A stretch of DNA of 64,000 nt, taken from Sphingobium amiense. Its GTDB lineage: Bacteria; Pseudomonadota; Alphaproteobacteria; Sphingomonadales; Sphingomonadaceae. Positions 1-64,000 of the stretch are shown here, one piece after another (position 1 is the first letter of the stretch; each line of letters begins with the position of its first letter). The position numbers were made by a program, and so were the translations under genes. Location: positions 1,736,001 through 1,800,000 of the forward strand of contig NZ_AP018664.1 of assembly GCF_003967075.1 (NCBI RefSeq), read 5' to 3'. The notes below the pieces were generated by a model. It did not search any database. It was not told where the DNA came from and worked only from the letters and a program-made list of their open reading frames with translations.

Positions 1-1244
1 TTTTCCATCACCACCGCCGCGATTTCCGACGCGATGGAGCAGGTCGGCCAGCCTTCCTCGACCACCACGATGCGGTTGGTCTTTTTCAGGCTCTCCAGCA
101 CGGTATCGGTGTCGAGCGGGCGCAGCGTGCGCAGGTCGATGACCTCCGCGTCGATGCCCTCGCCCGCCAGCGTTTCGGCGGCCTCCAGAGCGACGCCGAC
201 GCCGATGGAATAGCTCACCAGCGTCACATCCGCGCCCTCGCGCACGATCCGCGCCTTGCCGATGGGCAGGACATAATCGTCCACCTGCGGCACGTCGAAG
301 CTGCGGCCGTAGACCAGCTCATTTTCCAGGAAGACGACCGGATCTTCGGACCGGATCGCCGCCTTGAGCAGCCCCTTGGCATCCGCCGCGTCATAGGGCG
401 CGATGACGATCAGGCCGGGGACCGACGCATACCAGGGACCGTAATTCTGGCTGTGCTGCGCGCCGACCCGGCTCGCCGCGCCGTTGGGACCGCGGAATAC
501 GATGGGGCAGCGCATCTGCCCGCCCGACATATAGTTGGTCTTCGCCGCCGAGTTGATGATGTGGTCGATCGCCTGCATGGCGAAGTTGAACGTCATGAAC
601 TCAATGACGGGGCGCAGGCCGCCCATCGCGGCGCCGGTGCCGATGCCCGCAAAGCCATATTCGGTGATCGGGGTGTCGATCACACGCTTCGGGCCGAATT
701 CCTCCAGCAGCCCCTGCGTGACCTTGTAGGCGCCCTGATATTCGGCGACTTCCTCGCCCATGACGAAGACACGCGGATCTTTGCGCATTTCCTCCGCCAT
801 CGCATCGCGCAGCGCTTCGCGGACGGTGGTCTTCGCATAGTCCGTGCCGTCGGGGATGGCGGGGTCTCTGACCGAAGCCTTCGTTTCGGCGGCGAGCTTG
901 GACGTGCCGCTTTCCGCCTTCTTGGGCGCTTCGGGCGCGGCTTCGGATTTCGCGGGCGGCGTGCTTTCCTCGGCCTTGGGAGCAGGGGCAGCGGCCTCGC
1001 CACCCTCGCCCGCCATTTCGGCGATGACGGTGCCGACCTTCACGCCCTCCGATCCTTCGGGGATCATGATCTTGCCGATCTTGCCCTCATCGACCGCCTC
1101 GAATTCCATCGTCGCCTTGTCAGTCTCGATCTCGGCGAGGATGTCGCCCGATTTCACTTCGTCGCCTTCCTTCACCAGCCATTTGGCCAGCGTGCCCTCT
1201 TCCATCGTCGGCGAGAGCGCCGGCATCTTGATTGCGATACCCAT
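1..1244 (-). CDS. pdhB: Pyruvate dehydrogenase E1 beta subunit with N-terminal lipoyl domain (3' end cut by window)
   Basis: E1-beta works with E1-alpha to decarboxylate pyruvate and acetylate lipoyl groups in the cytoplasmic pyruvate dehydrogenase complex. The minus-strand reading from 1244 begins [17 protein letters not shown] and contains [11 protein letters not shown], where the Lys of DKA is the lipoylation site. An Ala/Pro/Glu-rich linker (about residues 85-135) follows, then the transketolase-like beta domain. A fused lipoyl domain on E1-beta is a known alphaproteobacterial arrangement. The start codon overlaps the pdhA stop by one base (TGATG), so translation is probably coupled. The C-terminus lies beyond base 1. 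Confidence 0.95.
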
Positions 1245-2320
1245 CAATATTGCTCCACCAGTACGTCGGTATAGAGTTCGGCCATATCCGGCTCGGGCGA
1301 AGTTTCGGCGAAGTCCGCCGCTTCGGCGACGATTTTGCGGATGTCCTGGTCGATCTGCTTGATCTCGTCCTCGCCGACGCCCGCGCCGACGAGATATTTC
1401 TTCACGCCCTCAATCGGGTCCGACTTGTCGCGCATCGCCTGCACTTCCTCGCGCGAGCGATATTTCGCCGGGTCGGACATGGAGTGGCCGCGATAGCGGT
1501 AGGTCTTCATTTCGAGGAGGATCGGGCCGTTGCCGTCCTGCACCCATTTGAGCGCTTCCTCGGTCGCGCCGCGCACGGCGAGCACATCCATGCCATCGAC
1601 CTGAAGCCCCGGAATGCGGAAGCTTTCGCCCCGGCGATAGAGCTGATCCTCGGACGAGGCGCGGTTGACGCTCGTGCCCATGGCATATTGGTTGTTCTCG
1701 ATCACGAAGATGATCGGCAGCTTCCACAGCTCGGCCATGTTGAAGCTCTCATAGACCTGACCCTGATTGGCCGCCCCGTCGCCGAAATAGGCGACGCACA
1801 CGCCCCCGTCGTCGTTATATTTATGCGCGAAGCCGAGGCCCGCGCCCAGCGAGACCTGCGCGCCGACGATGCCGTGGCCGCCGTAGAATTTATGTTCGAC
1901 GCTGAACATGTGCATCGACCCGCCCTTGCCGCGCGAGATGCCCGCTTCGCGGCCGGTCAGTTCGGCCATGATGACCTTGGGATCAATGCCGTAGGCGAGC
2001 ATGTGGCCATGGTCGCGATAGCCGGTGATAACGCTGTCCTTGCCGGGCTTCAAAGCCGACTGGATGCCGACCGCAACCGCCTCCTGACCGATATAGAGGT
2101 GGCAGAAGCCGCCGATCAGGCCGAGGCCGTAGAGCTGGCCCGCCTTTTCCTCGAACCGGCGGATGAGGACCATCTGCCGGTAGAATTCGAGCAGTTCCTC
2201 TTTGCTGGCCTTGTAGTCGGACGGGGTTTCGGGGCGAGGCCGGTTATGGTCCGCGCCGGCGGCGGGTGCAGCCGCCTTTGCCTTTGCGCGTGTCGGACGC
2301 GGCGTCGTTGGTTTCGCCAA
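1244..2320 (-). CDS. pdhA: Pyruvate dehydrogenase E1 alpha subunit
   Basis: E1-alpha is the thiamine-diphosphate-binding half of the pyruvate-decarboxylating heterotetramer. The protein has the [15 protein letters not shown] stretch of the ThDP/Mg motif (GDG...N), the phosphorylation-loop-like [10 protein letters not shown], and family-typical length (358 aa from the chosen start). An ATG-initiated frame reaches 2407, but I prefer TTG at 2320. It has AAAGGA eight bases upstream and gives an ordinary [12 protein letters not shown]-terminus, while the longer version adds an implausible leader. The Ala/Pro/Lys-rich N-terminal 30 residues may tether it to the complex. First gene of pdhA-pdhB, downstream of ftsB and eno. 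Confidence 0.95.
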
Positions 2321-2362
2321 GGCTGTTATCCTTTTGCGTGGGGGTAGGATGGAAGGAAGTCC

Positions 2363-2394
2363 GATATAGCCGCCCGGTTGCATATATTGCAACC
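2363..2394 (-). promoter_or_regulatory. Candidate pdhA promoter with palindromic operator over the -35 box
   Basis: On the minus strand, TTGCAA (2392-2387) and TATATC (2368-2363) are separated by 18 bases and resemble a housekeeping promoter. The -35 lies inside a perfect inverted repeat, GGTTGCA-N5-TGCAACC (2376-2394). The -10 ends 42 bases upstream of the pdhA TTG start. A symmetric site over a -35 suggests a dimeric repressor or activator. Which regulator is involved is not known from the sequence. Confidence 0.5.
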
Positions 2395-2490
2395 GATGCC
2401 CCCGCAAAACGGCGCGAATCCTATAGAGCCGACTGTAATTTGATGTTGCTCGCCACGTCTTTTACGGGCGGCCAACTGCTCCGGGCGGAG

Positions 2491-2802
2491 TCAGTTCAGC
2501 GGCACGACCACTTCGTCGTGATGGACGACGCCCAGTTGGCGGCGAATCAGTTCGTCGGCAAGGTCCGGGTCAACCCGGCGGGGATCGAGCGCCTCGACCC
2601 TGTTCTTCAGCTCCGCGCGTGATTCCTGTGTCTTGCGAAGCTCGACCTTCGCTGTCTGGAGCTGCCGGCTATAGTCGCCCCATGCAAGGACGCCGTTCGA
2701 CCCCAGCACGACATAGCCTGCGAAGAAAAGAAGGAGGAGGATGGCGATCGCCGGACCGAAGGCCGAGAAAAGAAGAAGCCGAAGTTTCGCGATATGCGCC
2801 AT
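2491..2802 (-). CDS. ftsB: FtsB/DivIC-family septum formation initiator
   Basis: FtsB-family proteins are single-pass inner-membrane proteins that link FtsL and FtsQ in the divisome. This 103-aa protein has a short basic N-terminus, one hydrophobic segment (about residues 12-33), then a heptad-like helix (about 40-72: YSRQLQTAKVELRKTQESRA) as in the DivIC coiled coil. Length and layout fit the family. It lies between eno and pdhA on the same strand. The eno-ftsB-pdhA order is common in Alphaproteobacteria, which supports the call. Confidence 0.85.
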   Translation of the reverse strand: MAHIAKLRLLLFSAFGPAIAILLLLFFAGYVVLGSNGVLAWGDYSRQLQTAKVELRKTQESRAELKNRVEALDPRRVDPDLADELIRRQLGVVHHDEVVVPLN

Positions 2803-2879
2803 GGGCCAGAAGAATCATGAAAAATGGCTGGCCGCAAGAGAAAAATCATTCTCCTGCGACCAGCCGCTTCGTTACGGAC

Positions 2880-4953
<2,074 letters not shown>

Positions 4954-5011
4954 GGGGCGCTGCCCTACCCACCCGACGCACAGGCCCGCACGGCGGGGCG
5001 GAGGCATATAA

Positions 5012-5401
5012 GTGACAGATGAGCCAGCCGAACCGGCGGTGACGCCGCATGCGAGCGGCGATGCTCCCGACGCGGCCGATGACAGCGTGCGCGCGACGTT
5101 TGCGCGACTGATCGAGGATGGCCGCGCCTATGCGTCGGCGGAGGCGGAAAAGCAGAAGCTGCGCGCCGGCATCGTGGCGGTAGGGGTGCGCAATGCCGCC
5201 ATTCTGGGTGTCATTGCGCTGATCCTCGTTTTCGCGGCCATCGTGGCGTTATTGATCGGCCTGATATTCGCGCTGGCGCAGGTCATCGCGCCAATCTGGG
5301 CGACGCTCATCGTGGTGGGCGGCGCGCTGGTCGTGGTCATGCTGCTGCTCCTGCTGGCAAAAGGCTGCATCAGCCGGATGATGAAGGCGATTACGCCATG
5401 A
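5012..5401 (+). CDS. Phage holin-family (PF07332-like) membrane protein
   Basis: The 129-aa protein has a soluble N-terminus (about 1-45) and two adjacent hydrophobic helices (about 58-85 and 90-118) separated by a short turn. This is the layout of the 'phage_holin_3_6' family, which in non-phage chromosomes is a membrane component of stress operons rather than a lysis gene. It starts at GTG with GGCGGAGG upstream. The stop overlaps the next start (ATGA), so it is co-translated with the downstream DUF3618-like gene. Confidence 0.65.
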   Translation: MTDEPAEPAVTPHASGDAPDAADDSVRATFARLIEDGRAYASAEAEKQKLRAGIVAVGVRNAAILGVIALILVFAAIVALLIGLIFALAQVIAPIWATLIVVGGALVVVMLLLLLAKGCISRMMKAITP

Positions 5402-5721
5402 CCCAGGAAACATCCTATCGGGCCGCGGTGGCCCGCGCCGAAGCCGCCAGGGCGCAACTCCGCCAGAGCGCGCACGACGCCGGAGCGCGGATCGCCCCCG
5501 CCCGCCTGAAACAGGACGTGAAGGCGAAGATCAGCGGCGCTGTCAAAAACAGCGTGGCGCGCGTCGGCGACAAGGCGCGCAAAAACCCTGTCGCGGTCGG
5601 CGCGGCGGGGGCCGCCATCCTGCTCTATTTCGCACGCCGACCGGTGACGGCACTTTTCCGGCGGCTATACGTTCGCCTGACGAATGCCCGTTCGAATGAA
5701 TTGGAGACTGACAATGGCTGA
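5398..5721 (+). CDS. DUF3618-like small membrane protein
   Basis: The 107-aa protein has an N-terminal charged helix, a basic middle (DVKAKISGAVKNSVARVGDKARKNP) and one short hydrophobic segment, VAVGAAGAAILLYFARRP. The 'KNPVAVGAAGAAI' transition mirrors the anchor in the first gene of this run. It overlaps both neighbours by a few bases (ATGA before, 8 bases after), so all four genes are probably one operon. No catalytic residues were recognised. Confidence 0.55.
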   Translation: MTQETSYRAAVARAEAARAQLRQSAHDAGARIAPARLKQDVKAKISGAVKNSVARVGDKARKNPVAVGAAGAAILLYFARRPVTALFRRLYVRLTNARSNELETDNG

Positions 5722-6343
5722 CATCCGCGCTCAAGTGACCCGCGTCCGCGAAGCCGCGAACGACGCGGCGGCGACCACCGCCGAACGCATCAGGGACGGC
5801 GCAGGCAAGGCGCGCGACGGCGCAAGCGACCTGATCGCCACTGGCCGTGACAGGGCGAGCGAAGCCTATGGCGACGCGCGCGACCGCACCCAGCGGGTCG
5901 CCACCCGCGCGAACGAGATCGTGCAGGAACATCCCATCGCGGCTGTGGCCGGGGCCGTCGCCGTGGGCGCGGTCGTCGCATGGATGTTTCCCAAGAGCCG
6001 CCGCGCGATGAAGGCGCTGCCCGGCCTCGCCTCGACCGCAGGCGCCCGCATCCTCGAGGCCGCCGTCGCCGCGCGAACCGTCGCTGCCGATCAGGCCGAA
6101 ACGGTGAAGCATGGCGCTGCGAAGGTGCTTGACCGCGCCGGTGACACGGCGGGCGATCTCGTCGCGACCGCAAAGGACGCCGCCGCCGTGGCGCGCGACC
6201 GGGCAGCTGCTGCGAAAGACAGCGTCGCCGCGTCGGACCTGTCCACCAAGGCGTCGCGCCTTGCCGACGATGTCGCTTCGGCGGTCGTGGCGAAGGTGGA
6301 GGCGCTGGCCGACACGATCAAGGCCCGCCTGCCCAAGCAATGA
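5714..6343 (+). CDS. DUF883-like repeat-rich amphipathic membrane protein
   Basis: The 209-aa protein is almost entirely Ala/Asp/Arg/Lys helix. It contains an internal hydrophobic anchor, EHPIAAVAGAVAVGAVVAWMF (about residues 74-94), followed by another long amphipathic stretch with repeated A-K-D/R-D-A units. It differs from the first gene of the run because the membrane segment is central. The start at 5714 lies inside the end of the preceding gene. The composition suggests an envelope-associated, LEA-like or phasin-like stress protein. Function unknown. Confidence 0.55.
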   Translation: MADIRAQVTRVREAANDAAATTAERIRDGAGKARDGASDLIATGRDRASEAYGDARDRTQRVATRANEIVQEHPIAAVAGAVAVGAVVAWMFPKSRRAMKALPGLASTAGARILEAAVAARTVAADQAETVKHGAAKVLDRAGDTAGDLVATAKDAAAVARDRAAAAKDSVAASDLSTKASRLADDVASAVVAKVEALADTIKARLPKQ

Positions 6344-6383
6344 GGCCGATTGCGACCGCCACCATGCGGTTTTCCCGCGCACT

Positions 6384-6431
6384 CCTTGGCTGATGGGTGC
6401 GGCGATGCTAAGGCGCCGCCATCAGCCAAGG
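6384..6431 (+). promoter_or_regulatory. Long hairpin that partly covers the DUF4170 ribosome site
   Basis: CCTTGGCTGATGG (6384-6396) pairs perfectly with CCATCAGCCAAGG (6419-6431). GCGGCG/CGCCGC extends the stem around a 9-base loop. The last bases of the 3' arm (AAGG) run directly into GGAGAA, so the ribosome site of the gene at 6446 would be partly paired. There is no U-tract, so this is not a classical terminator. Confidence 0.55.
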
Positions 6432-6445
6432 GAGAATAAGCAGGC

Positions 6446-6667
6446 ATGAGCAAGATGCATCTTGTCATGGGTGGTCGCGTTACCAATCCGCAGACACTGG
6501 AGTTTCAGGATCTGAGCGCCGTCGATCTCGTCGGCGTGTTCCCTGACTATGCGTCGGCGGAAAAGGCGTGGCGGTCAGCGGCGCAGCGCACGGTCGACGA
6601 TGCGGAGATGCGCTATGTAATCGTCCATCTGCACCGGCTGCTGGAACCCGAACTCCCCGCCGCCTGA
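6446..6667 (+). CDS. DUF4170 family protein
   Basis: A 73-aa soluble protein starting MSKMHLVMGGRV, with the family's conserved 'GGRV..P..LEF.D' and 'VGVFPDYASAEKAWR.AAQRTVDDAEMRYVIVHLHRLL' pattern. Members are small alphaproteobacterial proteins of unknown function, sometimes called 'inositol monophosphatase' by annotation error. The ribosome site (GGGAG) sits at the foot of a strong hairpin. It is followed tail-to-tail by the rhomboid gene. Confidence 0.8.
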   Translation: MSKMHLVMGGRVTNPQTLEFQDLSAVDLVGVFPDYASAEKAWRSAAQRTVDDAEMRYVIVHLHRLLEPELPAA

Positions 6668-6711
6668 CACATCGCAATCCGCTCGCCCTACACGCAGGGC
6701 GGGCGGAGCCT

Positions 6712-7371
6712 TCATTGCACCGAATGCGGCTTGCGGCGGAAGCGCCAGAGCAGCAGAGGCCGGGTCAGCGCCAGCCCCGCCAGGAAGCCGCCGATATGCG
6801 CCGCGACCGCGATGCGGCCTATGTCCGCCAGCCCGGCGCCGCCCGCGACGCCGATCATCACCTGAAGCGTGATCCACGCCGCCGCCAGCCAGAGCATCCG
6901 CACCAGATTGGCGGAAAGCGGCCCGATGCGGCGGACCTGCTGCTGGCTGTAGAGCAGTGCATAGGTGGCGATGATCGCCGAGATCGCGCCGCTCGCGCCG
7001 ACCATGGGGTCGGTCGACGACGGGCCGATCGCCCATTGCGCGAGACATGCGGCATAAGCGCCCACGCCATAGAGGACCAGCGTCCCCTTCCACCCCAGCA
7101 CATGTTCGACCTGCCGCCCGCAGAAGACGAGCATCAGCATGTTAAAGCCGATATGGAGCCAGCCCGCATGGATCAGCGTGCAGGTCAGCGGCGTCAGCCA
7201 CCATGGCACCGCCGCCATGCCCGCCAGCAGATCGGGCGAGTTCACCCGAGCGGGTATGAAGCCGCCCATGACGGCGGCGTCATTCACCCGGTCCGTCAGG
7301 AACAGCAGCAGGAATATCAGGACGCAGACCACCGCCAGAGCGTTGGTGGCGCGGCCGGCGGGAAGGGTCAC
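6712..7371 (-). CDS. Rhomboid-family intramembrane serine protease
   Basis: Rhomboids cleave transmembrane substrates within the bilayer. This 219-aa protein has six predicted membrane helices. Ser128 in GASGAISAI and His192 in AAHIGGFLAG form the catalytic dyad. The HAGWLHIGFNMLML helix (His68, His73, Asn78) provides the oxyanion and structural residues. The frame is open upstream into greA, but I start at GTG 7371, four bases after the greA stop, giving MTLPAGRATNALAVV directly before the first helix. Likely co-transcribed with greA. Substrate unknown. Confidence 0.88.
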   Translation of the reverse strand: MTLPAGRATNALAVVCVLIFLLLFLTDRVNDAAVMGGFIPARVNSPDLLAGMAAVPWWLTPLTCTLIHAGWLHIGFNMLMLVFCGRQVEHVLGWKGTLVLYGVGAYAACLAQWAIGPSSTDPMVGASGAISAIIATYALLYSQQQVRRIGPLSANLVRMLWLAAAWITLQVMIGVAGGAGLADIGRIAVAAHIGGFLAGLALTRPLLLWRFRRKPHSVQ

Positions 7372-7375
7372 GGCG

Positions 7376-7852
7376 TCAGATGAACTCGATCTTGTCGACA
7401 AGGTAGAATTTGTCGCCCGAAGGAACCGACACCTCGACCTCATCGCCGACCTCGCGCCCGATCAGCGCGCGCCCCAGCGGGCTGTTATAGCTGATCATGC
7501 CCGCCTTGGCGTCGGCCTCGGCCTGACCCACGATCTGATAACGGATCGGCTTGTCGTCCTCGTCCAGCAGCGTGACCGTCGCGCCGAACACGATCCGGTC
7601 GCCCGACAGGGTCGTCGGGTCGATCACCTGAGCGCGGGACAGCTTGTCCTCCAGATCGACGATGGTCGCCTCGACCTGGCCCTGCCGTTCCTTGGCAGCG
7701 TGATATTCTGCATTTTCCGAAAGATCGCCGTGGGCGCGCGCTTCTTCGATGGCGTCCACGATCTGCGGCCGTTCGGCCTTCAGCTCGCGGAGCTGCGCAT
7801 TGAGCTTGTCATAGCCCATCTGCAGCATCGGCATCTTCTCGACGGTCGCCAT
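7376..7852 (-). CDS. greA: Transcription elongation factor GreA
   Basis: GreA inserts a coiled coil into the RNA polymerase secondary channel and stimulates cleavage of backtracked RNA. The 158-aa protein has the N-terminal coiled coil with the acidic tip [15 protein letters not shown] (about 43-57) and a C-terminal FKBP-like domain ([18 protein letters not shown]). Full family length. It lies 81 bases downstream of carB, after a hairpin, and upstream of the rhomboid gene. Confidence 0.97.
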
Positions 7853-7883
7853 TCCCTAAAATCCTTCGTCAAAACTTCCCTTC

Positions 7884-7907
7884 GGCGGCTCTGTGGGCAG
7901 AGCCGCC
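7884..7907 (-). terminator. Hairpin between carB and greA
   Basis: GGCGGCTCT and AGAGCCGCC form a perfect nine-base-pair stem around GTGGGC. On the minus strand it follows the carB stop by about 27 bases. Only a short T-run (TTTT) comes 10 bases later, so termination may be weak, leaving partial read-through into greA. Confidence 0.5.
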
Positions 7908-7933
7908 CCGCAACCTCATTCCTGTGCAGGGGA

Positions 7934-10900
7934 TCAAGCGTGCGACAGGGGATAATAGGACTGGAGCGCCCGCACTTCAAGGGCGCGTCCCCGCAGCGCC
8001 TCGATGGCGTCCGCCGCCGCGACGCTCGCCGCCGCCGTGGTGAAGCTCGCAATCTTGGCCCGCAGCGCGGACGTGCGGATCGCCTTGCTGTCCTTGAGCG
8101 ACTGCCAGCCCTCGGTCGTGTTGAAGATCAACTGCACGTCGCCATCGGTGATCCGGTCCACGATATGCGGACGGCCTTCGGCGACCTTGTTCACGCGCTC
8201 GACCGCGATCCCGTGTTCCTCCAGATATTTGGCCGTGCCGCCGGTCGCGATGATGGTGAAGCCCATCGCGGACAGCTTCTGCACGGCGGGCAGGATGACG
8301 GGCTTGTCGCTGTCCTTGACGGACACGAACACGGTGCCTTCCTTGGGCAGGACGGTGCCCGCACCGATCTGCGCCTTGGCGAAAGCGGTCGCGAAATCGC
8401 TATCGATTCCCATGACTTCGCCCGTGCTCTTCATTTCCGGTGAGAGCACCGGGTCGACGCCGGGGAAGCGCGCGAAGGGGAAGACGGCTTCCTTGACCGC
8501 GATATGGTCGATGGCGTTGCGGTCGATCTTTGGCAGGTCTTTCAGCTTCTCGCCCGCCATCACCCAGCTCGCGATCTTGGCGATGGGCGTGCCGATGGCC
8601 TTGGCGACGAAGGGCACGGTCCGGCTGGCGCGCGGATTGACCTCGATCAGGTAGACCGTCTCGTCCTTGACCGCGAACTGGATGTTCATGAGGCCGCGGA
8701 CGGAGAGAGCGCGAGCCAGCACATCGGCCTGCCGTTCGATTTCCGCGATGACCTCCACCGACAGGCTGTAGGGCGGCAGGGAGCAGGCGCTGTCGCCCGA
8801 ATGGACCCCGGCTTCCTCGATATGCTGGAGCACGCCCGCCACCACCACATCGTCGCCATCGCACAGCGCATCGACGTCCACTTCGACGGCGTCGCGCAGA
8901 TACTGGTCGATCAGGACCGGCGAGTCGCCCGACACCTGAACGGCGGTCGCGATATATTCCTCCAGTTGCGCCTGACCGTCGACAATCTCCATCGCGCGGC
9001 CGCCCAGCACATAGGACGGGCGCATGAGGACGGGATAGCCGATGCGGTTGGCGACGGCGATCGCCTCTTCCCGGCTACGGGCGATGCCGTTGGCGGGCTG
9101 ACGCAGCTTGAGCCGGTCGATCAGCGCTGCGAACCGCTCGCGGTCTTCGGCAAGGTCGATGGCGTCGGGCGAAGTGCCCAGGATCGGCACGCCCGCATCC
9201 TCCAGCGCCTGCGCCAGCTTCAGCGGCGTCTGCCCGCCGAACTGCACGATGACGCCCGCCAGCGTCCCCGCCGACATCTCGACGCTCAGGATTTCCAGCA
9301 CATCCTCCGCCGTCAGCGGCTCGAAATAGAGGCGGTCGGACGTGTCATAGTCGGTCGACACCGTTTCCGGATTGCAGTTGACCATGATCGTCTCATAGCC
9401 CGCGTCGGCCAGCGCGAAGCAGGCGTGGACGCAGCAATAGTCGAACTCGATCCCCTGCCCGATCCGGTTGGGACCGCCGCCCAGAATGACGACCTTTTTG
9501 CGGTCGGACGGCTGCGCCTCATTCTCCGCCTCGCCGAACAGCGGCGCTTCGTAGGTCGAATACATATAGGGCGTCTTCGCCTCGAACTCGGCGGCGCAGG
9601 TGTCGATGCGCTTGAAGACGGGCCGGACGCCGAGCCTGTGGCGCAGCGCGCGCACTTCGTCTTCGGTGACGCCGCCGGTCATCGCCTTCACCGTTTCGTG
9701 GATCAGACCCGATCCGCGCGCGATGCCCCGCTCCATGCCCCGCAGATTGGCGGACTTGAGCGCGAGATAGGCCAGCCGCTTGTCGGAAAAGCCCATGGAC
9801 TTGAGCCGCCGCATCCCATCGGCATCCTGCGGCAGGCCATGCTCCAGCACTTCGGCTTCGGCCTCAACGATTTCCTTGAGGCGGTCGAGGAACCACGGGT
9901 CGAACTTCGCAATCGCGTGGATCTCCGCGACGCTCAGGCCTTCACGGAGCGCCTGCGCCGCGATCAGCAGCCGGTCGGGCGTCGGCTGGGCGAGCGCGGC
10001 GACGATGTCGTCCTTGGCCGCGCCTTCCAGATGCTCGACATTGTTGAAGCCGGACAGGCCGGTCTCCAGGCCACGCAGCGCCTTCTGCATCGATTCGTGG
10101 ATGTTGCGGCCGATGGCCATCACCTCGCCCACCGACTTCATCGCGGTGCCGAGCAGAGGCTCGGACCCCTTGAACTTTTCGAAGGCGAAGCGCGGGATCT
10201 TGGTCACGACATAGTCGATGGTCGGCTCGAACGACGCGGGGGTCGCGCCGGTGATGTCATTCTCGATCTCATCGAGCGTGTAGCCGACCGCCAGCTTCGC
10301 CGCGACCTTGGCGATGGGGAAGCCGGTCGCCTTCGACGCCAGCGCCGAGGAGCGCGATACGCGCGGGTTCATCTCGATCACGATCAGGCGGCCGTCCTTC
10401 GGATTGACCGCGAACTGCACGTTGGAACCGCCTGTTTCTACACCGATTTCACGCAGCACCGCAATGGATGCGTTGCGCATGATCTGATATTCCTTGTCGG
10501 TCAGCGTCAGCGCGGGCGCGACAGTGATGGAATCGCCCGTATGGACGCCCATCGGATCGACATTCTCGATGGAGCAGATGATGATGCAGTTGTCGTTGCG
10601 GTCCCGCACGACCTCCATCTCATATTCTTTCCAGCCGAGCAGCGATTCCTCGATCAGCACTTCGGTGGTGGGGGATGCGTCCAGCCCTTCGGCGACGATC
10701 CGCCTGAACTCTTCCCGGTTGTAGGCGACGCCGCCGCCAGTCCCGCCCAGCGTGAAGCTCGGCCGGATGATCGAGGGAAGGCCGGTAAACTCCAGCGCGT
10801 CGAGCGCCTCTTCCATCGTGTGCGCGATGCGCGAGCGGGCAGACTCCAGCCCGATCTTGTCCATCGCGTCGCGGAACTTGAGGCGATCCTCCGCCTTGTC

Positions 10901-11269
10901 GATGGCCTCGGCATCCGCGCCGATCATCTTGACGCCGAACTTCTCCAGCGTGCCGTCGTTGAACAGCGCGAGCGCGGTGTTAAGCGCCGTCTGCCCGCCC
11001 ATCGTGGGGAGCACCGCGTCCGGCCGCTCCTTCTCGATGATCTTCGCCACGATTTCGGGCGTGATCGGCTCGACATAGGTCGCGTCGGCAAATTCCGGGT
11101 CGGTCATGATCGTGGCCGGGTTGGAATTGACCAGGATGATGCGATAGCCCTCTTCCTTGAGCGCCTTCACCGCCTGCGTGCCCGAATAATCGAACTCGCA
11201 CGCCTGACCGATGATGATCGGCCCCGCGCCAATGATGAGGATGGAGGAGATGTCGGTTCTTTTAGGCAT
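7934..11269 (-). CDS. carB: Carbamoyl-phosphate synthase large subunit
   Basis: Makes carbamoyl phosphate from bicarbonate, ATP and the ammonia delivered by CarA, feeding pyrimidine and arginine synthesis. The 1111-aa protein contains two duplicated ATP-grasp halves ([22 protein letters not shown] and the [29 protein letters not shown] counterpart), the oligomerisation segment, and a C-terminal MGS-like allosteric domain ([13 protein letters not shown]). The ATG overlaps the stop of a 74-aa gene (TGATG), and no ribosome site of its own is visible. Translation therefore probably depends on that gene. Confidence 0.98.
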
Positions 11270-11493
11270 CAGAAGTGGCTTTTCCCGATCTGCACCAGCT
11301 TTTCAAAAGCGGCTTTATCTAAGCGAATTGTCTGCGAAACTTTGCCAGGCATCTCTCGACCGGGCCGGCCGTAGGTGTCGATCTGGATCAGCCTTTCTCG
11401 GCCGCAATCAACCAGCCGCACGATAGTTTCGACCTCTTCATGAGGCCGAGCATTATCCAGATGTTCAACTGTGAAGTCGCGCACCGTAGCCAT
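11269..11493 (-). CDS. Conserved small protein of unknown function, coupled to carB
   Basis: A 74-aa soluble protein with no membrane segment. It has a central [20 protein letters not shown] motif that I have seen in small, variously misnamed bacterial proteins, but the function is not known to me. The ribosome site is excellent (TAAGGAGG nine bases before the ATG). Its stop shares bases with the carB start, so ribosomes finishing this gene can restart on carB. It sits between rraB and carB, where most genomes have nothing. Confidence 0.75.
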
Positions 11494-11519
11494 TGCTCAG
11501 TCCCTCCTTAGGTCGATCA

Positions 11520-11888
11520 TCAATGCACGCCCCCCGCCTGCGCTTCGCAGCCCCAGCCGTCATATTCGACGCCGCAGAGGATTTCGATCTGGAGGCACTT
11601 TTTCGTCAGCGCACGGATCGAGGCTTCATCGACCGGCTGCACGCATTCGAGGAATAGGAACAGGTCGCCATCCTCATCTTCCTCCCGGTCCAGTTCGACA
11701 AAGCCGAACTGGCTGGCGATGGTCAGAACGCGCTCGAAATCCTGCTCGCTGCCCCGGAAGCTGACGTCCACGGGCCGGGCCATGCGCGCGACGTCGCCGT
11801 TGGCGGCGAGGTTGGCGAGAACCTCACGGTCCGCCTCCCACTCAGCGGCGAGGCGCGCTTCGTCGACGGGGGGCAGGTTCTGGCTCAC
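11520..11888 (-). CDS. rraB: RraB-family ribonuclease E inhibitor
   Basis: RraB-type proteins bind RNase E and alter mRNA decay. The 122-aa acidic protein carries the family's 'VDVSFRGSEQDFERVLTIASQFGF' and 'DGDLFLFLECVQPVDEASIRALTKKCLQIE' pattern, and ends in a Cys/Gly-containing tail. It starts at GTG 11888, overlapping the carA stop (GTGA), so it is coupled to carA. Its position inside the car operon is notable. Assignment rests on sequence pattern; binding to this host's RNase E is inferred. Confidence 0.75.
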   Translation of the reverse strand: MSQNLPPVDEARLAAEWEADREVLANLAANGDVARMARPVDVSFRGSEQDFERVLTIASQFGFVELDREEDEDGDLFLFLECVQPVDEASIRALTKKCLQIEILCGVEYDGWGCEAQAGGVH

Positions 11889-13063
11889 GCGGCGACTGAA
11901 CCTTTGATGCCATCGACGAACCGCTTGAACAGGTAGAAGCTGTCCTGCGGACCCGGCGAGGCTTCGGGGTGGTATTGGACCGAGAAAGCGTTTTTATCCG
12001 TCAGTTCGATGCCGCAATTGCTGCCGTCGAAGAGCGACACATGGGTGGCGCGCACGTTATCGGGCAGCGTGTCGGCGTCGACCGCGAAGCCGTGGTTCAT
12101 CGACGTGATCTCGACCAACCCGTCCGACAGGCGCTTGACCGGGTGGTTCGCGCCTCTGTGGCCCTGATGCATCTTGATCGTCTTCGCGCCCACGGCCAGC
12201 CCGAGAAGCTGGTGCCCCAGACAGATGCCGAACACCGGCACATTCTCGGTCAGCAGCGCGGCGATCACCGGCACGGCATAGGCGCCGGTCGCGGCGGGAT
12301 CGCCGGGGCCGTTAGAGAGAAACACGCCGTCGGGCTTCTGCTCCATCACCTGCTCATAGGTGGCGGTGGCGGGCAGCACGGTGACGCGCGCGCCGGCCTT
12401 CACAAGGTTGCGGAAGATATTGTTCTTTGCGCCATAGTCGATGGCGACGACATGGGGGCGGTCGTCGGTCGCCTCCCCTGCCCCATAGCCAAAGCCCAGC
12501 CGCCACACGCCGTCTTTCCACAGGCGGCTTTCCTTGCCGGTGACTTCGATGGCGAGGTCCATCCCCTCCAGCCCCGGCCAGCCAGCCGCCTTCGCCGCCA
12601 GAGCCTCAATGTCGAAACTGCCCTCGGGATCGTAAGCGATCACCACATTGGGCGCGCCCTTCACCCGGATGAGCCGGGTCAGCGCCCGCGTATCCACGCC
12701 CGCCACGCCGATCCGCCCATTGACCCGCATCCACTGGTCGAAAGGTTCGACATTGCGGAAATTGCTGGGCGCGGTCACGTCCTGCCGCACGATGCAGCCG
12801 AGCGCATAAGGATTATCGGCCTCCACATCGTCGAGGTTCGTGCCGACATTGCCGATATGGGGGAAGGTGAAGTTGATGATCTGCCCGGCGTAGGACGGAT
12901 CGGTCATGATCTCCTGATAGCCGGTGATGGACGTGTTGAAGCAGAGTTCGCCCACCGCTTCGCCGACCGCGCCGAATCCGCGCCCGAAAACCGCGCTGCC
13001 ATCGGCAAAAACCACGACCCCTGTCGCTCCTTTGGGCACAATGAGGGTCTTGGCGTCAGCCAT
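11885..13063 (-). CDS. carA: Carbamoyl-phosphate synthase small (glutaminase) subunit
   Basis: Hydrolyses glutamine and channels ammonia to CarB. The 392-aa protein has the N-terminal CPSase domain (ALVVFADGSAVFGRGFGAVGE region) and a class I glutamine amidotransferase domain with VFGICLGHQLL, where Cys is the nucleophile. HPEASPGPQD supplies the catalytic His/Glu. Leads the carA-rraB-74aa-carB operon. The 156-base gap to the divergent yqeY gene must contain both promoters, but I could not assign boxes with confidence. Confidence 0.97.
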   Translation of the reverse strand: MADAKTLIVPKGATGVVVFADGSAVFGRGFGAVGEAVGELCFNTSITGYQEIMTDPSYAGQIINFTFPHIGNVGTNLDDVEADNPYALGCIVRQDVTAPSNFRNVEPFDQWMRVNGRIGVAGVDTRALTRLIRVKGAPNVVIAYDPEGSFDIEALAAKAAGWPGLEGMDLAIEVTGKESRLWKDGVWRLGFGYGAGEATDDRPHVVAIDYGAKNNIFRNLVKAGARVTVLPATATYEQVMEQKPDGVFLSNGPGDPAATGAYAVPVIAALLTENVPVFGICLGHQLLGLAVGAKTIKMHQGHRGANHPVKRLSDGLVEITSMNHGFAVDADTLPDNVRATHVSLFDGSNCGIELTDKNAFSVQYHPEASPGPQDSFYLFKRFVDGIKGSVAA

Positions 13064-13219
13064 GGTCTGCGGTTCCTTCTTATGCTTTTGCGGGAACCCG
13101 TCTGATGCGGGTTAAACGGCCGGTCAGGTAGGCGCGTGGCCCCACAAGGTCAACGTCTGTTAAAAATCTCTTTTGCCGCTATATCTGCTTCTTTCCGCAA
13201 GACACAGGATTAGCTCGCC

Positions 13220-13672
13220 ATGATTCGCGACACCATCAAGAGCGCCCAGATCGAATCGATGAAGGCGGGCGACAAGGAACGCCTTGCCGCGGTGCGCCTG
13301 ATCCTCGCCAAACTGAAGGACCGCGACATCGAACTGCGCACCGCGTCGAGCGTGCCGGACGACGACGCCGTGGTCGTGGAGGTGCTGCAGAAGATGGTGA
13401 AGCAGCGCCGCGAATCGATCGACATGTTCAAAAGCGGCGGTCGCGAGGAACTGGCGGCGAAGGAACAGGCCGAACTGGACGTGATAGAGAGCTTCCTCCC
13501 GGCCCAGATGACCGAGGACGAAACGAAGGCCACGATCGAAGGCATCAAGGCGGAAGTCGGCGCGGAGAGCGTCAAGGATATGGGCCGGGTGATGGCCGTG
13601 CTGAAAGAACGCCACGGCAGCGTCATCGACATGAGCAAGGCAAGCGGCCTGGTGAAGGCGGCCCTTTCATAG
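13220..13672 (+). CDS. GatB/YqeY domain-containing protein
   Basis: The 150-aa protein resembles the helical tail domain of the GatB subunit of glutamyl-tRNA amidotransferase (MIRDTIKSAQIESMKAGDKERLAAVRLILAKLKD at the N-terminus, KDMGRVMAVLKERHG near the end). Stand-alone YqeY proteins are widespread and tRNA binding is suspected but unproven. It diverges from carA and lies upstream of dnaG, the usual alphaproteobacterial neighbourhood. Here a DUF559 gene inside repeats separates it from dnaG. Confidence 0.9.
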   Translation: MIRDTIKSAQIESMKAGDKERLAAVRLILAKLKDRDIELRTASSVPDDDAVVVEVLQKMVKQRRESIDMFKSGGREELAAKEQAELDVIESFLPAQMTEDETKATIEGIKAEVGAESVKDMGRVMAVLKERHGSVIDMSKASGLVKAALS

Positions 13673-13685
13673 GGCGCTTCACCTA

Positions 13686-13728
13686 TTCCCCTCCCGCTTG
13701 CGGGAGGGGTCAGGGGAGGGCATGTTCG
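13686..13728 (+). repeat. REP-like palindromic repeat, left arm of the DUF559 element
   Basis: A perfect 10-base-pair palindrome (CCCCTCCCGC-TT-GCGGGAGGGG, 13688-13709) is followed by the tail TCAGGGGAGGGCATG. The whole 43-base unit recurs in inverted orientation at 14070-14112 on the other side of the DUF559 gene, with only a few mismatches. Related units occur at 31387-31484. Confidence 0.85.
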
Positions 13729-13734
13729 GCACCG

Positions 13735-14133
13735 ATGGATAAAGGCTACGCCCGCCCTACAGCAAAAGCGCGCGCCCTGCGCCACAATGCGACGGAAGCC
13801 GAACGAACATTGTGGCGGGCGATCAGTGCCCGGAAGGTCGCTGGCATCCGGTTCAATCGCCAAGTGCCGATCGGCCCCTTCATTTGCGATTTTGTGGCAC
13901 GTTCGAACAGACTCGTAATGGAAATCGACGGTGGCCAGCACAACGAGGATGCCGATGCAGAACGGACCAATTATATCGAGGCCCAAGGTTTTCGCGTGAT
14001 CCGCTTCTGGAACCATGATGTCTTGGGCAACATCGAAGGCGTTATCAGTGAAATCGAACGGGTGATAGCGGACATGCCCTCCCCCGACCCCTCCCACAAG
14101 CGGGAGGGGAGTATGGCCGGCGGAGCCTCATGA
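13735..14133 (+). CDS. DUF559 (Vsr-like PD-(D/E)XK) endonuclease-fold protein bracketed by repeats
   Basis: The 132-aa protein has the DUF559 signature: ATEAERTLWRAI (21-30), RFNRQVPIGPFICDFV (39-54), VMEIDGGQH (61-69) and FRVIRFWNHDVLGN. Asp52, Glu63, Asp65 and His69 would form the metal site of a Vsr-like nuclease. It is framed by inverted REP-like repeats. The last 19 residues (from MPSPDPSHKREG) are encoded by the right repeat, and the stop overlaps the dnaG start (ATGA). Insertion between yqeY and dnaG suggests acquisition with the repeats. Substrate and physiological role unknown. Confidence 0.85.
   Translation: MDKGYARPTAKARALRHNATEAERTLWRAISARKVAGIRFNRQVPIGPFICDFVARSNRLVMEIDGGQHNEDADAERTNYIEAQGFRVIRFWNHDVLGNIEGVISEIERVIADMPSPDPSHKREGSMAGGAS
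14070..14112 (-). repeat. REP-like palindromic repeat, right arm of the DUF559 element
   Basis: Inverted copy of the unit at 13686-13728. The CATGCCCTCCCCCGA tail is followed by the palindrome CCCCTCCC-ACAA-GCGGGAGGGG (14088-14109). The tails of both arms point inward towards the gene. This copy lies within the coding end of the DUF559 gene and ends 18 bases before the dnaG start. Confidence 0.85.
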
Positions 14134-16034
14134 CCCTCACCCCGCAATTTCTCGACGAACTGCGCGCCCGCACGTCGCTGTCGACGCTGATAGGCCGGAC
14201 GGTGAAGGTGCAGAAGGCGGGTCGCGAACATAAGGCCTGCTGCCCGTTCCATAACGAAAAGACGCCCAGCTTCACAATCAACGACGAAAAGGGCTTCTAC
14301 CATTGTTTCGGCTGCGGCGCGCATGGCGACGCGATCCGCTGGATGACCGATCATCGCGGCCTGCCCTTCATGGAGGCGGTGAAGGAACTGGCCGCCACCG
14401 CCGGAATGGATGTCCCCGCCCCCGACCCGCGCGCCGCGAAACGGGCCGAACAGGCGAAGGGGCTGCATGACGTGATGGCGGCGGCGCAGGATTTCTTCGT
14501 CGCGCAACTCGACTCCATCGAAGGCGCGGAGGCGCGCGCCTATCTGAACAAACGCGGCATCAGCGAGGCCACGCGCCGGGCTTTTGGTTTCGGCTTCGCG
14601 CCCGACTCGCGCGGAAAGCTGAAGACCGCGCTCAGGGAATTTGGCGACCCGATGCTGATCGAGGCAGGGTTGCTCATCGAGCCGGATGGCGCCGAGCCGG
14701 ATGGCGAAAGCAAAAGAAAACGCGAAAGCTACGACCGCTTCCGCGGCCGCCTCATGCTGCCGATCCGCGACATTCGCGGGCGGGTGATTGCCTTTGGCGG
14801 GCGCATTCTCGGGACCGGCGAACCCAAATATCTGAACTCGCCCGACACCCCCCTTTTCGATAAGGGGCGCACGCTTTACAATATCGACCGCGCTTCCCCG
14901 GCCAGCCGCCAGACCGGGCGCATCATCGTCGTCGAAGGCTATATGGACGTGATCGCGCTGGCGCAGGCGGGCTTTGCCGATGCCGTCGCGCCGCTGGGCA
15001 CCGCACTCACCGAGCACCAGATCGAGCGCCTCTGGAAGATGGTGGAGGTGCCCATCCTCTGCTTCGACGGCGACAGCGCGGGGCAGAAGGCCGCGATCCG
15101 CGCCGCCGCCCGCGCCCTTCCACTGCTGCGGCCCGGCCACAGCCTCTGCTTCGCGACGCTTCCGGCGGGGCAAGACCCTGACGATCTCCTCCGCGACAGC
15201 GGCCCCGCTGCGATGGACGCGGTGCTGGACAAGGCGCAGTCGCTGGTCGAGCGCTTGTGGAGCCATGAGATAGCAGCCGCCCCGCTCGACACGCCCGAGC
15301 AGAAAGCCGCACTCAAACAGCGGCTGCGCGCCCTGTCCGATTCGATCCAGCACCCCGATGTGCGTGCCCACTATGCCCATGAGTTTCGCGAGCGTTACGA
15401 CGCCCTGTTCTTCGCGCGGCGGGACAGCCAGAACGCCCAGCCGCGCGGCACGGGGGGCAACTCCGCGCCGCGCTGGCAGCGCGACCGGCGCGGCAACTGG
15501 AAACCGCCCCTCCCGCCCGCGGGCACCGAAGCGCGGGCGATCGGCGTGAGCGGGCTGGAACAAAGATTGCTGAGCGCCGTTCTTGCCAGTCTGCTGCGCC
15601 ATCCCGACCAGATCGCGCCGCACCGCGAGCCGCTTTCGGCCCTGCGAATCGCGGATCCGGTCCTCTCGCAACTGCTCGGGGCGATGATCGAGTGCTCGCT
15701 GCGCAAAGAAACAGTTGAAACGCATGCCCTCCTTACCATATTGGGCCAAGGTGAAGTGTATAATAGGGCCAAGGGGATGCTCCGGGCCGACACGTTCTCA
15801 CTCACCCCACACAGGATGACAGCCGATCCCGGTCGCGTGGCGCGCGATCTGGAGGAAGCTGTGCGGGTGATGGCGCAGGGACCGGAGCTGGAAGCGGCGC
15901 TGGTGGAAGCAACGAGGCGGTTCGAGAAGGACTTCAGCGAGGAAAATTTCGCTGAGCAGCAGCGCATCCGCGCGCTAAAGGCCGATCACGACCGACGACT
16001 GGCGGAACTCGTGCAGCCCGAAGATGGTATTTGA
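14130..16034 (+). CDS. dnaG: DNA primase
   Basis: Synthesises RNA primers at the replication fork. The 634-aa protein has the CHC2 zinc finger (CCPFHNEKTPSF...FHCFGCGAHGD, about residues 32-60), the TOPRIM core with VVEGYMDVIALAQAG and CFDGDSAGQKAA, and a C-terminal helicase-binding domain of normal size. The start overlaps the DUF559 stop by ATGA, so primase translation may be coupled to a repeat-encoded end. rpoD follows after 42 bases, the conserved dnaG-rpoD order. Confidence 0.97.
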   Translation: MTLTPQFLDELRARTSLSTLIGRTVKVQKAGREHKACCPFHNEKTPSFTINDEKGFYHCFGCGAHGDAIRWMTDHRGLPFMEAVKELAATAGMDVPAPDPRAAKRAEQAKGLHDVMAAAQDFFVAQLDSIEGAEARAYLNKRGISEATRRAFGFGFAPDSRGKLKTALREFGDPMLIEAGLLIEPDGAEPDGESKRKRESYDRFRGRLMLPIRDIRGRVIAFGGRILGTGEPKYLNSPDTPLFDKGRTLYNIDRASPASRQTGRIIVVEGYMDVIALAQAGFADAVAPLGTALTEHQIERLWKMVEVPILCFDGDSAGQKAAIRAAARALPLLRPGHSLCFATLPAGQDPDDLLRDSGPAAMDAVLDKAQSLVERLWSHEIAAAPLDTPEQKAALKQRLRALSDSIQHPDVRAHYAHEFRERYDALFFARRDSQNAQPRGTGGNSAPRWQRDRRGNWKPPLPPAGTEARAIGVSGLEQRLLSAVLASLLRHPDQIAPHREPLSALRIADPVLSQLLGAMIECSLRKETVETHALLTILGQGEVYNRAKGMLRADTFSLTPHRMTADPGRVARDLEEAVRVMAQGPELEAALVEATRRFEKDFSEENFAEQQRIRALKADHDRRLAELVQPEDGI

Positions 16035-16076
16035 TTGCGGTGCCCTGACCGGCATCGCGAAGTGCAAGGCGAAGTA

Positions 16077-18125
<2,049 letters not shown>

Positions 18126-18165
18126 AAAGAACGCCGGTAAACCTGCGTTAACCATCCGTGACGGA

Positions 18166-18192
18166 AAAGGGCGGCTTACAGGGCCGCCCTTT
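18166..18192 (+). terminator. Rho-independent terminator of the dnaG-rpoD unit
   Basis: AAAGGGCGGC and GCCGCCCTTT form a perfect ten-base-pair stem with a seven-base loop, 40 bases after the rpoD stop. The symmetric A/T flanks would let it act in both directions. Confidence 0.8.
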
Positions 18193-18280
18193 CTGCGTTC
18201 GTATACCGGACGTTTACCCCGCTGCGCTATTGCCTTGCCTCACCCATCCCGCCCCGGCGGGGCAGTTTGGAAGGTCTGGC

Positions 18281-18961
18281 ATGAGCGAAGCGGCACTGCG
18301 CTATCAGTTCGGCGATATCGCGCGCATCCTGGAAGCGCTGGTGGCGTCCGATGGCACGGCCTCGCACGCCTATGCCAATCGCGCCAGCACCGGCGTGTCG
18401 CGGCAGGCGCTTTTGTCCATCGCCGATCTCGCCGACGCCGCTTATTATCTCTGCATGCTCCATGGCCGCCACCCCGGCGTCGTCGATCATGCGGCGACCC
18501 GTTCGGCGGACAATGCCGCCCGCCACTGGCTGATCGAGGCGGCAGACGGTTTCGCGCGCGAACGCTCCTATCTGACGCAGGTGACGGTCGCCGCCGGCCC
18601 AGCCCCCAGCACGGCGGGTCAGGCCGATTGCGAAACGGCGGTCAGCCAGCAGCGGCATGCGCTCGACATGCTGGCCCAGTCCGACCGGCGCGGCTGCGCC
18701 ATGGGCGCGGCGATGGCGCTGGTGCTCGACTGGCGCGCGGTGCGCCATGTGCTCGACATGGCGGCGATTCGCGTAGGGGTGGAGCCGCAGACGTGCATCC
18801 TGCCGGATCGCGCCGCGACGCTCGATGTCGCGCGCGCCGTGGGCGGGGAAGACGGCATCGACCGCGCGATCCAGTTCGGCGCGCGCCAGCTTCTGAACCA
18901 GCATCGCGGCCTGTGGGATCTGCTCGCCGCGCGGGCCGACGTGCGCGCCCGTCAGGCCTGA
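18281..18961 (+). CDS. Conserved hypothetical protein of sphingomonads (DUF6975-like)
   Basis: A 226-aa soluble, Ala-rich helical protein (MSEAALRYQFGDIARILEALVASDG). No catalytic motif is recognised. It contains several His-rich patches (CMLHGRHPGVVDHAA) and a Cys in SDRRGCAMGAAMALVLDWRAVRHVL. My association with DUF6975 is from memory and uncertain. The ATG at 18281 fits the start of the conserved-looking sequence, while a longer open frame runs 5' into the rpoD terminator. It precedes a MoxR ATPase gene by 77 bases. Confidence 0.6.
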   Translation: MSEAALRYQFGDIARILEALVASDGTASHAYANRASTGVSRQALLSIADLADAAYYLCMLHGRHPGVVDHAATRSADNAARHWLIEAADGFARERSYLTQVTVAAGPAPSTAGQADCETAVSQQRHALDMLAQSDRRGCAMGAAMALVLDWRAVRHVLDMAAIRVGVEPQTCILPDRAATLDVARAVGGEDGIDRAIQFGARQLLNQHRGLWDLLAARADVRARQA

Positions 18962-19038
18962 CGCGCCTTTAACGATTGCACCCTCCCCACGCTTTGCCCT
19001 AGGCGCGTTGCACGCAGCAACGGGAGGCAAACGGGCTT

Positions 19039-19884
19039 ATGCGTTTTGAAGGCACGCAGGATTATGTCGCCACCGACGACCTGAAGGTCGCGGTCAACGC
19101 CGCCGTGCTGCTGCGCCGCCCGCTTCTGGTGAAGGGTGAGCCGGGCACCGGCAAGACCGTGCTGGCGCAGGAAATCGCCGCCGCGCTCGACGCTCCGCTC
19201 ATCGAATGGAACGTCAAATCGACGACGAAGGCGCATCAGGGTCTCTACGAATATGACGCCGTCGCCCGCCTGCGCGACGGCCAGCTCGGCGACCCCCGCG
19301 TCCACGACATCGGCAACTATATCCGCAAGGGCAAGCTGTGGGAGGCGTTCACCTCCCCCCGCCTGCCCGTCCTCCTGATCGACGAGATCGACAAAGCCGA
19401 CATCGAGTTTCCCAACGACCTGCTCCAGGAACTCGACCGCATGGCCTTCCACGTCTACGAGACGGGCGAAACCATCGCGGCGGCCGAGCGGCCGGTGGTC
19501 GTCATCACCTCCAATAACGAGAAGGAACTGCCCGACGCTTTCCTGCGCCGCTGCTTCTTCCACTATATCAGGTTCCCGGACCGGGAGACGATGGAGAAGA
19601 TCGTCGAGGTCCACTTCCCCGGCATCCAGAAAATCCTCCTGTCGCGCGCGATGGACATTTTCTACGACATCCGCGAAGTGCCCGGCCTCAAGAAGAAGCC
19701 GAGCACGTCCGAGCTGCTCGACTGGCTGAAACTTCTCCTCAACGAGGATATGCCACTCGACGTGCTTCAGAACAGCGATCCCGCCAAGGCGATTCCGCCG
19801 CTCCACGGCGCGCTGCTCAAGAATGAACAGGATATCATGATGTTCGAACGCCTCGCCTTCATGTCGCGCCGGCAGGGCCGCTGA
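19039..19884 (+). CDS. MoxR-family AAA+ ATPase
   Basis: MoxR ATPases act as chaperones that insert metals or assemble complexes, usually with a VWA-domain partner. The 281-aa protein has Walker A GEPGTGKT (33-40), Walker B VLLIDEIDKAD, sensor 1 VVITSNNEKELPDAFLRRC, and a C-terminal lid. Its length and sequence are those of the MoxR subclass paired with CoxE-like VWA proteins. That partner is encoded at 22952, three genes downstream, rather than adjacent. Target complex unknown. Confidence 0.9.
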   Translation: MRFEGTQDYVATDDLKVAVNAAVLLRRPLLVKGEPGTGKTVLAQEIAAALDAPLIEWNVKSTTKAHQGLYEYDAVARLRDGQLGDPRVHDIGNYIRKGKLWEAFTSPRLPVLLIDEIDKADIEFPNDLLQELDRMAFHVYETGETIAAAERPVVVITSNNEKELPDAFLRRCFFHYIRFPDRETMEKIVEVHFPGIQKILLSRAMDIFYDIREVPGLKKKPSTSELLDWLKLLLNEDMPLDVLQNSDPAKAIPPLHGALLKNEQDIMMFERLAFMSRRQGR

Positions 19885-19886
19885 CG

Positions 19887-20294
19887 ATGGCGCACGAAGG
19901 CGGATGCCTGTGCGGCGCGGTGCGCTTCTCGATCGACGCTGCCCCCCTCACCGCGCGCCGCTGCTGGTGCCGCCTGTGCCAGTATCTGAGCGCGGGCGGC
20001 GGCACGGTGAACGTCATCTTCCCGCGCGAGGCTCTCCATCTCACCGGCGAAGTCCGCTGGCATGAGGATGTGGCGGACAGCGGCAATGCGATGCAGCGCG
20101 GCTTCTGCCCCACCTGCGGCACATCGCTGCTCAGCCGAACGGAGGTGCGCCCGCATCTTGTCGTCGTGCGCGCGGGCGCGCTCGATGACCCCGCGCGCAT
20201 GGCGCCGCAGATGGAAATATGGACGGAGGCCGCGCCAGACTGGGCGGTCCTCAATCCCGCCCTTCCCCATCATCCGGCGCAAAATCCGCAATAG
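19887..20294 (+). CDS. GFA (glutathione-dependent formaldehyde-activating)-fold zinc protein
   Basis: The 135-aa protein has the GFA zinc ligands: GGCLCGAVRF (Cys7, Cys9), RCWCRLCQY (Cys26, Cys28, Cys31) and GFCPTCGTSLL (two further Cys). The family is named for formaldehyde activation but most members are uncharacterised, so substrate should not be inferred. It starts two bases after the MoxR stop and is clearly in the same transcript. Confidence 0.85.
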   Translation: MAHEGGCLCGAVRFSIDAAPLTARRCWCRLCQYLSAGGGTVNVIFPREALHLTGEVRWHEDVADSGNAMQRGFCPTCGTSLLSRTEVRPHLVVVRAGALDDPARMAPQMEIWTEAAPDWAVLNPALPHHPAQNPQ

Positions 20295-20388
20295 CCAAAT
20301 CGGCGCTTGCGTCCGCCGGTATTGGCTGTAGCCTCTCCCCATCGTTCAAGGCCGCGCGAAGACGGTCTGGATCTGGAGAGGGTTGCCG

Positions 20389-21438
20389 ATGCGAATGCCC
20401 GCCCGAATTGCCTCCGTCGCGCTGCTGGCCGCTGGCCTGTGCGGCATGACGACGCCCGCGCTCGCCGCCGGGGAGCCGGAGGCATGGACGCCGACCGCGA
20501 CCGCTCTGCGTGCGCCCGCCGCCGGAATCGTCCTGCCCCAGACTGTAGGCGACCTGTCTCTCGCCAAGAGCGGCGAAGCCTCCAACGGCGGCCGCGCCAT
20601 CGACAATTATGCGCAATATCTCTCCGAAGACGGCGAGATTCAGGCGACGCTCTACGTCTATATGCCGACCTACGCCGACGCCGCGCTCGCTGCCTATATG
20701 ACAGACAAGGCGATCATGGCGCGGTTCGGATCGAAGACCCGGCGCACCGCCTATGCCAGCGCGCCCGTGGGCGGCCAGCCGGGCCGCGCCATCCGCGCCG
20801 TCTATGACGATGCGGCGGACGGCGCACTCACGACCGCGGCGGGCTTCGTCCATGCCGGGCGCTGGATCGTGAAGCTGCGCGTGACGGGACCGACCGCGCG
20901 TCGCGCCGAAGTGGTCGCCGGGCTCGACGCCATGCTCGCCAACCTTGCGGTTGACGATCCCGCCACACTTCACGCGGCCACCCCCGTCCGCTTCGCGCAA
21001 TGCCCCGCGTCCGACACCGCGCAGGCCAGCCTTGCCCCCGCCGCGACCGGCGAAACCGCCCCGCCGCGCGATGTCGGCATCCCCCGCGACGGTCAGGACA
21101 GCCTCTGCGTCCGGGGCACGATCGCGACCGCCGACGGCCGCTTCGAGATGCTGCAACAGGCGGGCCGGGCCGACGGCCCCATCATCGTGCCGATGGACGA
21201 CAGCGGCACCCTGCTCGCGCTCGATCCGGCGCAGGACGGCGCCGGCTACCGGCTTTCGATCCATATGGTCGGGCAGACGGACCTCTACGGCACCTATGAC
21301 CGGGCGCCCAATGCAGCGCAGGTCGCCGCCATCATCGACGGCACGGACCCCCAGACCGCGCAGGCCGCTGCCGTCGCCGCCTATGCGGCCAATGGCGATG
21401 TCACGGTGCGGCGCGCCTCGACCACGGCGGTGCGCTGA
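20389..21438 (+). CDS. Secreted hypothetical protein
   Basis: The 349-aa product starts MRMPARIASVALLAAGLCGM and has a Sec signal peptide with likely cleavage after ALA-AG (about residue 26). The mature part is Ala/Asp-rich with no recognised domain. It has a pair of Cys (about 203 and 238 in CPASDT and SLCVRG) that could form a disulfide in the periplasm. ATG 20389 is preferred over an in-frame TTG six bases earlier because GGAGAGG is correctly spaced to it. Confidence 0.6.
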   Translation: MRMPARIASVALLAAGLCGMTTPALAAGEPEAWTPTATALRAPAAGIVLPQTVGDLSLAKSGEASNGGRAIDNYAQYLSEDGEIQATLYVYMPTYADAALAAYMTDKAIMARFGSKTRRTAYASAPVGGQPGRAIRAVYDDAADGALTTAAGFVHAGRWIVKLRVTGPTARRAEVVAGLDAMLANLAVDDPATLHAATPVRFAQCPASDTAQASLAPAATGETAPPRDVGIPRDGQDSLCVRGTIATADGRFEMLQQAGRADGPIIVPMDDSGTLLALDPAQDGAGYRLSIHMVGQTDLYGTYDRAPNAAQVAAIIDGTDPQTAQAAAVAAYAANGDVTVRRASTTAVR

Positions 21439-21441
21439 TCC

Positions 21442-22869
21442 TCAGATCAGATAGCCGACCTCATAGACGCCCCAGCGCCGCCCGGCGAAGACCAGCGGCA
21501 CGAACACGCTGCGCAGCGCGCGATAACGCCCCTCGCCCAGATCCTGCCGGTAGGTGAAGAGGAAGAAATCCCCCTCCCCGTCCAGCGCGCGACGGGTCTG
21601 GCCGTCCATGAAAATCTGCCGGTTGCGCGCATGATCCATATTCCATTCGCGCGCGCCGGGCCGCTGGGGCTGGCTCCGTTCGCTGATGTGCGTGGGCAGA
21701 TAGCCGTTCATGTCGATGAGGCAGCAGCCCACGATCGCACTGTCCTGCGCCGTCCGGCGGTCCAGCACCGGCTGGACGAAGGCATCGGCGAACCGGGTGA
21801 AGCCATTTTCATATTGCGGCGGGTCGGACCCCGCGACAGGGCTGTAGGCCGTATCGAACAGCGCATCCCGATCCAGCCGCCCATCCTTCAGCGCCTGTTC
21901 GATCAGCGCCGATATTTCGTCCGCCCCTTCCTCCGCCAGCGCGATGTAGCGGCTGTTGCGCGTGCGCCCCGGTCCGTGCGCCGCGCAGTCGAGCATGGCG
22001 TTGGCCATCCCCTCCAGCGTTTCGAGCTGATCGCGCGCGCCATCGACCCGGCTGGCATTTTCCGTCGCCGAACGCCGGAACAGCGCCAGCCCCTGACGCA
22101 GCGCCGTCACGTCGCCATCGGCAGCGTCGGTGCAATGGACGATAGTGTGCGAACGCTCGTTGAACTGACTGACCAGCGCGGCGATCTCCGCCATGGAAAC
22201 GCGAAGCTGGTCGATATGGTCGCTGACGTCGCGGCTGCGGCGGATATTGGCTTCCACCCCGCCGATCAGCAGCCGCGCGTCACGATCCAGTTGGCCGAGC
22301 TTTTCGCCCACCGACGCCGCGCAATCGCCCGCCTGTGCGGCGAGGCGGCGGATTTCTTCTGCCACGACGGCAAAGCCCTGCGTCGCTTCGCCGCCCCGCG
22401 CCGCCTCGATGGCGGCGTTGACGCCCAGCAGACGCGTCTGCCGCGCAATCGCGCCCAGTTCATCGGAAATGCCGCCCACCGCCTCGATGACGGTCAGGAA
22501 CTGGCGCAGATGCCCTTCCTGCCCGCCCACCTGCCGCGCCAGATCGGTGACTTCGCCGATGGACAGGCCGACTGTCTCATGCCCCTGGGTGATGATCTGT
22601 TCGGCGCGTTGGGCCGTCAGGCTCAGTTCCTGCGCGGCGGTGACGCTTTCCGACTGGCTCGCCGCCAGCCGGTCCATATGCGCGCCCAGTTCGCCCAGAC
22701 GCAGGGCGTCGGCCTGGATACGGCGGTTCACTTCGCCCAGAAAGCCTGCAGTTTCGCTGCATTGCAGCGCGATATCGCCTGACCTTTCCCCCAGGTCAGC
22801 CAGTAAGTCGCTATTTTCCAACTTTTCCCCGCTCGAACCGCTTATGTTGGATAGTGCCCTATTAACCAT
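21442..22869 (-). CDS. Cytoplasmic methyl-accepting chemotaxis-type protein with C-terminal sensor-like region
   Basis: The MCP signalling hairpin is recognisable (about residues 60-240), with the tip AIARQTRLLGVNAAIEAARGGEATQGFAVVAEEIRRLA. There is no membrane segment, so this is a soluble transducer. The roughly 200-residue C-terminal region contains FADAFVQPVLDRRTAQDSAIVGCCLIDMNGYLPTH and a NMDHARNRQIF motif, resembling the PAS-like output seen in some C-terminally sensing chemoreceptors. ATG 22869 is chosen; an in-frame GTG at 22881 adds four residues. No che genes are nearby. The signal is unknown. Confidence 0.8.
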   Translation of the reverse strand: MVNRALSNISGSSGEKLENSDLLADLGERSGDIALQCSETAGFLGEVNRRIQADALRLGELGAHMDRLAASQSESVTAAQELSLTAQRAEQIITQGHETVGLSIGEVTDLARQVGGQEGHLRQFLTVIEAVGGISDELGAIARQTRLLGVNAAIEAARGGEATQGFAVVAEEIRRLAAQAGDCAASVGEKLGQLDRDARLLIGGVEANIRRSRDVSDHIDQLRVSMAEIAALVSQFNERSHTIVHCTDAADGDVTALRQGLALFRRSATENASRVDGARDQLETLEGMANAMLDCAAHGPGRTRNSRYIALAEEGADEISALIEQALKDGRLDRDALFDTAYSPVAGSDPPQYENGFTRFADAFVQPVLDRRTAQDSAIVGCCLIDMNGYLPTHISERSQPQRPGAREWNMDHARNRQIFMDGQTRRALDGEGDFFLFTYRQDLGEGRYRALRSVFVPLVFAGRRWGVYEVGYLI

Positions 22870-22951
22870 GCACTGCAACACTTAATATTTCTCTTCCGTC
22901 ACGACCTTTGTCGCATCTTGCATCTCGCCTGCGCTTGATCGACAAGGCGCC

Positions 22952-24127
22952 ATGCTTCTCGATTTTCTCGACGCCCTGCGCGCCGCCGGTATTCCGGCCG
23001 GCATCAAGGAGCATCTGCTGTTGCTGGAGGCGCTGGACGGCGACGTGATCCAGCGGCGGCCCGAGGACTTCTACTATCTCGCCCGCGCGACCTATGTGAA
23101 GGACGAAGGGCTGTTCGACCGCTTCGATCAGGTCTTCGCCAGAGTGTTTCGCGGCGTTCTGGGCGGAGAAGGCGTGGAAGCCGAAATCCCGGAAGAATGG
23201 CTGCGCCTCGTCGCCGAAAAATATCTGACGCCCGAAGAGATGGAGAAGATCAAATCGCTGGGCGACTGGGACGAGATCATGGAGACGCTGAAAAAGCGTT
23301 TGGAGGAACAGCAGGAGCGGCATCAGGGCGGCAACAAGTGGATCGGCACCGGCGGCACCTCGCCTTTCGGCAATGGCGGCTATAACCCCGAAGGCGTCCG
23401 GATCGGCGGCCAGTCCCGCCACAAGCGCGCGATCAAGGTGTGGGAAAAGCGCGAATTCGCCAATCTCGACAACAGCCGGGAACTGGGCACACGCAACATC
23501 AAGGTGGCGCTGCGCCGCCTGCGCCGTTTCGCGCGCGAAGGCGCTGCGGACGAACTGGACCTCGACGAAACGATCCGGGGCACCGCGCGGCAGGGCTGGC
23601 TCGACATCCGGATGCGGCCAGAACGGCACAATGCGGTCAAGCTGCTGCTCTTCCTCGACGTGGGCGGCTCCATGGACCCGTTCGTCAAGCTGACCGAGGA
23701 ACTGTTTTCCGCCGCCACCGGCGAATTCAAGAATATGGAATTCTTCTACTTCCACAATTGCCTCTATGAAGGCGTGTGGAAGGACAATCGCCGCCGCTTT
23801 GCGGAGCGCACGCCGACCTGGGACATCCTCCACAAATATGGCCATGACTATAAGGTGATCTTCGTCGGCGACGCCGCGATGAGTCCCTATGAGATCAGCC
23901 ATCCGGGCGGGTCGGTCGAACATATGAACGAGGAAGCGGGCGCGGTCTGGCTCCAGCGCGTCGCCCGCACCTATCCCGCGACCGTCTGGCTCAACCCGGC
24001 GAAGGAAGCCTATTGGGACTATAGCCAGTCGACCAAGATGGTCCGCGATCTGATGAACGACCGCATGTATCCGCTGACGGTCGAGGGGATTGACGCCGCC
24101 ATGCGCGAACTTACGCGCAAGCGCTGA
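22952..24127 (+). CDS. CoxE-like VWA domain protein
   Basis: The 391-aa protein consists of an N-terminal helical domain (about 1-200, with a charged linker KKRLEEQQERHQGG) and a von Willebrand A domain (about 220-390). The MIDAS-like motif reads LLFLDVGGSMD, i.e. D-x-G-G-S rather than the canonical D-x-S-x-S, a variant common in this subfamily. Such proteins work with MoxR ATPases, here the one at 19039. It diverges from the chemoreceptor gene; the 82-base gap must hold both promoters. Confidence 0.85.
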   Translation: MLLDFLDALRAAGIPAGIKEHLLLLEALDGDVIQRRPEDFYYLARATYVKDEGLFDRFDQVFARVFRGVLGGEGVEAEIPEEWLRLVAEKYLTPEEMEKIKSLGDWDEIMETLKKRLEEQQERHQGGNKWIGTGGTSPFGNGGYNPEGVRIGGQSRHKRAIKVWEKREFANLDNSRELGTRNIKVALRRLRRFAREGAADELDLDETIRGTARQGWLDIRMRPERHNAVKLLLFLDVGGSMDPFVKLTEELFSAATGEFKNMEFFYFHNCLYEGVWKDNRRRFAERTPTWDILHKYGHDYKVIFVGDAAMSPYEISHPGGSVEHMNEEAGAVWLQRVARTYPATVWLNPAKEAYWDYSQSTKMVRDLMNDRMYPLTVEGIDAAMRELTRKR

Positions 24128-24206
24128 CCTTCCGCGTCTTCCACATGACCGATTTGTAACCCTCGGCGGCCTTGACCTTGCGTCCGGCCGGGCGCATGTC
24201 GGCGGA

Positions 24207-24233
24207 GGATCGGGCGCAGGCGCGATCCTTTTT
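24207..24233 (+). terminator. Rho-independent terminator after the VWA gene
   Basis: GGATCG (24207-24212) and CGATCC (24223-24228) form a stem with a GC-rich 10-base loop, directly followed by TTTTT. It lies 80 bases after the VWA gene stop. A role as part of the DUF1003 leader cannot be excluded. Confidence 0.65.
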
Positions 24234-24293
24234 CCGCAACTCCCGAGAGGGGACCATGTCCAGTAGCGACCATAGTCGAACGACCGTCCCGAT

Positions 24294-24356
24294 GGGAGCG
24301 CAGGCGAGCCGCTAACGGCCTTGCCTCTTGCAGCGACCATCGGCACGGTCGCTCCC
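24294..24356 (+). promoter_or_regulatory. Structured three-stem 5' leader of DUF1003 gene
   Basis: GGGAGC (24294) pairs with GCTCCC (24351-24356) to close a junction. Inside are two hairpins: AGGC-GA-GCCG/CGGC-CTT-GCCT with a CTAA loop (24302-24326), and GCGACC/GGTCGC (24333-24352). The ribosome site AGAGGTGA follows immediately and the gene starts 13 bases later. This looks like a cis-regulatory RNA but matches no riboswitch consensus I can recall. Confidence 0.45.
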
Positions 24357-24368
24357 AAGAGGTGATTT

Positions 24369-24806
24369 ATGAATGCAGCCATCCGTTTCCTCACGGCCCC
24401 GCTCCGCCGCGCGCCTGCGTCCCGCGACGTCTATGAGGTGTTCGACAGCGGCCTGACCTTCGGTGAAAAGCTCGCCGACCGCGTCGCCGCCATCGGCGGC
24501 TCGTGGACCTTCATCATGGGTTTCGGCCTGTTCCTCGCCGCCTGGGCGGTGCTGAACACGGTCATCCTCGCGAAGCACGCCTTCGATCCCTTCCCCTACA
24601 TCTTCCTCAACCTGATGCTGTCGATGCTGGCGGCGCTTCAGGCGCCCGTCATCATGATGAGCCAGAACCGGCAGGCGGCGAAGGACCGTCTGGAGGCGCG
24701 GCTCGATTATGAAACCAACATCCGCGCCGAATCGGAAATCGCGGCGCTGCACGAAAAGGTCGACCGCCTGCTCGAACGGCTCGACGCCGCCGGACAGAAG
24801 GCGTGA
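24369..24806 (+). CDS. DUF1003 membrane protein
   Basis: The 145-aa protein has two hydrophobic helices (about 48-68 and 78-100), the DUF1003 signature LADRVAAIGGSWTFIMGFGLFLAAWAVLN...PFPYIFLNLMLSMLAALQAPVIMMSQNRQAAKDR, and a C-terminal amphipathic helix. The function of DUF1003 proteins is not established. A structured leader immediately upstream suggests post-transcriptional control. Convergent with anmK. Confidence 0.88.
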   Translation: MNAAIRFLTAPLRRAPASRDVYEVFDSGLTFGEKLADRVAAIGGSWTFIMGFGLFLAAWAVLNTVILAKHAFDPFPYIFLNLMLSMLAALQAPVIMMSQNRQAAKDRLEARLDYETNIRAESEIAALHEKVDRLLERLDAAGQKA

Positions 24807-24810
24807 TCGC

Positions 24811-25908
24811 TCAGGGGCGGAACAGCACGCCGCCGCTGATCGGCTCGGGCGCGCCGGTGGTGCCGGGGAAACTGATCGCCAGCCCCTTGAGGCTGCGCAC
24901 CGCCATATAGGCAAACCCCTGCGCCTCCAGCGCGTCGCCGTCCCAGCCAAGGCCATCGACCGGCAGCACCGCTGCCCCCGTCCGCTCCGCCAGCATCGCC
25001 ATCAGCGTTCCATTGTGCCGCCCGCCGCCCGCGACATGGACGGTGGCGGGCCGCTCGGGGAGGTGCTCAATCGCGCGCGCCACCGCCGCTGCCGTAAAGG
25101 CGGTCAGCGTCGCCGCCCCGTCCTCCAGCGAAAGCCCGCGCACCGGGTCGATGCTGAACTGCTCCCGGTCGATGCTCTTGGGCGGCGGCGCGTTAAACCA
25201 TGGGTCCGCCATCATCGCCTCCAGCCGCGCTTCGTCCACCGCGCCCCGCGCCGCGCACGCGCCGCCCTCGTCGAACGCCGCGTCGCCATGCGTCTGCATC
25301 CAGTTGTCGATGAGGCCGCTCGCCATGCCGGTATCGAACGCGATCAGCGTCCCGTCCGCGCCGATGAAGGTGATGTTGGCCACCCCGCCCAGATTGAGCA
25401 CCGCCGCTGGCTTCTCCAGTCCCGCCGCCAGCGCGCGGTGATAGACCGGCAGCAGCGGCGCGCCCTGCCCGCCCGCCGCCACGTCCGCGCTGCGCAGATC
25501 GCCGACCACCGCGATGCCGAACGCCCCCGCCAGACCCGCGCCGTCCCCGATCTGCCACGTCCAGCCCCGCTCGGGCCGGTGCGCGACCGTATGGCCGTGA
25601 AAGCCGATGACGCCGATGTCTTCCGCAATATGCCCGCTCCGCCCCAGCAGGTCGGCCACCGCACGCACATGCAGTTCGGTCAGTTCCCCCTCGACCGCGG
25701 CGATCAGCGGCTCGAAACCCGGCGTCTCCATCGCCATCGCCCGCGCGCACGCCTCGGTCAGGCGCAGGCGAAACCCCTCGTCATAGGGCATGGCGTGAAA
25801 CGCCACCGGCGTCACCGCGGCCTCCCCGTCCGTCTCGATCAGCGCCGCGTCGATCCCGTCGCGCGACGTGCCGGACATCAGGCCGATTGCAAGGGTGGAT
25901 TGAGGCAT
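24811..25908 (-). CDS. anmK: Anhydro-N-acetylmuramic acid kinase
   Basis: AnmK phosphorylates and opens 1,6-anhydro-MurNAc during peptidoglycan recycling. The 365-aa protein starts with the ATP-binding GLMSGTSRDGIDAALIETDG motif. It carries the GDLRSADVAAGGQGAPLLPVYH phosphate loop, LNLGGVANITFI, and the sugar-site DTGMASGLIDNWM. Normal length. The next gene on the plus strand, tyrS, is a frequent neighbour of anmK in Alphaproteobacteria. A REP-like repeat occupies the intervening 125 bases. Confidence 0.95.
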   Translation of the reverse strand: MPQSTLAIGLMSGTSRDGIDAALIETDGEAAVTPVAFHAMPYDEGFRLRLTEACARAMAMETPGFEPLIAAVEGELTELHVRAVADLLGRSGHIAEDIGVIGFHGHTVAHRPERGWTWQIGDGAGLAGAFGIAVVGDLRSADVAAGGQGAPLLPVYHRALAAGLEKPAAVLNLGGVANITFIGADGTLIAFDTGMASGLIDNWMQTHGDAAFDEGGACAARGAVDEARLEAMMADPWFNAPPPKSIDREQFSIDPVRGLSLEDGAATLTAFTAAAVARAIEHLPERPATVHVAGGGRHNGTLMAMLAERTGAAVLPVDGLGWDGDALEAQGFAYMAVRSLKGLAISFPGTTGAPEPISGGVLFRP

Positions 25909-25919
25909 ATCGTGACATT

Positions 25920-25992
25920 CCGTTCGGGCTGAGCCTGTCGAAGCCCCTTACTAGAAAGAAGTGACGCCCTTCGACAAGCTCGGGGCGAACGG
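25920..25992. repeat. REP-like inverted repeat between anmK and tyrS
   Basis: CCGTTCGGGCTGAGCCTGTC at 25920 recurs in inverted form ending GACAAGCTCGGGGCGAACGG at 25992, with 25 bases between the arms. This 'TTCGGGCTGAGCCTGTCGAAG' family is scattered in many sphingomonad genomes. It is unrelated in sequence to the repeats around the DUF559 gene. Confidence 0.8.
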
Positions 25993-26033
25993 CATCTTTC
26001 CGTTCACCGGCTGCGATGCTACAGGCCCGCGCC

Positions 26034-27251
26034 ATGAGCAACTACCAGTCCGACCTCCTGCGCCTGCTCGACGAGCGGGGCTATATCCACCAGTTGACCG
26101 ATGCGGCCGGCCTCGACGCCCTCGCCGCGAAGCAGGTGGTGCCGGGCTATATCGGCTTCGATCCGACCGCGCCTTCGCTCCATGTCGGCAGCCTCGTGCA
26201 GATCATGATGCTCCGCCGGATGCAGCAGGCGGGGCACAAGCCCATCGTCCTGATGGGCGGCGGCACCGGCAAGATCGGCGACCCCTCGCTGCGCGACGAA
26301 GCCCGCTCGCTCCTTACGGTCGAGAAGATCGCCGAGAATGTCGCCAGCATCAAACGGGTGTTCGAACGCTTCCTGACCTTCGGCGACGGCCCGACCGACG
26401 CGATCCTGGTCGACAATGCCGACTGGCTCGACGCGCTCGAATATATCCCCTTCCTGCGCGACATCGGCCAGCATTTCTCGGTCAACCGGATGCTGAGCTT
26501 CGACAGCGTGAAGCTGCGCCTCGACCGCGAACAGTCGCTCAGCTTCCTCGAATTCAACTATATGATCCTTCAGGCCTACGACTTCCTCGAACTGTCGCGG
26601 CGGGCGGGATGCCGGCTCCAGATGGGCGGGTCGGACCAGTGGGGCAATATCGTCAACGGGATCGAGCTGTCGCGCCGGGTCGACGGCACGCCTGTCTACG
26701 GCCTGACCTCTCCGCTCATCACCACGGCGGACGGCGGCAAGATGGGCAAGACCGCCAAGGGCGCGGTGTGGCTGAACGCCGACGCGCTCTCGCCCTACGA
26801 CTATTGGCAATTCTGGCGGAACACGCAGGACGCGGACGTGGGGCGCTTCATGCGCCTCTTCACCGACCTGTCGCTCGATGAGATCGCCCGGCTGGAAGCA
26901 CTCGAAGGCGCGGAGATCAACGAGGCGAAGAAGATCCTCGCTCATGCCGCGACCGCCATGGCGCATGGCGAGGACGCCGCCGCCGCCGCCGCCGAAACCG
27001 CCCGCCGCACCTTCGAGGAAGGCGCGTCGGACGCCAATCTGCCGACCGTCAGCCTTGGCGGCGAAGCACTCACCGTCGTTCAGGCGAACACCGCTCTGGG
27101 CTTCGCGACCTCCAACAAGGAAGTCCGCCGCAAGCTCGCCGAGGGTGCGATTCGGGTGAATGGCGAAGTCGTGACGGAGCCGACTATCATCTTGAAAGCA
27201 GGCGACAAGATCAGTTTCGGCGCAAAAAAGCACGGCCTGATCGTCGACTGA
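26034..27251 (+). CDS. tyrS: Tyrosyl-tRNA synthetase
   Basis: Charges tRNA-Tyr. The 405-aa class I synthetase has [16 protein letters not shown] (HIGH-equivalent HVGS), the tyrosine pocket ([20 protein letters not shown]) and KMGKT in place of KMSKS. It ends in an S4 RNA-binding domain ([19 protein letters not shown]). ATG 26034 is chosen; an earlier in-frame ATG at 26016 adds six residues. No strong ribosome site is visible for either. Confidence 0.97.
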
Positions 27252-27289
27252 CCGCAAAGCGGGTCCAATGGCGCGGCGTTAACCATGCT

Positions 27290-27315
27290 CGCTGGGAATT
27301 TGTTCATTTCCAGCG
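27290..27315. repeat. Short inverted repeat upstream of PilZ gene
   Basis: CGCTGGGAAT (27290-27299) and ATTTCCAGCG (27306-27315) pair with one mismatch around six bases, 15 bases before the PilZ ATG. It could be an operator or an mRNA hairpin overlapping the ribosome site. No U-tract follows, so it is a poor tyrS terminator. Confidence 0.45.
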
Positions 27316-27330
27316 GCATAGCCTCACCCC

Positions 27331-27687
27331 ATGTCCTCATCGGTCTTCGCCAATCTCGGCCACGTCCTTCGCTCCCGCGACCCTGCCGTCGACCAGCGGC
27401 GCGCCCGGCGCGAGCTTGTCGATATGGTAAGCCATGTGACGGCGCGCGGGCGCACGCACGATGTCCAGATCATCAACATCTCCGCGCTCGGCCTCATGTG
27501 CCGGACCGACGCCGCCCTGCTCAAGGGCGAGCGCGTGACCTTCTGGCTGCCGGTCCTGAACGACTATGCCGCCGAGGTCCGCTGGGTCGAGGAAGGCCGT
27601 GTCGGCGTGGAGTTCGTCTCCCCCATCGCGCCGCGCCTCTACGATACCCTGCTCAGCCTCATCCCGCCGCGCCGGACAGCCTGGTAA
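27331..27687 (+). CDS. PilZ-domain c-di-GMP-binding protein
   Basis: A 118-aa stand-alone PilZ domain. It has the two binding elements: an Arg-rich RRARRELVDM segment (RxxxR, about 23-32) and NISALGL (D/NxSxxG, about 49-55), followed by beta strands ending in GVEFVSP. It would sense cyclic-di-GMP in the cytoplasm and act by partner binding. An EAL phosphodiesterase lies 9 kb downstream. Its last 29 bases overlap the convergent MscS gene. Confidence 0.8.
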   Translation: MSSSVFANLGHVLRSRDPAVDQRRARRELVDMVSHVTARGRTHDVQIINISALGLMCRTDAALLKGERVTFWLPVLNDYAAEVRWVEEGRVGVEFVSPIAPRLYDTLLSLIPPRRTAW

Positions 27688-28735
27688 ACCCCTCCCCCGC
27701 CTCGATCCGCTGACGGCTGCGCACCAGCGCTTCGGGCATTTCGGCGCGCAGGAAATCCAGCATCGCCTCCCGCACCTCGCACCGCAGGTCGAACGCCACC
27801 CCTGCATTGCGCGCCGACAGCAGCCCGCGCAGTTCCAGCGCATCGGCGCGGTGGTCGGTCACCTGCAGGATCGCGACGCGCCCGTCCCAGCGCGCATTCG
27901 CCTTCACCGCCGCGACGAACCGCTCGCGGATGCGCCCTATATCGGCGGCCGGATCGACATAGAGGAACACCGTGCCCAGCAAGTCCGATGTTTTCGTCGT
28001 CCAGTTCTGGAACGGCTTTTCGAGGAAATAGGATACCGGCACTACCATCCGCCTGTCGTCCCAGATGCGCACGACGACGTAGGTCAGCTTGATCTCCTCG
28101 ATCCGCCCCCATTCGCCCTCGACGATGACCACATCGTCCAGCCGGATCGGTTCGGAAAAGGCCATCTGCACGCCAGCGATCAGATTCTTGAGCGCGGGCT
28201 GCGCCGCCGCGCCCACCGCCAGCGCGGCGAGGCCCGCCGACGCCATCAGCGATACGCCGATGGTCCGCACGCCCGGAATCGCGATCAGGATCATCGCGAT
28301 CACCAGGAAACCCACGACGCACTGCGCGATGCGATAGAGGATGCCGACCTTCGTGCGCTGCCGCCGCGCCTTCAGATTATCCTCGACGCTGATGTCGGCA
28401 TTGCGCTCGAACATCGCCTTGGCCGCGCGCATACCCCGCAGGATCAGCCAGCCGACGAGCAGCGCGAACAGCATCCGCGACCCGATACCCCAGATTTCCG
28501 CCACGCGCGGCCCCAGCGCGATCGACTTCACCCCCGCGCTCAGCGCCAGCAGCACCACCAGCCACCGTGTCGGATGGAAGATTGCGGGCAGCAGCGTCGG
28601 TTCGATCCGGGATCGTCGCACGATCCGCAGCGCGATCCAGTAGAGCGCCCAATGGACGAGGAAAGCGACCGCCACCGAAGACAGGATCGAAACGGCCGCC
28701 ATGATCGAGATATGGGAGAGGCTGAGGTCCGGCAT
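27659..28735 (-). CDS. MscS-family mechanosensitive ion channel
   Basis: Opens under membrane tension to release osmolytes. The 358-aa protein has four to five membrane helices. The pore helix reads SLMASAGLAALAVGAAAQPALKNLIAG, with the Ala/Gly packing of MscS TM3. The beta domain follows (DDVVIVEGEWGRIEEIKLTYVVVRIWDDRRMVVPVSYF). ATG 28735 is preferred; a GTG at 28756 would add seven residues. Convergent overlap of 29 bases with the PilZ gene. Confidence 0.88.
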   Translation of the reverse strand: MPDLSLSHISIMAAVSILSSVAVAFLVHWALYWIALRIVRRSRIEPTLLPAIFHPTRWLVVLLALSAGVKSIALGPRVAEIWGIGSRMLFALLVGWLILRGMRAAKAMFERNADISVEDNLKARRQRTKVGILYRIAQCVVGFLVIAMILIAIPGVRTIGVSLMASAGLAALAVGAAAQPALKNLIAGVQMAFSEPIRLDDVVIVEGEWGRIEEIKLTYVVVRIWDDRRMVVPVSYFLEKPFQNWTTKTSDLLGTVFLYVDPAADIGRIRERFVAAVKANARWDGRVAILQVTDHRADALELRGLLSARNAGVAFDLRCEVREAMLDFLRAEMPEALVRSRQRIEAGEGFTRLSGAAG

Positions 28736-28816
28736 CCCCCCGCAACGCCAGGCCACGCCGGATTGTTTCGCAGGTGCGAAAGGTTTCTCCCTTAACCGTC
28801 ACCCCAACAAACTCAT

Positions 28817-28892
28817 CGTCACCCCAGCGAAGGCTGGGGTCGCCATCGTCATCATCGAAACGCCAGAGATGCCAGCCTTCGCTGGCATGACG
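28817..28892. repeat. REP-like inverted repeat between mscS and recG
   Basis: CGTCACCCCAGCGAAGGCTG (28817 onward) and GATGCCAGCCTTCGCTGGCA (28868 onward) are two related palindromes in opposite orientation, 23 bases apart. The AGCGAAGGCT/AGCCTTCGCT core is a common dispersed element in Sphingomonadales. It lies between the mscS start and the recG stop. Confidence 0.8.
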
Positions 28893-28905
28893 AAAAGGCG
28901 GCGTC

Positions 28906-30969
28906 TCACCCGCCGCGCAACAGGCCCACCGCCGCATCCTTCTCGAACAGATAGAGGCAGGTTCGCGCCGCCTGCCCCCGCGCGCTGTCGAGGCCGCCGT
29001 CCCGTTCGATCAGCAGATGCGCGTCGTCGCGCGCCGCATCGACCAGCGCCGCCACATGCTCAGGCGTTGCCAGCTTCAGCGCCGCCTCGCCCGACTGCCG
29101 CGTGCCCAGCACCTCGCCCGCGCCGCGCAGCTTCAGATCCTCCTCGGCGATGCGGAACCCGTCATTGCTTTCGCGCATCAGCGCCAGCCGCGCCCGCGAT
29201 GTCTCGCCCAGAGCATTGCCGCGCAGGAGGATGCACACGGACGGCTTGTCCCCCCGCCCCACGCGCCCGCGCAACTGGTGCAACTGCGCCAGTCCGAACC
29301 TATCCGCGCCTTCGATGATGATGAGGCTACTGTTCGGCACATCGACGCCGACTTCGATCACCGTCGTCGCGACCAGTATCTGCGTCCGGTTCGCGGAGAA
29401 GGCCGCCATCGCGGCGTCCTTCTCCGGCCCCTTCATCCGCCCGTGGACGAGGCCGACCCGTTCTCCGAACCGGAGCTTCAACGACTCCGCCCGCGCCTCT
29501 GCCGCCGCCTGATCGCTGCTCTCGCTCTCCTCGACCAGAGGGCACACCCAATAGGCCTGTCCGCCGCCCTCGACATGGCGGGCCAGCGCCTCAACCACTT
29601 CATCGAGCCGCGCCGCCGACATGACGAGGGTCTGGATCGGCTGGCGGCCCGGCGGCATCTCGTCCAGCCGCGACACGTCCATCTCGCCATAATAGGTCAG
29701 CGTCAGCGTGCGCGGAATCGGCGTCGCCGTCATCACCAGCAAATGCGGCGCGCGTTCCGCCTTGTTCGCCAGCATCATCCGCTGCGCCACGCCGAAGCGA
29801 TGCTGCTCGTCGATCACGGCCAGCCCCAGCCGCCTATACTGCACCGCCTCCTGAAAGATGGCGTGGGTGCCGACGAGAATGTCGATGCTCCCGTCCGCGA
29901 GGCCCATCAGAGTCGCCTCGCGCACCCTGCCCTTTTCGCGGCCCGTCAGGATCGCAATCTCCACCGGCAGCCCCGCCGCCATTCTGCGCAGCGTCTCATA
30001 ATGCTGCCGCGCGAGGATTTCGGTCGGCGCCAGCATCGCCCCCTGCATCCCCGCCTCGACCGCGTTCAGCAGCGCCATCAACGCCACCAGCGTCTTGCCC
30101 GATCCGACATCGCCCTGCAGCAGCCGCAGCATCGGCGTCGCCTGCGCCATGTCGCCCTCGATCTCGCCTATCGCCCGCCGCTGCGCGCCCGTTGGCGCGA
30201 AGGGCAGTTTCAGCATCGCGCGCAGCCGCCCGTCGCCCTCGATGGGCACCCCGCGCCGCCGCCGCGACGATTGCCGCACCAGCATCAGCGCCAGTTGCCC
30301 CCCGAAAATTTCGTCATAGGCCAGCCGCTCGCGCGCCATGGCGTCGGAGGGATCGGCATGCACTCTCTCCAGCGCCTCGCGCCAGCCCGGCCAGCCCTTC
30401 TGCCCGATCAGGCTCGGCTCGATCCATTCGGGCAGCTCGGGCGCGCGGCTGATCGCCTGCGCCGCGAGATCGCGCATCCGGTTGTTGGTCAGCCCCTCCG
30501 ACAGGCCATAGACCGGCTCACGCGGCGGGATCGTGCCCGCTTCTTCCGGCGGCAGCACATGGTCGGGATGCACGATCTGGAGGTTCTCGCCATAGGCATC
30601 CAGCTTGCCCGACACGAATTTCGGCTCGCCCAGCGGCAGCAGCTTGCGCGGCCAGCCGCTGTTCTTCCCGAAATAGACGAGGCTGACGCCATTCCCCTCC
30701 CCGTCCACCGCCTGCACCCGGAAAGGCGCGCGCGCGCTGCCGCTGGCGCGATAATCGACCGGCGTCAGCATGATCCCGATCACCCGCCCCGCGTCGCCCA
30801 TGTCGAGTCTGTCGGTCAGCTTCCGGTCTACCCAGCTCACCGGCAGATGGAAGGCGACATCGACCGCGCGCGCCAGCCCCAGCCGCTCCAGCGGGCGGGC
30901 CAGCGCGGGGCCGACTCCCTTGAACAGGGAAATTTCGGCAAAGAGCGGATTGAGAATATCGGGTCGCAT
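28906..30969 (-). CDS. recG: ATP-dependent DNA helicase RecG
   Basis: RecG remodels stalled forks and branched DNA. The 687-aa protein has the N-terminal wedge/OB domain (FHLPVSWVDRK), Walker A GDVGSGKTLVAL, DEQHRFGV (DEQH box), TATPIPRTL, and the helicase C domain with VATTVIEVGVDVPN and QLRGRVGR. The frame extends to 31068, but ATG 30969 (MRPDILNPLFAEISLFKGVG) is the family start. Divergent from sdhE, as in related genomes. Confidence 0.97.
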   Translation of the reverse strand: MRPDILNPLFAEISLFKGVGPALARPLERLGLARAVDVAFHLPVSWVDRKLTDRLDMGDAGRVIGIMLTPVDYRASGSARAPFRVQAVDGEGNGVSLVYFGKNSGWPRKLLPLGEPKFVSGKLDAYGENLQIVHPDHVLPPEEAGTIPPREPVYGLSEGLTNNRMRDLAAQAISRAPELPEWIEPSLIGQKGWPGWREALERVHADPSDAMARERLAYDEIFGGQLALMLVRQSSRRRRGVPIEGDGRLRAMLKLPFAPTGAQRRAIGEIEGDMAQATPMLRLLQGDVGSGKTLVALMALLNAVEAGMQGAMLAPTEILARQHYETLRRMAAGLPVEIAILTGREKGRVREATLMGLADGSIDILVGTHAIFQEAVQYRRLGLAVIDEQHRFGVAQRMMLANKAERAPHLLVMTATPIPRTLTLTYYGEMDVSRLDEMPPGRQPIQTLVMSAARLDEVVEALARHVEGGGQAYWVCPLVEESESSDQAAAEARAESLKLRFGERVGLVHGRMKGPEKDAAMAAFSANRTQILVATTVIEVGVDVPNSSLIIIEGADRFGLAQLHQLRGRVGRGDKPSVCILLRGNALGETSRARLALMRESNDGFRIAEEDLKLRGAGEVLGTRQSGEAALKLATPEHVAALVDAARDDAHLLIERDGGLDSARGQAARTCLYLFEKDAAVGLLRGG

Positions 30970-30990
30970 GTCTATCTGAGCCGCTCTAGA

Positions 30991-31033
30991 GCATTTTCGA
31001 AGCGGCCGGAACGGCCGCTGACCCGGAAAATGC
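30991..31033. repeat. Nested palindrome in the recG-sdhE intergenic region
   Basis: GCATTTTC (30991-30998) pairs with GAAAATGC (31026-31033), enclosing the perfect GCGGCCG-GAA-CGGCCGC (31002-31018). The 'GAGCATTTTC...GAAAATGC' unit is another dispersed alphaproteobacterial repeat. It occupies the space where both divergent promoters should be. Confidence 0.7.
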
Positions 31034-31113
31034 GCCAACAGATAACGCCGGCCGGGACGGTCCTTCAAACACCCGATTGGCTGGGCTGCCCATGCCTGCT
31101 AAAGGAACAAATT

Positions 31114-31380
31114 GTGAACGACAATCCCGAGATGCGCCGCATCCAGTTCCGCGCATGGCATCGCGGCACGCGGGAGGCGGACTATATCGTCGGCGGCTTC
31201 TTCGACCGTTATCACGCGACATGGAACGCAGATGAAATCGCATGGTTTGAACGCTTCATGGAGGAACAGGACGCCGACATCATGGGCTGGGCGCTCGGCA
31301 CCATCCCCGTGCCGCCGGAATGGCAAGGCCCGATGATGGACCGCTTCCTGAAACTCGACTTCGTGAAGATCCAGAACTGA
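31114..31380 (+). CDS. sdhE: FAD assembly factor SdhE
   Basis: SdhE (YgfY/DUF339) promotes covalent attachment of FAD to succinate dehydrogenase flavoprotein. The 88-aa protein carries RGTREADYIVGGFF, with the essential RGxxE flavinylation motif, and the closing MGWALGTIPVPPEW. It starts at GTG 31114, with AAAGGA seven bases upstream. No ATG lies upstream in a sensible place, so automatic annotation may miss this start. Confidence 0.92.
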   Translation: MNDNPEMRRIQFRAWHRGTREADYIVGGFFDRYHATWNADEIAWFERFMEEQDADIMGWALGTIPVPPEWQGPMMDRFLKLDFVKIQN

Positions 31381-31386
31381 CCTTAT

Positions 31387-31484
31387 CCCCCCTCCCGCCT
31401 GCGGGAGGGGGCAGGGGGTGGGCTTTCACTACCCTTTGCGTCAAGCCTGCCCACCCCTAGCCCCTCCCGCAAGCGGGAGGGGAA
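31387..31484. repeat. Gene-less pair of REP-like repeats (same family as around DUF559)
   Basis: The left unit (31387-31425) contains CCTCCCGC-CT-GCGGGAGG and the tail GGGCAGGGGGTGGGC. The right unit (31443-31484) contains GCCCACCCCTAG and CCCCTCCCGC-AA-GCGGGAGGGG. The tails point inward as in the DUF559 element, but only 17 bases separate them. The pair ends 10 bases before the mfd start. Confidence 0.85.
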
Positions 31485-31494
31485 TGAGTTGTAA

Positions 31495-34400
31495 ATGACC
31501 GACCTCCCGAAAATCCTCCGCGCCAGGGCGCCCCTCACCCTCTCCGGCGTCCCGGCGGGGTTCCAGCCATGGCTCCTCGCCGACATCGCCCGCGCGGCAA
31601 CGACCCGCGCGATGTTCATCGCAGCCGATGAACAGCACGCCCGCGCCATCGCCGACACCGCGCCCGCCTTCGCGCCGGAACTGGAGGTGGTCGAGATTCC
31701 GGCCTGGGACTGTCTGCCCTATGACCGCGCCAGCCCCTCGCTGCGCGCCGCCTCCGCGCGTCTCGCGGGTCTCTACGCACTTCAGGCGAAACCCAAAGGC
31801 CCGCAACTCGTCGTCACCACGCTCGCGGCCATGACCCAGCGCACCCTCACCCCCTTCCGCGTGCGCCAGCTCGTCGCAAAACTCGCGCCCAAGGAACGGA
31901 TCGCGATCCAGCGCCTTGCCGACATGCTCCAGGCGAACGGCTATGTCCGCACAGACACCGTCCATGACCGGGGCGAATTCGCCATCCGCGGCGGCATTGT
32001 CGATCTGTTCCCCGGCGGCGAGGAACAGCCGCTGCGCCTCGACTTTTTCGGCGACGAGATCGAGACCGTCCGCCGCTTCGACCCCGCCGACCAGCGCACC
32101 ACGGGCAGCGTCGACGGCTTCACCCTCCTCCCCGCCTCCGAAGCGCTGCTGGACGAAGACACGATCAAGCGCTTCCGCCTGCGCTACCGCGAAACCTTCG
32201 GCGCGACCGCGACCGGCGACCCGCTCTATCAGGCGGTCAGCGACGGCCGCCGCCTCGCGGGCATGGAGCACTGGCTCCCGCTGTTCGAGGAAAAGCTGGT
32301 CCCGCTGACCGACCATCTGGGCGATGCCGTCATCGTGCGCGACCATGGCGTCGCGGGCGCGGCGGACAGCCGGTTCGAGGCGATCCGCGACTATCACGCC
32401 AACCGGGTGCAGGCGAAGTCCGCCGATCCCGGCTCCTATCGCCCGCTGAAGCCCGAATCCCTCTATCTCGACGCCGCCGAATGGGACGCCGCCGTGGCGA
32501 GCGCGCCCATGCACGCCACCACGCCCTTTCATGAGCCGGAAAGCGCCGCCGTCCTCGACTTCGCGGTGGACGGCCCCCGCGACTTCACCCCCGAACGCAC
32601 GCAGAACGCCAACATCTACGAAGCCGTCGGCAAGCATATCGACTCGCTCCGCCGCCAGAAGAAGAAGGTCGTCATCGCCAGCTATTCCGGCGGCGCGCGC
32701 GAGCGCCTCTCGGGCCTGCTCGCCGACCATGGCGTATCCCGCCTCGCCGCCGCCGACGACTGGCAGGAGGCGCTGGGCCTCGCTGCGGACGGCCGCGTCA
32801 CGCTCATCGTCCTCGGCCTCGACCACGGCTTCACCGCGCCCGATGTCGCCGTCCTCACCGAACAGGACATGCTGGGCGACCGGCTCGTCCGCCGCGCCAA
32901 GCGCAAGAAGAGCGCCGACGCCTTCCTCCAGGAACTCGCCACCCTCACTCCCGGCGACCTCGTCGTCCACCGCGATCACGGCATCGGCCGCTATGACGGG
33001 CTCACCCAAATACCGGTGGCGAAGGCCCCGCACGATTGCGTCGCACTCGAATATGCGGGCGGAGACAAACTCTACGTCCCCGTCGAAAATCTCGAAGTCC
33101 TCTCCCGCTACGGCTCCGAAACCGATGGCGTAAGCCTCGACAGGCTGGGCGGTGAAGCGTGGCAGCGGCGCAAGGCGAAGATGAAGGAGCGCATCCGCGA
33201 AATCGCGGGCGAACTCCTGAAGACCGCCGCCGCCCGCGCGCTGCGCCCCGCCACGGTCGCGGAACCGGACCATGCCGGCTACCCCGCCTTCGTCGATCGC
33301 TTCCCCTATCAGGAAACCGACGATCAGGATCGCGCCATCAGCGACGTGATCGAGGATCTTGGCGCGGGCAAGCCGATGGACCGGCTCGTCTGCGGCGATG
33401 TCGGCTTCGGCAAGACGGAGGTCGCGCTGCGCGCCGCCTTCGTCGCGGCGATGGCTGGGATGCAGGTCGTGGTGATCTGCCCCACCACCCTGCTCGCGCG
33501 CCAGCATCATATGAATTTCGTCGACCGCTTCCGCGGCTTCCCCATCGAGATCGGCCGCCTCTCCCGCCTCGTCCCCGACAAGGAAGCGAAGGCGGTGAAG
33601 GCGGGCCTTGCCGATGGCAGCATCGACATCGTCGTCGGCACCCACGCGCTGCTCGCCAAGGGCATCGAATTCAAGCGCCTCGGCCTCGTCATCGTGGACG
33701 AGGAACAGCGGTTCGGCGTCACCCACAAGGAACGCTTGAAGTCCCTCAAGACCGATGTCCACGTCCTGACGCTCACCGCCACGCCCATTCCCCGCACGCT
33801 CCAGATGGCGATGTCGGGCCTGCGCGAACTCTCCGTCATCCAGACGCCTCCCGTGGACCGCCTCGCGGTGCGCACCTATGTCATGCCGTGGGACGGCGTC
33901 GTCATCCGCGAAGCGCTGCTGCGCGAACATTATCGCGGCGGACAGAGCTTCTTCGTCGTCCCCCGCATCGCCGACCTGACCGAAATCGAGGATTTTCTCC
34001 GCACCGAAGTGCCCGAGGTCAAACCCATCGTCGCCCACGGCCAGATGAGCGCCACCGAGGTCGAGGAGCGCATGTCCGCCTTCTACGACAAGCGCTATGA
34101 CGTGCTGCTTTCGACCACCATCGTCGAATCCGGCCTCGACATCCCCAGCGCAAACACGCTCATCATCCACCGTGCCGACCGCTTCGGCCTCGCCCAGCTC
34201 TATCAGCTTCGCGGGCGCGTGGGCCGGTCGAAGACGCGCGCCTATGCCTATATGACGACGCCCGCCAACCGCATCATCACCGAAACGGCCGAAAAGCGGC
34301 TCAAGGTGCTGTCGGACCTCGACACGCTGGGCGCGGGCTTTCAGCTTGCATCCCACGATCTCGACATTCGCGGCGCGGGCAACCTCGTCGGCGACGAACA

Positions 34401-34956
34401 GTCGGGTCATATCAGGGAAGTCGGCTTCGAACTCTACCAGTCGATGCTGGAGGACGCGATCCTTGACGCCAAGGCGGGCGGCATTGCCGCCGAACGCCGC
34501 AGCGAGGATTTCTCGCCGCAGATCACAGTGGATGCGCCCATCCTCATTCCCGAGGAATTTGTGCCCGACCTCGACCTGCGCATGGGCCTCTACCGCCGCA
34601 TCAACGAACTGGAGGACAGGCAGGGTCTCGAATCCTTCGCCGCCGAACTCATCGACCGCTTCGGCAAGCTGCCGCTGCCCACGCAAAACCTGCTCAAGAT
34701 CATCGAGATCAAGCAGAATTGCGTCGCCGCCAACATCGCCAAGATCGACGTGGGGCCAAAGGGCGCGCTGGTCAGCTTCTTCGAGGATCGCTTCCCCCGG
34801 CCCGAAGGTCTCGTCGCCTATATCCAGCGGCTCGACGGCGTCGCGCGGCTGCGTCCGGACAGCAAGGTGGTGGTGAACCGCGCCTGGGCCGACCCGCAGG
34901 CCCGCCTCAACGGCGCGCTGCAACTGTCGAAGGGGTTGGCCAAGGCAGCGGCATAG
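31495..34956 (+). CDS. mfd: Transcription-repair coupling factor
   Basis: Mfd displaces RNA polymerase stalled at DNA damage and recruits UvrA. The 1153-aa protein has the UvrB-homology region (about 1-330), the RNA-polymerase-interaction domain (PGDLVVHRDHGIGRYDG), translocase motifs VCGDVGFGKTEVALRA and IVDEEQRFGVTHKERLK, TATPIPRTLQ, LLSTTIVESGLDIPSANT, QLYQLRGRVGRS, and the C-terminal D7 domain. Full length. Transcribed in the same direction as sdhE, separated by the repeat pair. Confidence 0.98.
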   Translation: MTDLPKILRARAPLTLSGVPAGFQPWLLADIARAATTRAMFIAADEQHARAIADTAPAFAPELEVVEIPAWDCLPYDRASPSLRAASARLAGLYALQAKPKGPQLVVTTLAAMTQRTLTPFRVRQLVAKLAPKERIAIQRLADMLQANGYVRTDTVHDRGEFAIRGGIVDLFPGGEEQPLRLDFFGDEIETVRRFDPADQRTTGSVDGFTLLPASEALLDEDTIKRFRLRYRETFGATATGDPLYQAVSDGRRLAGMEHWLPLFEEKLVPLTDHLGDAVIVRDHGVAGAADSRFEAIRDYHANRVQAKSADPGSYRPLKPESLYLDAAEWDAAVASAPMHATTPFHEPESAAVLDFAVDGPRDFTPERTQNANIYEAVGKHIDSLRRQKKKVVIASYSGGARERLSGLLADHGVSRLAAADDWQEALGLAADGRVTLIVLGLDHGFTAPDVAVLTEQDMLGDRLVRRAKRKKSADAFLQELATLTPGDLVVHRDHGIGRYDGLTQIPVAKAPHDCVALEYAGGDKLYVPVENLEVLSRYGSETDGVSLDRLGGEAWQRRKAKMKERIREIAGELLKTAAARALRPATVAEPDHAGYPAFVDRFPYQETDDQDRAISDVIEDLGAGKPMDRLVCGDVGFGKTEVALRAAFVAAMAGMQVVVICPTTLLARQHHMNFVDRFRGFPIEIGRLSRLVPDKEAKAVKAGLADGSIDIVVGTHALLAKGIEFKRLGLVIVDEEQRFGVTHKERLKSLKTDVHVLTLTATPIPRTLQMAMSGLRELSVIQTPPVDRLAVRTYVMPWDGVVIREALLREHYRGGQSFFVVPRIADLTEIEDFLRTEVPEVKPIVAHGQMSATEVEERMSAFYDKRYDVLLSTTIVESGLDIPSANTLIIHRADRFGLAQLYQLRGRVGRSKTRAYAYMTTPANRIITETAEKRLKVLSDLDTLGAGFQLASHDLDIRGAGNLVGDEQSGHIREVGFELYQSMLEDAILDAKAGGIAAERRSEDFSPQITVDAPILIPEEFVPDLDLRMGLYRRINELEDRQGLESFAAELIDRFGKLPLPTQNLLKIIEIKQNCVAANIAKIDVGPKGALVSFFEDRFPRPEGLVAYIQRLDGVARLRPDSKVVVNRAWADPQARLNGALQLSKGLAKAAA

Positions 34957-34957
34957 G

Positions 34958-35031
34958 GTGTCGCGTCCGTGTCGCGCCGGTGTCGCGCCGGTGTCGCCTG
35001 CGCGTCGCGTCCGTGGCGCGTCGCTGTCGCC
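34958..35031 (+). repeat. Imperfect 11-base tandem repeats after mfd
   Basis: Six to seven consecutive units follow the mfd stop directly: GTGTCGCGTCC, GTGTCGCGCCG (twice, identical), GTGTCGCCTGC, GCGTCGCGTCC, GTGGCGCGTCGC, then TGTCGCC. It is non-coding in the neighbouring frames that matter. A perfect 12-base palindrome, CGCAGATCTGCG, follows at 35049-35060. Confidence 0.75.
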
Positions 35032-35217
35032 TTCATGCTCCCGTCCGGCGCAGATCTGCGTCGGAAAGGGCGCACAACGGTGTGAACTTCGGCGGATTTC
35101 GACTGTCGCGTCGGCGACGTCTTTCTTCATGATGCAGCAACGGACCGGCAACAGCCCTTGCCTACATCGGCCATGCGACCGGACAGCAAAGCCCGGCGCT
35201 CAAGCAGGAGAACCCCT

Positions 35218-35625
35218 ATGAGCCTCATCCTCGCCACCCTCGCCGCTGCCGCCAGTCACAGCGTCGCGCTGGAACATCATGGCCGGCAACTCGGCGCAAC
35301 CTACACCGCCCGCGCAGACGTCGAAACACGCACCGTCGGCGCAAGGGCGGGCGCCCGCATGGACAGCCAGCGCTGCCGCTGGACGGCGAACATCGTCGTC
35401 GACCGCTCGCTCGATCATGGCCCGGCCCATGCCCGCACCCTGCCTACCGACATGCGCTTTTCCGGCAGCGAGCCGGGCGCCTGCCGTCCGGGCCGCGATC
35501 CGGGCGCAGCCGTGCTGGCGCGGCATGGCGACGCGATCCGCGCCAACCTCGCCGCGCTGGCGCAGGCCGACCGCGCGCCGCTGCTGGCGGAACTCGATTC
35601 GGCCCGCGCCCTTGCCGTCAACTGA
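35218..35625 (+). CDS. Small exported/hypothetical protein
   Basis: A 135-aa protein starting MSLILATLAAAASHSVALEHHG. The short hydrophobic N-terminus could be a weak signal peptide. The body has two Cys (about 53 and 90), consistent with a periplasmic disulfide, and no recognised domain. ATG 35218 is chosen because AGGAG lies seven bases upstream. It overlaps the next gene's inferred start by 14 bases, suggesting a two-gene exported unit. Confidence 0.55.
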   Translation: MSLILATLAAAASHSVALEHHGRQLGATYTARADVETRTVGARAGARMDSQRCRWTANIVVDRSLDHGPAHARTLPTDMRFSGSEPGACRPGRDPGAAVLARHGDAIRANLAALAQADRAPLLAELDSARALAVN

Positions 35626-36349
35626 TCTCCACAGCCCTGCGGCATGGCTGGGAGCGCTGCTGCTCGCCGGCCATGCCCTTCCCGCCGCCGCCCAATATGC
35701 GAGCGGCCCCGCCATCACGCTCGAAGCGATGAGCGACGACCGCCGCCGGGGTCTGAGCTGGAGCGACGGCGATCCCGCCCTGCGCGCCGCGCTCTCGGTG
35801 CCGGTCGGCGAAGGACTGACCCTCGACGGCGCAGCCACGACCCTGTGGGGCAGCCCCCGCCATGGCGGCGCGGACGCCGCGCTCGACATCGGGCCGACCT
35901 TCGTCCGGCAGGTCGGCGGCTGGCGGCTGGGCGCGGAGGGCCGCTACCATCTCTTCCCCGGAGCATCGCATCAGGGCTATGGCGAAGTCGGCGCGACCGC
36001 AGGCTTCACGCTCGGCCCCGCCAGCCTCGATCTCGCCGCCCGCTACGCCCCGCGCCAGTCGGCCATCGGCGGCGACAATCTCTATCTCTCGGCGGGCGCG
36101 TCCGCCGCCATCCCCGACACCGCCCTCACCGTCTCAGGCCATGTCGGCCGCTCGACCGGAGAGGTTCGCGACGCAGCGCGCGCCCAGCGGCTGCGCCCCG
36201 GCGGCGGCTATTGGGATCATGACATCGGCGTCGACTGGTATCGCGGCCGCTGGTCCGCCGGGCTGCGCTACGCCGATACCGACATCGAAGCCCCCGACAG
36301 CCTCCATGCAGGCGCGACCCTGATCGGCCGGCTGGGCGTCAGCTTCTGA
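35612..36349 (+). CDS. Outer-membrane beta-barrel protein, TorF/Gcw_chp-like putative porin
   Basis: From the TTG at 35612 the 245-aa product has a clear signal peptide (AAWLGALLLAGHALPAAAQ, cleavage before YASG). The mature N-terminus ITLEAMSDDRRRGLSWSDGDPAL recalls the TorF putative porin family ('D.r.RG.S.Sd..PA'). It then shows alternating amphipathic strands and a terminal Phe (GRLGVSF), as required by the BAM machinery. There is no ATG in the right place, which makes the TTG start the best available choice. Transport substrate unknown. Confidence 0.6.
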   Translation: MPSTDLHSPAAWLGALLLAGHALPAAAQYASGPAITLEAMSDDRRRGLSWSDGDPALRAALSVPVGEGLTLDGAATTLWGSPRHGGADAALDIGPTFVRQVGGWRLGAEGRYHLFPGASHQGYGEVGATAGFTLGPASLDLAARYAPRQSAIGGDNLYLSAGASAAIPDTALTVSGHVGRSTGEVRDAARAQRLRPGGGYWDHDIGVDWYRGRWSAGLRYADTDIEAPDSLHAGATLIGRLGVSF

Positions 36350-36404
36350 CTGTCTTTCCTTCTCTCGTTCCGCTAGCATAAGGAAACACAGGGAGGCGAT
36401 TGTC

Positions 36405-36800
36405 ATGCCCGTCGAACTCACCATCCTCGCCTGGAGCATGATCCTGCTCCTCGTCCACATCTTCGCCGCCGCGCATTTCAAGACGAAGCAATATGGTCCC
36501 AGGTGGAACATGGGCGCGCGCGACGAGGATCTGCCGCCGCTCAACCCGCTCGCCGGGCGACTGGTGCGGGCGCAGGCCAATTTCATGGAGACGCTGCCCA
36601 TCGCCATCGTCGCGCTGATCGGCGTGACGGTCGCGGGCCGCACGAGCGAATGGACCGCGATGGGCGGCTGGATCTGGCTGGCGGCGCGCGTCGTCTATCT
36701 GCCGCTCTATGCGGCTGGCGTTCCGGTGGTCCGCACCATCATCTTCCTGTGCGGCCTTGCGGGTATCCTCATCACCCTCTGGCCGCTGCTCGGCTTCTAA
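36405..36800 (+). CDS. MAPEG-family membrane protein
   Basis: MAPEG proteins are four-helix membrane proteins related to microsomal glutathione S-transferase and leukotriene synthases. The 131-aa protein has four hydrophobic segments and the conserved RLVRAQANFMETLPIAIVAL (Arg/Asn/Glu glutathione-site residues) and ARVVYLPLYAAGVPVVRT. GGGAGG precedes the start. Bacterial members are mostly uncharacterised. Its end overlaps the convergent EAL gene by four bases. Confidence 0.85.
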   Translation: MPVELTILAWSMILLLVHIFAAAHFKTKQYGPRWNMGARDEDLPPLNPLAGRLVRAQANFMETLPIAIVALIGVTVAGRTSEWTAMGGWIWLAARVVYLPLYAAGVPVVRTIIFLCGLAGILITLWPLLGF

Positions 36801-38842
36801 CCCTCGGCAAGGACGAGGTTGATAAGCTCGGCGGACGGCACCCCCGCCGACCGCAGGAAGCCCTGATAGAAATCGCATCCCTCGCGGCTCAGCAGCGCGA
36901 GCTGCTGCTCGGTCTCGACCCCCTCGGCGATGACCTTCAGCCCCAGCGATTTCGCCATGTGGATGACGCCCCGCACCACGATCCGGTCCCGCGCCGTGCC
37001 GGTGATGTCCTGCGCCAGACCGCTGTCGATCTTGAGATAGTCGAGCGGCAGGCTCTTGAGATAGGCGAGACTCGAATAGCCGGTCCCGAAATCATCAATG
37101 GCGACCGCCAGCCCTTCGGCCCGGAGCGCCGTCAGCAGTGCGCTCGCCGAAGCCACATCCTCGATCAGGCCGCTCTCGGTGATCTCCACCGTCAGGCGGG
37201 ACCGGGGAAAGCCGCTGGCGTCCACCAGCCCCAGCAGCGATTTCATGAAGCCTGGCTGCGCAATGTCGGCGGCGGTGACGTTGATCGAAAGGCGCAGATC
37301 CGAAAGCGCCCTTGGCCATGCCGCCGCCTGTCGCAACGCCGCTGCCTGAATATGCGCCGACAGCGGCAGCATATAGTCGGACCGCTCCGCCGTGGCGAAC
37401 AGGATACCCGCGCTCAGGGGGCCGTAATGCGGGTGGTTCCACCGCGCCAGCGCCTCCACCCCGATGATCTTCTCGGCATCGACCGGATATTGGGGCTGAA
37501 ACACGATACCGATCTCCCCCCGGTCGAGCGCGAGCCGCAGGTCGGTTTCCAGCCGGTCCCCGTCGACTTGGCGGCTCTGGCGCTCGGCGGACAGGATGCG
37601 GATGCCCTCTCCTCCCGCCTGCCGAGCATCGGCGAGCGCCGTGCCCGCCCGGCGCAACAGCGCCGTCGCATCATCCTCCATCCGGGACTGGGCGATGCCG
37701 CAGCGGGTGGTCAGCCGGATCAGGTGATCCCCGGCGCTGAATGGCCGCCCGATCACCCCGATCAACTGCCGCGCGAGGAAGGTCGCCCGGTCGCTCCCCG
37801 CCGCTTCGCCGATCAGTCCGACGAGGAACTCGGTGCCCGCGATCCGCGCGACCATGGAGCCGGGGGCGACATCGTCCACCATCCGCTCGATCCGCCGGGC
37901 GATCCGCCCCAGCAGCGCGTCGCCCACCACCTGACCATAGGCGGCGTTCATCCGGTCGAACTGGCTGATCGACAGCAGCAGGATCGTCGTCGCCAGCCCG
38001 CTGCGCCGGTCCAGCCAGTCGAGCGCGGCATGGCGCGACCGCAGGCCGGTGAGGTAATCCCGGCTCGCCGCATCGCCTTCCGCTCCTTCGGACAGCCACT
38101 CGACATCCGCCGCCACGCCGCTGTCCAGCAGCCGCAGATGATGGACGAGCCGCAGCCCGGGCCGGTCGGGCAACGCATGGGCGAGCGCGGCGGGCCGCCC
38201 CGCCCGCCGCATCGCCCGCAACGACGCCAGCACGCCCCGCCGCTCGGTGCGTGGCAGGTGACGCAGCAGCGTCGCGGGCTGAACGCGGGAAGCGGGCAGG
38301 TCCAGTTGCCGCACCAGATTGTCGCTGAGCGTCAACAGCCCGCTCTTGCGGTTCCACTCCCAATACAGCGCGTCGCCCCGCCGGATACGCTGCGCCCGGC
38401 GGCTGTCCTGCGCCCCGCCGCCGACCCGCTCAACGAGGCGATGGGCCGAAGCCAGCGCGCCGCGCAACGCCGCGTCGCCCGGCGGCCCGACCAGATAATG
38501 CGTCGCCCCCGCCGCCATGATCGCGGGCGCATGCACCTCATCCGCCGGGTCGAGCAGCGCCAGCAGCGCGCCGCCCCCCGCCTCCATCGCGGGCACCAGC
38601 GGCGCGAGCAGCTCCGCCGCGCTGCCCCCGTTGCGAAGATCGACCAGCGCCACCTGCGCTTCGCTGTGGAGAAAGCGTTGCGGCGCATCCTTCGCGCGCC
38701 GCGCGCTGATCGGCCGCCAGCCCGCCCGCTGAGCAGCCTCGCTCAGCCCGTCCCGGTCGCCCGGAGACAGGATGAACAGGCTGCGCTGCGTGTCGGCGCT
38801 CTGATCCCCAATCACTCTGTTCATGTCCCCGGCGGCGCCCAT
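36797..38842 (-). CDS. c-di-GMP phosphodiesterase (pseudo-receiver, PAS-like, degenerate GGDEF, EAL)
   Basis: The 681-aa protein contains four parts. A receiver-like domain without a full acidic pocket comes first (about 18-130; only VDLR remains recognisable). A PAS-like segment follows (YWEWNRKSGLLTLSDNLVRQL). The GGDEF domain's signature is changed to AGTEF, so it should not make c-di-GMP. The EAL domain has VEALARW, NVTAADI, EITESGLIED, IDDFGTGYSSL, KIDSGL and EGVE all present, so hydrolysis is expected. AAGG precedes the ATG. It is cytoplasmic, with no membrane helix. Divergent from moaA. Confidence 0.88.
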   Translation of the reverse strand: MGAAGDMNRVIGDQSADTQRSLFILSPGDRDGLSEAAQRAGWRPISARRAKDAPQRFLHSEAQVALVDLRNGGSAAELLAPLVPAMEAGGGALLALLDPADEVHAPAIMAAGATHYLVGPPGDAALRGALASAHRLVERVGGGAQDSRRAQRIRRGDALYWEWNRKSGLLTLSDNLVRQLDLPASRVQPATLLRHLPRTERRGVLASLRAMRRAGRPAALAHALPDRPGLRLVHHLRLLDSGVAADVEWLSEGAEGDAASRDYLTGLRSRHAALDWLDRRSGLATTILLLSISQFDRMNAAYGQVVGDALLGRIARRIERMVDDVAPGSMVARIAGTEFLVGLIGEAAGSDRATFLARQLIGVIGRPFSAGDHLIRLTTRCGIAQSRMEDDATALLRRAGTALADARQAGGEGIRILSAERQSRQVDGDRLETDLRLALDRGEIGIVFQPQYPVDAEKIIGVEALARWNHPHYGPLSAGILFATAERSDYMLPLSAHIQAAALRQAAAWPRALSDLRLSINVTAADIAQPGFMKSLLGLVDASGFPRSRLTVEITESGLIEDVASASALLTALRAEGLAVAIDDFGTGYSSLAYLKSLPLDYLKIDSGLAQDITGTARDRIVVRGVIHMAKSLGLKVIAEGVETEQQLALLSREGCDFYQGFLRSAGVPSAELINLVLAEG

Positions 38843-38957
38843 CGCAATGCCTTAACATCGTGAGGGTTACCGACCTCTTGCCAGCATCGCAACGCCCGGC
38901 TCGGTGCCCCTTGCGGAGCGCTTGCGCGTCGCTGGTCCATACCCTAGCTATAGCGCC

Positions 38958-39968
38958 ATGGTTCCGGCTGATCCTTCGCGCTCCATGATGACCGACGGCC
39001 TGGGCCGCCGGATCAGCTATCTGCGCATATCGGTGACGGACCGCTGCGACCTGCGCTGCCGCTACTGCATGGCGGAAAAGATGCAGTTCCTGCCCCGAAA
39101 CGAAGTGCTGAGCCTTGAGGAAATCGCCCTGCTCGCCGACATGTTCGTCGCGCGCGGCATCCGCCGCATCCGTCTGACCGGCGGCGAGCCGCTGGTTCGG
39201 CGCGACATCGGCGATCTCGTGCGGCGGATCGGGCGGCATGTCGGCAGCGGCCTCGACGAACTGACTCTCACCACCAACGGGACGCGGCTTTCCGACCATG
39301 CCGATATGCTCACCGGTGCGGGCGTGCGGCGGATCAACGTCAGCCTCGACACGCGCGATCCCGAACGCTTCGCCCACATCACGCGCGGCGGCCGGATCGC
39401 GCAGGTGCTCGACGGGCTCGACGCCGCCCGCGCCGCCGGGCTTGCGGTCAAGATCAACATGGTGGCGCTGAAAGGCGTCAACGATGACGAAATCCTGCCG
39501 ATGCTACATTGGTGCGACGCGCAGGGTTTTAGCCTGACGCTTATCGAAACGATGCCGCTGGGCGAAACCGGCGAGGACCGCACTGACCATTATCTTCCGC
39601 TGACGCAGGTCGCCGCCATGATCGACGCGCATCATGCGCTGACGCCCCTGCCCGACCGGACCGGCGGCCCCGCGCGCTATCACGCGGTCGACGGGCTGCG
39701 TGCGCGCCTTGGCCTCATCACGCCCCTCACCCGCAATTTCTGCGCCGACTGCAACCGTATCCGCATGACGTGCGAGGGGAAGATCTTCATGTGCCTGGGC
39801 CATGAGGATCATGTCGATTTCAAGGCCGCTCTGCGGTCGGGCGGCGTCGGTGCGGTGGAGCCGCTCGTCGACCGCGCCCTGCGGCTCAAGCCCGCCGCCC
39901 ATGATTTCCGCATCGGGACGGATCTTGCCCCGGCCACACGCCGCCATATGAGCGTGACCGGCGGATGA
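38958..39968 (+). CDS. moaA: GTP 3',8-cyclase (molybdenum cofactor biosynthesis)
   Basis: Radical-SAM enzyme that rearranges GTP in the first step of molybdopterin synthesis. The 336-aa protein has the SAM cluster CDLRCRYC near the N-terminus, TGGEPLVRRD, and the second cluster CADCNRIRMTC...C near the end. It finishes SVTGG, close to the GG tail needed for activity. ATG 38958 is chosen. TAGCTATAG lies just upstream, so a very short leader or leaderless mRNA is possible. The next ATG pair at 38982 is an alternative. Confidence 0.95.
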   Translation: MVPADPSRSMMTDGLGRRISYLRISVTDRCDLRCRYCMAEKMQFLPRNEVLSLEEIALLADMFVARGIRRIRLTGGEPLVRRDIGDLVRRIGRHVGSGLDELTLTTNGTRLSDHADMLTGAGVRRINVSLDTRDPERFAHITRGGRIAQVLDGLDAARAAGLAVKINMVALKGVNDDEILPMLHWCDAQGFSLTLIETMPLGETGEDRTDHYLPLTQVAAMIDAHHALTPLPDRTGGPARYHAVDGLRARLGLITPLTRNFCADCNRIRMTCEGKIFMCLGHEDHVDFKAALRSGGVGAVEPLVDRALRLKPAAHDFRIGTDLAPATRRHMSVTGG

Positions 39969-40741
39969 GCACGGACGTCCGGCGAGCGCTTCTCGCCTCC
40001 CCGACGCAGGCGGCAAGGGCCGCCGAGGAGCGGCTTCGCGCCGCCTATGACTTCGTGCCGCTGGAGCAGGCCGACATGGTCATTGCGCTGGGCGGCGACG
40101 GCTTCATGCTCCAGACGCTGCATTCGATGCTGGAAGCCCGGCGTATCCTGCCGGTGTTCGGCATGAACCTCGGCACCGTCGGCTTCCTCATGAACGAATG
40201 GCGGCTGGAGCGGCTCGACCAGCGGCTTGAAAAGGCCAAGAGCTTCAAGGTCAATCCGCTGCGCATGACCGTCGATACGGTCGATGGCGAACGCTTCTCC
40301 ATCCCCGCCATCAACGAAGTCTCCCTGCTGCGCGAAACCCGCCAGACCGCGCGGCTGGAAGTGGAAGTCAACGGCCGCGCCGTTCTGCCCGAACTGGTGT
40401 GCGACGGCGTGCTGGTCGCCACGCCCGCGGGATCGACCGCCTATAACCTCTCCGCCCACGGCCCCATTCTTCCGCTCGGCTGCGGCCTCGTCGCGCTCAC
40501 CCCCATCAGCCCGTTCCGGCCCCGGCGCTGGCGCGGCGCGATCCTGCCCGAAGCGACCGCGATCCGCTTCACCGTGCTCGATCCGGTCAAGCGCCCTGTC
40601 AGCGCCGTCGTCGATCAGCGCGAGGTGCGCGACATCGCCAATGTGGAAGTCGGCATCGACCGCGCGACGCCGCTGACCCTGCTTTTCGACCCCGAACACA
40701 CCCTCGACGACAGGATCGCGGCGGAACAGTTCATCGCGTAA
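39965..40741 (+). CDS. nadK: NAD kinase
   Basis: Phosphorylates NAD to NADP. The 258-aa protein has the diagnostic IALGGDGFMLQTLH motif (GGDG), FGMNLGTVGFLMNE, and TPAGSTAYNLSAHGPILP. Length is typical of alphaproteobacterial NadK. The start overlaps the moaA stop (ATGA). Last host gene before tRNA-Asn and the prophage. Confidence 0.96.
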   Translation: MSTDVRRALLASPTQAARAAEERLRAAYDFVPLEQADMVIALGGDGFMLQTLHSMLEARRILPVFGMNLGTVGFLMNEWRLERLDQRLEKAKSFKVNPLRMTVDTVDGERFSIPAINEVSLLRETRQTARLEVEVNGRAVLPELVCDGVLVATPAGSTAYNLSAHGPILPLGCGLVALTPISPFRPRRWRGAILPEATAIRFTVLDPVKRPVSAVVDQREVRDIANVEVGIDRATPLTLLFDPEHTLDDRIAAEQFIA

Positions 40742-40760
40742 TTTTCTTGTGATTTGCCGC

Positions 40761-40789
40761 TTGCCATCTTCGGAATCCCGCTGCTATAG
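40761..40789 (+). promoter_or_regulatory. Promoter of tRNA-Asn
   Basis: TTGCCA (40761-40766), 17-base spacer, CTATAG (40784-40789). The likely start lies about 24 bases before the mature tRNA. The following GC-rich GGCGCGG resembles a stringent discriminator. Confidence 0.6.
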
Positions 40790-40819
40790 GCGCGGCCTGC
40801 CCAGCGGAAGCAGGGCTGC

Positions 40820-40894
40820 TCCCCGATAGCTCAGCGGTAGAGCATTCGACTGTTAATCGAATGGCCGTAGGTTCGAATCCTACTCGGGGAGCCA
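40820..40894 (+). tRNA. tRNA-Asn (GTT anticodon)
   Basis: The acceptor arms TCCCCGA and TCGGGGA pair fully. The D-arm is AGCTCAGCGGTAGAGC. The anticodon stem TTCGA/TCGAA holds the loop CTGTTAA with anticodon GTT (40852-40854). The T-arm contains GTTCGAATCC. The CCA end is encoded (40892-40894). The gene remains intact although a prophage begins directly after it. Confidence 0.97.
40870..40894 (+). other. Probable attachment-site core (attL) in the tRNA 3' end
   Basis: The integrase gene starts its prophage side 76 bases further on and points towards the tRNA. Tyrosine integrases of this type normally recombine within the T-arm and acceptor end of the tRNA, which the phage restores. The exact core cannot be fixed because the right attachment site is outside the window. 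Confidence 0.5.
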
Positions 40895-40942
40895 ACATCT
40901 TTCATAGAACCCACCTTTTCTGCGCCTTTTAGCACCTTCAAT

Positions 40943-40970
40943 GCCGCACCCTAGAGATAGGTGCGGCTTT
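40943..40970. terminator. Bidirectional terminator between tRNA-Asn and integrase
   Basis: GCCGCACC (40943-40950) and GGTGCGGC (40960-40967) form a perfect stem with a nine-base loop, followed by TTT on the plus strand. It separates tRNA transcription from the convergent integrase operon and overlaps the end of the integrase gene by one base. Confidence 0.7.
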
Positions 40971-42142
40971 CAGTCGTTCGCGGTGAAGCGATATTCGCCG
41001 TCTCTGTCTTCCTGCTTCGCCTGCATTTCCCAGCGCGCCAGCGCTGTGATCGCCTGGTCGGCAAGGCGCTTCTGGTCAGCGTCGGCAGTGTAGATCGCCA
41101 GCGTCTCGTCTCGCTCCTGCCCGGATAGCGCCTTCATCGGCTTGTTGGCGGTGCCCAGCTCGGCGAGGCGGCGGAGCGTGGCCTTCCGTAGCCCGTGGCC
41201 ATTGTGGTGCATGAGGCCAGCGGCCACGCAAGCGTCCTTGAACCAGTTGCCGAAGCTCTCCTTCGTGTAGGCGGTGCCCTTTCGAGAAACGATGAAGCAG
41301 AACGGGCTCGTCAGGTGGGGCGGCATGGCGACGATCGCTTCAAGCAGTTGCGGAGCCAGCGGCACCCACAACGCCTTGCCAGTCTTCGCCTGAACCACGG
41401 GGATTCGGCCCCCTACGATCTGAGCTTTGCCCATCTTAAACACGTCGCATCGACGCTGATCGGTCCACAGATACAGCTCCATCGCCAAGCGCTCCCGGGT
41501 GCCGAGCTTGTGGTGGTCGCGATACTGCTGGATCTCGGCTTCGGTCCAAGTGTGAAAGCCCTTGGTCCTTTCGCCGATTGCGACCTTGAGCTTCTCCGAC
41601 TGGGCGGCGGGGTTGACCTCGCACAGCCCAGCCTTGAGGCAAAAGTCGAAGAACCGGACAAGTTCCTTCCTCAGCTTGATTGCCGCGTTGATCCCGCCCT
41701 TGGTCTTATTGCCGACACCCGTCTTCACACGCTTCTTCGCGAGGATCTTGTCGACCGATTCGAAGTTGATGCCGCGAAGCATTCGGGTTCCCCTGTATCC
41801 GGAGGTCTCGTCGCCGTTGCGAAAATCCTCCAGCACAGCTTTGACCTTCTGCTGCGTGATCTCGCTTGGACCCAACCGGGTGATCGGGTTCATGTATCGA
41901 TCCAGAGCTTCGTCCAGCGAGCCCGGCGCCGCGGTCGACCGCGCGATCTTCGGCTTCTCTGCGCTTGGGTTGAGAAAAGCGTGGTATTCAGTCCGGAAAT
42001 CCTCGGTTCCCAGCGTCGCTTTGAAATATCCACTGGGGAGCCCTTTCTTGCGAAAGCGATACCGGACATTACCGTGCCGGTTCTTCTCCCTGGTAACGAA
42101 CTCCGGGAGAAAGCGGTTCGATCTGTCGCGCGGCCTTGCCAT
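40970..42142 (-). CDS. int: Tyrosine-recombinase phage integrase
   Basis: Catalyses integration and excision at tRNA-Asn. The 390-aa protein has a helical core-binding region (about 85-170) and a catalytic domain with Arg in YLWTDQRRCDV, Lys in AKTGKALWVPL, HGLRKATLRRL (HxxR) and Tyr in TLAIYT. The usual second His/Trp before the Tyr is not seen: the segment reads LSGQERDETLAIYT. ATG 42142 overlaps the previous gene's stop, so int is the last gene of the long leftward operon. An earlier ATG at 42157 is possible. Confidence 0.93.
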   Translation of the reverse strand: MARPRDRSNRFLPEFVTREKNRHGNVRYRFRKKGLPSGYFKATLGTEDFRTEYHAFLNPSAEKPKIARSTAAPGSLDEALDRYMNPITRLGPSEITQQKVKAVLEDFRNGDETSGYRGTRMLRGINFESVDKILAKKRVKTGVGNKTKGGINAAIKLRKELVRFFDFCLKAGLCEVNPAAQSEKLKVAIGERTKGFHTWTEAEIQQYRDHHKLGTRERLAMELYLWTDQRRCDVFKMGKAQIVGGRIPVVQAKTGKALWVPLAPQLLEAIVAMPPHLTSPFCFIVSRKGTAYTKESFGNWFKDACVAAGLMHHNGHGLRKATLRRLAELGTANKPMKALSGQERDETLAIYTADADQKRLADQAITALARWEMQAKQEDRDGEYRFTAND

Positions 42143-42318
42143 CACTCGCGATCCCATTCGTTCAACGGCGGCGGCGATTCGCCATCCTCGCCAATGATGA
42201 CCTCGATGCGTGCAGCTTTCAAATCCATGACTATGCGCGCGCGTTCATATCCAGCCGCCTTCACGGCCTTCGTGGCACGCTCCATATCCGCCTGACTGAT
42301 GCGCGCTGCCGCTGTCAT
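42142..42318 (-). CDS. Small phage protein next to integrase (possible directionality factor)
   Basis: A 58-aa charged protein starting MTAAARISQADMERATKAVK, ending SPPPLNEWDRE. An N-terminal helix could bind DNA, but no winged-helix excisionase pattern is clear. Its stop shares a base with the int start and its own start overlaps the DUF5131 gene (ATGA). Position between other genes and int is where excisionases often lie, which is the only basis for that suggestion. Confidence 0.6.
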   Translation of the reverse strand: MTAAARISQADMERATKAVKAAGYERARIVMDLKAARIEVIIGEDGESPPPLNEWDRE

Positions 42319-43109
42319 AGGGCGGCCCCTGTCAGCTGCGACGGGAACTGCCGAACCATCAGATCGGCTGGGATCGGCTGTTTCCTGACCATCTGCTTCA
42401 TGAAGAAGGCAACGCCCCGCTCCGCGCACTGGTCGCGCAGGTATCGGGCAGCGTCGGCGAATCCCTCCCAGTCTCGCGCGCCATGGCCGCTCTCGCCGCC
42501 GCAGATGACCCAGTCGGGTGCGTCATCGCCCAAGTCGACACGCTCGAGCATGGGCTCGACAGAAGCGAAGGTGAATTTCGCTCCGGTGCGCTGCCGTGCC
42601 TCCTCGAGCTTGTTGGCATCGCGCTCCCACTCTCTGGCGTTGACCATAGTGGCGCCCAATGCGGCGTTCGCTGGCAGCGGCCGGTGCCCTGCCTCGCGCC
42701 GCGTCATGCGGGCGGCGTTGCCGATGCGCTTCGAGAGCAGCAGCCAAGTCAGTGCTGGGGTCGCCTCAATCGTGTCCATCAGCTCGCGCCGCCACAGGTC
42801 ATCAACCTCAACGTCCCAGACGTCGCCGAGGCTGAGGCAGAACACGGTTGCCCAACTGCAGGTCTCTGCCGCGATGCGGTTCCATCCAAGCGGCTGGCGG
42901 CGATACGCAGCGGACGTGCGGGCGCGGTCCTCCCCTGCCCCCCAGATGGCGCGCTTGTGGCGCACCTCCATAAGGGCGCGGGCATAGCAGTTGTCGCACG
43001 CTGGCGAGACTTCTGTACATCCTATCCACGGGTTGTACGTGAAGCCCGCTTGGAGAGTGCCGTCGAGCAGTTCGCGGGCTGCCCACTCGATCTTGGTGTC
43101 AGCAGCCAT
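42315..43109 (-). CDS. DUF5131 (phage Gp37/Gp68-like) family protein
   Basis: A 264-aa protein starting MAADTKIEWA. It has the family core FTYNPWIGCTEVSPACDNCYA, whose Cys spacing (C-x7-C-x2-C) recalls radical-SAM cluster motifs. Later motifs are WLLLSKRIGNAARM, FASVEPMLERVDLG and WVICGGESG. It is widespread in phages and its function is unknown. ATG 43109 is chosen because the conserved sequence begins there, although the frame is open to 43298. Confidence 0.8.
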   Translation of the reverse strand: MAADTKIEWAARELLDGTLQAGFTYNPWIGCTEVSPACDNCYARALMEVRHKRAIWGAGEDRARTSAAYRRQPLGWNRIAAETCSWATVFCLSLGDVWDVEVDDLWRRELMDTIEATPALTWLLLSKRIGNAARMTRREAGHRPLPANAALGATMVNAREWERDANKLEEARQRTGAKFTFASVEPMLERVDLGDDAPDWVICGGESGHGARDWEGFADAARYLRDQCAERGVAFFMKQMVRKQPIPADLMVRQFPSQLTGAAL

Positions 43110-43485
43110 CGGTCCGCACCTCCACCACCCGAGCGTTCCGGATCGCGGCGAACCGCACCTCATCTGCTCCGTCCTCGACATTGTCGTTCCAGCAACGCGC
43201 CTCAGCAATGCGGAAGCGGCCTTCTGCTGAAAAGCGGCGGTCACCAGCATCAAGAGCAGCCGTCTCGCTGGTGAAATCGTAGGCGTACAGGTCATCATCG
43301 ACGTCGCCGATCCACCAGCTCCAGTTGCTCATAGCTGCTTCGCCGCGGGCCTTACGCCACGCCTCCAGCATGTCCTGATGCTCATCGGTCCATTCGCCCG
43401 AGCACCAAATCAGGTTCAGCAGGTCTTCGATGACCGAATGAGTTTCGTTGTTCAAACCCGAGAAGGCTTTTGCAAGGTCAGCCAT
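43099..43485 (-). CDS. Hypothetical phage protein
   Basis: A 128-aa acidic, Trp-rich protein (IWCSGEWTDEHQDMLEAW; MSNWSWWIGDVDDDLYAYDF). No recognised domain. The second half, starting at an internal Met (MSNWSWW), looks like a separate compact domain. It overlaps DUF5131 by 11 bases and shares one base with the preceding gene's stop, so it belongs to the same operon. Confidence 0.65.
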   Translation of the reverse strand: MADLAKAFSGLNNETHSVIEDLLNLIWCSGEWTDEHQDMLEAWRKARGEAAMSNWSWWIGDVDDDLYAYDFTSETAALDAGDRRFSAEGRFRIAEARCWNDNVEDGADEVRFAAIRNARVVEVRTDGC

Positions 43486-43787
43486 CAGAACGGCATCCTT
43501 TCCTCATGGTCGACAGGCACCGGCTTGAGCCATCCATGCTCGCGCAGATGCTGCTCAGCCCCGAACATGCAGGCATGGAGATAGCCGAAGGTCTCGCCCG
43601 CCTCGCCGAGCGCCTCGGCAAGGAGTTCGCCGCCTTTCATCATACTGGACAGCAGTTCCTCGGCTCGAAGTGCCCGCTGTTCCATTGCAACGATCTCGGC
43701 CGCAATCTCCGGCGTGGCGGCGTCGGCATAGTGTTCCTGTCCGCGCAGAACCTGCTTGCCGACATGGTGAAGCACGCTATCGCTCAT
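43485..43787 (-). CDS. Hypothetical phage protein
   Basis: A 100-aa helical protein (EIAAEIVAMEQRALRAEELLSSMM) without membrane segments or catalytic motifs. It contains one His-rich N-terminus (SVLHHVG). The start overlaps the previous stop by four bases and its end abuts the next start (TGATG). No function proposed. Confidence 0.65.
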   Translation of the reverse strand: MSDSVLHHVGKQVLRGQEHYADAATPEIAAEIVAMEQRALRAEELLSSMMKGGELLAEALGEAGETFGYLHACMFGAEQHLREHGWLKPVPVDHEERMPF

Positions 43788-44068
43788 TGCATCACCTGAT
43801 GGCTCTCGGACCCCGCCACCATGTCCGCCATCGACTGGCGGGATGATTGGGCGAATATCTCGGCAGCCTCCAAGGCGTCCGCGTCGCTCTGGCGCGCATC
43901 GAAGGCCAGGCTCATTGCCGCAAAGCCCATGCTCATCCAGACAAGCGGTCCATCGGCCGGCGTCTTGTCGAGCAATTCCTTGGCGACGGCGCGGAAAGCG
44001 TAGGCCAGCGTGACCATCAGGTCCTGCTCTGCCGCGCTTAGAGGTGGCGGAGGCGTCTGGTCAGCCAT
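43784..44068 (-). CDS. Hypothetical phage protein
   Basis: A 94-aa Ala/Met-rich helical protein (MADQTPPPPLSAAEQDLMVTLAYAFRAVAKELL). The hydrophobic stretch VWMSMGFAAMSLAF is too short and broken for a confident membrane helix. It overlaps both neighbours by a few bases. No function proposed. Confidence 0.65.
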   Translation of the reverse strand: MADQTPPPPLSAAEQDLMVTLAYAFRAVAKELLDKTPADGPLVWMSMGFAAMSLAFDARQSDADALEAAEIFAQSSRQSMADMVAGSESHQVMQ

Positions 44069-44750
44069 CGATATTTCCCTCCCGCACCTCGAAGGTGACG
44101 GCTACCACCCAAGGGTTGGCCTCCCACGCGCCCGCGCCGTTGATGCGATTCCACAAGTCGTGATACGCCGAGATGGCATTGTTGAAGACGTCGGTGCCGT
44201 CGAAGGCAGAGAACTCCGCCGGGTCTTCCATGGTCGGCTCGTATTCGACCACGCCCTCCGCCAGCGCGTCGGCTTCGCTGCAATCCTGCAACCGCTGTAC
44301 GCGAACATCGGTGACGGTCAGGGTCATGCGCGACAGGCTGCGCGGCATGAACCGGCCCAAGCGCTTGTACCACCGGGGCAGGCCGGGAAATGCCTTGTCG
44401 CGGCTGACCAGAAAATCGGCGGGTGGTTCGAACGTGACCATCGCCTTGGCACCGTCGAAGGCCCACTTCGCTTTTCCGCCCTTTGTCAGAGCACCTTCGA
44501 CAACATGCCAGCTGCCGAACTGATAGTATTCCTCGCGGACGTAGAGGCGGTCTCCAACTGCGAAGCGCAGGTCTTCCGCGGTACTCTCAATCATGGCCTG
44601 GTTGCATTGCTCCTGCCTGTCATGCGGGCAGTCGCCGGTCGGGCAGCCATAATATTCCGGGTGAGGGAGCAGGCGCCGTGTCTGGGTCTTTCGACCATCG
44701 ATCAGAGCACGGACCATCGGCGCGCTGAAAAGGATCGGCCGATCAGCCAT
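44061..44750 (-). CDS. ASCH-like phage protein
   Basis: A 229-aa protein beginning MADRPILFSAPMVRALIDGRKTQTRRLL. The 'ILFSaPMVRAlldGrKTQTRR' opening is characteristic of phage ASCH/PUA-related RNA-binding proteins. The middle has a Cys/His cluster (CPTGDCPHDRQEQC) that could bind zinc. The end has DVRVQRLQDCSEADALAEGV, also typical. ATG 44750 is chosen. It overlaps the upstream gene by eight bases. Precise role unknown. Confidence 0.65.
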   Translation of the reverse strand: MADRPILFSAPMVRALIDGRKTQTRRLLPHPEYYGCPTGDCPHDRQEQCNQAMIESTAEDLRFAVGDRLYVREEYYQFGSWHVVEGALTKGGKAKWAFDGAKAMVTFEPPADFLVSRDKAFPGLPRWYKRLGRFMPRSLSRMTLTVTDVRVQRLQDCSEADALAEGVVEYEPTMEDPAEFSAFDGTDVFNNAISAYHDLWNRINGAGAWEANPWVVAVTFEVREGNIDG

Positions 44751-45240
44751 TCTGGCCTCCTTTGCTATGGTCGGGAAGCATCGGCAGGACAGTGGGCACT
44801 TGGCCGATGCGATATGCTTCGGCGATCTGAGGGCGCATCCACTCACCGACAGTCTCACCGCCAGGCAGCACAATGTTGGCCATGAACTCGCTGTCGAACT
44901 CGCTGATGCCGCTTTCGACGGCCTCGAGCTTGGCTTTCACGACGAGAGCAAGGGCCCGCCACTTAGACCGCACGGCCTGCTCGTACAGCTTGCGCGCCGC
45001 CTCTTCGGTCCGGGCCCACAGCTTGCCTCGCGAGACATATTCGGTGAACGCCTTGTCCTCCTTCGACGGAAGCGGAAGGACGAACTTCACGTGCCGCCCA
45101 GACATACGGAAGGCGATGACTGCGGAGCTATCCTGCCAGCCGTACATGAACTGGTCAGCGCCATAGCGCTCGAGCGTGCGTTCGATCTCATCGCGAGATC
45201 TGCTGCTCGTGACTTCGGTCTGGGTGGCGTACTTCGTCAC
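44743..45240 (-). CDS. Conserved phage protein of unknown function
   Basis: A 165-aa protein starting (GTG) MTKYATQTEVTSSRSRDEIERTLERYGADQFMYG. I recall close relatives in many phages and mobile islands, always small and uncharacterised, with the same RGRxVKFVLPLPS and RWRALALVVKAKLEAVESGI segments. The GTG at 45240 overlaps the stop of a 46-aa gene (GTGA). A longer ATG start at 45255 would run into that gene. No catalytic motif recognised. Confidence 0.75.
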   Translation of the reverse strand: MTKYATQTEVTSSRSRDEIERTLERYGADQFMYGWQDSSAVIAFRMSGRHVKFVLPLPSKEDKAFTEYVSRGKLWARTEEAARKLYEQAVRSKWRALALVVKAKLEAVESGISEFDSEFMANIVLPGGETVGEWMRPQIAEAYRIGQVPTVLPMLPDHSKGGQNG

Positions 45241-45377
45241 CGCAAGGCCCCACATGCAGCCAAGCCGCCAATCATCAGGAAGAGGAAGACGAGGAACACT
45301 GCGAACTGAGCGTCATCTGACGGGCCGGCTTGGACCTGTTGCCTAGTGCGGCGGGCCGGGCGCTGCCGGGCCTTCAC
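45237..45377 (-). CDS. 46-aa single-pass membrane protein (overlooked small gene)
   Basis: GTG 45377 opens a 46-aa frame. It has a very basic N-terminus (VKARQRPARRTRQQ) followed by a hydrophobic helix, FAVFLVFLFLMIGGLAACGAL. It overlaps its upstream neighbour's stop and its downstream neighbour's start, both by GTGA, exactly filling an otherwise empty gap in the operon. A positive-inside single-span inner-membrane protein is predicted. Role unknown. Confidence 0.7.
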   Translation of the reverse strand: MKARQRPARRTRQQVQAGPSDDAQFAVFLVFLFLMIGGLAACGALR

Positions 45378-45886
45378 AGCGTGCCTCCGCTCAGCGCCCG
45401 AACCGTCGCCTTGTTGAGCCCGAAGAGCGGATTGCTGGCGTTGACCGACGCGCGTGCTGGCCTGCCGTTGGCGGCTGGCTCGCGAGACAGCCAGTAACGC
45501 TCGTGGTGGGCACGTTCCTCATCGCGCTGCGCCGCCTGGCGCTGGAGATACTCGGTCTTCTCCCTGACCCGCTCGGCCCTCTCCTCCTCAAGCCGCACTA
45601 CCAGCTCGACATAGGCGGGCGGGTTCGGAAAGGTCAGTAGGAAGCGCCGCAAGGAGCGTAGGGCGTCCTCATGCAGACCGACGCGCGAAGAATTGCTGAA
45701 CGCCTCAAGGCGGGTGGCGCCGGGAATGTTGCTCAGTCCCCAGATCCGCATCGCGTTGGAGACGTGGACCCAAGGCCAGCGATTGGCAGCCTGCCATTCT
45801 TTGAGCTGGGCGCGGACCTCCGTATTGGTGGGAAGGCCGAGGGGCGCGGAGGCGGCGCGCGATTCGCTGATGCTGATGATGACCAT
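45374..45886 (-). CDS. Hypothetical phage protein, Arg/Glu-rich
   Basis: A 170-aa protein starting MVIISISESRAASAPLG. The middle has a long charged helix (VELVVRLEEERAERVREKTEYLQRQAAQRDEERAHH) likely to form a coiled coil. The N-terminal half contains IWGLSNIPGATRLEAFSN, which is HTH-like but not diagnostic. It follows the coiled-coil protein gene by 11 bases. No function assigned. Confidence 0.6.
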   Translation of the reverse strand: MVIISISESRAASAPLGLPTNTEVRAQLKEWQAANRWPWVHVSNAMRIWGLSNIPGATRLEAFSNSSRVGLHEDALRSLRRFLLTFPNPPAYVELVVRLEEERAERVREKTEYLQRQAAQRDEERAHHERYWLSREPAANGRPARASVNASNPLFGLNKATVRALSGGTL

Positions 45887-45897
45887 GGCGGCACTCC

Positions 45898-47031
45898 TCA
45901 GAACTGGATGCTGGTGTGAGGGACGGTCTTGGCGAGGATAGCGAGGACCAGCTTCTTCGCCGTGTCTTCGTCGACCCCGCACGACATGAAGGCTTCCTTC
46001 ACCTCTCGCTGGATCTTGGAGCGATGGGCACGGTCGGCCTCCCGCCGCGCCTGCTCCTCCTGCTCGCGGCGAGCGGCTTCTTCGCGCTCCGCCTTCTCGC
46101 GCGCTGCTCGGGCCCGCTCCTCCTGAGCAAGGCGCTCAGCTTCCTCAGCGCGATCACGCTCGGCCTGCAACCGGGCCTCATGCTCACGCTGGATGCGATC
46201 ACGTTCCGCTTGGGCCCGCTCTTCCGCCTCGCGGACGGCGCGATCAGCTGCCTCCTTCCTTTCGCGTTCGATGCGTGCGGCTTCGTCCGCCTGCCGCTGA
46301 GCCTCCGCCTCGGCCGCCAACCTCTGACGCTCGGCTTCGGCGCGCTCGGCCTCTTCACGCTCGCGACGCGCTGCGTCCTGACGCTCACGCTCTTCCCGCT
46401 CCTCGCGAAGGCGGACCAGTTCGGCCCGATCAGCCTCTTCCTGATCGACGCGGGTGATAGCAGTCAGCAGCGCTGCCACGGTCTCGTCTCGAAGGTCGGT
46501 CACCTCTTCGATCTGCGGCCCGAACATATCGTCCGACAGATTACGGCTGCGGATGCGCTCGAGCCGTTCGCGCAGCATCGCCGCGGTGTCGCCGACCTGG
46601 ATGACCACCGCCGCCTTCATATCCGCAATGATGGAAGCAGCCTCGGCCATCCGGCTTTCCTCGCGCTCTTCCCAGATGGTGAGCGGCGCGCGCGTCTCGT
46701 CCTGCAGAGCTTGAAGGGTCTCCTTCACCACTTTGCCAGCAGCATTCACCGTCGCGATGTTGTTGCGCCACTCCTCTGTCGACCGGAGCCGCTCACGATC
46801 AATGGCCGACTTTTTCTTGCCGATCTCTGCCGCATTGGCGCGGATGATGTCGCGGCCCTTGGCAGTGCCGACATCGCCCGGGTTCTCAGCCACCTCAGCC
46901 CGCAAGGCAGCGATGTAAGCGTCGAGCTTTATCGGGTCCATCAGGACGATGATGGGCTTGTCAGCAACCTCCTTCTTGACCGCCTCGTGGTCGATCGCTG
47001 GTTCCTGAACTTTCGCTGCTGTTTTGGCCAT
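45898..47031 (-). CDS. Long coiled-coil phage protein of the recombination operon
   Basis: A 377-aa protein starting MAKTAAKVQEP. Residues about 15-175 form a globular/helical part (VLMDPIKLDAYIAALRAEVAE). Residues about 195-350 are an almost uninterrupted Glu/Arg/Ala coiled coil. The end is VKEAFMSCGVDEDTAKKLVLAILAKTVPHTSIQF, which looks like a folded cap. It starts one base after the annealase stop. Such proteins often accompany phage recombination functions, but the role is not established. Confidence 0.7.
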   Translation of the reverse strand: MAKTAAKVQEPAIDHEAVKKEVADKPIIVLMDPIKLDAYIAALRAEVAENPGDVGTAKGRDIIRANAAEIGKKKSAIDRERLRSTEEWRNNIATVNAAGKVVKETLQALQDETRAPLTIWEEREESRMAEAASIIADMKAAVVIQVGDTAAMLRERLERIRSRNLSDDMFGPQIEEVTDLRDETVAALLTAITRVDQEEADRAELVRLREEREERERQDAARREREEAERAEAERQRLAAEAEAQRQADEAARIERERKEAADRAVREAEERAQAERDRIQREHEARLQAERDRAEEAERLAQEERARAAREKAEREEAARREQEEQARREADRAHRSKIQREVKEAFMSCGVDEDTAKKLVLAILAKTVPHTSIQF

Positions 47032-47032
47032 C

Positions 47033-48145
47033 TTACTTGCCTCCCTTGGGGTTGCGGGAAATTCGGGCTTGGGCTTCGTCCAGCGCGGCGTTGACCTCAT
47101 CGATCAGGGCTGGCGGCAGATCGGAGAGAAGCGGAGCAGCCTCCATCTCCAGATCGTCGTATTCGTCGCGACCGCCGATCACTGCCGCGCGCCGGATGAT
47201 GTCGATGGCGGCGCGGCGCAGGTCCGGATCTCCGGGCGCCTCCGCGTTCGCCTCACCACGCTGGCTATCGTCAGGACCCTCTGCTTCGTCGCTGGGCTGT
47301 TGATCGGGTCTGCTCGCAGTTCGCGCCTTGTGCGCGATAGCTCTCGCCTGCTCGACAGTTTCGTCGACACCGCCGCGAGGAAACTCCTCGTCGGCGCTAA
47401 CCTCGTTGCGCTTGATCGACATGAAGGACACTTCGAGGTTGGCGATGTCAGCGGCGGTCCAGTTGCGGACCAAACCGACCTTGGCTTCGAGCCGGTCGCG
47501 CGCAATGCCGATGCCCTTGAAGGCTTCAACTGCTTCGGCCGCCCGAACCTCCAATGGCTTATCGCCCTTGCCCTTCTCCAGCGTCCCGTAGCAGGTCGCT
47601 TTGGCAACCTCCTTGAGATAGGGCGGCAGCACCCGGAAGATGCATTCACGCAGTCTGCGCGCGCCGTTGTTGGCGTTGTTCTCGTAGATGTCCCGCATGT
47701 CCGTCAGCAGGACAGGACCGCCGCGCTTGTCGCGCTTATGCGGTACGATGAAGGTCATACGTGCCTTGGTGTTGGTCTCCAGGTCCCAGGCGAAGGCAAG
47801 CATCTCGGATTCGTGTGCGCTGTCGTCGCGCGCGAGTTCCATGATCCCATAGTCGATATTGCCCCAGCACCGCGCCAGTTCGACGGCCAAGTGGATGGTC
47901 TCCCCGGTGACGCTCTCGCCGCCACGTGGCAACTTGAAGAAGGCTGTCGACGCGACTTCCCACTGTCGGCAGCTCGTCTTTGCCTTCTCGATTGCGCGGG
48001 CTTCGTCGCGAGGGCAGCGCTGAGCCACCGTGACAGCGGCCTGCACCTCGGCGACGGCGCGGCTGTGCTCGACTCCAGCCGCTTGGCTGGCCACCTCACC
48101 GCGCGACTGGCGCCGAATATCCTCTGCTGAAACCGGCTGGTTCAC
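47033..48145 (-). CDS. Putative phage recombination (annealase-type) protein
   Basis: A 370-aa protein starting at GTG with MNQPVSAEDIRRQSRGEVAS. Recognisable conserved stretches are CRQWEVASTAFFKLPRGGES, IHLAVELARCWGNIDYGIMEL, FAWDLETNTKARMTFIVPH and RDIYENNANNGARRLRECI. I recall this family from many phages, usually beside an exonuclease. Here it lies in the same operon as a RecE-like nuclease and a DnaQ-like exonuclease. That position, not a motif, suggests a RecT/Red-beta-like role. The C-terminal third is acidic and disordered-looking. Confidence 0.6.
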   Translation of the reverse strand: MNQPVSAEDIRRQSRGEVASQAAGVEHSRAVAEVQAAVTVAQRCPRDEARAIEKAKTSCRQWEVASTAFFKLPRGGESVTGETIHLAVELARCWGNIDYGIMELARDDSAHESEMLAFAWDLETNTKARMTFIVPHKRDKRGGPVLLTDMRDIYENNANNGARRLRECIFRVLPPYLKEVAKATCYGTLEKGKGDKPLEVRAAEAVEAFKGIGIARDRLEAKVGLVRNWTAADIANLEVSFMSIKRNEVSADEEFPRGGVDETVEQARAIAHKARTASRPDQQPSDEAEGPDDSQRGEANAEAPGDPDLRRAAIDIIRRAAVIGGRDEYDDLEMEAAPLLSDLPPALIDEVNAALDEAQARISRNPKGGK

Positions 48146-48852
48146 TTTGAACCCCCAAGCAGGGCGGCAGCGGCGGCGAAGGGGTCGCCGCTGGCTTGGC
48201 GCGCCGGAGAGGACCGGCGCGGCGCGGGCCGCCCGCCGGTCGAACGCGTCGCCTTGAACATCGGCACACCCACCTCGTTGATGAGATGCCACATGACCCG
48301 CAGCGAGGCTTCAATATCGACCGCAGCGTCGTGCGCGCCTTCCAGCGTTTCGCCGAAGAAGTGCTGCACGCATTCGCCCAGGTTGGGCGCCTTCGGTCCG
48401 GGCATCCCTGTTGCGATCATTCGAGGCGTCGCCGGGAGATTGAGGACGAACTTCGACCTGTAGAGAGTGCAGAAGTTCGGACACGTAGGCTCCCATTTGA
48501 AGCCTTTGTGCCGCGCCGCCATGATCCGCATCAGCCGACGGTCGAAGGATTCGTTATGGCCGACCATCAGCTGCGCCTTGCCCGCCCAGTCGATGAAGCG
48601 GTCCGTCACCTCGACGGGATCGACGCCCTCGTCCATCGCCTGCTCGAGCGTGATGCCGTGGGCTTCGAAAGCCTTGGGCTCCATGACAGCGCCGGGGCCC
48701 GGCTTCACGATGCTGACGAAGCGATCGATCTCTGTGCCGTCCATCGTCTGGCAGATCATCGCGATCTGAATGACGTGGGGCTGATGCGGGGCGTCGGAAG
48801 GCTGGTGCCAGTCAGGTAGGCCCGTCGTCTCAGTATCGTAGCCAAGGATCAT
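48142..48852 (-). CDS. DnaQ-like 3'-5' exonuclease
   Basis: A 236-aa protein of the DEDD superfamily. Exo I is GYDTETTGLP (Asp6, Glu8), Exo II is MVGHNESFDRRLM, and Exo III is AHDAAVDIEA (His and Asp). It would degrade single-stranded DNA or RNA from the 3' end. The tail is Pro/Arg/Ala-rich and low in structure. The stop overlaps the annealase start (GTGA), and the RecE-like gene ends 12 bases upstream, so three nucleic-acid genes form one cassette. Confidence 0.88.
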   Translation of the reverse strand: MILGYDTETTGLPDWHQPSDAPHQPHVIQIAMICQTMDGTEIDRFVSIVKPGPGAVMEPKAFEAHGITLEQAMDEGVDPVEVTDRFIDWAGKAQLMVGHNESFDRRLMRIMAARHKGFKWEPTCPNFCTLYRSKFVLNLPATPRMIATGMPGPKAPNLGECVQHFFGETLEGAHDAAVDIEASLRVMWHLINEVGVPMFKATRSTGGRPAPRRSSPARQASGDPFAAAAALLGGSK

Positions 48853-48864
48853 TGGGGAACTCCG

Positions 48865-49800
48865 TCAGTAGGAAAGCTCGCCGCGCTCGATCGCCTGATT
48901 GATCAGTGCCCGTTCGTAGGGCGCCATCATCAGCTGGCGGATTGGCTTCTGGCGTGAGGTGTAAGCGGGCCACTCCCCCGTCTTCACGCATTCGGCGAAG
49001 CGGTTGAGAGCGGCCCTGTTGCGCAGGCGCGCGAAATCAATGTCGACGTCGTCCAGCTGGTCGATGGTGACGACGTAGGGATATTCCTTCTCAACCGTCA
49101 CCAGCACGAATTTGCGCTTGGCAGCGCCGTAGAGCTGCTCGATCACGTCGAGATAATGGGCCGCCGACTGGAAATAGCCGAAGCGGGTCGCCGCACGCTC
49201 GTAGACGTCAAGCGAAGCATCCGCCGCAGTCTTGATGTCGGGGATGATTTCCATGGTGGTGGGGAGCACGTCTGGCCGCGCGCGCAGGTAGACCTGCGTC
49301 TCGGGCTCGATCGCCACGAGCGTCATCTCAGGCGTGCCAGCTGTGAGCAGCGCCGACGCCAGCTCGTCGTTGACCAGTTGATCGGCCATGGCGAGGATCA
49401 TCTCGTGCTGCGTCTTCGTCAGCACCGTGCGGCCCTTGCGCGCGGCATATTCAGCGGCGCGCCGGTATTCTTCGAACTCCCGAGACCTGGCGTTGTACCC
49501 TTCGGGCAGGATGTAATAGTGGGTCCCGAACCGGTCACTGAGCAACAGCACGTCGTGCAGTGCCTTGCCGATGGCAAAATGCGCCTTCTCCTTCCGCTCC
49601 GGGCGGTTGGGGTTCATACTGGACGCAGCCCAGTAATGTCGGGGCGATTTTGACGAGATCAGCTTGAGACCGCTGCTGCTGACGGACGGGCGGACACAGA
49701 TTTCCCGGCCGTGATAATCTTCCGCTGACACGTCCGGATAGGCGCCGGGGTGTACGATCAGACCGTCAGGCGAGAGAGGAGGCGCGAACAATTCCGTCAC
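48865..49800 (-). CDS. RecE/exonuclease VIII-like PD-(D/E)XK nuclease
   Basis: A 311-aa protein of the phage RecE-like (DUF3799) family. It carries AIGKALHDVLLL (His motif), RARPDVLPTTMEIIPDIKTA (catalytic Asp...Asp-x-Lys) and the FGYFQSAAHYLDVI helix. Such exonucleases resect double-stranded DNA ends and pair with an annealing protein; the candidate partner is two genes downstream. It starts at GTG 49800, overlapping a 54-aa gene. Confidence 0.85.
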   Translation of the reverse strand: MTELFAPPLSPDGLIVHPGAYPDVSAEDYHGREICVRPSVSSSGLKLISSKSPRHYWAASSMNPNRPERKEKAHFAIGKALHDVLLLSDRFGTHYYILPEGYNARSREFEEYRRAAEYAARKGRTVLTKTQHEMILAMADQLVNDELASALLTAGTPEMTLVAIEPETQVYLRARPDVLPTTMEIIPDIKTAADASLDVYERAATRFGYFQSAAHYLDVIEQLYGAAKRKFVLVTVEKEYPYVVTIDQLDDVDIDFARLRNRAALNRFAECVKTGEWPAYTSRQKPIRQLMMAPYERALINQAIERGELSY

Positions 49801-49961
49801 CGGACCGCCTCCATTGCCGCCATTACGCGACGGTCACGCTCCGCCTGCGGCAAGGTGTGGAAGTCGGCGGCCTCCCGGGCGCGCTGGGCAGCGATCTCGC
49901 CCCTCGTAAACGGCAAATGCCCCGGCGCGCGTTTCGCGTTGATGAGGTCGACGAAACTCAT
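49797..49961 (-). CDS. 54-aa hypothetical protein (small gene)
   Basis: ATG 49961 opens MSFVDLINAKRAPGHLPFTRGEIAAQRAREAAD and ends at 49797. The stop overlaps the GTG of the RecE-like gene (GTGA) and the start overlaps the preceding gene's stop (ATGA), which strongly supports translation. Basic, helical, soluble. No function proposed. Confidence 0.65.
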   Translation of the reverse strand: MSFVDLINAKRAPGHLPFTRGEIAAQRAREAADFHTLPQAERDRRVMAAMEAVR

Positions 49962-50209
49962 CCCTGCGCGCCCAAGGCAACTGCAACCATGACGAAGGCG
50001 CAGAACGCGGTGAGGACAAGCAGGAGCATTGAAATGGTGCCCGGCCGATAGGCGAGCGAAAGCACGTCATGCCGATACGCATCGCGGTCGAACGACCAGT
50101 GTGCACGGTCTCGCGAGAGGTCGGCGCGACCGGCATAAGTCAGGGGGGGAGTGCCGGTCGCGCCACACTCGCTGGCGAGCGCATCCGGGTGTTCACAGCC
50201 GTTCAACAT
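49958..50209 (-). CDS. Small phage membrane protein, first gene of the leftward operon
   Basis: An 83-aa protein starting MLNGCEHPDALASECGATG with a C-terminal membrane helix (SMLLLVLTAFCAFVMVAVALGA). ATG 50209 is preferred to 50221 because GGAGG lies five bases upstream. It is the first gene after the leftward promoter/operator at 50274-50316, so it should be expressed earliest after induction. Two N-terminal Cys could bind metal. Role unknown. Confidence 0.65.
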   Translation of the reverse strand: MLNGCEHPDALASECGATGTPPLTYAGRADLSRDRAHWSFDRDAYRHDVLSLAYRPGTISMLLLVLTAFCAFVMVAVALGAQG

Positions 50210-50273
50210 GAAAGCCTCCATCCGGGCGGATGGATGCTGAGTCAGCCAGCGCCCATCAGCGGGTGATGGCGCA

Positions 50274-50316
50274 TTTGTATGTGCGACGTTCGCACTTAGT
50301 CAAGCGATTTTCGCAC
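50274..50316 (-). promoter_or_regulatory. Leftward early promoter with repressor operators (PL/OL)
   Basis: On the minus strand, TTGACT (50303-50298) and TACAAA (50279-50274) are 18 bases apart. A perfect palindrome, GTGCGACGTTCGCAC (50281-50295), fills the spacer. A second, weaker copy, AAGCGATTTTCGCAC (50302-50316), overlaps the -35. Further GTGCGA half-sites continue to 50339. The same palindrome recurs beside the repressor gene. Confidence 0.75.
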
Positions 50317-50343
50317 ATAGCGTGCGAAGAAAGTGCGATTATG

Positions 50344-50604
50344 CTATTTGCCGTAAATCCCGACCGATTCTTGCGTGTCCTTCATGAGGCATTCGACGCG
50401 CTGCTTGTGCTGCCATTCGCTGACTTTGTCGCCATTGCCAGCAGCTGCATACGCTGACACAATCTGCGCAGCGAACCGACAGCGCTCAGTTGCTGTGGTG
50501 AGCCGATCGAACTCAGAAGCCAGCGCGTCGGCTTTCTGATTGTCCGTCCAAGGGCCGCAATTTGACAGCAGCACGATCGCAATTAGAGGCGTCGCGCGTA
50601 CCAT
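50344..50604 (-). CDS. Small lipoprotein downstream of the repressor
   Basis: An 86-aa protein. MVRATPLIAIVLLSNC is a short lipoprotein signal with Cys16 as the likely lipidation site (LSNC, a slightly unusual lipobox). The mature part is helical with two more Cys (42 and 72). The gene starts inside the last 22 bases of the repressor gene and ends before PL. It is therefore probably transcribed with the repressor in the lysogen. That location suits a lysogenic-conversion or superinfection-exclusion gene, but no homologue was recognised. Confidence 0.65.
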   Translation of the reverse strand: MVRATPLIAIVLLSNCGPWTDNQKADALASEFDRLTTATERCRFAAQIVSAYAAAGNGDKVSEWQHKQRVECLMKDTQESVGIYGK

Positions 50605-51236
50605 ACCGGCCTGCCTTCAATGTGAGCCTCGCCATCGGCAGGAAACCAGTCGGAGAATATGGGGTTTGTCGAAAAGACTCTCATCTTACCCTCGGGGCCA
50701 GGAAGCACCTCGACATTTTTGAGGATGTAGGTGTCCCCGTCGAAGATCGCAAAGGGACCGCCCTGTTTCGGGTCACGATCCCGCCGATCGATAAGTATCT
50801 GATCGCCCTGTCGGAAGTCTGGGACCATACTCGTGCCACGCACTTCAATCACCAGCAGATCGCCTGGCGACGCCTTGAGTTCGCCTTCCACCAACGAGCG
50901 GGGAAGCAGAGTTTTCCTTCGGTCCCCGTCTGCTGTTCCACCCGCCCCCATACCGGCATGCGTCGGCAGGACCTCGACTGAAACATAGTCACCGAGGAGA
51001 CCGTCCTCGAACTGTTCCGTTAACCGTTCAGCACGACGAATGATCGTCGTGTCGCCCGCCTCCATCTCGTACTCAGCGATCAGAGCCTCGAGAGCGGCAA
51101 CTTCGTTCACTTTCACAGAGCGCTTGCCATTCACCAGCTTCGTGGCGGCAGTGCGATCTCGCCCGATCACCTCAGCGATGCGCTCGTGAGGGATGTTGTA
51201 GCGCTTGAGACCTTCGATGATTGCTTGCGAATCCAT
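50583..51236 (-). CDS. Prophage repressor, HTH plus S24/LexA-type peptidase
   Basis: A 217-aa CI-type repressor. The N-terminal HTH (about 5-50) contains HERIAEVIGRDRTAATKLVNGKRSV. The C-terminal S24 domain has VRGTSMVPDFRQGDQILIDR with Ser136 and ILKNVEV with Lys173 as the dyad. An Ala94-Gly95 pair is a plausible self-cleavage site. RecA-dependent induction is therefore likely. AAGG precedes the ATG. It is flanked on both sides by the GTGCGA-NNN-TCGCAC operators it probably binds. Confidence 0.92.
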   Translation of the reverse strand: MDSQAIIEGLKRYNIPHERIAEVIGRDRTAATKLVNGKRSVKVNEVAALEALIAEYEMEAGDTTIIRRAERLTEQFEDGLLGDYVSVEVLPTHAGMGAGGTADGDRRKTLLPRSLVEGELKASPGDLLVIEVRGTSMVPDFRQGDQILIDRRDRDPKQGGPFAIFDGDTYILKNVEVLPGPEGKMRVFSTNPIFSDWFPADGEAHIEGRPVWYARRL

Positions 51237-51245
51237 GTCAGCCTT

Positions 51246-51319
51246 GTGCGATTTTCGCAGTGCGGAGGTAAGTGCGATTGACGCACATTGATGGTGCGAT
51301 TAAGGTGCGTATATCGCAC
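51246..51319. promoter_or_regulatory. Repressor/cro operator array with rightward promoter (OR/PR)
   Basis: Operators GTGCGATTTTCGCAG (51246-51260), GTGCGATTGACGCAC (51272-51286) and GTGCGTATATCGCAC (51305-51319), plus a half-site GTGCGAT (51294-51300). TTGACG (51278-51283), a 17-base spacer and TAAGGT (51301-51306) make a rightward promoter whose two boxes each lie within an operator. Bound repressor would block cro transcription; the repressor's own promoter must also lie here. Confidence 0.75.
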
Positions 51320-51341
51320 ACCATCAGCGGATCGCTCCTCC

Positions 51342-51560
51342 ATGCTCAGCGTCTTTCAAAAATTTGGCGGAATTCGGCCGATGGCCGCCAAAATCGAGGT
51401 GCCGCCTTCGACTGTAAAAAGCTGGCATGCCAAGCGCGACATTCCGGAGTGGCGTCGAGCTACTATCCTGGCTCGCGCGAAGGAGCATGGCATCGATCTC
51501 ACCGAGGTTGAGCTGATCAACATCCCCGCAGACGCGCCCGCCGAAGAGCGCGCCGCGTGA
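51342..51560 (+). CDS. Cro-like HTH regulator
   Basis: A 72-aa protein starting MLSVFQKFGGIRPMAAKIEVPPSTVKSWHAKRDIPEWRR, a compact HTH in which 'MAAKIEVPPSTVKSW' is the recognition unit, followed by a short acidic tail. It is the first gene rightward from PR, opposite the repressor, as cro is in lambdoid phages. The ribosome site is poor and the start lies close to the promoter, so a short-leader mRNA is possible. The frame is open upstream to 51288. Confidence 0.8.
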   Translation: MLSVFQKFGGIRPMAAKIEVPPSTVKSWHAKRDIPEWRRATILARAKEHGIDLTEVELINIPADAPAEERAA

Positions 51561-51778
51561 TTGGCTGGCTCCACGGCCCATCGGCGGGAGGCTTTCAGCG
51601 CCTCATCCCCTGCCAATTCATTTCCGTCGATGCGCTCGGAACAGCCCAGGCCATCGACACCCCGGCCTGCACGCCGGGTTTCGGCGCGACCGGTGCCAAC
51701 CTCTCCAGTCCGAGCGCCGGTCGCGCTGATCTTTCCATCACAGTTCATGGTCCTGCCCTGGCAGGCGCGGAGCAATAG
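51557..51778 (+). CDS. Hypothetical 73-aa phage protein
   Basis: GTG 51557 overlaps the cro-like stop (GTGA) and the frame ends five bases before the next gene, so it fits the operon exactly. The product (MIGWLHGPSAGGFQRLIPCQFISVDALG) is Gly/Ala-rich with no recognised domain. An alternative reading in another frame covers the same bases but looks non-biological. Moderate support only. Confidence 0.45.
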   Translation: MIGWLHGPSAGGFQRLIPCQFISVDALGTAQAIDTPACTPGFGATGANLSSPSAGRADLSITVHGPALAGAEQ

Positions 51779-51782
51779 CGCA

Positions 51783-52226
51783 GTGTCGAATGATCGCCTG
51801 ATTTCACCTGATCGTGCCGGCAACGCGGTTGCGGATGCTCTGCGCCTGTTCGTCGGGCGCGGCCGGCGCTTTTCGGTTGACGATGTGAGCGATGGTACAG
51901 GCATCCCGGTCCGCACGCTTCGGAGCTACGTCGCCACAGGCGAGGAACGTCGTACGCCGCCTTCGGACACTCTGTTGGTGCTGGCGAGTTTCCTCGGTCG
52001 CGACTTCACTGCCCGCCTGTTGAGCGACATTGGCCAGGGCACATTCGACCTCGACCCCGAGCCCGGAGCGCCCGGCTATGTCATCGCGACGCTGATGAAG
52101 GTCGCGTCAGTGTTCGCCGAACTGGGCATGGATCAGGTGTTCTGCAACGGTGACAAAGGCAAGCTGGCGCCGCTGGCCGATCTGGCTGTGTCAGTGCTCA
52201 TCCCCTTCACGTCGAAGGGGCGCTGA
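51783..52226 (+). CDS. HTH phage regulator (possible CII/O-type)
   Basis: A 147-aa protein from GTG 51783: MSNDRLISPDRAGNAVADALRLFVGRGRRFSVDDVSDGTGIPVRTLRSYV. The segment FSVDDVSDGTGIPVRTLRSYVA has a clear helix-turn-helix shape, and SDTLLVLASFLG follows as a helical dimerisation-like part. Third gene of the rightward operon, the position of phage activators such as CII. That role is positional inference. An in-frame upstream extension overlaps the preceding gene and is rejected. Confidence 0.6.
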   Translation: MSNDRLISPDRAGNAVADALRLFVGRGRRFSVDDVSDGTGIPVRTLRSYVATGEERRTPPSDTLLVLASFLGRDFTARLLSDIGQGTFDLDPEPGAPGYVIATLMKVASVFAELGMDQVFCNGDKGKLAPLADLAVSVLIPFTSKGR

Positions 52227-52228
52227 CC

Positions 52229-52951
52229 ATGGCAGAATCTTGGCCTTTCGGCGCATTGAGCATGTTCGGCTATGAGGTGATCTATGCCGATCCGCCATGG
52301 CGCTATGAAAACTATTCGAAGGCCGGAGAGTGGAAGAACGCGGCTCGTCACTACGACTGCATGTCAATCGACGAGATCGCGGCATTACCAGTAGGGCACC
52401 TCGCGGCTCCAAATTGCGCTCTGTTCTGCTGGGTCACCAACCCGCTGCTGGACCGAGCGATCGACGTCATTCGCGGCTGGGGCTTCACCTATAAAACCGT
52501 GGCCTTCACGTGGGCCAAGCGCACCCGCCGGGACGGTGGCTGGCACATGGGGCTCGGCTACAGTACGCGCGCCAATGTCGAGATCTGCCTGCTGGCCACC
52601 ATAGGCGAGGTTGGGCTTCCGATCGACCGCGGCGTCCGTAGCCTCATCATCGAACCGTTGCGTGAGCATAGTCGCAAACCTGACCGCATCCGCGAAGACA
52701 TCTTGCGCCTCTATGGCGACCGGCCCCGGTGCGAGCTTTTCAGTAGAGCGCACGCCTTCGGCTGGGATTGCTGGGGTGACGAAGTCGGCAAGTTTGACGA
52801 AATCCCCGGTCCGCGACGGGACCGAAAGAGGGGCGATGGGCCCAAAGATAGCCTGACAGTCGGAGGGGATACGGGCGGCACACCCTTAGCCAATGCCCGC
52901 TCCGATCAATCGCCCTCCGTCGCGCCACTCTTTGACGGAGCAGCCTTATGA
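52229..52951 (+). CDS. MT-A70-family adenine methyltransferase
   Basis: A 240-aa SAM-dependent methyltransferase with the catalytic DPPW at residues 21-24 (IYADPPWRYENYS), MSIDEIAALPVGHLAAPNCALFCWVTNPLL, and ANVEICLLATIG plus REHSRKPD, all family hallmarks. It likely methylates DNA N6-adenine, possibly to protect phage DNA from host restriction. The C-terminal 50 residues are Asp/Gly-rich and probably unstructured. No partner restriction gene is seen. It starts two bases after the HTH gene. Confidence 0.9.
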   Translation: MAESWPFGALSMFGYEVIYADPPWRYENYSKAGEWKNAARHYDCMSIDEIAALPVGHLAAPNCALFCWVTNPLLDRAIDVIRGWGFTYKTVAFTWAKRTRRDGGWHMGLGYSTRANVEICLLATIGEVGLPIDRGVRSLIIEPLREHSRKPDRIREDILRLYGDRPRCELFSRAHAFGWDCWGDEVGKFDEIPGPRRDRKRGDGPKDSLTVGGDTGGTPLANARSDQSPSVAPLFDGAAL

Positions 52952-53172
52952 TCTCTCTGATCCTTTACGCCGTTGTCGCCGGCATAGTCGGCTTCATCGC
53001 CGGCTGCTTTTGGGCCGGAACAAGCATGGCCGAAAACATCGCATCCGCTGAGGACCAGCGTGACGAGATGAAGCGTCGGCTCAACCGGATCATCGAAACA
53101 GAGCGCCCTACCATCGAGGAGCATCCCGAGTTGGCGCTGATCTACGCCGTCGCCAAGGGGGAGCGGATCTGA
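52948..53172 (+). CDS. Small phage membrane protein
   Basis: A 74-aa protein with an N-terminal membrane helix (MISLILYAVVAGIVGFIAGCFWAG) and a charged cytoplasmic-type helix (EDQRDEMKRRLNRIIE). It overlaps the methyltransferase stop by four bases (ATGA) and shares one base with the next gene. Not a signal peptide: no cleavage site is evident. Role unknown. Confidence 0.65.
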   Translation: MISLILYAVVAGIVGFIAGCFWAGTSMAENIASAEDQRDEMKRRLNRIIETERPTIEEHPELALIYAVAKGERI

Positions 53173-53357
53173 TGCAGGACCGCAAATTTGCTATCCCAGA
53201 TCCCACTGAGCCGGATCCGCTAATCGCTTCATTGGTGCGCTGGGCCAAAGCGGTCGGCGGAATTCGCTCAGTTTCCATCTCTGTCTATCAAGCTGACGGC
53301 CGGAGCATCACCGAATGCGCTGATCTCGTCCTCGGCACCGACAACGAAGACCGGTGA
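53172..53357 (+). CDS. Hypothetical 61-aa phage protein
   Basis: Starts MQDRKFAIPDPTEPDPLIASLVRWAKAVGGIRS. Its start shares a base with the previous stop (TGATG) and its stop overlaps the next start (GTGA). Soluble, acidic end. No recognised domain; included on operon architecture and plausible composition. Confidence 0.6.
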   Translation: MQDRKFAIPDPTEPDPLIASLVRWAKAVGGIRSVSISVYQADGRSITECADLVLGTDNEDR

Positions 53358-53929
53358 CCGGAGGCTCCGTCCAACTGCGGACATTCCGCATCGCGATCCG
53401 CGACGGAAAGCCGGTCCAAGAGGCCGCCGCAATCGCCGGCATCAGCCTGGGCGAAGCCAAACTCCACCTCAGCAGCGACGCCGCCGATCCGCCGCCGCCC
53501 GAAGCCTACCTCCCGATCGGCTCAATGAAAGGACACGACATGGCACGAGGCAAGAAAGCTGCCGACAAGCCGATCAGCGGTGAGATTCCGAAGCCGGATT
53601 TCGCGCTGGCGATCAAGCTCTACAAGGAAGACATCCGTCCCGCGCAGGCAAAGGTCGGCGAGTTCGCACAGGAACAGTCCACCGCCTACAAGGCGATCAA
53701 GAAGCAGGCGCACGTCCATCCCGGCGCCGCCAAGCTGGCGTTCAAGCTGGCCGAGATGGAAGACACGAAGCGCGACGACTTCCTGCGCTCGCTCTATGGC
53801 CTGATGGAAGGGCTGGACATCGGTCTCAGCCGCGATCTGGTCGACGCCATGGGCGAGGGCGAAGCGGACAGCATGCCGACCCGGGAGCGCAAGCGCCCTG
53901 CTCTCGCCACCGTGTCGCCGCTGAACTGA
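53354..53929 (+). CDS. Phage protein with N-terminal HTH-like segment and helical C-terminal domain
   Basis: From GTG 53354 the product is 191 aa. Residues 1-62 include TFRIAIRDGKPVQEAAAIAGISLGEAKLHL, an HTH-like unit. From Met63 (ATG 53540) a second module starts, MARGKKAADKPISGEIPKPDFALAIKLYKEDIRPAQAKVGEFAQ, with KLAFKLAEMEDTKRDDFLRSLYGLM, resembling small DNA-binding helical phage proteins. ATG 53540 has its own strong AAAGGA site, so two products from one frame are likely. Confidence 0.6.
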   Translation: MTGGSVQLRTFRIAIRDGKPVQEAAAIAGISLGEAKLHLSSDAADPPPPEAYLPIGSMKGHDMARGKKAADKPISGEIPKPDFALAIKLYKEDIRPAQAKVGEFAQEQSTAYKAIKKQAHVHPGAAKLAFKLAEMEDTKRDDFLRSLYGLMEGLDIGLSRDLVDAMGEGEADSMPTRERKRPALATVSPLN

Positions 53930-54474
53930 TGCGCGTCCTCGGCCTCGATCCCTCCAAGCGCTCCATGGGGTGGGCGCTCTGGGCTCCCGGTGACCAGCCC
54001 GCCTCCGGCGTCTGGGAACTGGGTTCCGAACTCACTTCTCGTGGGACCGTCTTCGCGCGCGTCCACGAGAATATGATGGCGCTCCACCGGCTCGGAGAGA
54101 TCGAGGCCGTCTTCTACGAGGATCTGGTGAACATCGTGCCGGGATCCCCGGTGCCGACCAACAAGGAATCGATCCTGCTGGCGGCAGGCATAGCCGGTCA
54201 TATCGAGAGCTTCGGGGACGCGATGGGGTTCCGGATCATCCGGTCCGTCCATCAGGCGACCTGGCGACGGCACTTCATCGGCAAGATGCCCCGCGGAACC
54301 AAGTCGGTCGACCTCAAGGCAATGGCTATCGAGCGCTGCCGCCAGTTGGGCTTCCGTCCCACCAAGCACGATCAGGCCGAGGCAATCGGAATTCTCGATT
54401 ACGCCTGCGACGCCCTCAATCTTTCCCCGCCGTGGAGCGCCTCCGAAGTGCTGCGCCCGGCCCTGAACCTCTGA
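53929..54474 (+). CDS. RuvC-like Holliday junction resolvase
   Basis: A 181-aa RNase H-fold nuclease. MRVLGLDPSKRSMGWALW carries the first catalytic Asp (Asp7), AVFYEDLVN gives Glu64, and TKHDQAEAIGILDYA gives Asp148 and Glu151, the RuvC acidic set. It would resolve branched phage DNA before packaging. It shares one base with the preceding gene (TGATG). Confidence 0.82.
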   Translation: MRVLGLDPSKRSMGWALWAPGDQPASGVWELGSELTSRGTVFARVHENMMALHRLGEIEAVFYEDLVNIVPGSPVPTNKESILLAAGIAGHIESFGDAMGFRIIRSVHQATWRRHFIGKMPRGTKSVDLKAMAIERCRQLGFRPTKHDQAEAIGILDYACDALNLSPPWSASEVLRPALNL

Positions 54475-54485
54475 GGATCTCCCCC

Positions 54486-55451
54486 ATGAGCAAATCCCAC
54501 GGTCACCAGCAGGTCGCGCTCCTCGACGGTCTGGTGAAGCGCGCCGAAGCGAAGCAGGCAGGCCTCTCCAAGCAAGCCATGGTCATGTCCTATGGTTTCG
54601 AGGACGAGACTCAGCTCAACCACGCTATTCAGGCGCTGACAGACGCCGGGGCGATTGCCATCGACATAGACGGCCGCTTCCCCTCGTTCCGCATCTTCCG
54701 GAAGAAGATCAAGGCAGCGCTGCCCCTTTCGCGGCCGATCTTCCTGTCGGCCGGATCGCCGGTGCTCGCCGCTGAGAAAGGTTCCGACGCCGTCGACTGG
54801 AAGAAGGTCTCGCGCGCTATCGACGTTGCGCGTCGCAACGCCCCGGTCGAACCGCCAGTGCCTCCTGAAAGTGCTCTCCCACAAACTGCGCCCACCTCGC
54901 CACCGGTGCCTCCTGCCCAGCAGGAGCCAGCGCGTGCGGCTTCCGGCACCATCCCGCGCAGCAATCAGATCAGCTTCAAGCTCACGCCGGAAGACGTGCG
55001 CTGGATCAGCGACCAGTACGATCAGTGCGCGGATGATGCCGAATCCTTCTCCGCCTTCTGCCGGGGGATATTCGTCACCGAACTGAAGCGGCTTCAATCC
55101 GCCGGAACAGTCGAGCCGAAGTCCGGCGCCGTGGAAGCAGCGCTCAAGCTGGAGACCGAGCGCGAGCAAATCGTGCCCTTCTACATCGGCTTCCGCCTGC
55201 CCAAGGAGGACTTCAACTGGCTGGTGGATGAGATGGACCGGTCCGGTCAGTCGACAGCGCTTCCCGCCTTTGCGCGCGACATGCTGCTTGCTGAGATGGA
55301 TCGACGGCGCTCCCCTGAAAGCCGCAAGCACAAGATCAGCGCCCAGGTCCTGCGCGCCGCTCGCGAGGAGGGTCTGGATCTCGACACCTTCGTCACCAGC
55401 CTGATCGAAGTCGGCCTGACGGCGCGTGAGATGAACCGGAGGGGCGTCTGA
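54486..55451 (+). CDS. Hypothetical phage protein with Pro-rich linker
   Basis: A 321-aa protein starting MSKSHGHQQVALLDGLVKRAEAKQ. Residues about 1-75 look like a winged-helix unit (FEDETQLNHAIQALTDAGAIAIDIDGRFPSFRIF). A Pro/Ala-rich linker (about 118-158) follows, then a helical C-terminal domain (QISFKLTPEDVRWISDQYDQC) with a repeated FKLTPED/FRLPKED pattern. The repeat (about 160 and 237) suggests an internal duplication. ATG 54486 is chosen. DNA binding is a guess from the N-terminus. Confidence 0.6.
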   Translation: MSKSHGHQQVALLDGLVKRAEAKQAGLSKQAMVMSYGFEDETQLNHAIQALTDAGAIAIDIDGRFPSFRIFRKKIKAALPLSRPIFLSAGSPVLAAEKGSDAVDWKKVSRAIDVARRNAPVEPPVPPESALPQTAPTSPPVPPAQQEPARAASGTIPRSNQISFKLTPEDVRWISDQYDQCADDAESFSAFCRGIFVTELKRLQSAGTVEPKSGAVEAALKLETEREQIVPFYIGFRLPKEDFNWLVDEMDRSGQSTALPAFARDMLLAEMDRRRSPESRKHKISAQVLRAAREEGLDLDTFVTSLIEVGLTAREMNRRGV

Positions 55452-56231
55452 GTGACGGCTGACCAGTTTGCCCTTTTCGACGTGCCGTCGCCAACGGAAA
55501 GTTCCCGAGTTGTGTCGTGGTTCTCCTGCGGCGCGGCGTCTGCTGCCGCCACCAAGCTATCAATCGATAAATACGGTGATCGCGTCGTAGTGGCCTACAC
55601 AGACCCGAAGGGCGAGCACCCCGACAACAAGCGTTTCCTTGCTGACTGCGAGAAGTGGTTCGGGCGCGAAATCGTCCAGCTCTCTAGCCGGTTCTATAAA
55701 GACCCATGGGACGTGATGCTGCGCGAGCGGTATATCGTCGGTCCCGACGGTGCCAAGTGCACTGGAGAAATGAAGCGCGTTCTCCGCTTCACCTTTCAAC
55801 GGCCAGACGACATCCAGGTCTTTGGCTACACCGCCGAAGAGAAGGCCCGGGCCAACCGCTTCCGTGAGGAAAACTTCGAAGTTTACCTCGAAACGCCGCT
55901 GATCGACCAAGGACTTACCAAGTCCGATTGCAAAGAAATGATCCGCGAGGCGGGCATTGAAATCCCGGCGATGTATCGCTTGGGGTTCCAGAACAATAAC
56001 TGCATCGGCTGCCCCAAGGGCGGCATGGGGTACTGGAACAAGATCCGGCGGCACTTCCCCGAAGCTTTCGAACGTATGGCACGGATCGAGAGAGAGATTG
56101 GCGCCACCTGCATCCGAACCAAAAAGGAAGGTCGTGTCTTCCTCGACGAACTCGACCCCGCGCGCGGCAATATCTTGGATGAGCCGGATATCGAATGCTC
56201 CCTCATGTGCCACGGGAGCGATGCTGCGTGA
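55452..56231 (+). CDS. PAPS reductase-like (adenine nucleotide alpha-hydrolase fold) phage protein
   Basis: A 259-aa protein. VVSWFSCGAASAAAT (22-34) is a PP-loop variant in which the usual SGGKDS becomes SCGAAS. It also has YTDPKGEHPDNKRFL, and Cys motifs CIGCPKGGMGYW and CSLMCHG that could hold an iron-sulfur cluster or zinc. This subgroup is common in phages and related to DndC-type proteins. It may modify DNA, tRNA or small sulfur compounds; substrate unknown. GTG start directly after the previous stop. Confidence 0.8.
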   Translation: MTADQFALFDVPSPTESSRVVSWFSCGAASAAATKLSIDKYGDRVVVAYTDPKGEHPDNKRFLADCEKWFGREIVQLSSRFYKDPWDVMLRERYIVGPDGAKCTGEMKRVLRFTFQRPDDIQVFGYTAEEKARANRFREENFEVYLETPLIDQGLTKSDCKEMIREAGIEIPAMYRLGFQNNNCIGCPKGGMGYWNKIRRHFPEAFERMARIEREIGATCIRTKKEGRVFLDELDPARGNILDEPDIECSLMCHGSDAA

Positions 56232-56617
56232 GCAAGCACCGCCTCTACTTCATCGTCCCAGCGTCGCGTCGCCAAGTCAAAATTGGCATGTCAGCGAACC
56301 CGTGGACGCGCCTCTACGATCTCCAGGCTGGCAATCACGAGAAACTGTCCATCGATCTGCTCCTGACGTTCCCGGATCGCTCAAGCGCGTGGCGCTACGA
56401 GGACGCCATGCACCAGCAATTTGCGGCGCAATGGCTTCACCGGGAATGGTTCACCTATTCGAGCGAGCTTCAGGCATTCTGTCGCACTTGGAAGGAAGGT
56501 GGGCGGCCTTCGATCTCGCAGCCGCCCTGCTCGATCAAGCAGGCTATTAGTTGCAGCGGATATCAAATTTCGCGCGATGACTTCCTAGCTAATCTTCGAG
56601 CGAGGGCGATTGCATGA
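56228..56617 (+). CDS. GIY-YIG/T5orf172-type domain protein
   Basis: A 129-aa protein from GTG 56228: MSKHRLYFIVPASRRQVKIGMSANPWTRLYDLQAGNHEKLS. The 'YFI...VKIG.S.NP..RL..LQ.GN' pattern and later EDAMHQQF and EWF match the T5orf172/MUG113 branch of GIY-YIG nucleases. The second Tyr is replaced within VKIG, as usual in this branch. Overlaps the PAPS reductase-like gene by GTGA. Probably a phage endonuclease, target unknown. Confidence 0.75.
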   Translation: MSKHRLYFIVPASRRQVKIGMSANPWTRLYDLQAGNHEKLSIDLLLTFPDRSSAWRYEDAMHQQFAAQWLHREWFTYSSELQAFCRTWKEGGRPSISQPPCSIKQAISCSGYQISRDDFLANLRARAIA

Positions 56618-57300
56618 GCTTTCGCGACGCTCGATCGATCATGGCCGATATCGCCGTAGCTGGCATGACGCCGGAGCAGATGGTGCTCGTCATGGAGCTG
56701 TATGGCTCCGCCGTCGCAGAGGCTGCGAGCGTCACCAAATCCGTTACGAGTAACGCAACGCTACGTACGGCGAATGCTGAGCGGCAAGCACGGTATCGGG
56801 CGCGTCAGAAGCAGCGGGAAGCCGGTGAGAGCGTAACGGATGACGTAACGCATAACGCCGCGAGTGACGATGGTGACGTTACGTCTGTTACGCCCACCCC
56901 CTCGCCCGCCCCCTCCCTTTTCCTTCCCCCAGACCCCCAACCAAAACCCACCCCCACCCACACCCCCGCGACGGAAACGCGCGCACGTAAGGGGACCCGG
57001 TTGGCTGAGGACTGGCAGCCGGAGCCGTTGAGCGAGAAGCACACGGCGATGGTGGAGAACTGGCCGCCCGGCGCCTTCGTCCGGGAGCGGGAGAAATTCC
57101 GAAACTACTGGCTCGCGAAGTCCGGGGCCGGCGCAACGAAGACCGACTGGCAGCGAACTTGGATCAACTGGCTGCTCTCAGCTGACGAAAGGATGCCCAC
57201 CCATGGGACAGGAAATCGCCATCAGGCAGGATCAGGCGGTCACGGCGGGCAGTTCCGCGACCCCGTATTCGATTACCTCGCTCAAAGCCATGGTTCCTAG
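56614..57300 (+). CDS. Putative phage replication protein (O-like), carrying iteron-like DNA
   Basis: A 228-aa protein. An N-terminal helical domain (MSFRDARSIMADIAVAGMTPEQMVLVMELYGSAVAE) is followed by a basic segment (AERQARYRARQKQRE), a Pro/Thr-rich linker (about 93-125), and a C-terminal domain GTRLAEDWQPEPLSEKHTAMVENWP...FRNYWLAKSG...TDWQRTWINWL. The latter is typical of phage replication initiation proteins. The coding DNA at 56742-56892 contains repeated CGTAACG/CGTTACG motifs. ATG start overlaps the upstream stop. Confidence 0.7.
   Translation: MSFRDARSIMADIAVAGMTPEQMVLVMELYGSAVAEAASVTKSVTSNATLRTANAERQARYRARQKQREAGESVTDDVTHNAASDDGDVTSVTPTPSPAPSLFLPPDPQPKPTPTHTPATETRARKGTRLAEDWQPEPLSEKHTAMVENWPPGAFVREREKFRNYWLAKSGAGATKTDWQRTWINWLLSADERMPTHGTGNRHQAGSGGHGGQFRDPVFDYLAQSHGS
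56742..56892 (+). other. Iteron-like repeat cluster, candidate prophage replication origin
   Basis: Copies of CGTAACG or its complement CGTTACG occur at 56742-56748, 56832-56838, 56844-56850 and 56877-56883. Near-copies are at 56750-56755, 56852-56857 and 56886-56892. Immediately after, 56893-56970 is an almost G-free, C-rich strand. The arrangement inside a replication gene recalls lambda ori within gene O. Confidence 0.5.
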
Positions 57301-57955
57301 CTGGCTGGGGCGCGGCCTGTTCGAGGACGTCGCCTATGCCATGCCGGCCCAGATCCCCGCCGATGGCCCGCGCCAGCTTCGCGATGTGGCTCAGCGATTC
57401 CGGGACAGCCTGAGCGAGAGGGCCGTTCGCGAAGTGATCGGGCAGCGTGAGGGCGAGGACGGTAAGGTGCACCCGCTCATCTCCGATCCGCTCGACAACA
57501 TCCTCGCCGAGCTTCGCCTGCGAACCACCGTCAGGAACGAAAGCCGGTCGGAGGCGGAGAGCCGCTTCAAGCTGCTGCGCGACGACTGCCGCCCCCACTG
57601 CCTAGAGGCCATCCGAGAGGGCGCCATGGCCTATGCCAAGGCCAACAAGTTCTTCCCCGCCGGGTATGGGGAACTGCTGCCCTACATTCGCGCCGCCGAG
57701 AGCGAACGCCAGCGCACCATGTCCAAGCTGCTCGAAGCGGCGAAGCGGGCCGAGGAAGAACTGGCTGAGCGCAAGCGGCTGAAAGATGATCCCGTCGACC
57801 CAGCCGAGGTGGCCGCCTTCGTGAAGGAGATGGAATCGGCCGCAGGGATGCGCGCCGAGGACACCAAGAAGAGGGACTATTCGAACCTGCGTCAGCCCAG
57901 CCCTGACGAGCTGGCCAAGATGGCGGAAGAGTTCAATGAGGGGCGGCCGGCATGA
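57203..57955 (+). CDS. Hypothetical phage replication-region protein
   Basis: A 250-aa protein with a Ser/Ala-rich N-terminus, a helical middle (RDVAQRFRDSLSERAVREVIGQ) and a long C-terminal charged coiled coil (MSKLLEAAKRAEEELAERKRLK). AAGGA nine bases before ATG 57203 supports this start, which places the first 98 bases inside the preceding gene. An internal ATG at 57290 would nearly remove the overlap. The position of lambda P (helicase loader) suggests but does not prove that role. Confidence 0.6.
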   Translation: MGQEIAIRQDQAVTAGSSATPYSITSLKAMVPSWLGRGLFEDVAYAMPAQIPADGPRQLRDVAQRFRDSLSERAVREVIGQREGEDGKVHPLISDPLDNILAELRLRTTVRNESRSEAESRFKLLRDDCRPHCLEAIREGAMAYAKANKFFPAGYGELLPYIRAAESERQRTMSKLLEAAKRAEEELAERKRLKDDPVDPAEVAAFVKEMESAAGMRAEDTKKRDYSNLRQPSPDELAKMAEEFNEGRPA

Positions 57956-58269
57956 TTGAGGGAAAAGCGAATCCTCGGTTCGGCCCCAATGAAAAAGCGT
58001 TGCGGATCGCGATGGACAGAGCGTCTGTCTTCGCCTCAGATAAGCGTTATTCAGAAGACCTGACGCGCCTTCAAATCACCGCAGTTCGGGTCACAATCCC
58101 AGCCATCGTATCTGGCCTGGCGCGGCTCGATGACCGCCGAAAGTCGTCGAAGCACTGGAACGGCGAGATAAGCGAGCGCGCGTTCGAGGAAAATGAAGCT
58201 GACGCTGCGCTGTGGTTGCTTTGGCTGGATGTCGCAAGGGCAGTCTTCAAGCAGGGGGCACCGGCATGA
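57952..58269 (+). CDS. Hypothetical phage protein
   Basis: A 105-aa protein (MIEGKANPRFGPNEKALRIAMDRASVFASDKRYSEDL) with a helical, Trp-rich end (ALWLLWLDVARAVF). Both ends overlap neighbours by ATGA. No recognised domain. Confidence 0.6.
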   Translation: MIEGKANPRFGPNEKALRIAMDRASVFASDKRYSEDLTRLQITAVRVTIPAIVSGLARLDDRRKSSKHWNGEISERAFEENEADAALWLLWLDVARAVFKQGAPA

Positions 58270-58427
58270 AGGCGCCCATTCCCTATCACGAATGCCTGTG
58301 CGGCGGCCGGGAAGACGATCGCGGCCAGGCTGTCCCGTTCAAGTGCCACGCCTGCGGCAGGATCACCATGGGCGAGTGGAAAGGATGCCGGCGCGTGTCG
58401 CCGCCGGCGGAAGGAGCCTTGCTGTGA
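58266..58427 (+). CDS. Small zinc-ribbon-like protein
   Basis: A 53-aa protein starting MKAPIPYHECLCGGREDD, with Cys10, Cys12, Cys27 and Cys30 (CLCGG...FKCHACGR) arranged like a zinc ribbon. Overlaps both neighbours (ATGA, GTGA). Probably a nucleic-acid or protein-binding accessory factor. Confidence 0.6.
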   Translation: MKAPIPYHECLCGGREDDRGQAVPFKCHACGRITMGEWKGCRRVSPPAEGALL

Positions 58428-58621
58428 CGATGCAATCCTCCCTTGGGCGTCATGCGTCGTCGATGCGCGACCCCGATCCCGCCGCCGCGCGCCGACTGGC
58501 CCGACAGGCATTCCACGAAACTGGCTTCATCGTGCTGGACCCTGCCTGGATCCAGTCATGGGGCGACCGAGAACTGGTGAAGGCGATTGCCGCCAAAGTG
58601 CATGGGAAGGCGAAGAAATGA
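58424..58621 (+). CDS. Hypothetical 65-aa phage protein
   Basis: GTG 58424 preceded by AAGGAG at good spacing. The product contains DPDPAAARRLARQAFHETGFIVLDP and a basic tail (AKVHGKAKK). Ends overlapping the next start (ATGA). No function proposed; an ATG six bases later is an equally possible start. Confidence 0.6.
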   Translation: MTMQSSLGRHASSMRDPDPAAARRLARQAFHETGFIVLDPAWIQSWGDRELVKAIAAKVHGKAKK

Positions 58622-59292
58622 TGACGAAGCGGGGGCAGGATCGCCAGAGCGTGCGAGAGGCAGAGGAGCAGCGTGTCGCAGCGCTGTTGAAGCGAGATGC
58701 GGATGACCGGGAGCAGGACCGGCGGCGTACGATCGCTGTCGCCCAGGTCGAAAGCGGCGAGTTCGCCAACCTTGACGACACAGTGGTACCGCCGACGCCT
58801 GAGCAACTGACAAAGGGGGAGTTCCGACCATATACGCCCCGCGGTGAAAAGGGGACGGTGCGAAGTGTCCGGACCGTGCGCCGGGTTCTGATCAGCCAGA
58901 TCGCCTACCTCTACAGCCATGGCGTGCTGGACGATGACACCTTTGCAGCCTGCCGCTGGTATAAGGATCGGTACGAGGCCGGCGAGATGGAACCGACTGC
59001 ACCGGTTGCGGGCTACGGCGAAAGCGTGCGAGGCGACCCGATCTACGGTCATCTGCCCAAATCTCAGTGGGCAGCAGAAGCTCGATCAGATTTCCGCTTT
59101 GCCCAAGGCTTCATACCCGACGATGTCTCAAGGCTGTTCGATCTCATTGTTTTGGAAGATCAGACACTTACCAGCGCAGCCAAGGCATCTCGCTGCCGCT
59201 ATTCTAACGTCCGGGCGGCCTTCCTTCGTGGAGCGCTTGCTCTCCATGGGGGAATTGCCAATCGACTGGAGATTGAAAAGCGATTTCAATGA
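58618..59292 (+). CDS. Hypothetical phage protein, last gene of the rightward early operon
   Basis: A 224-aa protein. The N-terminus is highly charged (MMTKRGQDRQSVREAEEQRVAALLKRDADDREQDRR). The C-terminal half has VLISQIAYLYSHGVLDDDTFAACRWYKDRYEAG and SRLFDLIVLEDQTLTSAAKASRCRYSNVRAAFLRGALAL. The latter is HTH/sigma-4-like. Position directly before a terminator and the terminase genes fits a late-gene regulator (Q-like), but this is inference. Confidence 0.6.
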   Translation: MMTKRGQDRQSVREAEEQRVAALLKRDADDREQDRRRTIAVAQVESGEFANLDDTVVPPTPEQLTKGEFRPYTPRGEKGTVRSVRTVRRVLISQIAYLYSHGVLDDDTFAACRWYKDRYEAGEMEPTAPVAGYGESVRGDPIYGHLPKSQWAAEARSDFRFAQGFIPDDVSRLFDLIVLEDQTLTSAAKASRCRYSNVRAAFLRGALALHGGIANRLEIEKRFQ

Positions 59293-59340
59293 TATTGACT
59301 TTTCGGGACATCCGAATCATACGAAATCGAATTGCTGAAA

Positions 59341-59369
59341 GGCGCGTCCAAAATCGGGCGCGCCTTTTT
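59341..59369 (+). terminator. Terminator at the end of the early operon
   Basis: GGCGCG (59341-59346) and CGCGCC (59359-59364) pair around a 12-base loop, followed by TTTTT. It lies 49 bases after the last early gene, so the terminase genes need read-through (antitermination) or their own promoter. Confidence 0.75.
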
Positions 59370-59433
59370 CGTTTATCTGCAACGGATTAGCTTTTGCGAC
59401 TCGGGCAGCCTTATCGCTGCTCGTCCGAGCGAT

Positions 59434-59519
59434 CTTCCGCCGCCGGGCAGCACTCACCCTTGCAATCAACAGACGCTCTAGGCTCGACCGAGTGCAGCTG
59501 CTCGCGCCGGCGGCGGAAG
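59434..59519 (+). repeat. Inverted repeat upstream of the small terminase gene
   Basis: CTTCCGCCGCCGG (59434-59446) and CCGGCGGCGGAAG (59507-59519) are perfect complements 60 bases apart. The second arm doubles as the GGCGGAAGG ribosome site of the small terminase. The rest of the 59293-59528 gap holds the terminator and no visible gene. A packaging site or translational control are possible. Confidence 0.5.
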
Positions 59520-59528
59520 GACTGAACC

Positions 59529-60149
59529 ATGGCCAGACCGAGAGGTGACGCCAGCAATCTGATCAAGCGTCTCGAGGCAGCCCTGACGGTGGCAAAGCCG
59601 CGCGACGTCGTCGACACCACCGTCATGTCGAAGATCGTGGGTATGACATGGCGCAACCTGCTGGTCACCCATATCGAGCCTGACGCTGCGTTTCCGGTAA
59701 AGCGGCGCGGCGCGGAGGGCGTCGCATGGGAATTTCAGGTGGTGAAGGTGCTGAGGCACATGATCCGACGGGCGCGCGAACGCATGGCCACGAACGAGGC
59801 CGCAGCGCGCCGCGCGCATCAGCTCACCAGCTTCTCGGTTCCTGAGGATCCGGAAGGCCCGATGAGCCTCGCGGATCTCGCCAAGCTGGCGGACCTGACC
59901 ATTCGGGCCCAGAACGAGAAGACGCGGCAGCGGGAATATGTGCCCGCCGCTAGAGTCCGCGACTTCCTGATCCGCTACAACGCTGCCGTCACGGGCGGCA
60001 TCCTTGGCATCTCTCAGGTGACTGACCCGAACGGCGGCATGGACCCGGCCGCCCGTGCAGTCATCGACAACGAACTGCGGAACGTGGCGGTCCACGTCGG
60101 CGGAATCGTCGACGCATTTCTGAAGGAGTTAGGTGCGGGTCTACAGTAG
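59529..60149 (+). CDS. Terminase small subunit-like protein
   Basis: A 206-aa protein just upstream of the large terminase. The N-terminus has an HTH-like segment (VVDTTVMSKIVGMTWRNLLVTHI), then a helical oligomerisation-like part (RRARERMATNEAAARRAHQL; AKLADLTIRAQNEKTRQREYV), similar to DUF1441/Nu1-type small subunits. It would bind the packaging site and recruit GpA. GGCGGAAGG precedes the ATG. Its end overlaps the large subunit by 17 bases. Confidence 0.72.
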   Translation: MARPRGDASNLIKRLEAALTVAKPRDVVDTTVMSKIVGMTWRNLLVTHIEPDAAFPVKRRGAEGVAWEFQVVKVLRHMIRRARERMATNEAAARRAHQLTSFSVPEDPEGPMSLADLAKLADLTIRAQNEKTRQREYVPAARVRDFLIRYNAAVTGGILGISQVTDPNGGMDPAARAVIDNELRNVAVHVGGIVDAFLKELGAGLQ

Positions 60150-62355
60150 GCAGGAGCTTGCCAGCGAGATCGAGAAGATCGCCGCCGACGGCTACTGCGC
60201 CGACATTGCTGAGATAGCCCGAGGCGTTCGGTCGCATCTCATTCCGCCGGACGACATCGGCACCATCGAATGCGCGGAGACGTCCCGCTATTTTCGCTCC
60301 CCCAAGGGCGACAAGAAGTTCCTCTGGAGCAGGGCGCAGACCCCGTATCTCGTCGGGCCTGCCCGGTATGGGTTGGACGATTCGACCTGCCGCGAGGTGA
60401 TTATGCCCAAGCCTGGGCGATCCGGCGGCACGGCGCTGTTCGAATGCTACGAGTACAAGCTGATGAAGCATGGGCCGATGCCCGACATGCTCATCTACCT
60501 TGGGTCCGACAGCGAGGTCGACAGCTACTGCGACAAGGGCTTCCGGTATCTCTTCGAGGATCATCCGGACATCAAGGCGAAGGTCGGCACCGGCAGGAGC
60601 GATGACAAGCTCAAGGCGAAGAAAGTCAGCGGGCGGTCTGTCGAGGTGCTGCAGGCCAACACCAAAACGGTGACGGGCCGCCAGGCGGCATGGATGCGGG
60701 TCGACGAGCTGGATACCTTTCCGAAGGTGCTCTGCTCGAACTTTCTTGAACAGACCCGCATCCGTGGCCGCCAGTTGGGCTCGCATCGCAAGGTGGGCAT
60801 CACGTCTCACCCCGACATGGGTTGGGGCTCTGGCGTGGCGCAGGCGTGGACCATGTCCTCCAAGGGCATATTCATCATGCAGTGCCCGAACTGCGGCGGC
60901 CATGCATCGCCCTATCCGACCAAGTTCTGGCCCGACGTTCCGCGGTTTCGCTTGGTCTACGAGAAGCAGCCGAAGCACGAGCGCTGGACCCTGTCGCAGC
61001 GCCTCAAGGTCGCAGAGCAGACCGCTGTGATGCAGTGCCCTCACTGCCTTGCCGGTCTCGACGACAAGCAGAGATTTGCCATGGTCGACGATGCGGCGGC
61101 AGGCCGGGGGACAGGGCGCAACACCATGAGCGGCTGGATGCACGAGGGCCAATGGCTCGACGTCGAAGCCGGCATCATGGGCGAACCCGACGATAATCCA
61201 GCGCGCGGCTTCTGGATTCACGGCCTGATGGTCAAGGCCATCACCAACGCCGAACTGGCGCGCGATCTTGAGGGCGCGAACGCCCACTATGAGTCGACGC
61301 GGAAGACCGACAAGCTCAAGCAGGTGCTGGCGAAGGTCTTCGCGGAGATTTTCGAGGGCGCTGGGGCTGGTCAGGATCTGGACAGCGCAGGTTTACAGAA
61401 GCGTGCATCGGGTGGACATGATGCGTCCGCCGACGGGCAGAAGGACGATCTGCGGTTTACGATCGGTCGATGCCCGGCCTCCGTCCGCTTCATCACCGCC
61501 GCGGTCGACGTCGGGCACGGCAAGTTCGACATCAGCTTTCGCGGCTGGGATCTGGAAAGCCGTTCGTGGTGGATCGATCGGTCTACCCTGACGCAGCGGC
61601 GCTGGCCGGACGGTGTGTGGCGCGAGCTGCGCCCGACCGACCGCATCGACGACTGGGACGTCCTCTACGAGATGGTCATCGACCGACGTTTCCCCATCCT
61701 TGGACGGCCGGGGTGGGCCATGCCGGTGGCGGTGACCTGCATCGACAGCGGCGATGGCAATTCGACGTGGAAGGCGCGAGAATTTGCCCGCCGGTCGATC
61801 AGAAGTGGCAGGTACTGGGGCTCGCGTTCCAATCCCTGGCCGAAGGTCAGACTGATCAAAGGCGCGAAGCCTGTGACCGCTCCGCCCCTGCCGGTGGTGC
61901 CGCGCAAGGTCAGCAAGGACGAGCACGGCCATGAGGTTACGCCCATCGTGCTGGAGTTCGATCTGGGCGTGCACGGGCTCAAAGAGCAGGCAATCGAGCG
62001 TCTCGGTGTAGCGGACGGCGGCCCGGGCCAATGCGAATTCGCCGACGGCATCTCGTCGAACCACTTCGATGAGTATTTCGGCGAGACGCTGAAGGACGGC
62101 AAGTGGGACCGGACGGGACCAAACGAGAGCCTCGATCTCTTCGGGTACGAGGAGGCTGGCCGCCAGATGCTCCAGCCCGATCGCAAGGACATCAAATGGG
62201 ACGAGGGGAAGCTACCGCCGTGGGCAACCCCCGTTCTCATCAGCACGGGGGGAGGTGATCAAGCGGTTGCGGATGAGGGATCACCCGTTCCCACGCCGAA
62301 GAAAGAAACCAAGGGAAATCTTCTCCAGCGCTTTGACGCGCTCAATAGCAGGTAG
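60133..62355 (+). CDS. Phage terminase large subunit, GpA type
   Basis: A 740-aa packaging motor of the lambda GpA family. The N-terminal ATPase region has EVIMPKPGRSGGTALFE (94-101, an unusual P-loop in place of the KSxQxGKT form). A Walker B-like WMRVDELDTFPKVL follows. Two Cys pairs (CPNCGG, CPHCLAG) form a zinc-binding insertion, and the C-terminal nuclease half has ITAAVDVGHGKFDISFRGWD and VTCIDSGDGNST. GTG start with AAGGAG just upstream. Confidence 0.93.
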   Translation: MRVYSRQELASEIEKIAADGYCADIAEIARGVRSHLIPPDDIGTIECAETSRYFRSPKGDKKFLWSRAQTPYLVGPARYGLDDSTCREVIMPKPGRSGGTALFECYEYKLMKHGPMPDMLIYLGSDSEVDSYCDKGFRYLFEDHPDIKAKVGTGRSDDKLKAKKVSGRSVEVLQANTKTVTGRQAAWMRVDELDTFPKVLCSNFLEQTRIRGRQLGSHRKVGITSHPDMGWGSGVAQAWTMSSKGIFIMQCPNCGGHASPYPTKFWPDVPRFRLVYEKQPKHERWTLSQRLKVAEQTAVMQCPHCLAGLDDKQRFAMVDDAAAGRGTGRNTMSGWMHEGQWLDVEAGIMGEPDDNPARGFWIHGLMVKAITNAELARDLEGANAHYESTRKTDKLKQVLAKVFAEIFEGAGAGQDLDSAGLQKRASGGHDASADGQKDDLRFTIGRCPASVRFITAAVDVGHGKFDISFRGWDLESRSWWIDRSTLTQRRWPDGVWRELRPTDRIDDWDVLYEMVIDRRFPILGRPGWAMPVAVTCIDSGDGNSTWKAREFARRSIRSGRYWGSRSNPWPKVRLIKGAKPVTAPPLPVVPRKVSKDEHGHEVTPIVLEFDLGVHGLKEQAIERLGVADGGPGQCEFADGISSNHFDEYFGETLKDGKWDRTGPNESLDLFGYEEAGRQMLQPDRKDIKWDEGKLPPWATPVLISTGGGDQAVADEGSPVPTPKKETKGNLLQRFDALNSR

Positions 62356-62364
62356 GAAGCGACA

Positions 62365-62607
62365 TTGGCTACAGCAGAGGAAATCAGGGCGGACATCGCC
62401 GCGGTCCGCGCTGAGCGGCTGTCGTTGATCCGCGGTGAGCGTGTGAAAGAAGTCTGGCGTGACGGCCGGCGGCTGACCTTCAGCGAGATAACCCTTGACG
62501 GTATCTCCAAGGTCCTCACCGCTCTGAACCAGGAACTGGCGGACGTCCTCGCCGACGATGGCGGTTCGCCGCGCCGCCGCGCCATCGGCATCCGGTATTC
62601 GAACTGA
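62365..62607 (+). CDS. gpW-like head-tail joining protein
   Basis: An 80-aa protein, MATAEEIRADIAAVRAERLSLIRGERVKEVWRDGRRLTF, matching the size and helix-strand pattern of lambda gpW, which plugs the portal after packaging. It starts at TTG 62365 with AGGAAG upstream. Its position between terminase and portal is the standard lambda order. The stop overlaps the portal start (TGATG). Confidence 0.78.
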   Translation: MATAEEIRADIAAVRAERLSLIRGERVKEVWRDGRRLTFSEITLDGISKVLTALNQELADVLADDGGSPRRRAIGIRYSN

Positions 62608-64000
62608 TGGGGCTGATCTCGGACATCGGCGCAGGCCTCAGCCGCGCTGCCTATTCCTTGGGTATCAGCTTCGGCCAGCCCCGCCGCGACGCTGGCCGCA
62701 GCGACATCCCTGAGATGAATGGCTGGAATCCGCCTCCCGGGTTTGCCGGTTCGAACAGTTATGGCGAGCGGGACGCCATCCTCGGTCGCGCGCGGGATCT
62801 CGACAAGAACAACGCGTGGATCAACGGCGGGCTTGATAGGCGTGTCGAATCCGTCATCGGCGGGTCGATCCGTCTGGCAGCCCAGCCCGAGCTGACCATC
62901 CTCAATCGCGATTACGACTGGCGTATGAAGTGGACCGCCAAGACGGAGGCCCGCTTCAAGGTCTGGGGCAAGGACATCGAACGCCGATGCGATGCTCGGC
63001 AGATGCTGACCTTCGGGCAGATCACTAAGCTCGCCTATCTCACCTATATCCGCGATGGCGAGGTGGCGGCCGAGATTCGTGACGACAAGCGCGGCATCTC
63101 GAACACCACGAACGTCCTGCTCTTCGAAGCCGAGCGCATCAGCACGCCGAGCGACCGGATGTTCGAAGAGGGACCGCTGCTCCGCAATGGCATTGCCTTC
63201 TCATCCAGCGGCGCGGCCATCAGCTATTACGTGGCGTCGCGTCACCCGGCAGACAGCGCTGGCCGCAAGACATCGGACCGGTGGGACTATATCCCCCGCT
63301 TCGGCAAAACCGGGCGCGCCAAGCTGGTCCATGTGTTCAGCCCCCGCTACGCAGAACAGAACCGCGGCATCTCGCGCCTCGCCGAAGCGATGGTCCCGGC
63401 GAAAATGCTGGACCGCGTCGACCGGGCGGAGGTTCAGGCCGCGCTCAAAGCGGCCATTCTGTCGTTCTTCATCAGATCGCCCGGGTCGACCGATGATCTG
63501 CAGGCCGCGCTGGCGCCGACCGGCAACGACAATGAGCTGGACGCATGGGTCGACAAGTATCTCGACTATCGTACCAAGTCGCCGGTCCGCATGGATGCGG
63601 CGCAGATCGTCCACCTCCTTCCCGAGGAGGACGTGGTCGCTCCGGATGCCAGCCATCCGAATAGCAACTATCCCGCCTTCGCGCGCTTCGTCCTCCAGAA
63701 GATCGCTGCGTCGCTCGGCATCAGCTACCCTCAGCTGTCGCAGGACTGGTCGGGCATCAACTATTCGTCGGCGCGCGCCCTGCTCAACGAACTGTGGCGC
63801 TCCTTCCTTGAGGATCGTGAGTTCTTCACGCAGCAGTTCTGCACCCCGATCTATGCCGCATGGCTCGAAGTGGAAGTCGCGAACGGGGACATCACTGTCC
63901 CGGGCGGCCCCGCCAACTTCTATCGTAACAAGACGGCTATCTGCATGGCGGAGTGGATCGGACCCGGACGAGGTTCGGTCGATCCGCTCAAAGAGGCGAA
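62607..64000 (+). CDS. Lambda-type phage portal protein (3' end cut by window)
   Basis: At least 464 residues of a portal of the lambda gpB family, the dodecameric ring through which DNA enters the capsid. Recognisable parts are ARDLDKNNAWINGGLDRRVESVIG, GEVAAEIRDDK, HVFSPRYAEQNRGISRLAEAM, and the family hallmark IAASLGISYPQLSQDWSGINYSSARALLNELWRSF. The gene has no stop before the window ends. Confidence 0.93.
   Translation, partial: MGLISDIGAGLSRAAYSLGISFGQPRRDAGRSDIPEMNGWNPPPGFAGSNSYGERDAILGRARDLDKNNAWINGGLDRRVESVIGGSIRLAAQPELTILNRDYDWRMKWTAKTEARFKVWGKDIERRCDARQMLTFGQITKLAYLTYIRDGEVAAEIRDDKRGISNTTNVLLFEAERISTPSDRMFEEGPLLRNGIAFSSSGAAISYYVASRHPADSAGRKTSDRWDYIPRFGKTGRAKLVHVFSPRYAEQNRGISRLAEAMVPAKMLDRVDRAEVQAALKAAILSFFIRSPGSTDDLQAALAPTGNDNELDAWVDKYLDYRTKSPVRMDAAQIVHLLPEEDVVAPDASHPNSNYPAFARFVLQKIAASLGISYPQLSQDWSGINYSSARALLNELWRSFLEDREFFTQQFCTPIYAAWLEVEVANGDITVPGGPANFYRNKTAICMAEWIGPGRGSVDPLKEA

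Follow-up and report, generated by a model that had tools for sequence, protein, structure and literature searches.

In RAYT/REP/REPIN systems, as described in the parts of PMC2817692 on which we draw, a single gene lies between two inverted palindromic repeats, inverted doublets of these repeats are dispersed, and repeat type and protein co-diverge. A different class of palindrome, the triplex motif (TM/PIT) of Holder 2015 (PMC4666352), comprises a C-rich arm, a G-rich arm and a third, G-rich strand that mirrors the G-rich arm. According to the sections of that paper used here, the motif is present in more than 260 genomes, and its E. coli form, TM_ECO, which is arranged in inverted pairs at five sites, forms triplexes in vitro (CD/NMR); in vivo, DMS footprinting gave no guanine protection and a polymerase stop was seen before the motif. 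The same sections report that mobility activities (transposase or integrase remnants) were never found around TM_ECO sites, and the paper's main text contains no mention of DUF or ycjD. We describe here a nuclease gene, with the repeats on either side of it, that shares with the RAYT systems the three features listed above, and with TM_ECO the composition of the repeat and its occurrence as paired inverted copies. Two features separate it from RAYT systems: its enzyme is a Vsr-like PD-(D/E)XK nuclease and not an HUH/Y1 tyrosine transposase, and its repeats, when inspected by eye, carry a mirror G-rich tail instead of a GTAG-type head. TM_ECO, by contrast, is described in the cited sections without a nearby mobility gene. 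We consider it fairly probable that the DUF559 gene, together with the inverted repeats on its two sides, constitutes a single RAYT/REPIN-like unit built from unrelated parts.

The window (i.e., the whole stretch of 64,000 nucleotides of Sphingobium amiense DNA that was analyzed) contains three genes in one direction, all on the forward strand: yqeY (13220-13672) and dnaG (14130-16034), host genes that mark the left and right sides of the insertion site, and between them the DUF559 gene (13735-14133), whose stop codon overlaps the start of dnaG in the sequence ATGA. Its 132-aa product matches the profile PF04480 (DUF559) with an E of 3e-37. The left triplex repeat, which was recognized by an inverted-repeat search and a mirror-tail test, occupies positions 13684-13728 of the forward strand and reads CCCCTCCCGC-TT-GCGGGAGGGG-TCA-GGGGAGGG, with its tail towards the gene; the right one (14069-14113, reverse strand) is the left repeat inverted. 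These inverted arms are 45 nt long, 91% complementary and separated by 340 nt, and both G-rich tails point inward. An earlier note on this sequence had described two palindromes with G-rich tails, inverted around the gene with their tails inward, which is what we find; the 10-nt arms that it reported are perfect on the left, but those on the right contain a mismatch, and the right repeat supplies 14 codons of the gene (residues 113-126), not the last 19 codons as had been proposed. The window contains four matches to the pattern of the core palindrome, as opposed to 0.00 expected from shuffled sequences: two in the enclosing pair, and two, at 31391 and 31463, in a gene-less, REPIN-like pair of the same repeats (31388-31485, about 100 nt) that folds into a single long hairpin (z -6.5). 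The enclosure of the window's DUF559 gene by inverted repeats is therefore real and far above chance.

The repeats that flank DUF559 genes consist of a palindrome with one C-rich and one G-rich arm, followed by a G-rich tail that mirrors the G-rich arm, such that pyrimidine arm, purine arm and a third strand mirroring the purine arm lie on one strand, as in the TM/PIT architecture. The mirror order, with matching interruptions, recurs in very different repeat families (AGGGAAGGGG...GGGGATGGGT and GGGGCGGAGAGGG...GGGAGAGGTGGGG). Across 249 flanking repeats, which are the stems detected on the 310 flanks supplied and include some that have no true tail, the mean arm-tail score is 6.85 in mirror orientation, 5.53 in direct orientation and 3.28 with shuffled tails; the mirror orientation fits better in 144, the direct in 37, and 68 are ties. 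When each asymmetric arm type is counted only once, mirror order is still preferred (34 types vs. 12, with 12 ties; p = 0.0016). The segment that joins arm to tail in one repeat type forms a second hairpin of its own: across 72 different loop sequences, 281 of 288 outer pairs are conserved, whereas the maximum in 1000 shuffles was 182. From its sequence, we identify the flanking repeat as the intrastrand triplex motif, TM/PIT (Holder 2015, PMC4666352, in the sections cited above); the previous description as a palindrome with a G-rich tail was accurate but had missed the triplex-motif nature of that tail. Inspection by eye of the printed repeats from the relatives, the class-wide sample and the genus revealed no GTAG/GTGG head beside the palindrome. 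The left repeat of the window contains a perfect G4 motif. We favor a G-quadruplex less, since many families have a hairpin between arm and tail and have kept mirror symmetry of the two, which better fits a triplex.

If the arrangement in the window were peculiar to it, DUF559 genes elsewhere would not be flanked more often than other sequences. We scored, without reference to any motif, how well the two flanks of each DUF559 domain match each other in inverted orientation (best match without gaps) and used equally spaced windows elsewhere in the same loci as controls; the test is strand-symmetric apart from small window margins. Among relatives recovered by peptide search (80 loci, 78 testable after L061 and L073 were dropped at contig edges, and including a few from outside Proteobacteria), a score of at least 15 was obtained at 73 of 78 loci vs. 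4 of 1553 controls, and 18 was reached by 71 of 78 vs. none of 1553. One of the six query peptides behind this sample is encoded by the repeat, a bias from which the HMM samples are free. In the class-wide HMM sample, the 75 strongest matches (E <= 1.8e-21) from 142 genomes searched, less one at an edge (L123), a score of at least 15 was found at 53 of 74 loci (1 of 653 controls), and in one genus at 61 of 78 (2 of 1120 controls); both samples leave out matches weaker than 1.8e-21, including the interrupted gene of S. amiense itself (L007/L008). A phylum sample, made up of the 27 new loci among 30 returned as the best match per genome, gave scores of at least 16 at 16 of 27 loci vs. 2 of 162 controls, and of the 15 loci in it that come from other classes of the phylum, 10 score at least 16. 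L162 in the phylum sample and L230 in the genus sample are counted as misses. The expectation that such repeats would flank DUF559 genes more often than controls was thus borne out, and the association supposed for sphingomonads holds there but is not limited to them, as the pairing reaches beyond. Against our preferred reading, 21 of the 74 class-wide and 17 of the 78 genus genes fall below a score of 15. When DUF559 ORFs were called mechanically, repeats (score at least 15) were recovered at only 16 of 38, we think because many called ORFs begin 5' of the left repeat. Some DUF559 genes (L167, L155, L125, L084) have much longer matched ends, with an inverted match of 50-100 nt and in some cases internal stem-loops; these may be recent copies and may be useful for defining the exact ends of the unit.

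In the S. amiense genome, eight DUF559 matches correspond to seven genes, one of which is interrupted. The repeats differ from gene to gene (e.g., CCTCCCGCTTGCGGGAGG, TCTCCCCCAAGGGGAGA and CCTCCCCTTCAGGGGAGG), and some of the palindromes from these flanks also occur in gene-less pairs, 65-105 nt apart. The same genome encodes one Y1 transposase, and a link between REPs and RAYTs is known from other systems (PMC2817692, in the parts cited), so that a RAYT/IS200-like transposase or recombinase might be what moves the repeats, the DUF559 gene being cargo caught between two copies. Several observations make this very unlikely. By eye, the printed flanks of the Y1 transposase gene show no triplex repeats, only a short GGAGG/CCTCC hairpin downstream, while each of the six uninterrupted DUF559 genes lies between matching inverted repeats (scores 20-37), and repeats also flank the seventh, which is interrupted. 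Moreover, co-divergence with the surrounding repeat type, as seen in the 76 labeled genes considered next, is not what one would expect of cargo.

Seven repeat types were assigned by eye from the flank sequences of 78 DUF559 genes in 20 of 21 genus genomes; the typing preceded a valid protein tree, and the label of L277 was set by hand. On the protein tree (n = 77, L230 being left out; 76 labeled, with L289 unlabeled), repeat type changes 10 times (minimum 6), as against a mean of 48.8 when labels are shuffled, and none of 200 shuffles was as low; genome labels change 65 times on the same tree. The genes occupy 26 clusters of genomic location; when each location is represented by a single gene (n = 25), there are 7 changes, whereas shuffled labels need 16.1 on average and never fewer than 12. 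Repeat type therefore tracks the nuclease itself, beyond any effect of a shared place. The agreement of protein and repeat phylogenies is, in this form, that of repeat types mapped on the protein tree alone. T1 palindromes are more numerous in genomes that have a T1-clade nuclease (16 vs. 5 genomes, p = 0.011), as are T4 ends in genomes that have a T3/4-clade nuclease (12 vs. 9 genomes, p = 0.009), counts of cognate repeats that include some copies forming the nuclease's own flanks; the crossed, non-cognate comparisons gave p = 0.13 and 0.27. The suggestion that DUF559 might play a RAYT-like role gains strength from this co-divergence.

In addition to framing genes, the repeats occur in the genome as dispersed inverted doublets. 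The site that the gene-less pair occupies in the window was matched in all 61 genus genomes. Of the 30 orthologous loci that we examined, 11, counting S. amiense itself, carry by our reading a pair like that of the window, 7 have triplex repeats of a different type and 8 have hairpin elements of other kinds; the remaining 4 are short, with a length of 7 nt in L212 and L213. This junction (31381-31495; loci L188-L217) looks like a shared landing place for unrelated repeat-pair families in different species, and the pairs there begin a few bases from the upstream stop codon. The presence/absence comparison that the earlier note had proposed for the yqeY-dnaG junction came out in favor of its interpretation. 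Among 21 genus genomes, 13 have a DUF559 unit there, of at least three kinds and with one gene interrupted (G382), three have a GIY-YIG gene or its remnant, three are empty (10, 12 and 13 nt), and two have no unit but are 85 and 192 nt long. It speaks against the preferred reading that the window's own unit is old: 48 of 80 relatives hold theirs at this same place between yqeY and dnaG. In 2 of 12 aligned rows a repeat pair lies within the carA reading frame (L014, 8644-8745; L019, 2256-2286). The stretch of carA that holds triplex repeats in some Sphingobium species is also variable among relatives. No target duplication was seen on unsystematic inspection, which counts against the preferred reading.

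A more conventional view takes DUF559 for a nuclease of very-short-patch-type repair or of housekeeping, and the repeats for terminators, mRNA-stabilizing hairpins or translation signals that bracket a small gene. Caulobacter VsrA, which has a DUF559 domain, has been proposed to act in mismatch repair (PMC12907096, in the part cited), strong hairpins lie directly 3' of stop codons, and in several relatives the end of the right repeat, GGGAGGGGAG, is a few bases 5' of the dnaG start. Terminators, however, have no need for matching copies, for a type that changes with nuclease clade across sites, for a mirror tail or for gene-less spread; and among other ORFs in the peptide-search loci, only 1 of 416 with 90-250 aa and only 1 of 502 longer ones had a flank score of at least 15. 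We regard this explanation as unlikely. The DUF559 nucleases resemble Vsr endonuclease (1cw0, 1vsr) in fold and VsrA in domain, and differ from both in that the consistent neighbor of their genes is a pair of repeats.

In the window nuclease, the putative catalytic residues E23, D52, E63, D65 and H69 are invariant in 27 aligned sequences. Its AlphaFold2 model (pLDDT 83) is matched by Foldseek to 3hrl (E 9.5e-9), to the EDxHD homing endonuclease I-Bth0305I (3r3p; about 3e-4) and to Vsr (1cw0; 6e-3), and a sequence profile match to I-Bth0305I has an E of 0.0023. The predicted fold is related to the catalytic fold of EDxHD homing endonucleases, and I-Bth0305I is the closest functional fold of a mobility nuclease; yet identity is only 16-18%, and the DUF559 protein is a bare catalytic domain that lies within no intron or intein and is framed by repeats. 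A DUF559 gene had already been called a member of the EDxHD family in 2022 (PMC9403480, in the part cited). We also considered a defense function and rejected it, because the nuclease matched none of the families in the PADLOC models of known anti-phage defense.

This kinship raises the alternative of a homing-like selfish gene, whose nuclease cleaves empty intergenic sites and whose repeat ends serve mainly as borders for recombination or capture and not as a recognized substrate. The nearest solved folds of the model include a homing endonuclease, several nuclease clades share the yqeY-dnaG junction, and another homing family, GIY-YIG, has the same layout with other repeats, its gene replacing the DUF559 unit at that junction in G381 and G389, with an apparent remnant in G385 (loci L299, L301, L302). 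In the same genus, GIY-YIG loci reach a flank score of 15 in 22 of 28 cases vs. 2 of 252 controls, and of 20 in 17 of 28 vs. none of 252, the sample being the best-scoring 30 (L311-L340) and not a random draw, less two incomplete loci (L322, L339); loci with frames of UvrC length (L330, L331) were negative. The GIY-YIG repeats belong to families other than those of DUF559 (CCGTTCGNNCTGAGC...GTCGAAG; GTCATTCCCGCGAAGGCGGGAAT). This parallel suggests that several unrelated nuclease families have built REP-like repeats or been recruited by them. For DUF559, gene-less pairs at many non-homologous sites and the tie between repeat type and nuclease clade speak against mere borders; together they suggest that the repeat itself is recognized, and we judge the homing alternative improbable.

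The connection of DUF559 with TM/PIT repeats extends to E. coli, a link absent from the earlier note, whose pairing of DUF559 with repeats otherwise stands. In MG1655, the product of ycjD is a DUF559 protein (PF04480, E 1.4e-49), although the E. coli control genome gave no match in our PF04480 family searches. TM_ECO no. 9 is situated about 170 nt past the ycjD stop codon, before fabI; with 18 TM places, chance would put 0.003 of them within 250 nt of any one gene. The ycjD gene adjoins TM repeats and is not enclosed by them, and there is an apparent decayed repeat at its 3' end. Downstream of ycjD (L160:4240-4420, MG1655), a piece of the gene's 3' end recurs (GAGACGGTGCTGGAGAATATTC...), which suggests that the DNA beside the triplex repeat was once rearranged. 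Across 249 genomes, 39 contain both strict TM copies and a DUF559 match (E<1e-6), 24 DUF559 only (the strict pattern leaves other repeat types uncounted), 12 TM only and 174 neither, an odds ratio of 23.6 for which a Fisher p overstates the evidence because related genomes are not independent; 1259 of the 1568 strict copies are in DUF559 genomes. Seven genomes have 10-130 strict copies and no DUF559 match at E<1e-6 (G271, G188, G292, G042, G329, G183 and G156, among which G271 is 87% and G292 69% complete); therefore, the repeats persist without the gene. Those TM-rich genomes that have no strong DUF559 match, such as G271, G188, G042 and G329, may have lost the nuclease or have another partner.

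The comparisons establish that repeats enclose the gene, that their design is a mirrored one, that their type co-diverges with the nuclease, that they are dispersed, and that orthologous sites may be filled or empty. To account for these patterns under the reading that we prefer, gene and repeats as one unit, we infer from sequence comparisons that the DUF559 nuclease moves the repeats. Each repeat would form a hairpin of C-rich and G-rich arms onto which the third, G-rich strand folds back as an intrastrand triplex. The nuclease would recognize a folded repeat of the type that flanks its own gene, probably while the DNA is single-stranded at a replication fork, and nick beside it, after which host repair might copy or capture the repeat-bounded segment at a new place. 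We know of no strand-joining activity among hydrolytic nucleases of the Vsr-like fold family, and host repair would therefore have to complete the movement, as in homing. Dispersed gene-less pairs would be non-autonomous, REPIN-like derivatives of the DUF559 unit. Open-access literature, searched by title and the opening of the abstract, with subscription papers and preprints mostly outside its scope, yielded no report of a link between DUF559 and these repeats.

The recurrence of this pairing of nuclease and repeat across many bacteria suggests that a widespread repeat family, previously without an enzyme partner, has one. More tentatively, and with somewhat more doubt than conviction, we propose that small homing-type nucleases could drive whole families of bacterial palindromic repeats, DUF559 reading triplexes and spreading TM/PIT repeats across Proteobacteria, E. 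coli included, and GIY-YIG nucleases doing likewise for other families in the same genomes. If true, there would be a class of repeat-moving systems that employ hydrolytic nucleases and structure-based recognition of DNA and that are unrelated to transposases. With a nuclease family linked to them, the repeats become open to direct test in E. coli K-12 through ycjD. DUF559, whose function is unknown and whose naming rests mostly on analogy with Vsr, would gain a concrete DNA partner, and may be a protein family that evolved to read intrastrand DNA triplexes.
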